From Sistotremastrum niveocremeum HHB9708 (taxonomy: Eukaryota; Basidiomycota; Agaricomycetes; Sistotremastrales; Sistotremastraceae), in assembly GCA_001630475.1 (NCBI GenBank), contig KV419395.1, positions 372,001 through 436,000 of the forward strand: a DNA stretch of 64,000 bases. Reading direction: 5' to 3'. Under the pieces are notes generated by a model. That model did no database searches. It was not told where the DNA came from and was given only the letters and a program-made list of their open reading frames with translations. Below, piece by piece: positions 1 to 64,000 of the stretch. Positions within the stretch are counted from its first letter, which is position 1. Every line of letters starts with the position of its first letter. The position numbers and the translations under genes are program-made.

Positions 1-3000
1 GCCGGCGGTTTGCTCTGTCCGGTGAATAGAGCTACTTCCCTTTCATCCCGTTGTCCTTGTTCTAACCGAAATCTACACAGGTATCAACAGCCGATATACG
101 TGACAGGCAGTGAATTCCCTTTCGGAAGAGAACGAACTCTCAGTGCACGTCTTTGGTCAGCAAGTTTCCAAGTTGTATGCACTGGTGCGATTATAAGTAG
201 CGACACCCTGACTTTCTCTCTGCCAAACGACACGCTTTCTGGCGACAATTATCGGGTCTCGATTCAATTCGGAGAAGACGCGAGCACGCCGTGGTTAGAT
301 ACTGGCCTGTCCCTGACTCTATATCAGCCCACCGAATATGAACCTCGAGTGCTGATGGGAAATACTGAGGCCTGGGCATTGGAGGCCGCCGACAATTATA
401 TATCTGTGTGGGGTTGGGCCTTCACAACAGATTGTGACCTCAACCTTCAGCTCTGTGCACCAACAGGTGCAGTTGTCTTTCAGTCTCCCTGCTCGTATGT
501 GTCGCAGAATGAACTTCGAGCGGAGATCGGACAATTACCTCCCAGTGGTTCTTTCGAAGTTCGACTCGCACCATCTCAAGGAGATGTCTTGCCCTCGAAC
601 ACTTGGTCGTTCGGAGACGACTTACATTTAGCTGTGGTTCAACTCAAGTCGTTCTTCCCTCTCTTCGGTCAAGCGAATCCCATCGAACCAGAAACCCTGT
701 CTATCACGACAGACGCCTCTTCTTTGAACAGCTTGCAGCCGTTATGCCGCTGGAAAGCGCGAGCAACTCCCTACGACCTGAAGCAAGATGTAGTTAGCCT
801 GAACGGAGAACACCTCCTATGTACAGTACCCAAAGTCACGCTCGATCCGAAATTCCCCATAGCGTCGGATTCCTTCGACGTCCTCTGCTCCGTCGACTCC
901 CATTCAATTCGCCAATATGGTCCTCCGGACAGTAATTCGTACACTATGGTTAAACAGCCAATTTGGAGATTGGTTGATACTCTCCATCAATTTCGATTTG
1001 TCGACGTGCAAAGCATCTCGCCCTCGTTCTGCGGGACATCGGGAGGGGAACCCATCACAATTACCTTCAGCGCCGATATAAGATCATCTACTGCGACCGG
1101 CCAATCACTTGCGGTGTTCTTCGGAGATCAACCCGGATACGATGCCGCCTGGGTGTCGGGTAACTCGATAAGCGTTAATACACCCATCCTGTCTGCAAAT
1201 CCTGGTCTGACGCTAAAGGTGATGGTTGACCAAGAACCCTTCACCTTTGTTGGCTTTTCTGTCTATGAACTAACGAGCGTGAGCCCTTCATATGGCATTC
1301 AAGGATCGCAAGTAAGTCCTTCCTTCATCGATACGAAATTACGAACTGTAGCTATAACGTGTACCGCATAGGCTCTTCACGCATTTGGAAAATATCTACC
1401 ACCAGGTCGTAAGGGAAAGATATTTCTGAGTGCACAGACTCGGACGGCACCAGTCGCCAACCCTGTCCCTTCGCTTCCCGCAATACAAGCGAGCGTCCTA
1501 TCGGCCATAGCTGCCGCTCAGGCAGCGGATCGAGCTGTAGCAGATAATGCAGTACAGATTTCCGCTACTACAAAGGCTTTCCAAGAGGCCCAACTTCGTT
1601 TGGGCAGGGCTCAGGCTCAGGCATGTCTCTCGGCTCCTCGTTATCTTTCTGCTTATTCACAATCTCACCGAACTATCATTCTTAACAGAAAAGTCAAGTA
1701 GATGCAGCCAGTCAAGATCCTCTCATTGCAAAGACCCTCGCGACTTTGCAATCGCAGGTTGTGGCGGAGCTGACCGCTGCACAGGCGGAATCCTTCAGCG
1801 TCTCCAGGACGCTTACTGAACTACAACGGAACCAAGTTTCATTGATAGCAACGGCCAAAGCAGCTCACGACACTCTAACAAAAGCTGAAGCTAGTCAGGA
1901 GACCACAGACAGCCAAACAGCCGCGGCGTCCAATGCTGCAACGATCTCACAGTCGCACATTGTTTTGCCCTCCTTCCTGCAGACTACGTCGACCGTTTCG
2001 ACCATCCCTACACCTACGGTAGCTGAGTACGTAGCAACATTTCTGACCTTTTGAGGGAGCTCATAGTCTCCAAGTTTCTGGTTTTACCTACCTCGAGGAA
2101 TAAGCCCGACCGAATCATATGACATATGGTACTGCCCAGACGGAAACACAGTCCCAACCCTGCTTCCTAATGCTTTCCGTCCCTTTGTCATAACTTCGAT
2201 TGGACCGCTTGCAGCTAGCATCACAGCAAACCAAACTATAACTATAAAGTATGTTTTTTATGTCGCGTGTGAATTCTTGACGCAGATTAAAATGTTGGTG
2301 ACTGTACAGTGGAGTTTTCCCAGCGGAACTACAGTCGCAGGTGCTCAATGTGCGATTCCTCAACGACACGGACCAATCCGTTTATGTTGACTGCCCAGCC
2401 ACATGGACTAGTCCATCAGTCTTAAGTAGATGTGCATTATTTTTCACCTTATTCACAACTCAATTCTCTGCAGGTGTTGTGCTGAAGGCTAATAGCTTCG
2501 CGCAAGTTTGTGACCTAGTCATACAAGTATCGGTGCAGGGCGATCGGTCGGCACACTATGTTTTGGATTCCGGCACTACAACAAGATCTCTGATATCACT
2601 GTATCGTTTATCGTCGTTGATCAATACCCTGATACCTACGTAAGTGCTGTGAAGTCTTGCCTTCTCACTCTGAACGATGTTTAGATTCGGCGCAGAATCG
2701 TAAGGAATATCGTGCCCGTCGTATCATTCACTGAACATGCTTAGTTTCATCGTGATCGACAATTTGACTGATCGCCTAGCCGGATTCAAGCCATCTGTCA
2801 AGATCGGATCAATTCAAGTAGCCGGCACAATCCGCTCCACAGGATCGAACCAATCGAATGTTCCAGGTCTGATCTTCCCATGTCCAGCTCAGCCGGTAGG
2901 AGAGTATCCCATCCAAGTAACGTTCGACGAGAATGCTATCACATGGGACCGGGTCGAAAATGACTGTGATACTTTGTACTACTATGAGCCTCTTCCAGGA

Positions 3001-6000
3001 ACCGAAGCTCAGGCTGTCGGCATTTCCTTTACTCAGAATGCGCCTTCTTGGATGAAGCCTTTCGTTTTCAAACAAGATCCCAAGAATTCTGACCAGCTTC
3101 TTCCGGCGATGTGTCAATCTAAGATCGGCGGCGTCGTGGCTGACTTGAACCTCTTCTCAGCAACGACTCCACTACAGCTGTTGAACTTGTCAGGATCGAG
3201 CACTCTTTGCAATGGTGATCCTGTGGGACTCCGTGTGCTTGTATCTGGTGGTTGGCGATGCCTTCGACTGAAGCGTTATCCACCGGCGTTTAGTCTGGAT
3301 GTTCCTCCTATCCCCGATGCAGTAATCGTCGACGACTCGGATGCGAGCGCTGAATATCCCGATTGTCGGGAAGCATTGTTCGGCATTTGGAGGGTGCTGG
3401 CGGACCAGAATGGAAACCCATAGTCAGTCACTTCTTCTGATTCGTAGCTCTGGTGCTAACCAGCAATTTATCAGCGTTGACCCTTCGCCAAATTCTGAGA
3501 TAAGGTATAGGCTGACTTTCTTGGTTGTGCATTGCTGATAAGATCACAGGCTCGGATCGGATCGTGTCTTGATTGTCGGTCAATGCTTGTCAGTGCTCTG
3601 CTCCATTTACGGCGACATTCCTTCTGATAGTGACTGCAGCATGCATGACATTGACCCTGCGTTGGTGGAGATCAATCATGAACTCAAGGTGGGCTCGAAC
3701 TCTGGCGCTCAATTCATTCTGCTTCATCTTGCAATTTAGGATAACAACGGAGCCGGAGGAAGCGCCAGCACAGCGCCTATCCTTGATCTCGACCTCAATA
3801 CACCGACTGGTGTTGGAAATGATTTCCTGACCTCGCCTCGTCCCTCCAACGTGCCCTCCGGGATCATGATCTCCAAATCTTTCCAGGTAGCCATAATTGA
3901 CGGCTTCATTCAGTTCGCGCAAACGCCCAGTGCGCCTTACAATGAAGTGCCGGACACAGCTGATATTCTTTCGGCTAAAAGCACATCATCTCTAGTTGTT
4001 GATGCTTCTACTATGTATTTGTTTGCCACGGATCTCGTGGGTAGCAAGCAAAACAATATCTACTGGAGCGTACTCAACAATGGAAAGGTGATGAAACGGC
4101 CTCTTTCAAGGCGCTCATAAACTGATTTTTGAGGTATGCAGGCTTCACCTTGGGCTCCACTCTTCAACCCAGCTGTCAAGAGGATGACTCTGGATACAAA
4201 GAGCAATGTGCGTGCTGTTGCGCTTTCGGCGAACCAAATCATGTTGTTTCAACAAACGCAAGCCACCGGACTGCTACGTGCTTTCGTTGTTTCTAGGAAC
4301 ACGGATACCAATGCACTGGATGTTCAAGATACGGTCAAATTGAGTGGTGGCTTCAACCAGCTTCCAGACGCTGCTGGTGCTCCAGTTTTCCTTGGGAAAT
4401 TCACTGTCCTCTTCGATAAGGCAAATAACCTTTGGAATTTCTTGACTGTACCTGCTTGTGATTCATCCTCCGTGGTACATGTCCGGTACAAGGCATTGAC
4501 TCAGTCGCCCTTTATCGATACCCAGTCTGGGGAACTGGTTTCTCGATACGGTTTCCTGACACCACTGGTTCAAGGGACAGATACTCACTTCTATGGTCTC
4601 CAGGGCGGAGATCTGAAAGTGACTGCAAGCAGTTGGTACGGAAACACCCCCGTTTCGATATGTGTCCGAGCGACCTCGGGATCTACCATTGAGATACAGA
4701 GATACTGTGGTTCGCCGATCACAATCTCTCTTTCGGGCGGAGTCCAGACTTTCACTATCCCAGCCGTCAATACTCCTGACAGTGGCATCGATGACGCATT
4801 AGAGGCCGATCTCTCCCTCCCACTCTCTCTGAAAATGGCCGGAGGAAGCTTCAAACCTGGAGACTCATGGATGTTCCAGATCATGCCGCCGACCGTCGGA
4901 AGCTTGCAGCCATCTGCTTCCGGTCTAGCTCAGGCTAGCCTGACTGGAGTCTTCTCTGGTCCGACGGCAATGCGACTTACGTTAAAAGTCGGTGCAGTGT
5001 CTAGTTCAATGAGCCAAGGGGTCAGGACGGTATCGGGCTCCATCACATCTAGTTGGTCTGACAGAGATGCTGCCTCTACCGCAGCGGCAAAGCTCACAAA
5101 TACCACTCCTTTCTCCGTGGATAAGTCGTCCACAAGCATTGCCATTCCAGGCTATGGGTTGTCGTTGATCCTCCCCGCTGTTCCACAGACTGATGGAGCG
5201 CTGTCCGAAGATGGCGTCCCAATCCCCGACCTCCACGAAGGTGACACGTGGGTGGTTGATTGCACTTCCTGTTACCCTGCTGTGGAATGCATTTCCCAGC
5301 CCCCTGCTGCTTGTCTGACCGATGACTCTGGTCATACGGCATTTGTAGCCCTGGCGACGTACAACGGATCGGGAACAATGATATTCTTGAAAGTAGATTT
5401 GTCTTCGGGCAACTTACTTGACTATCGAGTCTCTCCACTTCGAACCGGATGCGACTTCCAGGTACACACGATCGGCGCCGTTTCGACCTTAGTATTTCGT
5501 GGACTGATCTCGTCCAATGTCACGTGGGCGAACGGTGTGCTTGGAGATTTGGGATCCAGTGAAGACGCGAAGCAATCAAACATGTTCCCAAAATTAGGCA
5601 ACAAATATCGTTTGGCCCATCTCGGGTTGCTTCACAGTCTCAGAATGACGGACACAGACTTGGGCTTCTCTGGAAATCAAACGATTCCGACCACTCAATT
5701 GATTTCCACCGACTACATACCCCCACCCATTCATTCTCGATGCATATATCTCGTGCCTCCAGCATACATTACCACGGGATGCGTGGATGTGCTTGGGGCC
5801 GGTTATGTCACGGGTGCGTCCTTGATGAACGGAAGCCCGTTGTTTGAGGTGCTGTCACTCTGCTCTACCTCCTCAAAACGGGTACCGAGTAGCATATTCG
5901 CACCTGCGTTCATATATAATGTTGATCGAGACACTCTTTTGAATGTTTGTGCCTTTTCAAAATCTGCTAGTATGTTTCGCCATATCTGATCCACTGATTC

Positions 6001-8749
6001 TCAGGTGCAAAAGAATGTGCAATCGGAACTGAAAGCCGATTATGATGCTCAGAACCAAGGTGACAATGGCAATCCCTTTGCAGATGTGAGCTTTTTCTTC
6101 GAATTTCTGACGAGCGGGTTGGTGACGCGGGCTCACTAGGGCTCCTCGCTGTGGAATGTCCGCCCTCTGATGTCGGATGCCGATTATGGTAACGATTATC
6201 ACCAATGGGAGCTAGTGTTCAAGTGGCTCTATCAGTTGAGCCTCTGCTCGAGTCTTGTGGCTCAGGGTTCCACGTGGCCAGACTCGTGAGTTCATGATAT
6301 TTACTCAAGACTTAGTGCTGAAAATTTCAATTCACAGAATTGCGCACAAAGTAGGTCTCGGGACAGCACGAGGTGTGACCATATAGAAATAGTATACTGA
6401 TCGTCTGTAGGTTTTCTTCATCACGGTTTCCCACAGCTACAGGTGTGTGTATTTCGTGCCTCACGTGTTACATCAGATGCATGAACCGATGTCAGGGCTG
6501 CTGGTCCAGATTTCTGGGCCTTGCGTATTGGGATGGACCGACAAAAGAAACTCACAGATATTGCAATGAATTTGCGAGCCTTCAAGTATCGATACTCCGT
6601 GCACTTGGCGAGCGAAATTAGTCTCGCGTTTCCTGATCTAGCAGATTTCAGTCGGTTCGGTGGAATTTGCAATGTGACCGGGGTGTCGCTTTGTCATCCA
6701 AACACCATGGATCAGTTGGGCAAAGTTGCTCAAGGCGATTTGGATGGCATCTTAGGGGATCTCATCACCGAACTGCGCTATCTTGACTCGACAATATACG
6801 GACAAGTTCGGATAGTCTACCTCCTGCTCTACTGTTTCGCTCATTGTGCTATCAGGTTCTCTCCCATCTTAACAATTGGGCTGTCTTAGGCAACGCTGCC
6901 TCGCTTGGAGTGACGTCTCCCTCGTCCAGTTCTAATGCCCCCGACGATGGAAGTGACGACCGTTCGCCTCCCAGAAGTGATAGTCAGTCTGCAGCATCGA
7001 AAATCGCGCAAGATCTTGGGCCCATTGGTGTTTTCGCTGCCGGCGCCATGCTCGTATATTCCGTCTACGGGAAGAAATCAGTCACGAAGAACGCAGCAGG
7101 CAAGGCTGCCGAAATGCAAGTGCATTTCATAGTCCTCTTCGCAACCCTTCTAACCATGTAACAGAAATGCCGAGAAGGGCGCTAAAGATGGCGTTCGAGA
7201 GTATAATCGCTCCTCTGAGGGCCCCCGCTCCTGGGCCGCAGATGGAAGTGTCCCTCGTACAATGCCACCTGCGGACGGGACGGAACTTGATGTCGCTGAT
7301 TCTTTCAAGGTTGACGATATGGTTGCGAGAGACGGGGCCGATTTTATGCGGAAGGTTGACGACAATCCTGAATTGCTTGACGGAAGCCCGGAGCTAAAAG
7401 AACAAGTAAGCGCCATTAAGGACGAAGGAGCAGCTCACGGCAGAGTCGGAGCTGTGATGGAGGGTGCATTCACCGCCCTAGCTGTCCTTGGCATGGTCGG
7501 TAACTGGGATCAGATGGGTCTCGCTGATAAGGTACACCGAATTGACCGCCGTCGACAGAAGCTGACAACGAGGACAGATCCTCGACATTACTGGCGTGGC
7601 TTGCATCGGAGGTGGGGCTTCCCTCGAATTTATTGACTGTCGCTGACGGATAACCTTGTGCAGTCAAAATTCTGGGCACTATCATTGGATCTAAATTCCC
7701 AGCCCTTGTGAAGGTAGATTAGAGATGTCTGCCTGTGATATATGCTTACTCATAATCAGGGAGCGACTGCTGGACTTGAGGAATTCGGCGAAAAGATTGG
7801 CGCTGAGTTAGGAGAGAAGTTCTTGGTAAGTCCAGTTGGTCGAAATAGTACCGATTTGTAGAGTATTCACTAATCATTCTAGTCTGGAGCTACTGGTAGA
7901 TTCTTGTCTGCAGCTGGTGAATGTATTGCGTTGGAGGGGCTGAAAATCCTAGGCCCCCTTGGCAACATAGCGGTAAGTGTGGTTTCGCCACTCGTTCGCA
8001 TTGAATGTGCTTGAAATATTGCATTTAGTTCGCCGTAAGTCGATGCCTTGCAATCTTTGTTCTGAATTGAAACACGGGGTTCGTATCAGGTTGAAGGCAT
8101 CATCTCAGCTGTCGACGATTTCAAAAATGGGAAAGGTGGGCATCTGATGTCCTCGCATCGGTGTAATTGTTGATCGCTGTGTCCAGTGCTCGATGGAGCG
8201 TTGGAACTTGCTTCATCTCTTGCTATGCTGGGAGCGGCTATGTGTGACCTTCTTGTCCTGGCCGGTGCAACAGGTAAAACCGAGCGACGCACTTCATTCA
8301 ATGTCAGTGTATTAACCTCATTGGTAGCTGCTGAAGGCGTGGGAGAGGTGTTAATGGTAAGCTTTTGATTCGATCTGTTCTAGTTTCGTGGCAGGCCATT
8401 AATGGAAGTAGGCGGTGGTTGTGATCATCATGCTAGTCGACATGTTCATTGGTCAGTCGGTCCTGTTGTTGATATCAATGAGTTGTTCATCGTTGTGTTG
8501 TAGATCCTAAAGGATTCGCGACAATGATGGAGGAGCTAGGTTCTGATTTGTTCGGCACTGAATCTCCAGAAGGTGCGGCCGCAAATGGCATTGGGCTTTT
8601 CGATTATAACATCTCCGACAGATGAGGCCATCGACGACATGATTGAGCAGTTGAAATACTGGGCACTTTCTACCACTCTTTCGAGCCTGGTGAACTTCGA
8701 TGTCTCGCCACACGACGACGACCCGCGAATCATAAAGAGAAATGACTGA
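1..8749 (+). CDS. Giant multi-exon protein with Ig/IPT-like segments and hydrophobic Gly/Ala-rich C-terminus (5' partial)
   Basis: I do not recognise this family. Reading frame is open from the window edge, so the start lies upstream. About twenty exons can be chained across short GT-AG introns, giving very roughly 2,400-2,500 residues here. Beta-rich N-terminal part: an IPT/TIG-like segment (near 1015-1310; SPSFCGTSGGEPITITF, then SVSPSYGIQGSQ). Then an Ala/Gln-rich, probably helical stretch (about 1490-1960), more beta-rich sequence (2040-5990, with a long exon from about 4140), and a Ser/Asp-rich linker (6900-7000). The C-terminal third carries Gly/Ala-rich hydrophobic stretches (GPIGVFAAGAMLVYSVYG; ALELASSLAMLGAAMCDLL). 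The end uses a 49-nt intron (8570-8618) leading to a charged tail ending IIKRND at 8749; reading through it would stop at 8625. Many Cys and N-x-S/T sites suggest an extracellular or luminal protein, but no signal peptide is visible. It could be two genes, though frames join smoothly. Confidence 0.6.
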
Positions 8750-8995
8750 TGGAGCTCTATAGTCGATGACATTTCAGATGAAATATATGTTTGACTACGA
8801 ATAAATTACATACAGACACTGTCACTTTGGTGCTTGAAGATACATGATACAAGATAAAATACAAGACAACTAGAGAATTAATCTGCATGCACAACGAAAC
8901 GAACGATGGAGGGGCGTCACTGAGAGGCGCGGGTCCGATTGAAGCTGTGGAACAGGTCAATGAAACCTCGTCATTTGGGCCAAAGAGACATCGTC

Positions 8996-11428
8996 TTACC
9001 GGAAACCTTCGAGCTTGGATCTAGCGCGATCGCTGTGGAAGGAAGGTGTGGGAGGATGACTGATCGTTTTCTTCACCATACGATCACTCTGGCCAGTCAA
9101 TATCTTCACCTTGAGAGTCGTTGGAGCAGTCGGAAGTTCGGTTTTCTTGCGGATTGACGGTGTTGAAGTGGCCAGTGTTGGTGTACTGCGTATGGTACGA
9201 TTCTGAAACAAGCTGCCTGGCGTTTCAGCTGTGGTTAACCGTGTGGTTTCGGCAGAGACAAGGGAGTATCTGTTCCACCATCCGTCGCTGATGCGCTTTT
9301 GGACAGTCTCTCGGGACTGCTCGGGTTCTAGGTCGTCAAGATCATCCCAAGGATCACGGACAGAAAGCTCTGGAGTCGGGTTCGACTCTGGGGTGATGGG
9401 TCCCTTTGAATCGACCGAAATGTCACCGAGGTCTTCATCACTCCCTCGGATGTCATCGAATATATCGTTGAGATCTGGTCCCGCCTTCGCATCAAAGGCT
9501 ACTGAATGGTTGTGTAGTTCCCGAGGCTGGATATTTCCAACACCCCCCACTATGCAATCGAGGCTAAATCTAGGCGGAGGGATAAAGCTAGTATTCGAGA
9601 GTTCCACCCGTTGAACGGGACTGGATATCGGATCGACGTCAAACTCTGTGAAGTCGGTGACTTTGGGTGTCGCTTTCTTTCCCGGAGATGATAGCGGAGA
9701 ACTGTTCGACCACGATCTTCGAGAAAGAGGTGAAGGTGATAAGTAGCCTTCTTCTTGTTCGACTACTGTTTCCGGCTCATTTTCTTGATCGCTCAAGTCC
9801 CGATGGCGCTTGTTTTTGACAGGAGTATTCGAAGCTTCGCGTCTGCGCTTTCCCTTTGGTGTAGTTTTGGCCGATCTAGGCGACGCGAAGAAGCGGCTTT
9901 GAAGATTTGCGGCTACTGCCTCGCCTTGATGCTGTTCTCCACGAATCTGACTCCGTTCGTTCACTGTGGAAAGTGTTCGCGCCCCCGAGCATCGTCCAGC
10001 CGTCATCTGAGGCGTAGGAGTAGCGCAAGTCTTCGATTTCCGTGCTATGTGTCAACAAACCGTTAGCTAGAACACAACCAAGGAATATTGATATTCTTAC
10101 CAAAGAAATCGAAGAGGCTGCCCTTGGCAGGCTTTTCTTTAGCGGGTTTCTTTGGGCTCTCCAAAGTCTCTTGGTCATCCTCTAGCGCATGACCGAATGG
10201 GCTCTTCAAGAAAGACTTGTGCGCGACCGGCATATATTTGGGGTTAATATCCGTCATGGGCTCCATAGTGATGGGATCGATATCTCCTTCCGATAGTTTG
10301 ATAGCAGTGTGTGGATCAATGTCGCTACTTGATGTTAGAATAATTTCAGCGACAGCGAAAGTAGGAGATCTTACAGTCCTATGTAAGCCTCTTTCGTGGA
10401 ATCCCACTCATGGCCATCCGGGATGTCAGTCAAGTATACCAAACATCTGGATCTGGGGCAATAGACTCTCTGATGCTTGAACGCAAGCTCAGCCATCCGG
10501 AAAGAGTCCAAGTAGGAAGACGGGATCTTCTTCGCACCTTCCAACCGGATGAACTGCAAGACCTTCTCGACGGTTTTGTATTTGCGCAACAGCTTCCAGG
10601 CAGTGATCAATCCGATGCCAGGGATGCTTGCAAGATAATCGCATCCCGATAGCATAGCCATTTCCCTAAACTCTGTATCTGTCCATCCCACAAGAGAAAA
10701 GGTCCCGCTGTGAATATTGCCAAAATGTGCCCGGGAGATTGTCACAACGGAGCCGGATATATCGAATTTGAACAACACGGTGCGTGCCCCAAAGACAAGA
10801 AGATCTGAATCTTCAGTGATAATGCCATCGACAATGCCAGACCGTTCCAGGTATGTTAACTGTGCGTCTGCCTCATAAGGTGCCACCACGTATGGGACAG
10901 CCTCTACCCGGAGTGCCTGTAGAAATTAAATTTCTGTTCGATCCGACAAGAGACAGGATACTCACCTTGATAAGCTGGTACGCCATCTGAGGCGTGACAT
11001 CGACGCACTTGACGTAGTAGTCTCGCGCCTGAGAGTGTTTTCCAGCCTTTGCCAATTCCGATGCTCTAGCAAAGTTCTCATCTCGTCTTTTCTGTCGTTC
11101 CTGCTCGGTTCCCTTCTTGGCAGGAAGCGGGCCGCCGTCGAAGACGAGGTATGGTTGAATACCGAAATGACGCAGCATCCTCACGCGATGCATGGCATAA
11201 TCGACATATCTTTCGAAATAAGGTCAATATAATATCCTCCTTCAGCGAAACAGGAACATGTCCTCACTTGACTGTAGGTTTCCCAGTGACCAAATCAGGG
11301 GCACAACCGTATGCGCCTTTGTGAAGCCACACATAAGCATCAACAGCGAGAGTCTTTCCAGAGAATTCGGAGACGTGTGTATGGTTGTGGATTGGTTTGA
11401 GCAGAGGTAGGAGGCCTTGAATGCCCAT
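8996..11428 (-). CDS. EXO1: Exonuclease 1 (FEN1/XPG family 5'-3' exonuclease)
   Basis: Nuclear 5'-3' exonuclease and flap endonuclease of mismatch repair and double-strand-break end resection. About 735 residues in five exons. The start MGIQGLLPLL is the canonical processed N-terminus of the family. Metal-binding acidic residues are visible in order: VDAYVWLH (N domain), VFDGG, YEADAQL, TEDSDLL, then SGCDYLASIPGIG (I domain plus helix-two-turn-helix). The C-terminal half is disordered, basic and Ser/Pro-rich, as in other Exo1 proteins. It holds two likely docking motifs: KGSLFDFF (10102-10125), resembling a PCNA-binding box, and QSRFF (9887-9901), resembling the MLH1-interacting box of yeast Exo1. 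First intron lies after TGKPTVK. The end at 8996 follows SKLEGFR. Function of the nuclease core is established for the family; the two motifs are inference. Confidence 0.95.
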
Positions 11429-12194
11429 CAAACGCGCTCTTTGACGCCAGACAAGGAAACTAGTGAGATGAACTCCAGGAGATGTGCGGTGTCGCGCCTG
11501 TCACGGTCGTGACCGTGACGCTTCGGAAATCTTCTTCATACCTCCGACCTCGTCAAAGACTTCCGAGTTGCTGGAGCAGTCGTGATCATCTCTGCAGGCT
11601 GAAATAAGCCGGAACAGATGCCCAGCGGAAGAAGAAATGTTCTATCCAAGAAATTTTGCAAGCCTCAGTCTCCTGGGTTGAAGTGGGGATGTTTCGATAC
11701 CTCCGCGACCTTATCTTGAACAGCTTCGACCCTGACTCGGATCCTCAACGTTGACAGACTGTACTGTACGATCAACCTACGCTCGATGATCATCATATAT
11801 CTTATCCAGCCTTTCAGGCGGCTTTGAAGCTCCCTTTATACCATCGGATTTATTTCCGAAACAGGAGGGCCTGCCATGCATGCTGGGAGGGATTCGACGC
11901 ATGGACAACTCGTGTACCCGGGAACAACGTGCGTGGCAATTATTGCGTAGCTTGACGGTGCTTTCGATGAGCACAGAGCCTGCTGTCCTCATTGGCTGAC
12001 TCATGGGTTTTATCGACCACTTCCGTGACCCTGTCGTTGATACTGCCGGTGGAGGTTTTCGATTCTCTACATTGCGTCCATAAATCTATCATTCCAATTA
12101 CATGGTATTTCACATCAAAGTGCTACAACAAGTGCAGCAGAACAAAGTAACTGGTCGCGGTGACAGGGTTCCTTGCATCAAGGCCTGAAGGTAC
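11429..12194. other. Intergenic region between EXO1 and the metallothionein gene
   Basis: About 770 bases upstream of EXO1 and downstream of the minus-strand metallothionein gene. It holds the EXO1 promoter side, including a perfect 9-bp inverted repeat at 11500-11519. Open frames here are short and lack family signals, so I see no protein gene. Confidence 0.5.
11500..11519. promoter_or_regulatory. Perfect 9-bp inverted repeat in the EXO1 promoter
   Basis: GTCACGGTC, a 2-bp spacer, then its exact reverse complement GACCGTGAC. It sits about 72-91 bp upstream of the EXO1 start codon, where a dimeric transcription factor site would be expected. No factor can be named from sequence alone. Confidence 0.35.
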
Positions 12195-12385
12195 TTAGCA
12201 CTTGCATTCGCCCTTAAAAACAAGTCAGCATTTTAGTCTCTATGTCGTGTTGATGTTTACGAACAACTTTGCATCCACACCTAGATCAAAGCAACACAAT
12301 TAGGACGGTGTGCATGACAATAATCAAGCTAGACGTACGAAGCCCCACAGTTACAAGAAGTAGATCCACAACCTTGTGCGCTCAT
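12195..12385 (-). CDS. Metallothionein, copper-type, 25 residues
   Basis: A tiny three-exon gene. Exon 1 is 12385-12339, exon 2 12280-12268, exon 3 12212-12195. The spliced product is 25 residues with seven Cys at 6, 11, 13, 17, 19, 23 and 25. The central C-x-C-x3-C-x-C block (SCNCGASCGC) closely matches the small copper metallothioneins of Neurospora and Agaricus, which bind Cu(I) through C-x-C thiolates in the cytosol. Intron 1 has a consensus GTACGT donor and CTAG acceptor. Intron 2 has a good acceptor (TTTTTAAG) but a weak donor (GTTGTT). Without splicing intron 2 the frame would run on and lose the last two Cys. A TATA box lies about 75 bp upstream of the ATG. Transcript data would settle the second intron. 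Confidence 0.75.
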
Positions 12386-13581
12386 GTCTTTAGTTTCGAA
12401 AGGTGTGGTGATGGTAAGGTGTTAAGTCTGAAATTTTAGACGATTGCTTGCAGCCCCCGTATATATACGCCGGATGTCGCTTATCTAATCACAATCTAAT
12501 CAAGCGCCGGCGGCCAATATCAGCGCTTCCGGTCGGAATGGCCGGATATTTTCCAGGGGCAAGATGCTTTGTTTGAAAATTGAATTGAATTGTAGATACG
12601 ACAGCGAAAGGAACTGAGTAATGAGGTGTACGCTGCGCTCTCGAACGGTGGGAGAACATCGTCAAGACTGAGACCTCTCATGGACGGAGCGCGTCGCTGA
12701 TTCATGTGACGAACGAGGATGACAAATGCAATAACAGCGAGGAGCAGCGACACCAAAGTCAGCAGACGCACTGCGGCAAGGTGATACAGGGGCAATCGAC
12801 CCTAGGCGCATGACCGAAGAGCGGTCACCGCAGGGCGGGCAGCTCTCCAGCATTGACAATTATGTAATGGGCTGTGGAGTAGGCTCAGGTGGACAGGATC
12901 CGGACCAGGATGCAAGCCCCTTTGCGCGTTTCATCCTGGCCTACAGGAGAAGGCACGAAAAAGACACGGTGACCGAGGTAACTTGAGAAATGGAAGAGTA
13001 GGTTTTGAGAACAGTAAAAGATACCGTTGGAAGCCCTCATTAGAAGTTCGAAGCAATTATGGGTTTTTCGGTTGGCCCAGACTGGCTGCTTCAACGGAGT
13101 AAAGACATAGGGACATCAGGAGCACCAGAAAGTTGGGTAATAGCCCTCCGATAGTGGGGAAGCAAGCACTCTGGCCAGAATTGTTACAGCACAGTCTCCG
13201 CGACGAGGGCTGGCCGCAGTGGGAAACCTAAAGCCATACCTGAGGCACCAGGTCAAGTTTTTCGATAGCCTCCGCAAGATGTCCTGTTCGTGTAACCCTG
13301 ACGCGATTCCCAAGAGAATATGGCCCAATTTTCAGACAACATTTGACTTATTGCGACAGTGTGTCAGCATAGTCACAAAAGCAAGCATATCGAAAGAAGA
13401 CCAAACGATGGATTCACAGACTTTGAGTTGCCAGCGCGTTGAAGCATTGATCGTGATGACGGGCGTGGAAGGATGTGACCGGAGTGATCACAGCCGATCC
13501 GCTCCTAAGTCCGCTACCTCCGCTACTCTATCCAATTCTCTGACATGGATGACCCGAGCGTGATCTCTGTCTCTCACCACC
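12386..13581. other. Region without a confident gene upstream of metallothionein and DUF6593 gene A
   Basis: About 1.2 kb. Besides the metallothionein TATA box it contains a minus-strand frame at 12520-12795 that encodes one plausible transmembrane segment (LLTLVSLLLAVIAFVILV). That frame has no in-frame ATG before a stop and no convincing splice to one. Nothing else here could be supported as coding. Confidence 0.4.
12460..12467 (-). promoter_or_regulatory. TATA box of the metallothionein gene
   Basis: TATATATA on either strand, 75-82 bp upstream of the minus-strand metallothionein ATG at 12385. A strong TATA box fits the inducible expression usual for metallothioneins. The spacing leaves room for a short 5' leader. 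Confidence 0.5.
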
Positions 13582-14509
13582 ATGGCAGATCTCCAGCACA
13601 TGCCTTGGTCGCAGTCGGTCGTCACCCTCACACCCGTTGACGAGGGGCTGCCAGGACAAAACTTAGGCGAAGACGACGATGACGAGACGGTCACCTTAGC
13701 GGGAGATCGTGCTATTCCGCAAACGGGCGCCGTGCCAGATCCAGCCAATCCCTCGACGTTTGTGCTTCTCCTTGAGCATGATGATCCCTCAGACACCAGG
13801 ATATATACGACTGATGGACGTACGATGTATACGGTCACGACCCGAGGACAAGGTGCAAGCGAGATGAGCCGTGTCCTGGTGACGTCTTTGAACGATCGAC
13901 TTGGACAGGTACGTGACTTTGTCAAAAGAAATTATGAAAGACTCTAATGCTTGCCTCTTTGATGACTCATAGTCTATTGGCTCGTACATCCGACCCTCTG
14001 GACGGGGCGCCGAAATGGTGACTCTGAACGGTCAGGACCCTGTCAAGAGAGCGTCTTGGTTAGCCTCTGGACGAACTTTTTCGAACAAGTATGCCATTTC
14101 GTGACTCCTCTTGCATCTCTGACCGAACATCGCCAGACTGACGTCGTTCAGACACAATGGCGTGTCGTACAAGTGGGTGACCAAAGAAGAAGATGGCGGG
14201 ATTGCACTCGAGGTAAGCAATCGACTTCTGACTTCCAGAGGCATGTTGCTAATAACCCTTTGATAGCTCCTCGAGGAGGGGATTTCAGTTCCCATTGTGC
14301 GCTTTATCGATTCCAGACGCGACTGGACCGTGCCACCACCCAGGATTGTCATCCAAAAGGCGCGGATCGAGGTTGAGAGCTCTGCTTTGCATATGCTGGA
14401 CATGTGTGTCTTCAGCATGCTGGTTAGCGAAAAGTTAAGACGGGAGAAAGTTCCGTCGTCCAAGGCGATCACGTTTCCACGGAAGGAGACGACCTTTTGG
14501 TATATTTAA
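13582..14509 (+). CDS. DUF6593-like protein A (tandem array copy 1)
   Basis: First of five tandem paralogues. Exons 13582-13908, 13973-14088, 14152-14212, 14267-14509; 248 residues; intron phases 0, 2, 0. An acidic, Pro-containing N-terminus of about 55 residues is followed by a beta-rich core: FVLLLEHDDPSDTRIY, then DGRTMYTVTT, SIGSYIRP, YKWVTKEEDGG. The family ending comes next: FIDSRRDW, then a helix containing SALHMLDMCVFSMLVSEKLR. This order resembles the basidiomycete DUF6593 family (LURP-one/tubby C-terminal-like fold), whose function is unknown. No signal peptide or membrane anchor, so probably cytoplasmic. The start is the first ATG of the frame (CACCATGG context). Family assignment rests on motif memory and is moderately sure. 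Confidence 0.8.
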
Positions 14510-14919
14510 AAAACAAAGGACTCACTGGACTCTTCCCTATGTTTTTATTACAGATAACCCCCTGATGTACATGTACTAGTACGCAACGACGCTGTTGGTT
14601 GGTTTGCAGTTGTAGCAGTGTGTTGTCGTGTTTACCGCGTGAGAAGACAGCGGTTCCTTCGGTCCCGAGAACCAGAAGTACGGATGCTGTTCTTCTCAGG
14701 CCCTGGGCCTGACTTCTCCTAACTTCCTGAACTGAGACGCCGATGTCTGTGAAGGGAACGCTAATGGTTCTGTCCCCGATATACGCGTAACACCGTTCCG
14801 ACGGCACTCACTCTGCCACTTTAGCCTCTCCTCAGGCTCATATATAAGGACAATGGACCCATCGCATCCGTTGCCACCCCTGCATCTCTCTCTTCGTACC
14901 CGCCCTCATCACCTGCCGC
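14510..14919. other. Promoter region of DUF6593 gene B
   Basis: About 410 bases between copies A and B. No coding frame is supported. It contains the TATA box of gene B at 14841 near its downstream end. Confidence 0.5.
14841..14848 (+). promoter_or_regulatory. TATA box of DUF6593 gene B
   Basis: TATATAAG lies 79 bp upstream of the ATG at 14920, followed by a pyrimidine-rich leader. Position and sequence fit a core promoter for gene B. Confidence 0.5.
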
Positions 14920-15841
14920 ATGTCGCACGCAGACTCACCACCCACCTGGAGCCCTTCATTTGAGCTCCCAGCCTACGACACCCTCCCAGACTATGGTGAC
15001 GACGAGGACACGCTCCCCCTCGCTGACCAATTCAACCCTTCTGTCAGCCACGCCTCGTTCTCAGAGCTGCCTGCGGATAGCATTTTCACTCTCACATTCA
15101 AATACGACGACCCTTCCAATACAAAATTGACAACTGTGGATGGCTACACGCTATACAGTGCATCAACTCAAATAGAAGGCGTCAAAGATACTCAAGTACT
15201 CGCGACTCACATAACAGGACGCCGTGATAAAGTACGTAAGACATCGCCCTGACTCTTGCAACGAGCCTCATTATGGACTAGGTTATCGCGTCGTACCTGC
15301 GTGGGCGAGATCCGGACGATATGCTAGTCTTGGGTGGTATGCCACCCATGAAGCGCTCATCCTGGCTCGTACCTGGACGAGGCTATTCAAAATCGTTCGT
15401 CTCCTGTTTCCAATGAGTTTTCATATGCTTATCCTCCTGCAGCGCAGGGACGTTTCATCACAATGGAAAGAGATACACATGGATGATTAAAAAAGAGGAT
15501 CATAACACCACCCTTGAGGTATGACTTTTCCGCGGCCCATCCGTCCCTCGTCCTCATTGTCTTTTGTCCCAAAGCTCTTCGCAGGCAACAACAAAATTCC
15601 AATGGCAAGATTCAAAGATTCGCGACGCGACTGGTCAATCCCTCCACCAGCCCTCGTGATTCAAAAAGCACGGCTCGAGCTGCAATCCTCAGCTCTTCAC
15701 ATGCTGGATGCTGTGGTGATCAGTCTTCTGCTGGCAGAACGACTGCGGAGATCGAAGGGACTGAAATCGAGTCGCGGTCATCTGAGTGGCCGTGAGACAA
15801 CTCTGCGGATGGAGAGAGTTGTTCGGGCAGTCTATGTGTGA
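14920..15841 (+). CDS. DUF6593-like protein B (tandem array copy 2)
   Basis: Exons 14920-15231, 15282-15394, 15443-15518, 15575-15841; 255 residues; intron phases 0, 2, 0 at the same places as copy A. N-terminal 65 residues are Pro/Asp-rich (LPDYGDDEDTLPLADQF). Core: FTLTFKYDDPSNTKL, THITGRRDK, VIASYLRGRDPDDM, then NGKRYTWMIKKED. Ending: FKDSRRDWSIPPPALVIQKA, then ALHMLDAVVISLLLAERLR. Closest in sequence to copies A and C. Function unknown. The third exon is easily missed because other frames run open across it; the splice placing AGTFHHNGK in frame is supported by alignment to the paralogues. Confidence 0.8.
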
Positions 15842-16621
15842 GAGATTTTCCAGGCTCCTGTTTCTTTGGTGTTTCACTTGGTTCGTCTGCTGCATCTATC
15901 GTGTTCTATGTATCTGTATTGTATCTTTCACCGTGTCTTCTCTGTTTCTCATCCCTAGACGTCAGCTCCTCTGGATCAGCAAGCAATGTAAATAGCTTCA
16001 TAATGCATTCTATGCATCGTAATACCACTCATTTATTCGCATCACTTTTCCGGTATTTTAAGGATCATTCACCTTTCCGTTGCTGTAGAGATTTATCCTG
16101 CTGTCGGCAGAGCCGTGCACACGACTGCGAATAAGCTGCCGGAACGTGTCGCCGCGGCGCCGAACTCACTGGCAAGCCACAAACACCATCTGATGCATCT
16201 CATCTCTATCTGGCAATCATGGCTGAGAATGGGCAACCAAAATCCCATGCTCTGCTTATTTCCGCCTTGACACTCGATCAAGAGCAGCTGCGGTAATCTG
16301 AGGGGCACTGCAATCTCCATATACAGAATAATCAGTCTCCATCCAGTGCGTCGGCAGTAAACTTCGCGATCGACTCAACATTTATTTGGGTCAATCTGGG
16401 TCTAGCTATATAAATGCTATAGGCTACTGTGGTCGCCGCGGATTTATTGGAGGATTTAGAGTCTTGTGTGTGAAACTCGTCATGATGGAGTCGGAACTTT
16501 GGCGAACAAATGTGGAGACCGTGCCCGCGCCACCTCCGTACAATTCAATCGACTACTTAATCATGGATACCCATCCAAAGCGGGCACCCGACCTTATCTC
16601 ATCACTCTCCTCTCAACGACC
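15842..16621. other. Region between DUF6593 genes B and C
   Basis: About 780 bases. It carries a TATA-like TATATAAAT at 16407-16415, some 207 bp upstream of the gene C start codon, implying a long leader or an unseen upstream exon. An ATG frame near 16484 is out of frame with the gene C exon. No gene is supported. Confidence 0.4.
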
Positions 16622-17598
16622 ATGGCCTTGTACGACCCGGACCCCCCTCCCAGCTTTCCTGGCACTCCCCTCCTCGAGTCAGGAGCATTCGATAGCTTCC
16701 GTTCTTTGGAGGCTTTACCGGCTTATGGGGATGAACTCGAAACACATCCCTTGTCTTACTCAGGCTTTTATTCGTCCCCGGACGAATCACCGTCCGAAAT
16801 TCCATCTCAATCTGCCTTCGTCCTGAAATTTACACGAGATGACCCGTATCACACACAAATCACCAATGCCGCTCGACAAGTCCTGTATACGACTTCTACA
16901 CGGCCACTTGGCGGGCCAAAGGGTACCCAGGTTCTTTCTACGCATATCACGGGACGTCGAGATCAGGTAAGACCTTTGATTTACGCGTGGAGGAAAACTA
17001 TATTTGAAAGGTCATCGCATCGTATCTCAGATCTGAAGGACGTGGATGGCGGCATAACGACACGATCGCGTTCGAATCCAAGCCTCCCAGAAGACGTTCT
17101 TCGTGGCTGTCAACAGGCTTGACTTCTAAAACGTACGCTTTCGCCCCTGTTCACTTGCTCCGCGCTCGTAGGACTAAAACAAGGTTGTAGTGCCGCAAAT
17201 TTTGTTCACGATAGAAAGTCTTATAGGTGGATGTGCAAACCGGATGGACGTAATGTGACTTTGGAGGTGCGTTCCCCCACTCCTTGAACGCCGAGATTCC
17301 AGCGCTGACTCTGGCTTCGATTCAGCTGTTCGAAGGGGATTCAAAGTCACCAATAGCTCGCTTCCTTGACTCAAGACGAGATTGGTCTGCCGACCCCTCC
17401 AATCTGGTCATCCGAAAAGCTCGAATGGAGATACAACCCTGCGCACTTCACATGCTTGACATTTGTGTGATCAGCCTGCTCATCACCGAAATCCTTCGTC
17501 GCGCGAAACATGTTACTCCCACCAAAGGGATGTTGAGCGACCGGGAGATGAACCGCAGGGTGCAAAGTGCTTTGCAATCTATTGGGAGGAGTGCATAG
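16622..17598 (+). CDS. DUF6593-like protein C (tandem array copy 3)
   Basis: Exons 16622-16966, 17011-17132, 17191-17266, 17326-17598; 271 residues, the longest copy; intron phases 0, 2, 0. The start MALYDPDPPPSF is the first ATG in frame. The N-terminus is Pro/Ser-rich, about 75 residues. Core: FVLKFTRDDPYHTQI, STHITGRRDQ, VIASYLRSEGRG, KSYRWMCKPDG. Ending: LFEGDSKSPIARFLDSRRDW, then ALHMLDICVISLLITEILRR and a basic tail. Exon 3 uses the TTGTAG acceptor at 17190, which restores the frame expected from copies A and B. Function unknown. Confidence 0.8.
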
Positions 17599-17865
17599 CA
17601 CTATAGCTCCTTGTGTTCTTGGTTGCATCGTATGCAGGAACGTGGAATGGAAAAGGACAATTGGTCAGGATGATTGGTTATGTAACATATACACGCTGTA
17701 CAATCCCTTCTCGTCAGATGCTTCTCGGTACCTCAATATATTATTATTTCTTACTTTCCACTCAGTAAATTGTTCCACGCTGGTCCGTGGCAGTGAGGTT
17801 CAGAGACCAGGCGCTGCATATAACCTGGTTTGTCATGAATACTCGAGCTCGTCTACTTGACCATC

Positions 17866-18967
17866 ATGTGTATCGCTGTGTGGACCCTTTCACATCCCTC
17901 TTACGCCCTGTATGTTATCAACCACTTCTCCTTCAGCCTATCTTGCTAACCTCCCGAAACAGGGTACTAGCAGCTAATCGGGACGAGCATCTTGATCGAC
18001 CAACTGTCCCTGCGCAATTCCATAACTTTGGCGAACACAACGAGGGATCAGAGACTGAGATCGGCCATATCCTGTCTGGAGTAGACACACGAGCTGGAGG
18101 GACATGGTTTGGAGTCAACCGATCTGGCGATGTTGGCTTGCTGTGCGTCCCTCGTCGATCTCTTTGAAGAACCATCAGCTTATTAGAACTAAAGGACAAA
18201 TATCACTGAAACTCCCAGAAAATGGACATCGTCTCGCGGACATCTTGTCTCTCGGTTTCTCTTACACTCTCATGCTAAGGACGGTTCTGAGGATCCGTTG
18301 CACGATTTCATCGACGTAGCGACCTCCAATGAAGAACGATACGCCGGGTTCAATCTTGTCTTGTTTTCTCCAACGAAATCAGACAACCCCGAAGACAGAA
18401 TCTCATACAAGGCGACTCTTCTCACCAACCATGGAGGTGGAGGGGATATAGTGTCGAAATCCCTAGATGGACTCACCGCGAACAGCTTGCCTTCTCAGAC
18501 GTTGGACAAACGGGGCACGATAAATCTGGGATGTGTGTCGAATGGTGCCGAGAACCTGTCAGAATGGCCGAAGGTTAAGAAGGCCCGACAATCTCTGCAA
18601 GAGATCCTGGATGAACCTCATCTTTCGGAAGAAGACTTGACCGAACGTCTCTTCCAACTCCTGCAGTCCGTCGCCTTTATTTCCCCACTCGCGTTCATTT
18701 CTGACATCTTTCGGTATGTTTAGATGGGAACCTCCTGTGAAACCTGAGAAGCCCCGAGATACCATTCTCGTCGCACCGATTCACATTCCACGCATTGGCT
18801 CGAATGGGCTATATGCGACTCGCCTGTCTTCTATTATTCTGATCACACATTCGGGGGACGTTTTATTCATTGAAAGAGATATCTTTATCCCTGGAGACGC
18901 TGTTGATGTCTCCTCGGTGCCAAGGGCACCCTCGAGCAGTCAACGTGTTTTCAGATTTCGGATATAG
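17866..18967 (+). CDS. TANGO2: TANGO2/NRDE family protein
   Basis: About 310 residues. Starts MCIAVWTLSHPSYAL with Cys at position 2, as in all family members, then the NRDE signature (AANRDEHLDRPT) split by the first intron (17910-17962). Further family blocks: LSGVDTRAGGTWFGVNRSGD, a spliced TNITE, FNLVLFSP, LTNHGGGG, LSNG-like GCVSNGAENLSEWPKV, and a C-terminal YATRLSSIILITHSGDVLFI followed by ER. TANGO2 proteins affect Golgi/ER organisation and lipid and heme handling; the biochemical activity is unsettled. The gene lies inside the DUF6593 array on the same strand, with its own upstream TATA-like sequence (near 17817), and shares no sequence with its neighbours. A read-through of the last intron would stop at about 18721; the downstream exon restores the C-terminus. 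Confidence 0.9.
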
Positions 18968-19754
18968 TGATCTGGGATCGATGTAGAATCGCGCTCTTAT
19001 CTTTGGGGTTCAGATTTATGTACTACCTGATTACGATTCCTGTGAGCTTCTGCTGCTATATTCGAGGACGCTCGCCCCTTGCGTGCCTTCGGCGTTTACA
19101 TCATGACGTCATCACCGGCGCCTATCGGAGTTTCGAGGCTCGACTGAGCTTTCGAGTCGTCCGCATTGTGCAAGGCGTCGGATTTTTGTCAGGTTCTATA
19201 CCCTAAAGCTTCATGGGGTAGAGCTTAAAGTCTCCGATATTTCGGAGAAATCCTGAAATTCTGCGCTGGAGAAGTCGCCGACTTGTAGCCTTGTCTCGAT
19301 CCATTTTCGGAAGCAAAACCAGGGCTAGTTTCCCGCAGACGCACTTCTCTATCTAGGGCATATTGACGCGTCGATGCTTGTCTTCTTCCCGAAGATCGAA
19401 AGTGATCGCGGAAGCCCCTGCACCTAAATTGCACCCTAGCTCTATCTGTTCCTATGCTGAGATCTTCCGAACCAGCTTCGGCTCCACCTATGACTGCATC
19501 TCTGTTTTGTTTGATTTTGTTTGAACATGTCAGTGCCCAGAAACGCGCTGTATATATGACGGTCGCAGCGTCATATTGTCGGAGTCCTGCGGTGTGGGGC
19601 ATATATGCAACGAATTTGCTTTAAAAGTGTCTTGCTTTAGACACGCGATGGCATCTTCGCCGCTCCCGAGGTTGATACCTATACGCCGGCACAAAACGCC
19701 CTGCAATATTATCATATCCTCTCGATAAATCGCATCTACTCCCGACGCAGCGCT
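18968..19754. other. Region between TANGO2 and DUF6593 gene D
   Basis: About 790 bases. TATA-like sequences occur at about 19549 and 19600 upstream of gene D. Open frames on both strands are short and show no family features. No gene seen. Confidence 0.45.
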
Positions 19755-20503
19755 ATGTCTTCAGGAAGCTCCACCCCGACCCCCTCGATTCAACCGCAGT
19801 GGGATTCCAGTGGCGAGCGATTGCGATACGCCTTTGACCGCGATGATCCATGTCGCACCGCAATTCGCGACGAATATGGTCAAATCTTCTATTCAACAAC
19901 GACACAAGAGATCGTCGGGGATCCTGACACTATACTCAACACTTTCATCAAAGATGGCCGGGGGCAGGTAGTGTTCACTAAATCTTCCTTCTCAATACTA
20001 CCTAACGTGCTTAGACCATTGCGACATATTTCAGGCCCTCAAATAAACCTTCGAAGGATTATCTTATCAACGGCTCGATGCCCCCGATCTCACGCGCGTC
20101 GTGGTTGCAATTGAGCTCTTCCTTACAAGTCACGTTCGTTCTTATGATTCAACCTCATTGAAGCAAAGCCCTCAACCGCTAGATACGTCAGATCAGCAAA
20201 GTTTCAACAAAACAAAACATCCTACACATGGTCATGGAACTCAGAAATAGATCAAGATCAATCATTTCAAGAAGTGAGTATCGCCAGCAACGTGCCTATT
20301 TACGAGTCGCTCACTTTCCGTGGGACAAGCTTCATGCAGAGGGTAACTCCTCTCCTCTGATGCGGACGCTATCATCCGGTCATGGAAGAGCTATGACAAT
20401 GCAATTAGAGATGCAAGTATTGCCGAGCGAGCTTACCGACTCGCTCATGGTCTCTCTGTTTATTCTGCTGATATTGAGAAGAGCGGACAAATCTAGCCAC
20501 TGA
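19755..20503 (+). CDS. DUF6593-like protein D (divergent, short tandem copy 4)
   Basis: Exons 19755-19967, 20015-20128, about 20202-20273, 20330-20503; 190 residues, about a quarter shorter than copies A-C. The N-terminal extension is cut to about 20 residues. The core is clear: LRYAFDRDDPCRTAI, YGQIFYSTTT, TIATYFRPSNKPS, TSYTWSWNSE. The fourth exon begins after a GTGAGT...ACAAG intron and ends LTDSLMVSLFILLILRRADK, matching the terminal helix, but the DSRRDW and ALHMLD motifs are gone. The border between exons 2 and 3 is the least certain (donor GTCACG). Apparently intact but diverged; could be a young pseudogene. Confidence 0.65.
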
Positions 20504-21272
20504 GGAACATGAGTATTTTACTTTCGTCAATAATTGTGGGACTTAGGTAGCATGAACCAAATAAATCAGGCTATGTAGCTATTCGTATATCTGGCCTGAA
20601 TTATGCCTTGTCCCGATCCAATAATCAGTTCATCTCTCTGTTGAAGTCGCCCGGACTCAGCCGGGCTCTTCCCCCGCTTGCCGCCAACGGCTGCCTTGGC
20701 CAACTCTCGCATTATTCATGGACTCAATACCAGGTCCATGGCCGATTTCAATTCAACACACACTGCACGCATAGCTCATTATTGTCTTGGCGCAGTTTCA
20801 CAATCTGCCGATGGAAGCGGTCATAGCGGTGCTTCCACCTCGAGTTTTTTTTCGGATTCAAACCAGCAAGCAATTCTCTTTCTTGGACTGCTACTGGCAT
20901 GCCCATAGGAATATCTGCATTATCAAACGACTAAAATGATGCCCAACTCCTTTCCCATGCTCATGAGACTTCGAGGCACCATGAACAGTACGACTTTCAA
21001 TTCAATTCAATCTCTATCTGGAGGCATGCCTGATCGGGAAGGACTCACGGTGTTTCGGTTCCCCTCGGGCTATGCGCAGATCTGGTGCAATCATAGGCTA
21101 CGCCCTATATGTAGGCCATCCCCAGACTGTATTCCGCGGCTGCGGTACCATATCAATCTTCACAACCCTCGAGGCCAGCACACTAGGGCATCGGCTTGCG
21201 TTTCTAGCACGCCCTCTCGCCAGATCATAGCGTGTCCAACAATTCAGAAAACCTTCTCGAACACGGCTCTGC
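20504..21272. other. Region between DUF6593 genes D and E
   Basis: About 770 bases. Several frames of 70-115 codons are open on the plus strand (20678-20908, 20936-21286), but none shows the DUF6593 motifs or another family, and codon use looks random. Treated as promoter and spacer. Confidence 0.4.
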
Positions 21273-22187
21273 ATGGAGAACGATAAATCTAGTGATCGTC
21301 CAGTCGATTCCTCTGTAGCTCAGACCCTTGAAGAGAACCGATCAGCAGAAGCACCACCTTCATATCGTGACTCTGATCGCACATTGACACTTGGCTCCGG
21401 TGCTCAACCCTATCCTCTGTCTCCCGTCACTTTCACGTTAGACCTCTTCGTCGAAGCGAAAGACGATGACATCAGCAACGCTACATTGTCTGCAAGAGAT
21501 GGCAGTGAATTGTTCAAGGTCGTGACGTATCATGCGATTATTGGAGAGGAGAGAGGCGCTGGTACGATTGTCAAAGATGCCTCCGATAGAGTGGGTGAAT
21601 CCCGTTCTGCCTTGGATCTATGGACCGAAATTCATTCTGTGCCAGGTTGTTGGATCACTGTTCAGACCTTACAATCGCAGTCGCCCTGATACAGTCTCTC
21701 TGAAAGGCGAACCATCGATGAAATGCAGGGAGTTTTTCAAAGTTGGTCGACCATTTTCGTCAAAGTCAGTCTTGATATTTTCTTGAAAATTTAAATACCG
21801 TCATAACAGTTGCTTTCCACACAGAGTGGCGTCTTTTGAATACAACGGCAGAAGTTACATATGGCGACGTGAGCGGAGATCTGGAACACTCCAGGTAAGA
21901 TACATATACCAGCGCACGCGTCCCTGCAGCTTAGCGCTTATCATCCACCAAAGCTTTCAGAAGTCGGAACCACGACAGCCCTGGCGAATTTCATCAATCC
22001 ATCTCATACTACCCGGGGATACTCGAATTTGAAGTCACTGCTAGAAATACAACCTGCTACGTTGGAATGGCTGGATATCTTGGTGTTCGGGTTTATTGTC
22101 ATGAGTATAATCAGGGAGAGGACCCCTGTATTCTCCTTCGTCTCGTTGGGGAGGGACCACAAGAAGTACCAGTTCGGAGATGATTAG
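21273..22187 (+). CDS. DUF6593-like protein E (divergent tandem copy 5)
   Basis: Exons 21273-21590, 21646-21764, 21825-21894, 21954-22187; 246 residues; intron phases 0, 2, 0, identical to A-C. N-terminus is charged (APPSYRDSDRTLTLG). Core: FTLDLFVEAKDDDISNATL, VVGSLFRPYNRSRPD, then ASFEYNGRSYIWRRERRSG. Exon 4 must use the CCAAAG acceptor at 21953, not the nearer CTTTCAG, to give LSEV and keep frame. Ending: LLEIQPATLEWLDILVFGF, then IVMSIIRER. The DSRRDW block has become a TRGYSN-like segment. Intron 1 is open in frame and would wrongly add residues if read through. Function unknown. Confidence 0.7.
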
Positions 22188-25034
<2,847 letters not shown>

Positions 25035-25999
25035 TAGAGATTATGGAGAGGATGGTGGAGAGGAGTGGGTCAGAGGGATGATGGCAACGGCTAGCTATTT
25101 ACGGAATTCGCGTTAGTTTGGTTTGGCTTGGTTGTGTTCGCGAGGCTGTGACGATTTTGTGCCCTGTGCACGTTCGCCGAGCATTTATCCAGGGCCGGCA
25201 GTGTCTATATATTGCTGCTATCCAACCATCAATAGCCTCGACACCGCCTCCCGGTTCTTTCATCAGTCCGCCGCAGCTGCTTATCTTATTTTTTCGATCA
25301 CTTTTGAGCCTACCAATCGCTTGTTCCCCGAGGCCCTGCATTCTGAGTCTACTCTTGTCAGCAAACCCATGGCAGCAGCATGCACAGCGTCTAAGACTCG
25401 TTCAAGGTCGAAATTTAGAGTTTAACGAAACGCTGTACTCGCGCTTGACTACCCAACTCATCAATGATCACCACACGTTCGTTCACATCTTATGATAATC
25501 TTCTCCAGCGCGATGGAATGAGTTGCAGCTTACTTTGACTTCCCCAGCGCCCTGATTCAATCATTCGTGCAACCCAGACATTTTTGTTCGTCACCTAATT
25601 TGACGAAGTGCCCCGTTCTAATTATACGTGGAGGGAGACCGGAGGGCTATCTATACTTCTGCAGATCCGGACCCTGGGCCTATGCCCTGCATGCCCGCTC
25701 TTTGCGACCTGCTTTCCGTGCGTCTCACGCTATGACGAGCCCTCGTTCCGTCGAAAGATGCTGCGTCTCCGAAATCGGGCGTTGGTTTACTCTCCTCCAA
25801 ATCCGAACAAACCCGTGTTGCCCATGCCCGGGATGGCCAATGAAACAACTTGGGTCTCCGAAAACATATGAAACGGCGAAATAACCAGACACAAAACAAC
25901 GTTGAATTACATGAGAAAGAGCTACCGGACCCTTATCGACATGAAACACCAAACATACTAATACAGCTGAAAGTCCTTGATTAACCCTGGTAATGCTTG
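25035..25999. other. GFA1 upstream region and sulfite oxidase 3' region
   Basis: About 965 bases. It holds a TATA-like ATATATAG on the minus strand roughly 170 bp upstream of GFA1 and pyrimidine-rich tracts. Frames of up to 125 codons overlap in several phases but have no family features or coherent splice pattern. I see no gene. Confidence 0.45.
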
Positions 26000-28458
26000 T
26001 CACTCTCTCGGTTCCCTTTGATTATCCCTCAGCGCTTTTGCCAACTCTGCGGCAGAAATGGTCTCGTGTTCAAGAGGCTCAGTCAAGGGTTCCAGCGGAA
26101 TATTGTTCTCTTCCATGAACTTCAATCTTGCTGCTGTCACCGGGTTTGATTTGTTGACACTAAATATCTGTAAAGCGGCATATGCATATCAGTATTCGGC
26201 ATTTTGAATGGGAGTGTACATTTGCATGCAGGTCCACGAACCTTGATTCGACAAGCATGGCTCGTTACATGCAGACCCCTTTTGAATTATGAGCACAATC
26301 ACAAAACAGATAAATCTTAAATTCTTACCAATTCCAAGCCGAGCGTACCAGAGAGGGCTGAGTGTTACAGGAGGAATCCCAAGCTCTGCAAACAATTTCC
26401 AGCCATCCTTCCGCCTAAACAAATACCCGATATCAGATACTGTACGGGAAGAGCAAGGAGAGTATAACATACAGCAATCGGTGCATCGACCTCCCAAAGC
26501 CTCCATCCATAATACGATTTTTCAGTCAACTGGTGAGACGGCCACCAAGAGTGTCCACCGTCTACTGAGACCTCGACTCTCTGAACGAAACATCCTCCAC
26601 CTAACATACTGATATCAAAGATGGCTAATTTGCAGGAAGTGACAGAACCTACCGCTGTATGCCCATCCTTTGAACTTGACGGTACCATCGTGGACGACTA
26701 CCTCGCCTTCACGAGGAGACATGATAGCAGAGGACACGGGCATGTCTTGAATCGAAAAGCCATCGGCGAAGGTCGAATTGTACTTGGAAAGTTGGTGGTT
26801 CAACAAAAGATACTAGCGATACCTGAATTTAGATCCTTGAAAATTAGTATGAACAGTCTCTCTTACTTCTTTCCTTTGTACTGGTCCTTCTGAAACTTCA
26901 GGACTGCCGGAATGGTCAGGTCTATAGCTAGTATCATCAATAATACCACTCACAGAACTCGGATTTCGATGAGCCATTTGCACGAGCGAGCGCCAATGAC
27001 ACCCAGCACTACGGTGCGTACAGGTGCTCCGTGAATCCAGGTCAAGGGTTCGCCATTTTGTTCCCAGGCAACGATAACTTCGTTAGCTTTGACCTTTTTC
27101 ATTCCTACAGACACCTGAACATAGCAATAAGCGGAAGATTGTCAGCCGCAAAATGCAATTTACTTTGTACTGTACGAGCATAAGTTCTCCGGTTCATGAC
27201 ATAGATATTATCGGAGACTCACATTATCAACTTCATGTTGCTTGAAGTATGTGTCGGCCCCTGGACAATCGGTTCAATAAATTCCGTGGGATATATGCGG
27301 AGAAAAAACTTGCCAATCTGGTCGACACAACATGATTGTTATTGAATGAAGGATGAGGTCTAGAAGGCATCGGACTTACGAATTCAACATCCGTAGCTCC
27401 TTCGGTCACGCCACCACATGCTTTCAGGATCTTCTTGAGACTCACGCCTTTCCACTTCGCATTACTGATAGCCTGCTCGTGCCAAGGTGCATTGATGAGA
27501 GAATCGCCGTCTCCAAGCGCATATCTGATCTGTTCAATACGTCGGCCACCCGAACATTGGAGGGTAACCGTTTTTTCCATAAGATCCATGCTCTTGAGCT
27601 CATCCAATGTGAAGGTACGGGGGTTCTTGACCAGTCCCGTGACCTTGAGACGATAGTCTTCGGGCTGTATGCGTGGGATCTCGCCTAAACACGAGGCGAA
27701 GATAAGAAACGGTACGCATTGGCCGGAGAGGTGCTTACCGTGATTCCGGACAAACCAACGGGGAACTGGTGTAAGGTGCTCGAGGAGAAGATGTTCCTTG
27801 GAGGTTTCGCCGTTATAGGGGAAACGCAAGACGTGTTCAAAATTCTTCAGAATATTTCAGTGTCAGATATGATTCGCATCCCGAAAGCAAACGAAAGCAA
27901 TACCTTTTCTTTCTCCTCGAGGACCGTCTGCCAACTCTGATCGACAAGATGTCCAAGACCAAGTGCTTCAAACTGCCTTTGCCATCGGTAACCCTCCAGG
28001 AACCGAGGAAGTGCGAGGCTCAAGCTGCGATGTGAGAGGGTGAGATTCTCGATCTAGCGGTCATTCCAAGACAGCACACCTTTCGAAGTCTTGGGCAGGA
28101 AAATCGTGCTGAAGCTGGACGTGAGGAGGTCCTTTGACTGGTTCCGCGGGGGATTGGATCGAGACAGAGGGCCAGTTCTGAGACCTCAAGAACGCTTCTG
28201 CTTTCTTCCGAAGCTCGGGATCGGACCAATCAACTGAGGATGGGTTCAGAGAAACGCAAACGACATCGTGAATTATATACCCCATGGTTTCCCTTCAAGA
28301 CCCAATTCTTTTGCAGCAGGATGGGCCTCATAGCTTAGTTTGGGTTTAGCAGCAGTGGAAAGAACGTCGACGTCTTCAAATGCTGGCATGGTCGCTGTCG
28401 TCGTTGCAGGATCCTTGATTGGTGATGACGGGTGAAGTCCGCTATCTATTTCGATCAT
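26000..28458 (-). CDS. Sulfite oxidase-like molybdenum cofactor enzyme, without heme domain
   Basis: About 600 residues in ten or more exons. The molybdopterin-binding core is clear: [44 protein letters not shown] (the Cys ligand of molybdenum), [15 protein letters not shown], then [17 protein letters not shown] and [20 protein letters not shown]. The Mo-co dimerisation domain follows: [37 protein letters not shown]. The C-terminus [19 protein letters not shown] is an extra tail. No cytochrome b5 or FAD module, so this is the plant/fungal-type enzyme, which oxidises sulfite, or a related assimilation-independent oxidase. There is an N-terminal extension (about 150 residues; [19 protein letters not shown]). 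The first ATG is at 28458; a second (MPAFEDVDV, 28389) is equally possible. GFA1 is downstream on the same strand. Confidence 0.85.
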
Positions 28459-29008
28459 TGGAGGGAGATTATATACGTTGAGGGTTATCAGCTACCGGGT
28501 CTGTGAGAACGACGAGAAGCGCGGGGGTTGGACGGGGAGGAAACCCGGTCCACCTGGTTTTCTTTTAAGGGCGCTACTTCGATGGAAAAGGAATTGTCCG
28601 ATCGAGACCGAGGGTAAGTGCGACTCAAAGCTATGGTGAGCTACGATTCAAAGACGTCATGCAAATCGCTCACCGTCTTCGTGGTTCACCCGCTTCGGAG
28701 CCCGAACAAGGGCTCATTAGATCCCCCTTTTACAAAGCAGCAAAAATCAAGGGGACCAATGCATATCCAAGAGCAATTATTGAGTGATTCCTTCATTCTT
28801 CGGAGTTCATGTGAATGCCATAACTTCAATACTTTTTGTTTGTGTTTCGTGTCTCTTGAGTGCGACAAAGCTCGCAGGAAAACACGAGCAAACAAAATCC
28901 GGGTCCAAATTGACGCCGGACCGGTGTCCTGAACCCAAATCGGTGCTTACTCCTCCCCACAACTCTCAGGGACACACTTTCAATCGCTTTGCTCTAACTA
29001 TCCACACA
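28459..29008. other. Divergent promoter region, sulfite oxidase and PEX5
   Basis: About 550 bases between two divergent genes. No coding frame with support. It should hold both promoters. Confidence 0.5.
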
Positions 29009-31359
29009 ATGTCGTTGCAAGCTATGATATCTGGCGATGAATGCGCCGCACCATCCAACCCATTGCATAGAATTCTCAAGCATGCTGACGATGACAGGAG
29101 TTTACAGAGGGTGGGCGTTGTACGGTCAAATTTGCGGCATAATCAGCTCACATTGTATTAGGATCGCATGGGAGGGCCATCGTCGTCCAGGGTATGTGAT
29201 AGAAATTTCCAGTTGTATTTATGTTGAATTTGGGCATTAGCTTCAACATCTGCCTTCGTCGTTAATGGCGAGTTCTTCGCAGGCGGACATGGCGATGGCA
29301 CGACAGTTCTTTCAATCACCAGTCATTGGAAGTCCTGTCCCCAGACCAATGGATGCTCGACCTGAGATTCCTCTCCAACCCATGGCAGTTGCCTCTTGGT
29401 CACTGCCACAGCAAAATCAGAAGCCAGGCTTTCAAATGCAGCCCGATTCAATGCAATCCTCAGGGTGGTCCTCCGAGTTTCATTCCACTTCTCATACGCC
29501 TGAAATGCATCAGGCGATAGCTGAACATATGAACGGTAGGGGTTCGATTTCAATTTTGGAATCCTCTCCTGACCCGAGATCAGCGTCTGGTTCATCTTTG
29601 CAGCAACCCATGGCTCCAGGCTTCCAATTTCAGCAACGAAGCTACGGGATGGGAATGTATTCCGTTCCTGGTCCATCACTGTCTCAGGCGTCTTCCTTGC
29701 CTATATTTTCGGATGCCGATTTCGACGCGGCTTTCGCTTCATTCGATCAACTTCACAAGCCAGCGTCGGGGGCATCGATTCGAGAAGTAGATGACAATCT
29801 TCAAGAATTAAATGATGCCATGGGCTCTGCAACACTTTCTGACAACACGAAAGGAAAAGGAAAAGCTAAAATGCCAGATGTTGAGGACCCTGACTATTTG
29901 GATCGTTTCGAAAGGTTAGTTTCAGCCGTATACGAAAGACTGTGTCTTATAATTACTCAGAGTTTGGAATGAATATCAAACGTCCAATGATCCCAATGCC
30001 GCCCAAGCTTTGCGAGACTGGGAGGCTGATTTCAACGAGAGAATGGGAAACGAGCGAGAAGAATTCGATTACGGCGGTGAGATGGAGAAAATGTGGAATG
30101 GTTATGAGGAAGATGGCGGACTCGCTCTGGACTCACCCACATTCGACCAATGGGGGGCGCCCATGTTGAGTCCCTATGAATTCGGTGAGTGCGAATCCGC
30201 AACCTCTAATGCTCAGCATCTGATGTTCACCGGATCTACAGAGCGGCAAAATCCTTACCTCGAAGCGCCGCCCCAAGAGCCTCTATTAGAGCGCGCGAAA
30301 GCTTTACTCGCCCAGAACGGGAGCCTTAGTGAAGCAGCCCGTATGATCGAGGCAGCCATTCAAAGGGGTGATTTAGGAGCTGGGGGTTTCGAGGCCTGGA
30401 TATTGTTAGGAGAGACACGAAGCATGGATGAGAGGGAGGATGCAGCCATGAGGGCTCTCAGGGAAGGTGTTCGTATTGCGGAAGCAGCTGGTGCAAAAGG
30501 CGAAGGCATGGTGGTCTGTATTCTTTTCTTCATCTCTGCGCCTTCCATTGACCACAATTATAGTCACTCGCTATCTCATATACCAATGAGTCTTATGAGA
30601 AGGCATCATATCACCTCCTATTACGGTGGCTAGGACTTCAATATCCTTCCGTTACTCCTCCAGATATTTCTCCCAGTGCCTCCACCTGGGTGCTCCAGGA
30701 GCGTGCTACCGAAGCCTTCCTTGCGGTCGCACGACAGCAGAACTCTACAGGGGTAATTGATCCCGATATTCAAATCGGTCTGGGCATCCTCTCATACACC
30801 AACGGAGACTTTGATCGAGCCAAAGATTGCTTCGAAGCAGCCTTGTCTGTCAGACCGCGGGTTGGTTTCGCTTTCCTTTCCAACGGCGTTCGCTTCCTCA
30901 TTTATCGTCAGGACTACCTCCTTTGGAATCGACTTGGTTCATGTTTGAGTAACGGTAATCGTCCTGAGGAGGCCCTTGGAGCTTATCGAGAAGCGCTGAA
31001 TATTCGGCCGACGTACACTCGAGCAATTTATAACGTTGGCGTGGCTTGTGAGCGATTTGTGTATCTCTGGCTCCTTTAGGTTTCTGACAAGGTCTTAGGT
31101 CTTAATATTGGGGCTCATAGGGAGGCAGCTGAACACTTTTTGAGCGGAATTGCAGCGCAGCAGTCTACAGGAGGACCGTCCAGTGACCAACTTTGGACGA
31201 CACTGAAACGTTGTTTCACAGCGATGGTCGGTATTGCTTCAGCTCCTGTGTACGATTCTGACGCTTTCTCGACTTTACAGGAACGCCCCGATCTTGTGGA
31301 CAAAGCGAACCCGGGTGTTGATCTACACGTATTTAGGAATGAAGGCTTTGATTTTTGAG
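29009..31359 (+). CDS. PEX5: Peroxisomal targeting signal 1 receptor, Pex5
   Basis: Cycling receptor that binds C-terminal SKL-type signals in the cytosol and delivers cargo to the peroxisomal docking complex. About 620 residues, roughly eight exons. N-terminus MSLQAMISGDECAAPSNPL carries the conserved Cys (residue 12) that is mono-ubiquitinated for recycling in this family. The disordered N-terminal half, Gln/Met/Ser-rich, contains WxxxF-type pentapeptides for Pex14/Pex13 (WSSEF, WEADF). The C-terminal half is TPR: PLLERAKALLAQNGSLSEAA, AWILLGETRSMDEREDAAM, GLGILSYTNGDFDRAKDC, LWNRLGSCLSNGNRPEEAL, AYREALNIRPTYTRAIYNVG, LNIGAHREAAEHFL. Short first exons (before 29265) are joined through MGGPSSSR. 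Ends RNEGFDF at 31359. Confidence 0.95.
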
Positions 31360-31821
31360 AACATCGAGTGGGTTCAGTCCGCGAATTAATGTCACTGGAT
31401 TTGTCGCCTCGCATAATGGCACCGTTTGTAGGATCCCATTGACAGATTAGCTACCCTACATACAAAAAAAGCACTGACTCGATGCTGGCTTGATAGGATG
31501 ATACTGGTTGTATTATCCATACCTGATGAGTCTCAAGCTGCTTCATTCTACCGAATCGCTTCAATTGAGGAAGTGTGTGATCCTGGGATGGTCTGCAGGA
31601 CCAGAATATTTCATAAACTCATTCTCGTGTGTGTATCGCGGACAAATGAAGTGTTTTACATGGCAGTAGAAGATAGAATAAAAATGACAAGCCCGGCTTC
31701 TGGTGTCGAATTATGTCCGGGACGCTATTATAAAGCTGTATATTCTTCGGATTAAACACGTATCTGGTTTCCAATAAGTTAGCTAAGAGATAGACAAGAC
31801 AGTTAAAGAATATACCTTCCT
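31360..31821. other. Convergent intergenic region after PEX5
   Basis: About 460 bases between PEX5 and a minus-strand gene. A plus-strand frame of 85 codons (31498-31755) has an ATG-less-like context and no family features. No gene seen. Confidence 0.45.
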
Positions 31822-32577
31822 TCAGTACTCCTCATCAGACGATGGTCCAGCCAATGGAAGATTATGGACAACTATTCTCGTCAACACATCCAACTGTTCC
31901 TTCATGCCGGCAATAGCATCCAGGATGGCTGCCTTATTTACGGCCTCCTGCTTGAGTACCTCCATAGTGTTCTTCATAGACGCAACTTCATGGCGAATCG
32001 CGTAATCCTGTGTGCCATTCATCCCGGAAGCAGACTGAAAGGTATGAGGACTGGCCGAATCAGTCACGATGTCCCTCAGAGAGCTGAATTCGCGGGCAGT
32101 CGTAGCTCTCATGGAGGCTATATCGACTCTTAACGAAGAGATTGCATGAGCCTGATGCTCCACTAAATTCCTTAGTGCGCAAATTTCGCGACTCTGATTT
32201 TCGAGTATAACGACCGGGTGAAGACCCTCCGGTGCGGGGGCTGGGGGAGCTTCGGGGACAGACGTAGCTCGTACGTTGCGACATCCCATGCCCAAAGACC
32301 CACGCTCTTCAGAGTGGTCATGGGCAGCAGAAATTCGCCGTGTTGTCACCGACCGTCTGGTTGGTTTTGACAGACCGGAAGAAGGCAAGTCGAGAGAAGA
32401 CAGTGCAGGCAGTGTTTGCTGCGTAGAGACACTGGCACATGGGTGACCGTTGGGATTGGCGTTGTATGGTAAGAATCGAGTGGGTCGTGTAAATTGGCTA
32501 TGGTCACTCCGAACGAGTTTAGGACAGGCGATATCTGCTTCTGAGACGCGACGGCTCTCTCTCGATGGTGCGCTCAT
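31822..32577 (-). CDS. Orphan coiled-coil protein
   Basis: Single-exon frame of 251 codons with a normal ATG, unrecognised. The first 115 residues are disordered, Ser/Arg/Pro-rich (VPEAPPAPAPEG marks the end). The rest is predicted helical, with heptad-like spacing: LENQSREICALRNLVEHQAH, ISSLRVDIASMRATTAREF, HEVASMKNTMEVLKQEAV, then ILDAIAGMKEQLDVLTRIVV. The acidic end is GPSSDEEY. No signal peptide or membrane segment; probably a cytosolic or nuclear scaffold that oligomerises. Divergent from the ETF alpha gene with 358 bp between start codons. Length and bias make it likely real, but no function can be given. Confidence 0.65.
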   Translation of the reverse strand: MSAPSRESRRVSEADIACPKLVRSDHSQFTRPTRFLPYNANPNGHPCASVSTQQTLPALSSLDLPSSGLSKPTRRSVTTRRISAAHDHSEERGSLGMGCRNVRATSVPEAPPAPAPEGLHPVVILENQSREICALRNLVEHQAHAISSLRVDIASMRATTAREFSSLRDIVTDSASPHTFQSASGMNGTQDYAIRHEVASMKNTMEVLKQEAVNKAAILDAIAGMKEQLDVLTRIVVHNLPLAGPSSDEEY

Positions 32578-32935
32578 ATTCTACGCGTTGAAGGCTCGAC
32601 TGCAAGCAAAAGTCGGGAGAGGATAGAGTAACGGAGTTTGAATGAAGAATCTGTCGTTGCTGAGCCATCAAATTGTAACTGAAGCCGGCAATCTAAGAAG
32701 TTGACGAGATCCCCCTGAAAAGCTCAACTTGAAGTGCCCGGACAACGTCCCAATCGCGATCCAGCCAAATATTCCGGATTCCTAGTGCCTTCAAGCTTCA
32801 GAACTGAAATTGACTTGCTACATGAAACATGGTGGTATCCAGGATTCAACGGACGCAATGGATGCTGTTCAGGGGTAGAAAGATGCAACTCGGTAGATGT
32901 AGGTCCGAGAAATACAAGAACAAATAATCCAGACA
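32578..32935. other. Divergent promoter region, coiled-coil protein and ETF alpha
   Basis: 358 bases between divergent start codons. No supported coding frame. Confidence 0.5.
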
Positions 32936-34122
32936 ATGTTCCGCCCTCGACTGCAGCCTCTAAGAGCAGTCATTTCTCGAAGATATGCATCAACCAGTGG
33001 TCCCAATTCTTTGCTGTTGATTGAATACCGTGGTGGTGAAATAGATTCCGGAACTTTGTCTGCTTTGACCGCGGCCACAAGTCTGGGAGGACAAGTCACT
33101 GGACTTATTGTTGGCAATTCAGAAGAAGTGGATGGCGTTGTGGAAAAAGCAAGCAAGTCAGTTTGATTTACTCATATTTAACTATCTATTGACCTTTACC
33201 AAAGGCTGAAGGGCTTGAACAAGCTCCTCCGGGTGTCATCGCCCATTTATTCACCTCCACTTCCCGAGACGGTGACTCCTTTAATGGAGAAGATCCTGTC
33301 AAGCTCTCAATTCACGCACGTTGTTTCAGCACATTCATCATCTGCCAAATCTATTCTACCCCGTCTCGCAGCCAAGTTAGACGTACCAGCAGTGTCAGAC
33401 GTCACAGGCGTTGAGCACGACCAATCCTCCAGCAGCACAACATTCACTCGGCCCATCTACGCCGGAAATGCAATTGCAACCGTTCGCGCACCAGAATCCA
33501 TTCCTGTGAAAGTCTTCACCGTGCGCGCAACCGCCTTCGACGCCGCGACAGATGGCGAGGCCGTAGAAGTCGAGACCGTGGAGCCCGTCGAAGTCTCTGA
33601 CATTCCTGTCGAGCATCTTGGAACGTCACTCACAAAGTCTGATCGACCGGAACTTGGATCTGCTACTAGAGTGGTGTCTGGAGGACGGGCGCTGAAGAAT
33701 GCGGAGACTTTCAATAAGGTGCTTAATCCTCTGGCGGATGCGCTGGGTGCTGCCGTTGGAGCTTCGAGAGCCGCTGTTGATGCAGGCTACGCCGATAACT
33801 CGCTGCAAGTATGTTCGATACTTCATGATGACATGGTACACGTACTGAATGGATTGTGAAGGTCGGGCAGACAGGGAAGGTCGTTGCTCCAGAGCTTTAC
33901 ATGGCAATAGGAATATCGGGAGCAATCCAACATCTTGCAGGAATGAAAGATTCCAAGCTCATAGTAGCCATCAATAAGGTCTGCTATTTCTGCCACCTAC
34001 TTGACGATAAACTGAGCGAAGGATAGGATCCCGATGCGCCAATTTTCCAAGTAGCTGACGTGGGTTTAGTCGCTGACTTGTTCGATGCTGTACCGGAACT
34101 TGTAGAAAAGTTGAAGAAATGA
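32936..34122 (+). CDS. ETFA: Electron transfer flavoprotein subunit alpha
   Basis: Mitochondrial matrix FAD protein that takes electrons from acyl-CoA dehydrogenases and passes them to ETF-ubiquinone oxidoreductase. About 340 residues in four exons. The N-terminus [20 protein letters not shown] is a typical mitochondrial presequence. The first domain starts [20 protein letters not shown] and continues [16 protein letters not shown] and [14 protein letters not shown]. The FAD-binding C-terminal domain has [34 protein letters not shown], the spliced [20 protein letters not shown], then [20 protein letters not shown] and the terminal [10 protein letters not shown]. The yeast counterpart is AIM45. 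Two late introns (about 33808-33860 and 33979-34027) must be removed to recover the flavin-binding motifs. Confidence 0.95.
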
Positions 34123-34704
34123 ATAAACGTCTCGGTTGGATCAAAGCACCGCATACCCGTCAATAATAATTGACCAAAATGTGGAACATATCCGAACATA
34201 GCCTGAACCGCATGAAGGCACCAGGGTGTCCTGATTTGCGACTTCATTTGGTATTTCTTGCCATGCCACACGGTAGAGATGCACAAAATCGACCCTAAAT
34301 ATGAAGTATCATATGCTAAACGATGATATAGCACTTCGGATGGGGAGCGCGAACTTTACATGTAGAGTTGTCCCCGGAAGGTTGTATCAGATAGCGGAGA
34401 TATGTACAAGAGGAGCTATGCAGGCACAGAGTTTAAGCAATTGACTTTTGGGTAATACGCGAAGCATTGCAAGATTCAGCTGATCAGGCCCTAAAGATCG
34501 ATATTCGACCCCCAACATTCCGTGTTATCGGTCCGTGTTTCAGTGAATGGAGCGTGAAGTGCGTCGTGCAGATAGAGCTGTACTCTACAAGTATCTAAGA
34601 ATTTTCTGTGGCGGCAAGCAAGACTCGGAGTCGGATGATGATGATAGTATGATGATAGATAGATAGCCCTCGTCCAGTTCCCAATCCCGTATCCTATTAT
34701 CTCC
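34123..34704. other. Convergent intergenic region, ETF alpha and FAD oxidoreductase
   Basis: About 580 bases between two 3' ends. It contains a GAT/GATA-rich simple-sequence stretch (about 34633-34666). No gene seen. Confidence 0.5.
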
Positions 34705-36797
34705 TTACACACCATATTTGGTCAGGCCAAGAGATTCCTATCAATGACTTTAGCAATGGATGTCAGATATGCTACAAAGATCCTACCTTGATGCCAGCCC
34801 AAGCGACTTGGAGGGCAATTCCGGGGGTGGTGACATCGGTACCGGGGGCAATGAACATAGCGCTGTTGTAAACAGCAGCACCAACGCTGTCGCTCTGCAA
34901 AGCGAGTTAGACATGGCACCAATTGACGAGCAAAACAACTCACGTTCAAGGCGACAGCGATCAAGTTCCAAGTGTACCATCGTACCCAAGCACCATCGGT
35001 CAAGCTCTCTCCCTCAACAGGAGTGGTAGTGTCCCAACCATAATCCTCGGCCTTGGTCTGATCCCAAACGGGTTGGATGCGGCTGTTTTGACGTTCGAAG
35101 AACATCTTTCCGAATTGATCCGGGAGGACTTCACGGGAGGAGTTGGAGTGGAAGACGGGGTTGCAGTATTGAAGGACACCAGAGAGGGTGGCAGCGCCAA
35201 TGGCAGCTTTGGTGCAGCCTTGACTGTAGGCAAACTTTTAGGAGAAATGATTAGGAGGGATACGAATGGGACTAACCCTCGGATGGGGTTGACTCTCAAG
35301 ACAGCGTCACCGACAGCGATCAAGTTAGTGGGGATCTTGTCAAGGACTTGGTGATACTTGACGAAGTGGCAAGGAGCTGGGTAACTATGAGACATCTATT
35401 CGAATCAATGATGGAACACGACACTCACGAAGTTTGACATCGGTGTATGAAGCGGTGGCGTCAGCGTTGCTAGCTTCAAGAGCATCGGCGATTTGGAACA
35501 TGTAGTCGGGAACGGGGTCGACACCCTTAATCTGGGACATGAAGGAGCGGACATCGGCAATAGACTTGGGGCGAGCAGCGAGATCCCATCCACCGCACAC
35601 GAATTGGACTAAGAGCCATCAGTGGATATCGTAGCAAGAGGAACATGAAACATACGAGTGTTGTTTTCACGCTTGAAGACCAAGAGTACACGGCGTTCCA
35701 TGCGAGAGTCAGGGAGGAAGTTATAGATAACACTGGCGTTGGCGAAACCTCCGGGGAAATGGACCTTTTCGAATTTGGCGGGTTCGATGTTGTACTCGCA
35801 AGTGGTGTAGTACATTTTGGGGTCATAGACATCCTTGGGGACCTTGAGGGGCTTGGCGGGGGTGGAAACCCACTTCAGGGCTGCCAATGAGGGACCAGTG
35901 CAGTCTTTCAAAGAGCGTCAGAATTAGTAACTGAAACCGAAGAATAAAACTCACCAGCGAGGAGCAGAGCGGGTTCCGCGGTTTCGACACCCTCCTTGGA
36001 ACGGATGACAACACTTTGGATACGATCGCCGGTACCAGCACCCTCGAGACCTTGACTGGGGCCATCGACATCAATGTTGATGCCAGTGACGGTACCGGTG
36101 ACGAATTCGACATTGTCGCAGTTGTTCTTGACGAGCTTCCTCAAGAGGGTCTCATAGGCAGGGCGACTGACAGTCAAGAACTTAGGGAGAGTGCCCTTGT
36201 AGAAACCGAGAGGGGGTCTCAAGTGCCTGCCGCCGAGATGGACCTGGAAGTCACAAGGAGCGATAGCAGCGGGATCAATCTTGCGAGCCTCGGTCTCGAA
36301 GTCGGGGAACATCTCCTTGAGGGCAAGGTAGGTGAAGGGCTGGTAGCTGTGGAGAGATGTGTACTGTTGGACACGAGTACGAATGTTAGGTTTCTTTCCA
36401 TTCTCTGCCTTGGAGAGACGAGCCTCGTCAGACAAGCCTTCAGCAGTCGCGGTCCATCCTTCAGGCTCGACGATGAGAACGCGGGAGAAGTGTGCCGAGC
36501 AGACTCGGGCGGTCAAGAGACCGGCAACGCTGTTCGGGAGCGGTTGAGCATGTGAACTGGCCATTGATAGATGATTAGCGCTACGAACCTTCCGCCTGCG
36601 ACTACAGCAGTGCCATCGATCCGCTTGCCCTCAATTCTGGGCTTGCCCAAGTCGGCGAGGTCGTTCAGAGCGGTGAGCTCGGTGACCTTCTTGTTGCGGT
36701 ACCAAGTCGAGATAGGGCCCAAGAAGAGGACGAGGCCAGCGATGAAGCTGAGGGGATAGAGGATCTGAGGTGGGATGGCCTGGATGAGGGAGGACAT
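34705..36797 (-). CDS. Membrane-anchored FAD-dependent oxidoreductase, function unknown
   Basis: About 550 residues in eight or so exons. It opens with a membrane segment (LYPLSFIAGLVLFLGPISTW), then a spliced Rossmann dinucleotide-binding motif (TAVVAGGSVAGLLTARVC) and the acidic end of strand 2 (RVLIVEPEG). Further on are LTVSRPAYETLLRKLVKNN, CTGPSLAALKW and the second FAD contact block, NLIAVGDAVLRVNPIRGQG. That GD motif is typical of group A flavin monooxygenases. The substrate cannot be named; the fold resembles aromatic hydroxylases and squalene-epoxidase-like enzymes. A short last exon encodes ESLGLTKYGV. The nearest gene on the same strand is PAC2, 234 bp upstream, with no evident link. 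Confidence 0.75.
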
Positions 36798-37031
36798 GAT
36801 GGTCGGGAGGCAGATAGCAGAGATGGCATTGAAGAGAAGGCGCGGTATTTAGAGGCGAGTAGCATGAATTTCCCCAAACGACAACGAGGCAGATGGAGAT
36901 TCGAGACATGAGCTAATTCCCCAACCAGGTCGTCCACCGAATCCGGAACCCATCAGCGTCTCTTGCATCTCCATTAGATAACACCATCTCCGCTATCTCC
37001 GTTTGCTTCCGCCCTCCCTGCCCATTTCGCT

Positions 37032-37914
37032 TTATCCATAGATCGTCTGCTCGAAATCGCGGCCAAATAATCCAACCCACGACTGGGGCTCTCGCCATCC
37101 GGTTCTTGGAATCTTCACGCCAGCAATGTGCGCGACCGTGCTCGCAAAGTCGTGAGCGTCCTCGCGATTGTCACCTTCCATGACGAAGCGCAGGACCGCG
37201 ACCGTGGGGACCTTTGCTAGCGAAGGGTCCTGCAGGATTCTTCGGGTCAACCCCGTGCCAGGCATCCTGATGGGCTCATCATTCGGCACAAAGGAGGGTA
37301 TTCCGGATAGATCAAGGCCTCGTGGAAGCTCAATGCCGCGACCAGGATTGGCCACTAAATGGTATGTTGCGGTCCTGTATGACATATTAGAGCGCATACA
37401 AAAGGTCTAGAGTTTAATACTTACGACATTTGAGCGTCCGTTCTGTTTGTAAGTTCGACGCCCGCCAGAAGGACCAAGGCACTGAACGCTGAATCCACAA
37501 CCCAACGCACAAACTGTTCCCCAAACTTTTCCTTGTGATACTTGACCCAGCGTCAGAAGGATGCACCACCGTATCTCGCCTAAACCCACCTTGAGTACCG
37601 GAGACCGCTGCTGGATTAATACAATATCAATGCCCTCCTTACCCCATACTGTATTATAGCATTGTTATCAGTGATCTTATTCCGATCGTCGCTTATTAAC
37701 CTTCGAGCGGTGTCGTGATGCCATCGTCACCGTTTTCTCTTGTGCCGACTGCAGGCGTCAGGAGGCTATCGTCCAGGAAACCGACGCGTCGTAATTCGAG
37801 CGTTGAGATAACAAGGTCGACAGCCAGCTGGGGAAGGTTGGCAGTTGAGACGACAGGATACACGAGTATCTTGGATTTTAAAGAAAACGATGAGGTCGCG
37901 GTGTAGAATGCCAT
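37032..37914 (-). CDS. PSMG2: Proteasome assembly chaperone 2 (PAC2/PSMG2/Add66)
   Basis: Partner of PAC1 in assembling the 20S proteasome alpha ring. About 250 residues in four exons. Family blocks are recognisable: ILVYPVVSTANLPQLAVDLV, STLELRRVGFLDDSLLTPAV, DIVLIQQRSPVLK, then the long last exon YRTATYHLVANPGRG, TGLTRRILQDPSLAKVPTVA, VLRFVMEGDNREDAHDFAS and the ending SWVGLFGRDFEQTIYG, close to the DQTLYG ending of homologues. The start MAFYTATSSF fits the family. It is divergent from RRP12, with 210 bp between start codons. Confidence 0.85.
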
Positions 37915-38124
37915 GCTTGCGGCGGTTGCCGATTTTTTTTGCCTTCACTAAATCGGCCACCCTCAAGTGCACATTTTGGCTGGTGAAGTAGACGCATTTC
38001 ACGAGGAGAGGCTTCATATCGACATCGTGCGTATCTTTCATGCTCTGTCGGAAACAATGTCTTTATTTGGGGATTTGACGCAGCGCCGGCTTTGCATACG
38101 ACAAGTTTCGCTCAAGACGCTCGA
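37915..38124. promoter_or_regulatory. Short bidirectional promoter, PAC2 and RRP12
   Basis: 210 bp separate the start codons of a proteasome assembly gene and a ribosome biogenesis gene read away from each other. Both promoters must lie here. It contains an A/T run (gattttttttgcc) that could be a nucleosome-depleted element. Confidence 0.45.
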
Positions 38125-41100
38125 ATGGCTTCCCAGTCAGAATTTCAGGAGGCTCTTGCCAAAATTAGACCCCATGTCTCATCCAATCTACCACACCAAA
38201 AGACCCCCGCGCTACTTCTGCAAGCCATGGAGTCGTCTTTCCCAGAAAGGACGCCAACTGCATACTTTGCAGCGCTACTCACAACTCTCGAGGCGGCTTT
38301 GAGACAAGAAGGACCGCATACGTACGGAGATGGCGATAGGATTCCAGCTATTATATATCTCCAAGCTCTCATTGCACCCTACGCCCCAACACCAGTCCTG
38401 CGCGCCCACCTTACCACACTACTCTCTCTTCACGCACCTCTCTTTCCCGAGCTCGAGTCTCATGCTCCCGCTTTGCGGTCGCAATTGGCACTATTCGCAC
38501 CCATTTTCCAAGCTCTCGACCAATCTCAGCTAGAGGTACAGGGCATCCGACAATGCTTCGCTACATGTCTCGTTTTCTTAACGGACGGCCGACCAAAAGT
38601 TCGCAAACGTGCCTCTGAAACGATACGAGCTGCCTTAGAAAATCCTCCCAGTCCACTAACTCGACATCCCTACGGCGAGCGAGTTGTATCATGGGCAGAA
38701 GAAGCTCTTAAAGAACCCGACTCTGCTATCCATGTCGTTGCAGCATTGAAATCCCTTGTCCCTTTCCTCAACCCCGACAGTCTTACTCTTCTTTCTTCTA
38801 AACTCCTCATGTTACCAACTCTCGGAAATCCTTTCCTCTCACAAGCAGCATACGGACTACTTGCCGAGCTCGAGGTAGATGCGAGCAGCTTAGTCCCATC
38901 ATTACTCTCGGCTGCGCCCTCGAAATTCGATTCGGCGTTATCTGCAGCTTGGGTCTCCGTTTTCGCAAACATGAAGCTGGATTCGGAGCCTCTGTGGAAG
39001 GCATGGAAAGTGTTGTGGACATATTTGGAGAGCGAGAATCCCAGTCTGAGGCGTACCACAGGGGCATCTCTCTCTCAGATGGCTCAGAATATATCGAAGG
39101 AATCGAGGAAGAGGGTGATTGGACTGCTCGAATCTTCTTTCGAGTCACTGGCTTATGCACAAGCCATTCCTGAAATCCTCGCTGTTCTTTCATCCGTCGT
39201 GCTCGCTTCGCCTGATTCCCAAGACATGATGCTTCCTCTCATCGCGCGTGTATCGGAAATGAGAACTCGAAAAGCATTCCAACATAAGGAAACAGCTGAT
39301 GCAGTCCTTGCATCTGCAATGCGTGTGTATGGCCCAGAGACTATTCTCGCGACTCTTCCCCTCAATCTTGAACCCGAGGATAGGTGACTTTTCTCAAGCT
39401 TTATGCCCTATGCCATACTCACTTTCAATAGAACGAAAGGAAAAGAACCTCGTGCCTATCTCCTCCCGTTACTTCCCGGCCCTCACCCTTCACCCCTTAA
39501 GCACTTCGTCAATTATTTTGTCCCCCTGTCTGAACGTATGTTCGAGCTAAAGACGAAGGCCGGTGATGAAGGGCGCGACAGCGAAGCTAAAGTTTGGAGT
39601 GTTCTGATCGCGCAGATATGGGCCGGACTGGGAGGGTACTGCTGGGGCTCAAAAGACTTGCCTGAGGTATGTATACCCTTACCTTACGTGATTATGACTG
39701 ACACTACTTTCCGCTTGTCAGGCTTTGACACCACAATTTGCGCAACTTGTATCGAATATATTGTATACACAGCCTGAGCTCCGCCCATCCGTTCTTCGAG
39801 CTTTGAAGACTATGGCGGAGTCAAATATGACATTGGCTTCGTCCGGATCGGAAGACGAAGATCTTGACATGGAAGGAACGAAGAAGCCCAGTTCGCCGGC
39901 AGTGCCGTTTGGACCCATCAGCCCGGAAATCGCCAAGAAAAACCTTGCGTTCCTCAGGAAACAAGCTGAGAGCTGGTTCGCCGTGCTCTTCAATGTCTTT
40001 GGTACGGTCGAGAAGGAGTCAAGAGGGATGGTTGGTGAGGTAATCTCCGCATGGGCAACTATGACGAAAGATAAGGTATGTTTGCGTGGCCTTTGTTTTC
40101 GCCAGTTGAACTAACTCTTTCAAGGAATTGGCAGGAGCGTATCGCAAAGTAGTTCTGCTCTTCAAGCAAAACCTCCCCAAAGCAGAGTCGATGCAGAAGA
40201 ATTCCAATGCACCGAATGAAAGCGCTGCCGCTGTCCAAACAACCCAAGATATTCTCCTCCTTCTCCTGCCACACTTACCGGCAAAAGAAGCAGCCTCACT
40301 ATTCGATCTGTGTCTTACGCCTGAGATTCTTGCAAGTAAAGATGCGGGAGTTCAAAAACGCGGTTATCGTATCGTCGCGAAGTTGATGGACAGTGGCAAA
40401 GTGACATTGGATGGAACTCGTGTGGAGAACTCATTCAAGCTTTTGATTGAGGCTACAGAGAAGGTCGGCGCAGCGGCGAAACGAGTATGTGTCTCTTCAA
40501 ATTCTTAACCGACACCCTAACGGGAGCCCTGCAGGACCGTTACATCTTTTTGAACGCCTTGGTCCAACAACTTCCAACAACATCTCTGCACCTTATATTA
40601 TCACTCATTCCAGAAGCAGTGTTGGGCACTAAAGAACCTGCCGACAGAACACGAGCGGCAGCTTTCGATCTTCTTGTTGCCATGGGCAGAAAGATGTCTG
40701 AAGGTGGCGTTATCACCAACTCCTTGGTGGATGGAATGGAAGTCGAAGACAGCGACGCAGCAGGAAACGAAAGTGAGTCTCTTCTCTTTACCATTGGTCT
40801 CATTTGCTAATATATCGTTAGGACAAGCAAGTATTGAGGAATACATTACCATGGTGGCCGCAGGTCTCGCGGGTGCCAGTCCACACATGATCAGTGCATC
40901 TATAACCGCGATCGGTCGTGTCGTCTTCGAATTTCATCGTAAGATTATTTTTTTTTGGTGGCTTGCCATGATACCAACTCAAACTGTATGCAGGCGATGT
41001 ATCTGACACTACACTGACTGAAATACTGCAAACTCTAATTGTTCTCCTCACATCCGCTAATCGAGAGATTGTCAAGTCTACTCTTGGCTTCGTCAAGCTT

Positions 41101-42201
41101 GCCATCCATACTCTGCCCATACCTCTGGTCCAGGCACAACTCCCAAACCTTGTCCCCCCGCTCTTAGGCTGGTCACATGATCACAAGAACCACTTCAAGA
41201 TTAAAGTTCGACATATATTCGAACGCTTAATCAGACGGTTTGGTTTTGATGCTGTGTACGCGTGTGTCGGACCTGATGATCAGGAGCGCGGCAAAGTTCT
41301 TCTGAGTGTGAAGAAACGTAAAGAACAGTCCAAGAAGAAGAAAGCGAAACAAAGGGCCGAGGGTGACGAAGAGGAACCTGTAAGCTTCAGTTCGACATTC
41401 CAGTTGGTACTTTCTAACCACGGCATAGGATGCGCCTCGACCATCTGGAACTGGTGATGCGTTCGAAGATGTTCTGTATGGCTCTGAAGAGGAGGATTCA
41501 GAGGACAGTGAAATGGAGGATACGGCTGCCGTCAATAAACCTTCCAAGCAAAAGGGTGGCACACGTTTGAAAGCAGATGGTGACCTGCCATTGGATCTCC
41601 TCAAAGGAGCAGGCGACCACATCGCCTGTGAGTTCAATTCTCTCTTGTCAAACCGAAAATGTCCATTTTTTGACAATCCATCATAGCTGCCTCCTCAAAA
41701 CGCCAACGAAAGCCCGGTCGTGATGCATCCAAATTCAAGACCGATGACGCCGGGAAAATGATTGTTGACGAAGACGATTCAGATGCCGAAGATATCGCAG
41801 CTTCCCGCGACATCGAAGGCAATGCATACCGTGAATCGCTCACTTCTGTTGATGGATTCACTCGTGGGCCCAACGGACGTGTGAAATTCAATAAAGACAC
41901 GAAAAAGCGACGAAGAGCCAACGAGGATGCCGACAGTGACGTTGACATGGCCGATGCTAGTACTTCAAATCGCAGTCTCCAGAAGTCCAAGAAACAGAAG
42001 GTTACAAAAATTGGCAAGGAGTTCAAGGCAAAGGTATGTCTATCGTATAATAACCTGTGGTCGTTGAGCTTATGACGTTTTTAGAATGCTGGAGGGGATG
42101 TCAAACGTGGTGGCACAGATCCGTACGCCTACTTACCCCTCGGGCAGACGGCAAAACGACGCAAAGGTGGTTCTAAAATCAGCATCGTCGGGAAAAAATA
42201 A
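38125..42201 (+). CDS. RRP12: Ribosome biogenesis protein Rrp12 (NUC173 domain)
   Basis: HEAT-repeat factor needed for nuclear export and maturation of both ribosomal subunits. About 1,250 residues in about ten exons. The first exon encodes a run of HEAT-like helices (PALLLQAMESSFPERTPTAY, VLRAHLTTLLSLHAPLFPEL, GIRQCFATCLVFLTDGRPKV, the NUC173 region). Later exons continue the array (AQLPNLVPPLLGWSHDHKNH, FKIKVRHIFERLIRRFGFDA). The C-terminus is disordered and charged: a Lys-rich stretch (KKRKEQSKKKKAKQRAEG), acidic patches (VDEDDSDAEDIAASRDIEG) and the conserved DPYAYLPLGQTAKRRKGG end. A start 33 nt upstream lacks ATG, so MASQSEFQEA at 38125 is used. Confidence 0.9.
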
Positions 42202-42617
42202 AGCCGTTTCATCCTCTGCTACTGATCTCGTTCTTTCGTTGTTTATGACATCTCATCCGCGTGTTCTATCCTCGCTTTCCTCGTACAATATTATCGCTCA
42301 TCTATTGATAATCCGACTTGTTTTCGCTACCCATGGACCTTGATATAATCGTCACAGCAACTCAGGCTCCCGCCTGAATCTGAGCTATTGTCCTGGGGTA
42401 CTGAAGACATGTCGCGGACCTCTCGAAAGCGAAGCCCAACCGGCGAGACAAGTAAAATAACGAGACTTGGTTCAGTTAATGGTCAAGCCGGTCAAGTTCA
42501 GCACTACAATAGCCGATCGAGCGTCATCATCCGCGAGTCTCTTCAACCGCGCCCTGGCAGGCAGTTGGTCGAAGCGTGGTCTCCGGGAGCTCCTTCGGCC
42601 TCATCGAGCACCAAGCT
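42202..42617. other. Promoter region of the PlsC acyltransferase gene
   Basis: About 415 bases between RRP12 and the acyltransferase start codon. It contains a small hairpin-forming repeat (CAGGCTCCCGCCTG, near 42364). Open plus-strand frames beginning at 42388 are not in frame with the acyltransferase exon. Confidence 0.4.
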
Positions 42618-44728
42618 ATGCCTGTCGTATATTTCCTCATAAGGTCAGAATACAAGGGCTACGAACGAGGCTTGTGCTCTAACTGCGTTCCGAATCAAGA
42701 TCTCTCTTCAAGTTTGTTCTCACCGTGTTCTATGGATCCATCGTAGTCGAAAACCAGCATTATATACCGCCTAATGGCCACCCATGGTACGACAAAAATG
42801 AATGCTCGGATTAGCGCTAATGTCAGATCAGCGTGTTGTGTTGCAATCATGGGAATAGCCTAACTGACCCATTGTGAGTAGCCTGACTTGGGCGCTCTCA
42901 GCGATTTTGGCGACCGTGCTAATTCCTTTCTAACAGGGTTCTGGTGACTTCCATCCCAAATAAGGGGAGAGAAAAAATATTGTCTTCATCTTCGTTCCTA
43001 CAATGCGTATGAACAGACTCGGCATCAACTGCGTCTCACGGCGAAGGACACTCTCTTCGGTAAACGAACATTCTCGAGCTGGCTAATCGAGGCGAGTGGG
43101 GCCTTACCGATGAAGAGAGCGAAAGATCATGGCGGGAAAGCCGTCGATAACTCTCATGTTATGGAGAAGCTCAAATCTGTAAGCCTGGCTCAATGAATAA
43201 CACTATGTCTCTTGCATCCGTTCATCGCTGTATCCAGGCCCTTGAAGGCGGCGATATGATTTGCTTATTTCCCGAAGGACTGAGTCGTTATCATCCCCAG
43301 TTGGCTCCATTGAAGACGGGAGGTGCTGAAGCCAAATTCTGTTCTGGCCTTCTTCTGACTCGACAATGTTCGCAGCTGCGCGCATCGTTTCGGACGTTCT
43401 GACTCGCAATCGTCATAATCCGGATTTTGAGATATCGCTGCTTACTTGTTCTATTACTTATATGTAAGTGTCTGTTTCCTACGTGGCCGTCTTGTACTCA
43501 AGACCATGGCAGGCATCGTGAACATTTCCGATCCGATGTTCTTGTCACTTTCCATCCTCCTATGAAACTGCGAGCCCGTGTTAGTGTCTTTTTGTGGACA
43601 TCATTGCATCACTGGCGCTAAGCCTCCATATAGGATCATCCCAAGCTTCTCGCACCGGTTGATTATGATGCCATTCGACAGCTTACGACTTCGATGCAGA
43701 GTCAAATCAGCATGGGTACTATTGACGCGCCGTCTTGGGACGTTGTCAAAGTATCCAAGACTGCGGCTAAGCTATATGCGCCATTAGGCACATTGATGAG
43801 TCTGGGTGACTACGTTCGCGTCGTTCGCACATTTGTCAGTGCCTTTGCGGCCACACAGCGCGGACACAAAGAACATGCCCCCAGCGTATTAACCGAAGAT
43901 GTACAACTAAAATATGCCACTGACCAAGCCCCAGAAGAAGATCAGCCGACCGATGCAGAAACGGATGACGAAAATTTAGATCTTGCGAGTGCACTGCGGG
44001 TATGAGCTTACGCCGACCTGTGCAAATTATTCTCTGACTTCGCCCAGCACTATCAGAACCTTTTGACTCAACTCGGTCTGACGGATGAACGCGTCCGCGA
44101 ACCTTTATCCCGGATCGTCATTCTATATCGTGTCGCGATTCGTACATTCTGGCTTGTTTGCCTTTCCACTATCTCCCTCCCAGGACTCATTTTGTGGATT
44201 CCAATCTTCATCGCGACTCGGCATGCTGTGAATCGTGTGAAGAATTCCGGCCCTGCTTGGAATACATGGGACGAAATAACACAAGCAAAACTGGTCCATG
44301 GCCTTGGCGCTGGATTGCTCGTCTGGACTTCATGCCTCCTTGTTTTCCCGCCACTAGCTTTGTTCACGGCTGTGTGGGTACCCTGCTTGATGTGGGCTAC
44401 CCTTCGATGGCTGGAGGACGCCATGGCGGCTTATAGAGCCTTGAGGGCTCTGTTTTCACTGCTTTGGATTGGAAAGTCTCCTTTGGCTCGAGCAATACAA
44501 ATGCGAAGCAAATTGTATGACCGTGTTATGCAACTCGCGGCTAGTCTAGGACTTCCAGATGACCCGGCGACTCATTTCAGAGTCGTTGGAAAGCGTCAGA
44601 AAGGGCAAGTCAGAGGCACTTGGGACAGCGGCGCTCGATATTTTTCGTTGAGAAGGAGACGAAAGAGAGATTGGAACGAGACATTACGCCCATATGATAT
44701 CGTAGACTATCCCGATGTCGATACTTGA
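42618..44728 (+). CDS. Phospholipid/glycerol acyltransferase (PlsC family), membrane-bound
   Basis: About 560 residues, roughly nine exons. N-terminus MPVVYFLIRSLFKFVLTVFY, with exon 2 starting after the CAAG acceptor, forms a membrane helix. PlsC block I is recovered after a spliced junction as CCNHGNSLTDPL. Block II region: RLTAKDTLFGKRTFSSWLIE, SGALPMKRAKDHGG. Block III: MICLFPEGLSRYHPQLAPLK, then TGAARIVSDVLTR. The C-terminal third has hydrophobic segments (TFWLVCLSTISLPGLILWIP; GLGAGLLVWTSCLLVFPPLA) and a basic tail. Architecture matches fungal glycerol-3-phosphate/dihydroxyacetone-phosphate acyltransferases of the SCT1/GPT2 type, which make lysophosphatidic acid in the ER; exact substrate is inference. 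Short exons at 42860-43190 are easy to miss. Confidence 0.82.
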
Positions 44729-44767
44729 TTAATTGTACAGATAGATATATCACATAACAATGCTGCC

Positions 44768-44794
44768 AGTGGTCGTACAGTGGTCGTACAGTGG
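44768..44794. repeat. 11-bp tandem repeat, about 2.5 copies
   Basis: AGTGGTCGTAC occurs twice head to tail, followed by a partial third copy. It lies between two convergent 3' ends and just beyond the acyltransferase stop. It has no obvious function. Confidence 0.6.
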
Positions 44795-44812
44795 AAAAAG
44801 TCAACAGTTAAT

Positions 44813-45685
44813 TCAACCGCCGATAGGTCGATATGCCCTGTTTCCTGCTGCCCACTTGTGACCTGCGTCTGCAGCTATACCAGTGATGATTAGGGCCCCG
44901 ACGATGACTAGAGAGAAAGCCCAGGATGCTAGGTTGAGATAGAAGGATACGCCTGGGGATGAAGATCAATGCACAATCCGAAGGAGCAGTGGCATGACCG
45001 CGACGCACTCAGATTGGTATATTCAAAAGGAGGATAGTCCCATGTTCGCCAGAGATGGACCACGAGCGACATAGTTAGAATTTGAAGCACGGCTAGCAGC
45101 GAGAATCAGTTTTGTGTCAATGAGCCATTTAGAATAGGACATAATAACATACAGTGGCAAAACATTAGCGCAGCAACAAATTTCCATTGGCTTCGTCTCC
45201 GTTCACGAGTCATCCCACCAACAGTCAAAGCTAGGAGCGCCGCAACGATGAAGCCCAGACTGATCTGAGAGGCATATCCTGCCGTGTCCCAGAGAGCACA
45301 AAAGGCTCCGTTATCGTGGTCACATTCAGACCTTCCAGGAAAGCGATGGCACTCGTAGTTCTCATATCGCCCATTTCCTTTCTTCGGTGAAGTCCAAGGA
45401 GGAAGGTCCGACATTGTCTGGCGTTCGCATCGCTGATAAAGGCCATACCCTACAGAGATCGTGGCAGGAAGTCCGGAAGGTGTTTTGACATGCAGCCTAG
45501 TCCATTATCAGTCGGAAACGCTCTGTTCAAAAGGTGACACTTACCAATAGGGTTCGGTTTGTGAGATGACGGTCTGGGCAGCATAGGATGAGACGATGTT
45601 GCAGATATGACATTATTGGAAAGCACACCAATACAAGCGCACCGACAACAGCGAGAAACGAAAACAAGTATCCAACTCGACGCAT
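44813..45685 (-). CDS. Tetraspan membrane protein, function unknown
   Basis: About 220 residues in five exons. Begins MRRVGYLFSFLAVVGALVLV, the first membrane segment, and continues through an outer loop with Cys and aromatic residues (ERQTMSDLPPWTSPKKGNGR; ECHRFPGRSECDHDNGAFC). Then come TAGYASQISLGFIVAALLAL, AVLQILTMSLVVHLWRTWDY and LNLASWAFSLVIVGALIITG, giving four membrane spans. The layout, with one large Cys-containing loop between spans 1 and 2, resembles fungal Sur7/PalI and claudin-like proteins, which sit in plasma membrane domains. No signature settles the family. Upstream on the same strand is the tRNA gene. Confidence 0.65.
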
Positions 45686-45806
45686 GACGACGGAGTGAAG
45701 GGAAAGAACAAGCAAGGCTTTGGGCCTCGCCGCTGCGTGCGCCGGTCTAGATGCCTAGAACGATCGGCGCTACGTCATTACTCCGAGAGGGGCAATGAGA
45801 AAAAAG

Positions 45807-45890
45807 TGTCCATGCTGTGAGTCGAACACAGGGCTCCTCGGAATCGCAAGCGACCACAACGAGGTGATTTAACCACTAATCGACATAGAC
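45807..45890 (-). tRNA. trnH-GUG: tRNA-His (GTG) with a 12-nt intron
   Basis: All arms fold: acceptor GTCTATG with CATGGAC (one G-U pair), D-arm GATT/AATC, anticodon stem CCTCG/CGAGG, T-arm CTGTG-TTCGACT-CACAG. The anticodon loop is TTGTGGC once a 12-nt intron (45842-45853) is removed from the canonical position after base 37. The anticodon GTG is at 45855-45857. Discriminator is A, as in eukaryotic tRNA-His, and a T run (pol III terminator) follows directly at 45801-45805. CCA is not encoded. Mature length 72 before G-1 addition. Confidence 0.9.
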
Positions 45891-45995
45891 CGGTTCTACA
45901 ATCATGTCTTCAGGACTATATGAGGATGTTCCGTGTAAACGTGCTGTGATCTTCAAGTTCCACTGTCAGCGCGTCATTGGCCGATCACTCTCTTG

Positions 45996-47563
45996 ATGGC
46001 TACTTCGAACACTGATCAAGCATTCAAAATTTCCGTATCAGAGAGCCAAATTCATGAGCTCAAAGTCAAACTAGACCTCATTCGCTTTCCTGATGAGCTG
46101 GAGGATGCTGGCTGGGCTTATGGCTCTCCATTGAAGGATGTGCAACGCCTTGTAGCGTATTGGAAAAGCGGCTACAGTTGGCGGGAACATGAGAAGCATA
46201 TCAACGATACATTACCCCAATTCACCAAGGATATTTCCGTCGATGGCTTCGGAACCTTGAACATCCACTTCGTTCATCAAAAGAGTTCTGTTCAGAATGC
46301 TATTCCGCTGTTGTTCGTTCATGGATGCGAGTCTTTCATGAGATGAACATGCACCGCATCTCGCGCGCTCATAATGACACTGTAGGGCCGGGGAGCTTTC
46401 TTGAAGTTACCAAAATTCTTCCATTGTTGACTGCGGCTTCGAAGCAATATCCCAGCTTTCATGTGGTCGCTCTAAGCCTTCCCGGATACGGCTTCTCAGA
46501 AGCCCCGAAACAGAAGGGCTTTGGATTATTCCAATATGCAGAGGTCTGTAACAAGTTGATGATCGAGCTTGGATACACCGAGTATGGTAAAGTACACCCT
46601 ACCTCCTTCGAACAATGTGAATTCAATTTCTCGTGCAGTGGCGCAAGGAGGAGATTGGGGTTACTATGTAAATTTCCTCCAGGAGACGATGCCGATTATT
46701 CTTCATGAACTCATGTTAGATAACACGGGCTCTCGGTCACAAGTTCTCGAAAAATTGCAGGGCAGTACATTCAAACATGCCTCGGTAAGCCTAGCAATCA
46801 TAAACGGTCCATCCTGGGACTTTTCTTATGTTCAGACACAGTGGATCGCCTCCCAAATTCATTCATAATCCGGTTTTGTTTCTCCAACATGCCCTGGTTC
46901 CCTACTCAGAAGCCGAAAAGGCAGGATTCGCTCGTTCAGCTTGGTTCCTCGGGCCTGGATTTGGCTATCGCCAACAACAGTCTACTCAGCCTCAGACGCT
47001 CGGATACTCACTATCCGATTCTCCAGCCGGACTCCTTGCATGGATCTACGAGAAGCTCAGAAATTGGACGGATGATTATCGCTGGACTGATGACGAAAGT
47101 GAATATCACTAAGCCTTGTTTCGGCCACTCACTGCTGACGAGTTGCAACAGTCTTGACTTGGGTATCGATTTACTGGTTCTCTCGGGCTGGACCTGCTGC
47201 GACGACTAGAATCTATTACGAAGTTGAGACAGCCAAGGAACGGGATATCATAACAAAGCCGATCAACAATATTCCTCTGGGTTTCTCGTATTTCCCTCGA
47301 GAATTGGTCGTGACTCCACGGTCGTAAGAATTCCCGCGCAGTTCTCGTCTTATCATCGCTGATCTTCTTTCCTCAGCTGGGCTCGCACGTTGGGGAATGT
47401 CGTGTTTGAATCCACGCACGCGTCTGGGGGGCATTTCGCTGCGCATGAAAAGCCAACTATCTTGGTCGACGATATACGCCAAATGTTCGGCAAAGGTGGT
47501 CCTGCTAATCATGTCATCCCCCACAAGTCAGGATTCGACCATGGTTTGAAGGCCAAGCTGTGA
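45996..47563 (+). CDS. Epoxide hydrolase (alpha/beta hydrolase with EHN domain)
   Basis: Hydrolyses epoxides to diols, by analogy with microsomal and fungal enzymes. About 410 residues, six or seven exons. The N-terminal EHN domain is clear: [50 protein letters not shown]. The oxyanion motif HGWPGSFLEV is recovered only if intron 1 (46327-46385) uses a GC donor. The nucleophile Asp is in [10 protein letters not shown], and the catalytic His is in [11 protein letters not shown]. The cap region includes [20 protein letters not shown] and [20 protein letters not shown]. Ends KAKL at 47563. An apparent upstream start is TTG; the ATG at 45996 (MATSNTD) is used. Confidence 0.88.
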
Positions 47564-47842
47564 TCCACCGAGCGCTTGTGCTAGCACTGTCTAGCAGAAC
47601 TTTACTTGGACACTTCGGGCTTGATGAAATGAGAATGTGTCCAAGGAATTGTACGAATATCAAAGTGAGCTGAAGAATGAAGATTTGTATACTATTTTTC
47701 TGTACATCGACACTTTCACATAGTTTAAAAACACATGTAAATTCATGCGGCTTTCACAATTTCACGTTCCAGTCGATCAATCGAGTGTAAATCTCGTGCC
47801 TCCTCGCTTTACGTAAGCCCCAAGCTAAGCTCGTTCTCCGTC

Positions 47843-48868
47843 ATGTCTTCGAAAAGCTCAAACACTCCACGAACGCTCGGAAAATGTTGGTTGGGCAATT
47901 ATATCAATGCGCTATTAAATCTCATCACGGTAATGCAGCTCGAGGCCCTTCGCCGGGTGTCAAAAATTATCTGATCGCATACAACACACTCTCCGCACTC
48001 GGATGGACTTACATCTTCGTCGTTACAGCGTTGCATCTATCAGGCTATACGGAGAGCTCGGGGTCAGCACCGCATGAGACCGCGAGCTCATATGTCTCGA
48101 AGTTCGCTACTTGGGTGCCGTACTTCAAGAAGACCGCTCCAATTGCCGCGCAGATTCAAACGCATATCCCTCGGGCTCTCGTACCGTTGTACAATCGAGC
48201 ACGTACACTTTATGGAGCTGTGGGGCCTCAGACGACGTGGGTTCAGACGTTCGCGGTGTTGGAGGTTGTGCATTCGTTGCTTGGGTTTGTGAGGAGCCCA
48301 GTACAGACAACTGCGATGCAGGTGGCCAGTCGCTTGTACTTGGTCTGGGTGGTTGCGGAGCATTATGAATCTGTGAGTGATTTCGGCTTGGCTCGCTGGA
48401 GCCATTGTTGAAGTGATAGTGCGACCATCGCTAATATGTGGCGTGCCCGCAGGCTCGCTCCAATGCGCTCTTCGCGACGCTGCTGCTAGCTTGGTCTCCG
48501 ACTGAAATAATACGTTACTCATTCTATGCGCTATCACTGGTTGGGATCGAACCCTATCCGCTTCTGTGGCTTCGGTACACAACATTTTATGTGCTATATC
48601 CTCTTGGAGCAGGGTCAGAGGCGTTCTTGAACTACTCCACACTCCCGGGCACCAGCCCCATCACTCGAAGGTGGATAGGGAAGAACTGGAGTTTGGCTGA
48701 TTATACTCGGGGTGCATTGTTCTTGATTTGGTGGCCAGGTGCGTTGTCTGTGTCCGCTTCGAGGACCGGGACTAATGAAATGCAGGGTTGTACATCATGT
48801 ATACTTACATGATTAAACAGCGGAAGAAGGTGTTGGGAACGGGGAAAAACAAGGCTAAAAGTACATGA
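47843..48868 (+). CDS. PHS1: Very-long-chain 3-hydroxyacyl-CoA dehydratase (PHS1/HACD family)
   Basis: ER membrane enzyme for the third step of the fatty acid elongation cycle, feeding sphingolipid synthesis. About 270 residues, four exons. Short first exon MSSKSSNTPRTLGK joins, through a GTTGGT-donor intron, to GVKNYLIAYNTLSALGW, the first membrane span. Family blocks: FAVLEVVHSLLGFVRSPVQT, ASRLYLVWVV, WSPTEIIRYSFYALSLVG, then YPLGAGSE, whose Tyr and Glu are the catalytic pair in Phs1. The Lys-rich cytosolic end (KQRKKVLGTGKNKAKST) fits an ER-retention tail. The last short exon (LYIMYTYMI) is needed to complete the sixth span. Confidence 0.93.
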
Positions 48869-49115
48869 CGGTCGAGAGTGCGGCACGGAACGGGAGAATT
48901 TGATCTGACTCGAGCGTAGCTTATTATAGAGGAATATTTTTGCAAAAGGTGATCGACTCTGAAACAGGACCGACGGGGTGCAAGTGATTAGCCGAGTGGA
49001 GCGCTTATCTGCCGTGGTTGCCGTCACTCCAATGAAGTCACAATAAGCCACGTGACTGTCTCTACTCCACTGAGCAGCTCGCCAACGCAGCCCACCCATC
49101 TTTCTTTTCGCTACC

Positions 49116-50684
49116 ATGCAGGGCAATGGAACACTGCCCGCCGTCGACGATGAGGTCGACACTCCGCCGCTGTCGTCTGCGTCCTCGGCATCGACGTCCT
49201 CGACGTCCTCGACAACCTCGATCGCTGACGACCGCGCGCAATTCCCGGGGCCTGAGAATTCGCAGGAGGGTCATTTTGATGGCAATCTCAGCGGCAAGCC
49301 TCGTTCCGGCCAGTCTGACGCGCACCGTTCGCAATCTGCCCAGCTCAACATGTCTTTTCCGGACCAGGACTTGTCTCCCTTCTCCGACGACGATCCTGCT
49401 TCCCCACCTTCGCCGCTCCCTTCACAACCACACCCGCCTCGTCCCCTGCACCCTGCCCGTGAGCTCTCCTTCTCAAAACGACACGCGTCTTTCGACACCC
49501 CCAGGGAGGTCCCTCTGCCATACCCTTATCCAGGACAGTATCCATTTCCAACCATTCCCCCAGCCGCTTCAGCCTCGTCTTCATCGTCCGCCCATCATCA
49601 GCAGCAGCCTGCCCCACCCGAGCTATCTAACCCAGCGGAGCACTCCAATCAGTTGGAACACTCGAATCCACCTCTACACAGAGGCTATTCAGACGAGTCT
49701 GCTCTCACTGTGAATGAAGAACCCGTTATCGAAAAGCCCCCGAGTTTTCCAACCCTACAAGCACCAGTCCCATTACGTCCAAATCTTAATACACAGACGT
49801 CTTCCACAACCTCCCTCCCCCTCCCCTCGCAGACACCGCTCAAGTCCATCTCTTCCATGCCTCCATACCCGCAGTCCCACTTGCCACGCAATGGTTTCGG
49901 CCCCACTTCGAACAGGCGTGATTTTGACTGGGATTCGGTAAGAATTCCTCCACCAGAACCATCTCCTCCGCCATCTATTAGGCCATTGTCACCGCCAAAA
50001 TCTCGTTCACCTAGGCCGCAGCCATCTAAATCTATATCACATCCTCCCCCAGCGCGCCCAAGACATCCAGCTTCGAATCAATTGGAGGCGACGCTGTCAT
50101 CTAGAACTATGGAAGGACGTCTATCTGGGTCGAGTGGATCGAGCGGATCCTCTATCCCTCCTCCTTCACCGCCCACTGTACATACCCCCTCACCTCCGCC
50201 GGTTTCTTCTTCGCAGGAGAAGCCAAAAGCAACTCATAATTCATTTCTCTCTCATGATTCATCACCACAAGACACATACATCGTTGTCGAGACCGCTGAA
50301 AAGGAGTATGTTCTTGTCGTTCGACTTCCTGGCTACAACCGCGATTCAATGTACGTCCCATTTCATTTCCGATGCAGCGTGGATCAACTGCTTAATTTTG
50401 TTTTGCTTCTTTTTTTTGTCCTTGTCCCCTTTTTATCCAGAACCCTGTCCACGAGGCGGCGGAGAATTCTACACCTGGTTGCCGATAGTTGGGAAGTCGG
50501 AGGCGGTCATTTCGAGCGAAGAATATCGTTTGGGTATGACGCTGACCTGACTCAAGTCCGTGCAGAGTTTGACGGTGTCTTCTTGCGGATATCCGTCCCG
50601 AGGAAGTCGCAGTTTGTATCCTGGCATGGTCCCACCCCCACCCACGGAGCCACTTCGGCTACGCCGACGCAGAAAATTGCGTAA
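49116..50684 (+). CDS. HSP20/alpha-crystallin domain protein with long disordered N-terminus
   Basis: About 490 residues, two exons with one intron at about 50350-50440. The first 380 residues are low-complexity Pro/Ser-rich sequence (SSASSASTSSTSSTTS, PPSPLPSQPHPPRPLHPAR, EPSPPPSIRPLSPPKSRSPR). The C-terminal 110 residues form an HSP20-like beta sandwich: DTYIVVETAEKEYVLVVRLP, GYNRDSI, ILHLVADSWEVGGGHFERRI, SFGYDADLTQVRAEFDGVFL, RISVPRK. The last part resembles the G-x-L-x-I-x-V-P signature of small heat-shock proteins. Most HSP20 proteins are 150-220 residues, so this is an unusually large member and may be a dedicated scaffold or transcription-linked protein rather than a general chaperone. 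Confidence 0.75.
   Translation: MQGNGTLPAVDDEVDTPPLSSASSASTSSTSSTTSIADDRAQFPGPENSQEGHFDGNLSGKPRSGQSDAHRSQSAQLNMSFPDQDLSPFSDDDPASPPSPLPSQPHPPRPLHPARELSFSKRHASFDTPREVPLPYPYPGQYPFPTIPPAASASSSSSAHHQQQPAPPELSNPAEHSNQLEHSNPPLHRGYSDESALTVNEEPVIEKPPSFPTLQAPVPLRPNLNTQTSSTTSLPLPSQTPLKSISSMPPYPQSHLPRNGFGPTSNRRDFDWDSVRIPPPEPSPPPSIRPLSPPKSRSPRPQPSKSISHPPPARPRHPASNQLEATLSSRTMEGRLSGSSGSSGSSIPPPSPPTVHTPSPPPVSSSQEKPKATHNSFLSHDSSPQDTYIVVETAEKEYVLVVRLPGYNRDSMYVPFHFRCSVDQLLNFVLLLFFVLVPFLSRTLSTRRRRILHLVADSWEVGGGHFERRISFGYDADLTQVRAEFDGVFLRISVPRKSQFVSWHGPTPTHGATSATPTQKIA
49191..49221 (+). repeat. Short 9-bp coding repeat (TCGACGTCC)
   Basis: Near-perfect tandem copies within the Ser/Thr-rich start of the HSP20-domain gene, encoding a run of Ser-Thr units. 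In frame, so length change would alter the disordered N-terminus without breaking the protein. Confidence 0.6.
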
Positions 50685-51470
50685 AGCGATGACGATATCC
50701 TAATATTATTGGACCCACAAATTTCGGCAGTTTTTTTGCGTCAATACTTTTACATATATCTCTGACCACCTGTAGGACTTGGAGCACTCACCATGGTTCA
50801 CCCTCCCCTTGCAATTCTCCCTTATTTGACACCCGTTAATCCTGGATGCCACTTGCTTTCAATTCTCTTGCATTGCACTGTGTTTTTTTTACTTATAGCT
50901 ACATCATCGACTGTGTCCATACATTTACCAGTAACACGGGGCAAGATATCCGTTTCTCTCTCAACTGTTGCCAACTCATCACCCCTGTATCAACATCTCG
51001 CTCATTGGTGCTGAAACTGAGCCCGTGTTCCGCACGATTCCATATACCTCTGCTTATAATCTAATCTGTCTCGTGCTAGTATATATATCCTTTTCAAACC
51101 ATCTCATCAACCGATCGTTGTGATTGGTATGATTAACGTTTCCAACGTGAAACAAACAGCTAAATGAACGCTGTCCCGATAGCGCCGATTGATCACAAAG
51201 GCGCCCGATGCCGAGGGAAAATAATGACGTAGTGAGTGGCAAACGCTCCTCGACCAGGTGTGCTGACGAGCAATCGGGCATGAGCGCACAACTGTAACTC
51301 GGTGACTTGCCATTTCAGCACCGCTCGTCGTAACCTTCAGAGAAGACTGGAAAACCTTGTAGCAAGTCCGGGAGCCTGTGAGTACGATATTCTGTTTACG
51401 GGTAGATGCAGAGTGATTTAAGTCTGCATCTCGAACTAGAAGAGCATCCTGATTAACGAATCATGTGGTA
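50685..51470. other. Convergent intergenic region after the HSP20-domain gene
   Basis: About 790 bases between two 3' ends. It is T-rich on the plus strand at first, as expected of a terminator and polyadenylation region. A few frames of 60-75 codons overlap without features. A very small final exon of the upstream minus-strand gene could lie at 51340-51470 but is not supported. Confidence 0.4.
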
Positions 51471-54400
51471 TCAACTCGTTACTCTCACCTCATCTTCGTC
51501 TGGTGCTAACTTGCTAGCCTCCGCCTCGTCGTCATTATCGCTGTCCCCCACGCTCCTCGTTTCGTCGTCTCCATCATTATACGCTGACCAGATCATATCC
51601 TCTTCCGGGCCTTCGAATACAACTTCCATAAGGGCGTGAGCCAGTTCTGCCAAGCGCCGCGCCACATTTCCCCATCAGTCTATATAAGATATCGAGGACA
51701 TGCCTACCAGAAGTACTTTCCACTATTCGACGTGCATCGGCTGCCATCCACTCTGGTGCGGCCGCATAGCTAAGCCGCCCGATTCCGACGACGAACGAAT
51801 GTACAACCCCTTGGAAGCCCGGCCCGGCTCGAAAAATGCGGTTGCTCAACGTCGCAACGTCCCGATCCGAGTCAGAGTCAGGAGACGAAAGAGTTAGGTG
51901 GTGGGCCAAGAGTGCTGCATAGTGCATCGTTCTCACGACTCTAACGAGAGCGTAGTTTACTTTTAGGCTATGTAGCATGAACACTGAGCGTTCGCTCACC
52001 TGAGCATATAATCAGAGGAGGCAAGTACATCCTCGTCTTCCTCCCAAATGAGGTCTGACAGCGAGCACATTAGTGTTACGAGTGAAGGGATCAAACTTGG
52101 AAACTCTTGAAGGAGGATTTTCGCGTCAGGGTGTGCGACCGACAAGACAGAGAAAAAGGCGATGACTGATTGAAGAATTTCTAACTACAAGAACTTCATC
52201 AGGCCTACATCGTGCTCAATTTTGACACTTGACACATACCTTCTGACTCTCCATTGAGGGAATAGAATCCACCAGAATTGTACACAGACGCTCAATATAG
52301 GGGGCCCGCTTGTTCTTCGTGGTGCCGTCTGGTTCAGGGAGAGGAGGAGCCAGAAGCGGCCGGAACATTGTCTCGTCTGAACAATCCAGCATCCAGGTTG
52401 AGGGCATGATAATTGATCTGGACAACAAGCCTTACGTGTAGCCAAGAGCACTAGAAGTCTTATAGCTCGGATGGTAAACCATTCCGGATATGCGGCATTC
52501 AATAAACTCTCCAAGACATCGGACTTTCGAACCAGGTAGCCAATCCTAGCACAAGTTAGAGTAACTCTCATCCAACGCACGATGACTCACTCGATTAGGA
52601 TGCCCTCCGAAGTGTTCCAACATAAACACTCTAGAAGAAATAAGGTCTCATTGGCAAGAGGACACTTCTCCTTCTTATTTTCGCCAATCTCGAACAACCC
52701 AGTTAGGTGACTCAGTATTACACGAATAATGGTTGTGATGAGTGGGGTCGCTGCATCCCCGTTTGCATACATTAGATTTTCCTTCGCGAGTGGAACATAT
52801 AAAATCAAAGTTGATAACAACGAAAACAACTGTGTGAGGAGGGTTTGCTAGGGGAAAGGCACGTCAGACGACACGGATTGAGTAGTATACCTCGCCTACG
52901 TCGGAAAGGTGGACCAGGACGGCAGCCATGCCAACAAGCGACCTGCAAATCTCTTCGAATGATTCGTCAAGTGATTCGGACGAATTTCTCGCTCCTGCAG
53001 CCTTCAAAAAGCAACTGCAAGAGCGAGTGTACAAATCTCTGAGATCAGAATTCATTTCGGAGGGGAATGTGGCGGAGATCAGTGATTGAATGGTTAGAGA
53101 ATCAACAGAATCTAGGGAATGAGAGAACAGGACATTGATTGCCTGCGAGATAAAAACATCAGCAGGTGCAAACCCTCCTGGCTATGGCGTTTACCTCGGC
53201 CCACCAATCATTCCGGCTGTCGGCATCGTCAGTACTTCTTTCGTCGTCGTCGTCTTCATCAGCCTGTGTACGAATCCTTGAAATGTCGGGGGAAAGATTT
53301 GCCCCCTGTGTAACGGGAGAACTTGATGCCATCTCGACTGGAAGGGGATCTGTTGCACCCATGAGCGTTGAGTAAAAATTTTTTGAGAAGCTCCGAACCT
53401 GCATCAGACGACCTGTGATCTTGTACAAGACTTGTTTCAGGTATTTGAGAGAGATCCTTTTTCTTGGAGGGAGAGAGGAAGCGCGGGGGCTCGAATGCGT
53501 TCTTGAAGTGAGGAAAAGACGCATTTGATATTGATTCTTTAGGGCTTTTAAAGTCTTTCGTTCGACTGGGCCCCTTAGGAGTGGTGGTCCTGCGATTGGG
53601 CATCGCAGAGGAGGGACTGGAGGTCTTCGCATGCGGCAAATTCAGCGAACTGGGAGGGGCAAGTGAAGCTCGTGGTTGATCGAAATATCGGTTCTTTGGA
53701 CGACTTGATCCTTGTTGGAGACTGAGAGATTCTAAATCGTGTTGCTAATCGCACATTAGTCTATGTTTGGAATGACGGGGATCGAACATTACCTTGAACG
53801 CCAGCCGTGTCTTCATGCGGTCCATCTCTGCTGCTAGCTCCTGCTGCATTTGTTCCCTCGCATGTTCTGCAGCGATCTTTTGGTCTTTGAGTTTCTGTAC
53901 CTCCGCAGTATGTTCGGCTGCTCTCTAGTGTCTCGGGTCAATATAGATTGAGGGCCGGAGCTTCGAATCGACGAACTTGGTCCATCAGACGTCTCAAGTT
54001 AGACACTTCACCATCCTTTACAAATCTAGCTTCTTCAGCTTCTTTCAATGCTTTACGCGCCATATCGTTGCTCGTTTGCATCTATAATACCTGGTAAGAG
54101 GACAACGAGAGATAGTGATTCTGTGATTGATATACCTGCTCGAACCGTTTCTTCATGTTCTCCAACTCCAATTCAATCGCCGTTGCACGGTCATGTTTGA
54201 TTGCGGAAACTGCTGGCTCTGCGGTTCGATCCCGTCCTAGGTGAAAATCGTGCGCCCGGGTTGTAACATCCGACCCAGCCTTCCGTGAGGAAGAAACAGT
54301 GGAAGAACTTGATGAGGTGTTCCGGCTAGGCCCTGCGCCGGAAGGGACTATGGTGCTTGTGGAAGAAGAGTCGCGCGGTAAGACCGGTCCAGCAGAACCT

Positions 54401-54862
54401 CCTGAGGAAGCCTTCAGACGTTGTTGAGCTAGATCAACAGGACGATTAGCTGTGTGAGAAGTTGCGACGAAGGCATTTGATTGGGAGTGCAAGGGAGTCA
54501 GGAGAGGATTTGGTACTTTCTGCGACACTTCACGTGTTCAAGATGGAAGCTGACGTGCAAGAGAAGAAATCGTTACCGGGTCCTGTCACATAACTCCCAG
54601 TTCTCTCGTCAAAGGTAACATCGAGATTCGGAGGGTCATTTAGATCTGCAGCAGCTCCAGTGCTCAGCCATCCCGAGGTAGTTTTCTGACGCTTGGGCCG
54701 GGGAGCTTCCAAGGCCGGGATTGTATGTTTCGATGCGAGAACAGCATGTGTCGCAGGGGTTGGAAGGAGAGGGGCAAGCTGAGCTTCAGTCTTCTGTATG
54801 CTGCTCAAAGCTTCCTCGTCTAGGTCAAAGTCATCGCCGAAATAATCGTCTGAATTATCCAT
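51471..54862 (-). CDS. Probable ATRIP/Rad26/Ddc2-like checkpoint protein
   Basis: Chained from about twelve exons, giving about 890 residues. It starts MDNSDDYFGDDFDLDEEALS, an acidic N-terminus like that of ATRIP/Rad26 proteins, which bind RPA-coated DNA. A Ser-rich linker and a coiled coil follow (ATAIELELENMKKRFEQ; EEARFVKDGEVSNLRRLMDQ; EQMQQELAAEMDRMKTRL). After a Lys/Ser/Pro-rich middle comes a helical C-terminal half (YPEWFTIRAIRLLVLLAT; LPEPDGTTKNKRAPYIERLC; GPGFQGVVHSFVVGIGRLSY) and an acidic end. This order fits the ATR partner, but no single diagnostic motif is visible. It might also be two genes, split near 53130. The reading frame around 53260-53630 is uncertain, since two frames are open. 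An ACGCGT element sits 21-26 bp upstream. Confidence 0.5.
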
Positions 54863-54882
54863 TTAAGCAGGAGGAGATCATG

Positions 54883-54888
54883 ACGCGT
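54883..54888. promoter_or_regulatory. ACGCGT (MluI cell-cycle box) in a bidirectional promoter
   Basis: A perfect six-base MCB palindrome in the 157-bp gap between the minus-strand ATRIP-like gene (21-26 bp upstream of its ATG) and the plus-strand P450. In fungi, MBF binds ACGCGT to drive G1/S genes, including DNA replication and checkpoint genes. Further TGAC/GTCA-type repeats occur in the same gap (near 54918-54946). Function is inference. Confidence 0.4.
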
Positions 54889-55019
54889 CCACAAGTGTCA
54901 ACAATGCACAACAACGGCAGTCGTCACAACGTGACCCTTGTGACGAACAATAATGGCCCAGGAGTGAGCAGCTATTGTCCAGATTCGTGTTGGAGACACC
55001 GTCCACCCGCCCGACTTTC

Positions 55020-57251
55020 ATGATGGTACCCTCACTCTCGTCTCTTCTGCTCGGGCTAATAATCTTGTTTCTGGGAGTTGCATCCTTTTTGCTCTATTTT
55101 CTGTTCGTTGCGCCTCTCTACAACCCCCTGCGAGACGTGCCTGGACCACCTTCGCCCAAGCTCTTCGGCACTCATCTAGGCTATGTTCTTGAGTATGTAT
55201 CGTATAATATCATCATGAAGTCTCGCCTCATGGCTGGTGCAGTGCAGAACTTTCGGCGAAGAATCATGACATGCTTGTGTCACGTTATGGCAAGAACATC
55301 CGCATAAGAGGCCTTGGCCCTGTGAGTTCAACCTAGTCGCTCGTTTACTCATTAACATGTGAACTTGGTGTGTAGTGGGACGACCGTCTACTCACTCTGG
55401 ACCCCCTCGCGATCGCCCATGTCATGAATTATCCCACAATCTACCAAAAACCGTGGCAGTCACGCAGGCTTATTACTCGCTTGATCGGCTGTGGTGCGTC
55501 ACATTTATGTGGCAACGATTTTGTAAACTGAAACGAAAGGAAGGAATGCTTGCCGCTGAAGGTAACCATTAATCCCTGACACATTCTTTATGTACTGACC
55601 TCTGACCAAAGGAGTCGTACATAAACGGCAGGTACGTTCTGAAGGCTCTGCAATTACACTTCCGCTCAATAAGCTCGTAGCGAAAGGTCTCCAATCCTGC
55701 CTTCTCCCCTCAGAATCTTCGCGGTTTCATTCCACTGTTCTTTTCTAAAGCGGAAGAGGTATTGTCCCACCTCCCTGTCATGTCCCCTCTATTTACATTG
55801 ATTCAAAGCTGCGCGATAAATGGCTGTCCTTGATGTCAAATCCTTCAGACGGAGTGAAGGTCGATATATGCCATTGGATCAGTCGCGCTACCTTTGACGT
55901 CAATGGCATTGCTGGATTCGACTATCAATTCCATGCAATACAAGATGAATCGAACGAAGTATATTTGGCATACAAGGACATGTTCGAGATCGCCATTTCT
56001 CAAGGACAAAATTTAAAGTCTATCATCGGCATATATCTTCCGATCATCTGGAAACTATTTGTGAGCAGCCTCGCTGTCTTATGATGATCCTTATTCACTG
56101 GTGAATAATAGCCAGACGAAAGTACTCGCATTGTCGACAAAAGCTGGAAGACCATCTTGAAAGTCGGACGACACCTAGTCCAAACCAAGAAAGCTACAAT
56201 AGCAGACAAAAATAATACTGACCGAGATTTACTGACTCTCCTCTGTGAGCACAACCTCATATGTCAAAGTGAATGCTAATGCGAGGTATGTGTAGTGAAA
56301 TCCAATATCTCCACCGAAATACCGGCAGAGCAACGAATTTCAGATGACGATATACTGTTTCAGATTTCAACATTTTTATTTGCCGGTTCTGATACTACAA
56401 GTTTGGCATTGACTTGGATTCTACTGCTTCTTTCGCGTCCGGGTCATCAGCACCTGCAGAACCGATTGCGGTCCGAATTGAATACATTGGATTCATCACT
56501 TCCACCGGATGAACTCTTTCCTCTTATCGACGCTCTACCCTTCCTGGACAACGTTATCAAGGAAGGCCTGCGCGTCATCCCTCCCGTCCATAGTTCATTA
56601 CGGGTAGCTACAAAGGACGACATCATCCCAAGTAGCACGCCAATCCGCAAGCCTGATGGTTCTAAAGTGAACGTCATTCGAGTCGCGAAGGGGACTATGG
56701 TGCATGTGCCTGTTGAAGGTTTTGCGCTGGACAAGAGTGTATGGGGTGAAGATGCATGGGATTTCAAGTAAATATCCATATTCCATATATGCGGAGTCGT
56801 TGAGCACTAATCCTTCACGCCAGACCAGACAGATGGGATGATTTACCCGAGGCTGTCAAAACTCTCCCCGGGCTATACTCGAATCTTCTTGCCTTTTCTG
56901 CGGGCCCACGAGTTTGTCTACATCTCTATTTTACGAATACTGTCTCATGTGCCATTCAGTCTTGCATCGGGATGCGCTTTTCTATCATGGAGTGAGTTCG
57001 TTCCCGTCTCAGATTCTCTGGGTACTCAGCTTTCTTGTAGGATGAAAATCATGTTGTTTGTCCTCATGCGTGGGTTTGACTTTGTCGACCCGGAAAAGGT
57101 CTTCAAAGCCAACGTGTATGTCACCCAGTCTCTTGATTATCCGTCGATTTACGACCCAATTTGTAGCGTGCTCACTCGACCGTATGTTGTTGGGCGTTTC
57201 AAAGAGGGGAGTCAATGCCCTGTCGTCGTCAAGCCACATTCTGCTTTGTAG
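55020..57251 (+). CDS. Cytochrome P450 monooxygenase
   Basis: ER-anchored heme monooxygenase, about 570 residues in about ten exons. N-terminal anchor SLLLGLIILFLGVASFLLYF, then the hinge PLRDVPGPPSPKLFGTHLG. I-helix: FLFAGSDTTSLALTWIL. K-helix ExxR: NVIKEGLRVIPP. The PERF-like region is split by an intron: AWDFKPDRWDDLPEA. The heme-binding loop FSAGPRSCIGMRFSIME is recovered only by removing two introns at its ends; the Cys is the heme ligand. The end is QCPVVVKPHSAL. An apparent earlier start is TTG; MMVPSLSS at 55020 is used, with a second ATG three bases on. The substrate is not predictable. It shares a 157-bp divergent promoter with the ATRIP-like gene. Confidence 0.92.
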
Positions 57252-57571
57252 TTTTGTCACATCACTGTGTTGCTTTGTCATTATTTATTGCCTTTGTATC
57301 TATATGAGCTATGAGCATGTATACTAGACTTTATTCCATTTTTTTCTTGGGTTTACACACTGGACGTTGGTTAGGAATTTCGTTCCGCCGCCTGCTCTAA
57401 CAACACGGTTTGTCACGTTTAACGTGACGGCAAGCGTTACCTTACGCGAAACGCCCACGGTAAGTGCCGGACCGAGTGTAGTCGAACCTCCAGGAATCCA
57501 ACTTCAGGTCGTCGCGTGCGAAGCCTCTTCCAAACACATCGCCTTGTACATCGGTTCGATCGTCTGCACTT
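57252..57571. other. Region between P450 and the membrane protein gene
   Basis: About 320 bases. It contains a plus-strand frame open across 57367-57627 (TFNVTASVTLRETPTV), which lacks an ATG. It could be a missed first exon with an outer domain of the next gene, but no signal peptide or clean splice was found. Confidence 0.35.
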
Positions 57572-59041
57572 ATGGCGCCCACTACTGTCCATTCTACACG
57601 GTTATTGATCATCAGTCACTTCAATGAAAAGCTCGATGACAGTGGGACAACTACACTCGACCAGCCTACAATGTCCGCCGCACCGATGATGACGATCACT
57701 ACTTGCACGCCCCCGACCATGATACCAGATAATTCGAATCTATCCAACTACAACTCGGGGAATCAGGCGCTAGTCCATGAATCGTCGACCAGCAATATGT
57801 CAGAGCCACTCATATTTTTGCTCGGTGTTGCGGTTGGGGGTGTCACTGTCGTCCTAGGCGGTCTCATAGGCATGTGGGTTGTCAGATGCTGGAACAGGAG
57901 ACTACCCAGAGGACCGAGCTTTCGAGTTTTTCGGGTGTTGAGGACGACTCCTTCCCCTCCAGGTCCAACAGGTCAAAACCAGAGTTCGGTTTCGATACCG
58001 CCTTCCTCTTCCTCTTTTGCCAATAGGCCTCTAGATTCGAGTAACACTAGGACAGCTCTCATGACTGCGACAACCTCCACACCTTCGCCGTTGAACCCAA
58101 AGGTCACCAGTCCTCTGATACCGCAAGATGCTCAGACAAATACCTCAGTGGTCGTGCCTGTCAAGCGCAAAGACGACTCACGGTTGATGAAACGATTGAA
58201 AAGGCCGAACTCCGAGCCCTCATTTCCACAATGCCATCGTCCTCCTATCGTCTGTTGTCCGCGAGAGCTATCGCAGAAATCAGTCGCTCCAGCGCCCTTA
58301 CCACAGACGATGTCCCTGGCAAGAAGTATCTCGTCCGCCTTTACCAGCGAGGAAAGCGGAACAGAACTATCTAGATCTCTCCCAGACATCCCTCTGGATA
58401 CGTCTCCTGACATTTCGACGCCCAGTCTCATCGATGAAGCCGACTGCTCCTTGGAAGACGATGGGGATTCCCAGTCTCTTTCCAGCGTCGCGCCAAGCTT
58501 ACAATCCGTCGAAGGATCCCTGCTTCAACACGAAAGTGCCTCCGGAATCGCGTTATCCACGACCAATAGCTCGAGATTTTTCACCGAATTTAAGCACATC
58601 GTAACGGTCGAGGAGTCGAATAGTAACGATTCGGCCGAAGAGAGAAACAGGATCAGTCTCTCATTTCCGTCACCCCCGGCTTTCATCCCTGTTCGTGCCA
58701 AGGAGCGCAATTCGATAGCAGATGGCCGGCTCGATCTCCGCCGCACCAGCTTGATGGTGCCGGGTACCATGCCCTCCGCACTTTCCATCCAGCTACCCAA
58801 CCAAATCCATCCTCTTTTAGTAGACGAATCACTCCCCCCGAGCATTATCATTTCTTTGCCGACGGATTCGAGCTTACCGTATTGGAAGACGGAATCTGAC
58901 TGGGATCTCAATGAGGCTTACGATCACAAGAAGTCAAAACCAAGATCTCCGGAACTCGATGCTGCATTCCCTTCGAAATTACCCATCCTCGCTCGGTCAC
59001 GCAGTCCGCCAGCCCATCCCTCATTTGTATCGGCACAGTAA
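57572..59041 (+). CDS. Single-pass membrane protein with long Ser/Pro-rich cytoplasmic tail
   Basis: Frame of 489 codons, unrecognised. A Thr/Asn-rich outer stretch of about 70 residues (TTTLDQPTMSAAPMMTITTC; NLSNYNSGNQ) precedes one strong membrane segment, LIFLLGVAVGGVTVVLGGLI, with a glycine-rich character, then a basic stop-transfer (RCWNRRLPRG). About 380 cytoplasmic residues follow, rich in Ser/Pro, with acidic and phosphorylatable patches (ISTPSLIDEADCSLEDDGDS; EESNSNDSAEERNRISLS). The layout resembles fungal cell-wall sensors (Mid2/Wsc type), but there is no signal peptide or WSC domain. The true start may lie in an upstream exon. Single-exon over its known length. Confidence 0.65.
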   Translation: MAPTTVHSTRLLIISHFNEKLDDSGTTTLDQPTMSAAPMMTITTCTPPTMIPDNSNLSNYNSGNQALVHESSTSNMSEPLIFLLGVAVGGVTVVLGGLIGMWVVRCWNRRLPRGPSFRVFRVLRTTPSPPGPTGQNQSSVSIPPSSSSFANRPLDSSNTRTALMTATTSTPSPLNPKVTSPLIPQDAQTNTSVVVPVKRKDDSRLMKRLKRPNSEPSFPQCHRPPIVCCPRELSQKSVAPAPLPQTMSLARSISSAFTSEESGTELSRSLPDIPLDTSPDISTPSLIDEADCSLEDDGDSQSLSSVAPSLQSVEGSLLQHESASGIALSTTNSSRFFTEFKHIVTVEESNSNDSAEERNRISLSFPSPPAFIPVRAKERNSIADGRLDLRRTSLMVPGTMPSALSIQLPNQIHPLLVDESLPPSIIISLPTDSSLPYWKTESDWDLNEAYDHKKSKPRSPELDAAFPSKLPILARSRSPPAHPSFVSAQ

Positions 59042-59129
59042 ATTGTACAACAACACATTATTTGGCATCCATCAGCAAAACATGTAAACGCTACCCAATC
59101 TATCCCCTGTACCATAGTCACATCTATAT

Positions 59130-62100
59130 TCATAAAGTCTGCGCATAGCAGAGCCCCAGCCAGGCTTCCCTGTTCCATGGCGCTGTTTTGATGGCTTCAA
59201 GCATTTTAGCTTTGGCCTCCTGTGGCTGACTCCTGCTCTTTGCAATTCCCTCCAGGAACAAAGTTTGCCGCACAACTTCAGGATCTGCCTTCTTTGCTTC
59301 AAAATTCGAAAGTAGAGTTTGGGCAGCTTGGAATTTGCCAGCCTCCAGAAGAACAGTAGCGAGTTGCTTCCGTGCAGCAATATCTGTTGGGTTAGCTAGC
59401 ACTTCCTTCTGCGCCACAACTAAAGCCCCGGCCACATCGCCCTATCGTGGTATTGAAGAGATCAGAAACCTGACAAGAGGCAACGGCAAATCGTGAGCCC
59501 ACTGACCTCTCGAAGGCTATGTCGTAACAAAATATCCTCAACAGTGTGCGACGGATCGAGTTCGCGTCGGACATCGAGGGGTAAATCAATTATCTCGGAT
59601 AATGCTGCATCGACAAGACCCTCATCACTATTCAGCATGCCGATAGCAGCTAGTGAGGTTATAGCGGGGATACATTGAGGATCGGATTCAATGCTAAACA
59701 GTAGGTTCAGGCCGACCCTACCTCTGAGGTTCCGATAGACGTACCATTTCAAGAGTCGAGTTTCGGCGTTTCGCGCGTTGGCTTCTCCTCCCATCACCCA
59801 TAAAACACGAGAGAGGAGGACGTCAACATCCGTACGTATATAGTCCATTGTCTCGGATTCCTGCGAAGCGTCTTCGAGTTGTTGGATAGCAGATTTATAT
59901 TGCTGAAGGAAGAAATGTGCGAGTCCTGAGTTTAAAAGCGCATGTATGCGCAGAACCCGATGATTGGTTTCTTCAGAGTCTGGCTCGATCAAACTAAGGG
60001 CCGTCTCGCAAGCCTCCTGACACTGTTGGTAGTCGTGGTTGCAGAGTCGAAGACGCCCGAGGTTCACGTGGGCGACGGCATAACGTCGTTCAAGCTCGGG
60101 ATCTTCGGACTGCTCGTATTTCTCCTCCAGTATTTCGATAGCACGCATCAATAATTCGCAGGCCACTTCAACTTTCCCTATGCGCTCGGCAATGAGTGCC
60201 GACAAATGAAGCGCTGTCGCATCAAGAGGTTTCTGTCGCAGGTAACGTTCCAACGTGAAGAATGGAGTTAGCAGTGCCTCAGTCGGCGCCATGTTTTTGT
60301 TCTCTACGATCCGTTCGAATGTGCGCCAGGCGTAATCTAGGTCTGCTTGAGGCTGATACCATAGATGAGAGCGGGAGACAAATTTGGGAGGCTCGTTGCT
60401 TACAATTGATGTTGGCAAGCTGGTCCCATGCTCAAGAAGCGCCCATGCCTCTAAGTTATTTCCTGACTGATCGGCTACGAGGCTATGTCCTAACCATGAC
60501 ATCACATAATCGGGGTCCAAGATTTGAGCACGACTGAAGGCCTCTTTGGCCAACTGCACCTCCTCGTGGTAGAGGTACAAGAGACCCAGGTTTGCCCAAA
60601 TGGAAGCATTCTAGAAAAACAGTCAAGATGACAGTTTGAATTACGACCACGGCACATATACCTTGGGCTCTATCTCAAGCGCACTGATGAATGCATGCTG
60701 TGCGATCCGGGGGTTATGGCAAAAATTGAGTTTACCCAAGGCATCCCAGAATATGGCGACTCCACTGTCATGACCAAGGGCTACTTTCACATAATGCTTC
60801 GACTGTGCCAGGAGTTTATCCGAGATGGGGGAAGGGGGTAGCGATAACGTCAGATGATGTAGAGATACTGCCAAATCAAAGGAAGCAGCTCCTCGAAGAT
60901 GAGGGTCCTTTGGGGCAAGCGAAAGCCGATAGCTGTACGCCGCTACTGCCAGTCGTTGGACGCGAATGTTATCCATAGAGGTACTTGAACCATGAGAGAT
61001 TGAGATCAATTCCGAGATAGCTTGCGGAATCGCATGCGCCGCAGTCTTGCTGTCGATGGCTCTGACCGCGTTTTCGACTGCTACAGGATCAGCAAAGACA
61101 TCTGCTCTCGAGATATTAAGCAATGCATCTGCTATAATCTTCCACGCCAATCGGTTGAAGCCCGTGGCATCGTGGATCATCTGAACCGCCCAATGAATCG
61201 CTTCGCAGAAAGACGATTCCGCCCTGCCGAAATAACCCCTCGAATACTCTTTCTGACCAAGAAGAAAGTTTGTCTCTGACAAGGCCAAAAGCGCTCCTGA
61301 ATCTTTCGCTCGCACCCCAAGAACGTCACGATAATTTTGGATAGCTTCCTCATACAGGCCAATCTGTCTTTGGACATCTCCTATCAGATAAACGCATTGC
61401 CAGTCGTCCGGTTTTTGCTCATGCGCATGCCGTAAAGCTTTCAACGCGGCTTCATGACGGCCCGCTTTGGCATTGGCGTCTCCCAGCTGGATCCAAGAGT
61501 CGACATCGCTAGGGTCATGCCGGACTACCACTTGGAAGAACTGGAGCGCAGCACTCCAATTAGAGCGATTCTGAAGAAAGATTAGAAAAGGTTGAGCCCA
61601 GCAATGTCAAACAAACTTGCCCACTCGACCACACCCAGTGCTTTCCAAGCCCACAGGGTTTTCACCTGCTGCTTCCCTTTGCCAACATCAGGACCGAGAG
61701 CGCGTCCAGTCAAGCCACCTTCGCCCTCAATGACTCTCTTCGCGATGACTTCTACAAGATCCCATGTCTCCTCCTCGATGAAATTTTCAGCTAATCGTTT
61801 TGCGGCTTCGACTTCGTTCGGATCAAGCTCAAAAGCTTTTTGAAAGCATTTTGAGGCTCGGGCTACTTCCTTCATCTCTGAATAGTATATGCCGAGAGAT
61901 GTGAAGGCTGGAGCAAAGGAGGCACAGCATTTGAGCGCGCTGATGAACCATGTGTAGGCTTCGTTGGAAATGGATACGACAGAATCGTCGTCAGGACGAC
62001 TATCCCAAAGGGCTTTACCCAACTTCCATCGGATCCTCGCCCGAACGATGTCGAGATGGAGGTAATCATCATCGATAGCTTTGATCACCTCGCGTAGAAT

Positions 62101-64000
62101 GTCAGTCCCCTCTTGCACCTCTCCGAGTTGGATCATAGCCCAGGCTTCGCCCTCCCGGGCCTCGAGGGCGACTTCACCGACGGATTGGATCCTCGAGAAA
62201 TAATTTCGTGCGACATCCCATTGAGAGGCTGCCTGTGCTATATAGGCCCTTCCCAAGAGAGCCTTTGAATTTAGAGGGTCGGAATCCAACACCTCTGATA
62301 CCAGTCGAAGGGCGCGGGTATGGTGTTTGGGAGGATAGAGGTGGACCAAAGCGGTTGCTAAGACCAGATTGAAGCCTTGGTGGACCCTGTCAAGATCTAT
62401 GAGAAAAGTTCATTGAACAACAATCAACGTCTTACAAAGGCAACACAACTCCCAAATCTTTCTCAGTTTGACTGACGATGTTTAAACCAGTCTCGGCGGT
62501 GTTTATTGCATCTTGATATTCTTCTCGGTCCAAATATAGGTCTGCGAGCACCCGGTGGGCAAATATCGAAGTTTTCAGATTCGACATACCCTCCTAGGGA
62601 CGGACTTGAGCGCAAATATCAAGGGCGGCGGTCTAACTCTCACCAGTAATGAGTCCAAAGGATCGTCTTCATCTTCTTGGGTCTCTTCCACGTTCTCTTT
62701 CTTTTCGTCCGTGACCTCGCTGAATCCAATTAGTCGAAAGTAGCCTTGGATGACCAAAGCCAACGGGGATGTGGGGAAGATATTTTTGAAACGTATAAGA
62801 GTTTGCACGTCGTATTTCCCTGAAAAACACGTTAGACGCATCTTCGGGACTATGAGATCCGACGTACCTGGTATTTCGACATTGTATGCATCGATCACTA
62901 GATGCCAAGCAAGCTCATCTGGGATACCCAGCAGTACTACTCCCTTAGTCATCCTATCAACCTCCGTTCGCACATCTGCTTTCAATTGCACAGATTCTGG
63001 GGTCGAGGGAATAGCTTGCAGGTACCTGTACTTGTAGCGCAACAATTTTGCCTCTACAAGGCGGCGGAGCTCATCCGAAGTATTGGCATGATTGATGATT
63101 TCTTCGTAGAGGCCAGGTAGCTGCCACCGCCATTAGTGGGTGTCCTTGGATAATCACTAAAGTCCAAACCTGTGAGGAAGCCCAGATATCGCGTCCAACC
63201 TCGTTGGTCAGCTGCTCCTTGCTCTGACCGCTACTAGTCAGACGCATTCGCCTTCTCTCCACCTCTTTAGTCACTTGATCCGACTCTTGTTTCTCGAGAA
63301 TTTCGACCATCTCTTCGATGATCGGAAGAGAATTATGCACGGCAACCGTCACGTCATGTGCTGCATTCGAGTGAGCCTGCTGGGGATCGGGTTCTGGGAG
63401 GGACGATAAAATTGGGAAGAAAGGAGAGTTGGGAAGAACAAGAGATAGTGCTGTCAGTAGGGATGACTTGGTGCCATGTTGACGTTCCAGCTGTATCCTC
63501 CGCTGTATGGTTTCGGCACATTTTTGAGCGTCCTCTCTGGAGAAACATTGTCAGATACATCGTGATAGGAGAGATGGTTACAGACGCACTGTTTCTGGTA
63601 TAGTCTGGTTAATCCGTCCAATGTTTCCTTGAGTTTATCCCACTGTTCGAAACGTTCATAGAATTTGCATAGTCCCTGCGCAATTATTGAGACGTGTCAG
63701 AAGTCAACAAACGAGATTACATACCTGCCACGCAAGGTTCTGTTCTGGTGCTAAGGCGATTGCTTTCTGATACGCCTACAGTGATCCCTGTTCAATATTC
63801 GCAGATGAGTTGCGCAACTCCAAGAATTACTTGCTCGCTGTCGCCGTGCTGTCCCAATTCCAAGGAAGCTAGACCAAGAAAGACAAGGCTTGCAGTCGGC
63901 GATATCAGCCACTTCTTTTAGGGATTGCGGCGGACGACTCACGCATTGTAGTTTGAAGCTTCGAAAGACAGCACTTGTTTCGCAGCATCCTGAGCCGCGG
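59130..64000 (-). CDS. SKI3: Superkiller complex TPR protein Ski3 (5' partial)
   Basis: Scaffold of the Ski complex (Ski2-Ski3-Ski8), which feeds mRNA to the cytoplasmic exosome for 3'-5' decay. About 1,400 residues are present; the gene enters from the window end, and by the position of the first repeat (AKQVLSFEASNYNA) only about the first 20 codons are missing. TPR units recur throughout: EQNLAWQGLCKFYERFEQWD, ALLGRAYIAQAASQWDVARN, FTSLGIYYSEMKEVARASKC, SWIQLGDANAKAGRHEAALK, VYLIGDVQRQIGLYEEAIQN, VMSWLGHSLVADQSGNNLEA. The C-terminal exon ends WLGLCYAQTL. Many introns interrupt the repeats. Identity rests on length, TPR content and the match of several blocks to fungal Ski3/TTC37. Confidence 0.88.

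Follow-up and report, generated by a model that had tools for sequence, protein, structure and literature searches.

Five genes of the DUF6593 family (Pfam PF20236) lie on the plus strand of the window, the 64,000-nucleotide stretch of Sistotremastrum niveocremeum DNA analyzed here (Table 1). All five yield a full reading frame after splicing, with the final stop at 22187, and each of their 15 introns is obligatory, its retention leading to a frameshift or an in-frame stop. The splice models are based on frame, stop and position conservation. The acceptor of intron 2 in copies 1, 3 and 4 was placed by family comparison and is shifted relative to the first-pass models (refined introns 14089-14136, 17133-17190 and 20134-20191, respectively).

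Table 1. DUF6593 genes, PY motifs and the interposed TANGO2-type gene, by position in the window
Feature	Position	Strand	Details
DUF6593 copy 1	13582..14509	+	exons 13582-13908, 13973-14088, 14137-14212, 14267-14509
DUF6593 copy 2	14920..15841	+	exons 14920-15231, 15282-15394, 15443-15518, 15575-15841
PY motif LPAY	14965..14976	+	copy 2 N-terminal tail
PY motif LPDY	14983..14994	+	copy 2 tail, second motif
DUF6593 copy 3	16622..17598	+	exons 16622-16966, 17011-17132, 17191-17266, 17326-17598
PY motif LPAY	16715..16726	+	copy 3 tail
TANGO2-type gene	about 17866..18967	+	between copies 3 and 4; outer ends by eye
DUF6593 copy 4	19755..20503	+	exons 19755-19967, 20015-20133, 20192-20273, 20330-20503
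DUF6593 copy 5	21273..22187	+	exons 21273-21590, 21646-21764, 21825-21894, 21954-22187
PY motif PPSY	21354..21365	+	copy 5 tail

In their first-pass splices, copies 1-5 score 73.9, 83.6, 73.0, 36.4 and 51.6 bits against the Pfam DUF6593 profile, each above the cut-off of 27 bits, and cover positions 1-144 to 1-146 of its 146 positions. Splicing and Pfam thus bear out the original prediction of five plus-strand DUF6593 genes at these starts. That prediction had assigned three introns in phases 0, 2 and 0 to four of the genes; in fact all five carry them. It had also described a tandem run with a core common to all but diverged copies. The clustering holds, with the run interrupted by the TANGO2-type gene, and the core is found as DDP in copies 1-4 and altered to DDDIS in copy 5. 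When both strands of the window were scanned with a spliced profile, the five copies scored 152-202 bits. The remaining hits listed at the threshold of 18 reached at most 18.6 bits, less than the maximum of 23.0 seen among 16 shuffled 10-kb blocks. Because the five copies are among the rows of the scanning profile, this result speaks to their uniqueness in the window and is not an independent discovery.

The TANGO2-type gene matches PF05742 at 18193-18720 (E 3.6e-13). A Pfam scan of ten other ORFs of the window produced matches in seven (TANGO2, glutamine amidotransferase, XPG, molybdopterin oxidoreductase, RRP12, P450 and an alpha/beta hydrolase, the last below its cut-off) and none in three; no incompatibility domain was found among the ten.

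In this genome 18 DUF6593 genes were modelled, and four local clusters account for 13 of these. PF20236 was matched by all 15 paralogue domains scanned, and the other three models sit on above-cut-off genome matches. With copy 2, a C10 gene and copy 5 as single-protein queries, the genome yielded known loci only. Intron 3 (phase 0) occurs in 18 of 18 models, intron 2 (phase 2) in 17, and intron 1 is confined to nine genes, which form one clade spread over three contigs. The intron exception is C10_a, whose final model has its first intron in phase 1 at position 98; a first-pass model placed a phase-2 intron at position 90, and the final model is taken as a mis-splice. Because introns 2 and 3 are nearly family-wide and intron 1 is clade-wide, the intron pattern is inherited and gives no sign of recent duplication. 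Intron phases as a mark of recent copying were ruled out on this ground.

The tree, like the profile comparisons described below, starts from all 18 models, and alignment A2 comprises 15 of them, C10_a, C1 and C2far being omitted because their models are less certain. Copies 2 and 3 group with support of 98/96, and copies 1-3 with 85/86. Repeated local duplication, as originally proposed, is supported for the former and, less firmly, for the latter; the introns no longer count as evidence for it. The data neither establish a single clade of all five window copies nor reject it (AU p 0.12). Copy 4 is the longest branch of the tree and has a short tail without the motif discussed below.

The domains of the window copies are 19-55% identical to one another. 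Of their ten pairs, the five that were measured all show saturation at synonymous sites (pS 0.77-0.85), which marks the cluster as old. The five belong to a nine-gene, three-intron DUF6593 clade and are old, local copies within it. Three pairs, none from the window, gave a finite dS for the domain: C52_a/b (dN 0.15, dS 1.27), C52_a/c (dN 0.25, dS 2.11) and C22_a/b (dN 0.20, dS 2.89). With dN well below dS in each, the domain is clearly under constraint in these pairs.

PY motifs (L/PPxY) usually recruit a ubiquitin ligase. Their presence in the tails of the three-intron DUF6593 clade is new here: the N-terminal tails of seven of its nine members carry one. Copies 1 and 4 are without the motif, which is thus not required for the basic role of the domain; in copy 1, LPGQ stands at the place of the relatives' L/PPxY. 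The motif had been noticed before it was tested, and the test covered the nine clade genes of this one genome with tail starts set by hand. In 20,000 tail shuffles the mean was 0.40 and the maximum 4, none reaching 7; in a thinned set with the motif in five of seven tails, none of 20,000 shuffles reached 5. Its position is conserved within an otherwise poorly conserved tail, and the codons within it differ synonymously between paralogues. Elsewhere in the 18 products, the domains and C-tails together amount to 3,507 residues, in which no PY motif was found. The nine paralogues outside the clade also lack one, an absence that says little because eight of them have tails of only 0-13 residues. 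The genome encodes an Rsp5-type ligase gene, seen as three WW domains and two pieces spanning most of a HECT domain.

LURP-one (LOR, PF04525) proteins have the tubby fold, which in the tubby-like superfamily is a 12-stranded barrel around a C-terminal helix. A profile of the 18 models against 28 bacterial LOR rows scored 30.1 (P 4e-4), compared with a maximum of 17.5 in 100 column shuffles and 17.0 for the reversed LOR alignment; removal of two fragment rows changed the score to 30.2. DUF6593 residues 1-60 alone gave a Prob of 66 that 0 of 40 shuffles reached, and two separate DUF6593 subsets aligned with 26 LOR rows in identical register. Against five LOR rows, the three-intron subset scored only 19.1 and aligned out of register (LOR 50-90); against 26 rows it returned to the common register, but only at a P of 0.04. 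Scores for residues 55-169, 80-169 and 100-169 were reached by 1, 2 and 20 of 40 shuffles, respectively; the domain without its first strands had no LOR match above shuffles, the global alignment fails, and whole-domain Prob ranged from 1 to 35 across comparisons. These profiles suggest a weak match to bacterial LURP-one (tubby-like) proteins for the N-terminal third of the domain and none for the remainder. The LURP-one/tubby link raised originally is thus weakly and partly supported; a Pfam tubby-like hit was absent at E up to 10 for window copies and paralogue domains.

Other searches gave no further relatives. The window copies and paralogue domains scanned had no Pfam match to PF03803, an exon-by-exon search of this genome for LOR found nothing at E 0.001, and NCBIfam yielded no match. 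A profile search of solved structures returned nothing credible (two matches, E 0.51 and 1.2), and phmmer with a LOR protein retrieved no solved structure. Viral contigs contained no relative of copy 2, and 15 pattern matches to LOR there included none that was confirmed. In prokaryotic genome contigs, a five-row alignment produced 29 pattern matches and no confirmed one. Among the 199 genomes searched from one phylum, none matched PF20236, but the controls gave no match there either. The open-access papers searched, which leave out most subscription journals, included none naming DUF6593, IPR046528 or PF20236 and no description of DUF6593 function.

Across the 18 domains, the best 19-residue hydropathy is 0.79-2.01; for copy 1 and C10_a, the most hydrophobic stretch lies outside the C-terminus. 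On both counts, a clear membrane anchor in the C-terminal helix is not supported.

Several known systems bear resemblance to these proteins. Relative to PF20236 itself, the PY tail and intron 1 are features of one clade and fall outside the Pfam definition. LOR resembles DUF6593 at the beginning of the two domains, where a local profile match covers the first strands, and, by eye, in its hydrophobic-helix ending, but DUF6593 products have no Pfam hit to it and the rest of the domain is not alignable. According to PMC12368045, PLSCR1 bears an N-terminal PPxY, is a NEDD4-2 substrate and has a C-terminal helix; tubby barrels enclose a hydrophobic helix at the C-terminus, and a similar make-up has been proposed for scramblases (PMC4725246). 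The likeness of PLSCR1 to the present clade would extend to the PY-bearing tail, the proposed tubby-like barrel, the C-terminal helix and the ligase, if the DUF6593 fold is as proposed below. However, DUF6593 products do not match PF03803, and the genome's own PF03803 match lies elsewhere, on C1. The alpha-arrestins, clients or adaptors of Rsp5/Nedd4, have an L/PPxY tail motif like that of the clade, whereas DUF6593 products show no Pfam arrestin match.

Physical clustering on one strand could suggest gene-dosage amplification, in which recent tandem copies boost one product. Given the low domain identity and the saturated synonymous sites of the five window pairs measured, recent tandem amplification was rejected, and selection for dosage, as put forward originally, is exceedingly improbable; diversification, the other option then named, fits as an old process. 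A self/non-self recognition or killer-type system, whose PY tail would lead to the vacuole as in the wtf antidotes of fission yeast, is very unlikely. It could account for clustered and diversified paralogues, and PMC10721834 describes wtf antidotes with the same L/PPxY tail motif, their PY tails binding Rsp5/Nedd4 ligases. Yet the wtf proteins described there are multi-transmembrane, whereas no multi-spanning hydrophobic part was found in the 18 DUF6593 domains, given the hydropathies above. The low dN of the three finite-dS pairs, all outside the window, and the lack of an incompatibility domain in the ten other window ORFs also argue against such a system.

An ordinary lineage-specific expansion under drift and weak constraint, with a PY motif inherited for a different present use or none and a fold unrelated to tubby, is quite conceivable, if somewhat doubtful. 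It agrees with four local clusters in one genome, with the high divergence among copies, with the absence of PY from copies 1 and 4 and with a LOR match confined to the N-terminal third. It is less easily squared with a motif that survives, its codons changed synonymously, in paralogues saturated at synonymous sites, with a LOR register common to most subsets, or with the clear constraint on the domain where dS is finite.

The explanation tentatively preferred is that the clade, old and diversified, consists of tubby-like proteins controlled by Rsp5. The Rsp5/Nedd4-type ligase of this genome would dock onto the PY tail through its WW domains, which would make the proteins ubiquitin-ligase clients or adaptors, and ubiquitination would set their level or location. 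The domain itself may be a tubby/LURP-one-like beta barrel, its core filled by the C-terminal hydrophobic helix, which would not cross the membrane. Such a barrel might meet a membrane lipid or a protein partner that differs from copy to copy. A broader proposal, itself unlikely, would make DUF6593 a fungal branch of the tubby/LURP-one/scramblase group, one clade of which would comprise a diversified set of PY-tailed, Rsp5-controlled lipid- or cargo-binding barrels. As clients or adaptors of the ubiquitin ligase, these would parallel the alpha-arrestins in these fungi without being arrestins themselves.

The intron comparison corrects the idea that common intron phases indicate recent duplication. 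A family so far anonymous, of which one genome alone has 18 modelled copies, gains a candidate function through a conserved, putative ligase-docking motif together with a candidate fold. If true, the Rsp5 clients of fungi would include a further class that is not of the arrestin type.

The original prediction of five plus-strand DUF6593-type genes within the 34.7 Mb, 111-contig assembly of Sistotremastrum niveocremeum holds for every copy. The window spans 372001-436000 of contig C2. Once spliced, copies 1-5 (numbered along the window) give full frames of 248, 255, 263, 198 and 246 residues in first-pass models, and all five match Pfam DUF6593 (PF20236) above cut-off over nearly the entire profile. 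A spliced-profile finder, whose profile includes these copies among its rows, scored them at 152-202 bits in a scan of the window; none of the other matches listed there exceeded 18.6, against a top score of 23.0 in 16 shuffled blocks. The finder also improved the model of the second intron in copies 1, 3 and 4. All 15 introns cause a frame shift or an in-frame stop, and the exons are therefore unreadable without splicing. No paper was found in the open-access collection searched under the DUF6593 name or accessions, nor did a broader search, judged by title or abstract start, return one on the family.

Features of the DUF6593 cluster, its paralogues and related genes (PY motif, L/PPxY)
Feature	Position	Strand	Evidence or motif
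Copy 1	window, start 13582	plus	
Copy 2	window, start 14920	plus	LPAY and LPDY (two PY motifs), N-terminal tail
Copy 3	window, start 16622	plus	LPAY, N-terminal tail
Copy 4	window, start 19755	plus	
Copy 5	window, start 21273	plus	PPSY, N-terminal tail
ORF just upstream of copy 3	window 16482-16622	plus	
TANGO2-type gene (PF05742), between copies 3 and 4	window 17866-18967		Pfam
Paralogues C52_a, C52_b			PPAY each, N-terminal tail
Paralogues C52_c, C47			LPAY each, N-terminal tail
Three-WW + HECT ligase gene, Rsp5 type	L056 1893-4381	minus	WW and HECT matches
Scramblase match (PF03803), sole one found in the genome	C1:1020933-1021157 (L017)		exon-by-exon search

Eight other genome stretches were run through the same finder, which gave 8 paralogue matches at first and 13 after iteration, for a set of 18 gene models including the window. 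This number is a lower bound, because copies 4 and 5 escaped the exon-level Pfam search, which gave 17 exon matches; single-protein searches of the genome with three query proteins found no additional loci. The shared introns in phases 0, 2 and 0, originally ascribed to four of the window genes, are real and occur in all five. All 18 models have intron 3 (phase 0) and 17 have intron 2 (phase 2), a distribution from which it follows that the pattern is inherited. The exception, C10_a, is probably a mis-splice; its first-pass model did have intron 2. Intron 1 is confined to nine models (the five window copies, three on contig C52 and one on C47), and two single genes (C1 and C2 far) have extra introns in their models. 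Three more local clusters, on C52 (L013, 3 genes), C10 (L011, 3) and C22 (L009, 2), make local expansion a recurrent event in this family.

The window cluster is old. Domain identity among its copies is 19-55%, and synonymous sites are saturated in the five of ten pairs that were measured (pS 0.77-0.85, pN 0.30-0.51). Third codon positions change most often in these pairs. Of all pairs measured, C52_a and C52_b are the youngest, at dN 0.15 and dS 1.27, values that show constraint on the coding sequence. Gene dosage, one of the two explanations first proposed, does not agree with such identity and saturation; local duplication long ago, with divergence since, does. In the tree, the nine genes with three introns group together with support (96/93), and within them copies 2 and 3 (98/96) and copies 1-3 (85/86) cluster; the branches of copies 4 and 5 are long, and the data neither establish nor reject a single clade of all five window copies (p 0.12).

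An L/PPxY motif lies upstream of the domain in 7 of the 9 three-intron genes. The corresponding place in copy 1 reads LPGQ, and the tail of copy 4, 22 residues long, is devoid of the motif. Over 20,000 rounds of tail shuffling, a post hoc test of a motif already spotted with tail starts picked by hand, the mean was 0.40 and the maximum 4 of 9; in a thinned set of seven genes, the observed 5/7 was reached in none of 20,000 shuffles. The other ORFs of at least 150 residues in the window, coding or not, contain the motif 3 times in 10,456 residues, a rate predicting 0.14 in the 473 residues of tail. The domains and C-terminal tails of all 18 products (3,507 residues) contain none. Codons inside the motif differ synonymously. 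The other nine paralogues lack the motif, but in eight of them the tail is no longer than 13 residues, with no start found for one, C10_a. The ninth, the C1 paralogue (L014), lacks it across a 91-residue tail of low-complexity repeat in which Ala, Pro, Met and Ser abound. The out-of-frame ORF upstream of copy 3, which begins MMESELWRTNVETVPAPPPYNSIDYL, has PPPY at 16530, in sequence that resembles the PPxY tails; this ORF may be an upstream ORF, a first exon used alternatively or the remnant of a further copy.

A matching ligase is encoded in the genome. WW matches at E 0.001 number 13 in all, and one gene has three WW domains followed by two exons matching HECT positions 2-144 and 194-304 of 306, which, judged from these parts, is the Rsp5/Nedd4 layout. 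PY motifs of phospholipid scramblase 1 (PLSCR1) bind WW domains of NEDD4-2, according to PMC12368045, and those of fission yeast wtf antidotes bind WW domains of this Rsp5/Nedd4 class, according to PMC10721834.

A profile search of solved structures with DUF6593 returned nothing credible, Pfam tubby-like families gave no match at E up to 10, and LURP-one-related (LOR, PF04525) genes were not found in this genome by exon-by-exon search at E 0.001. LOR sequences were sampled from two bacterial phyla, in 5 of 199 genomes for the first and 23 of 294 for the second, two of the latter 23 lying below the family cut-off. Against five LOR rows, the 18-row DUF6593 profile scored 24.8, reached by 0/100 column shuffles (maximum 18.7; reversed 11.9); against 28 rows it scored 30.1 (P 4e-4; 0/100 shuffles, maximum 17.5; reversed 17.0), aligning DUF6593 residues 12-58 with LOR positions 34-76. 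The three-intron subset alone scored 19.1 against five rows in a different register (LOR 50-90); against 26 rows, this subset (P 0.042) and the other nine (P 0.02) both adopted the common register, without shuffles of their own. The single decoy, an unrelated alpha/beta rather than a beta-rich one, scored 8.8. Residues 1-60 of the domain alone gave Prob 66 and 0/40 shuffles, and residues 55-169, 80-169 and 100-169 were reached by 1, 2 and 20 of 40. The evidence for the LURP-one/tubby relationship raised earlier thus lies in the N-terminal match, which suggests a tubby-like fold for the first strands but does not establish it for the rest. The tubby barrel contains a central C-terminal hydrophobic helix, and scramblases raise the same doubt between membrane helix and core helix, as described in PMC4725246.

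In the arrangement that we propose, the PY motif of the tail would dock on Rsp5, which we consider an even chance, and the domain would be a tubby-like barrel, an assignment falling slightly short of that. Both together, working as in PLSCR1, are unlikely. Working alike and being a scramblase are separate questions, and the DUF6593 products tested did not fall within PF03803. The ligand of such a barrel would be a membrane lipid or a protein, and may have diverged between copies.
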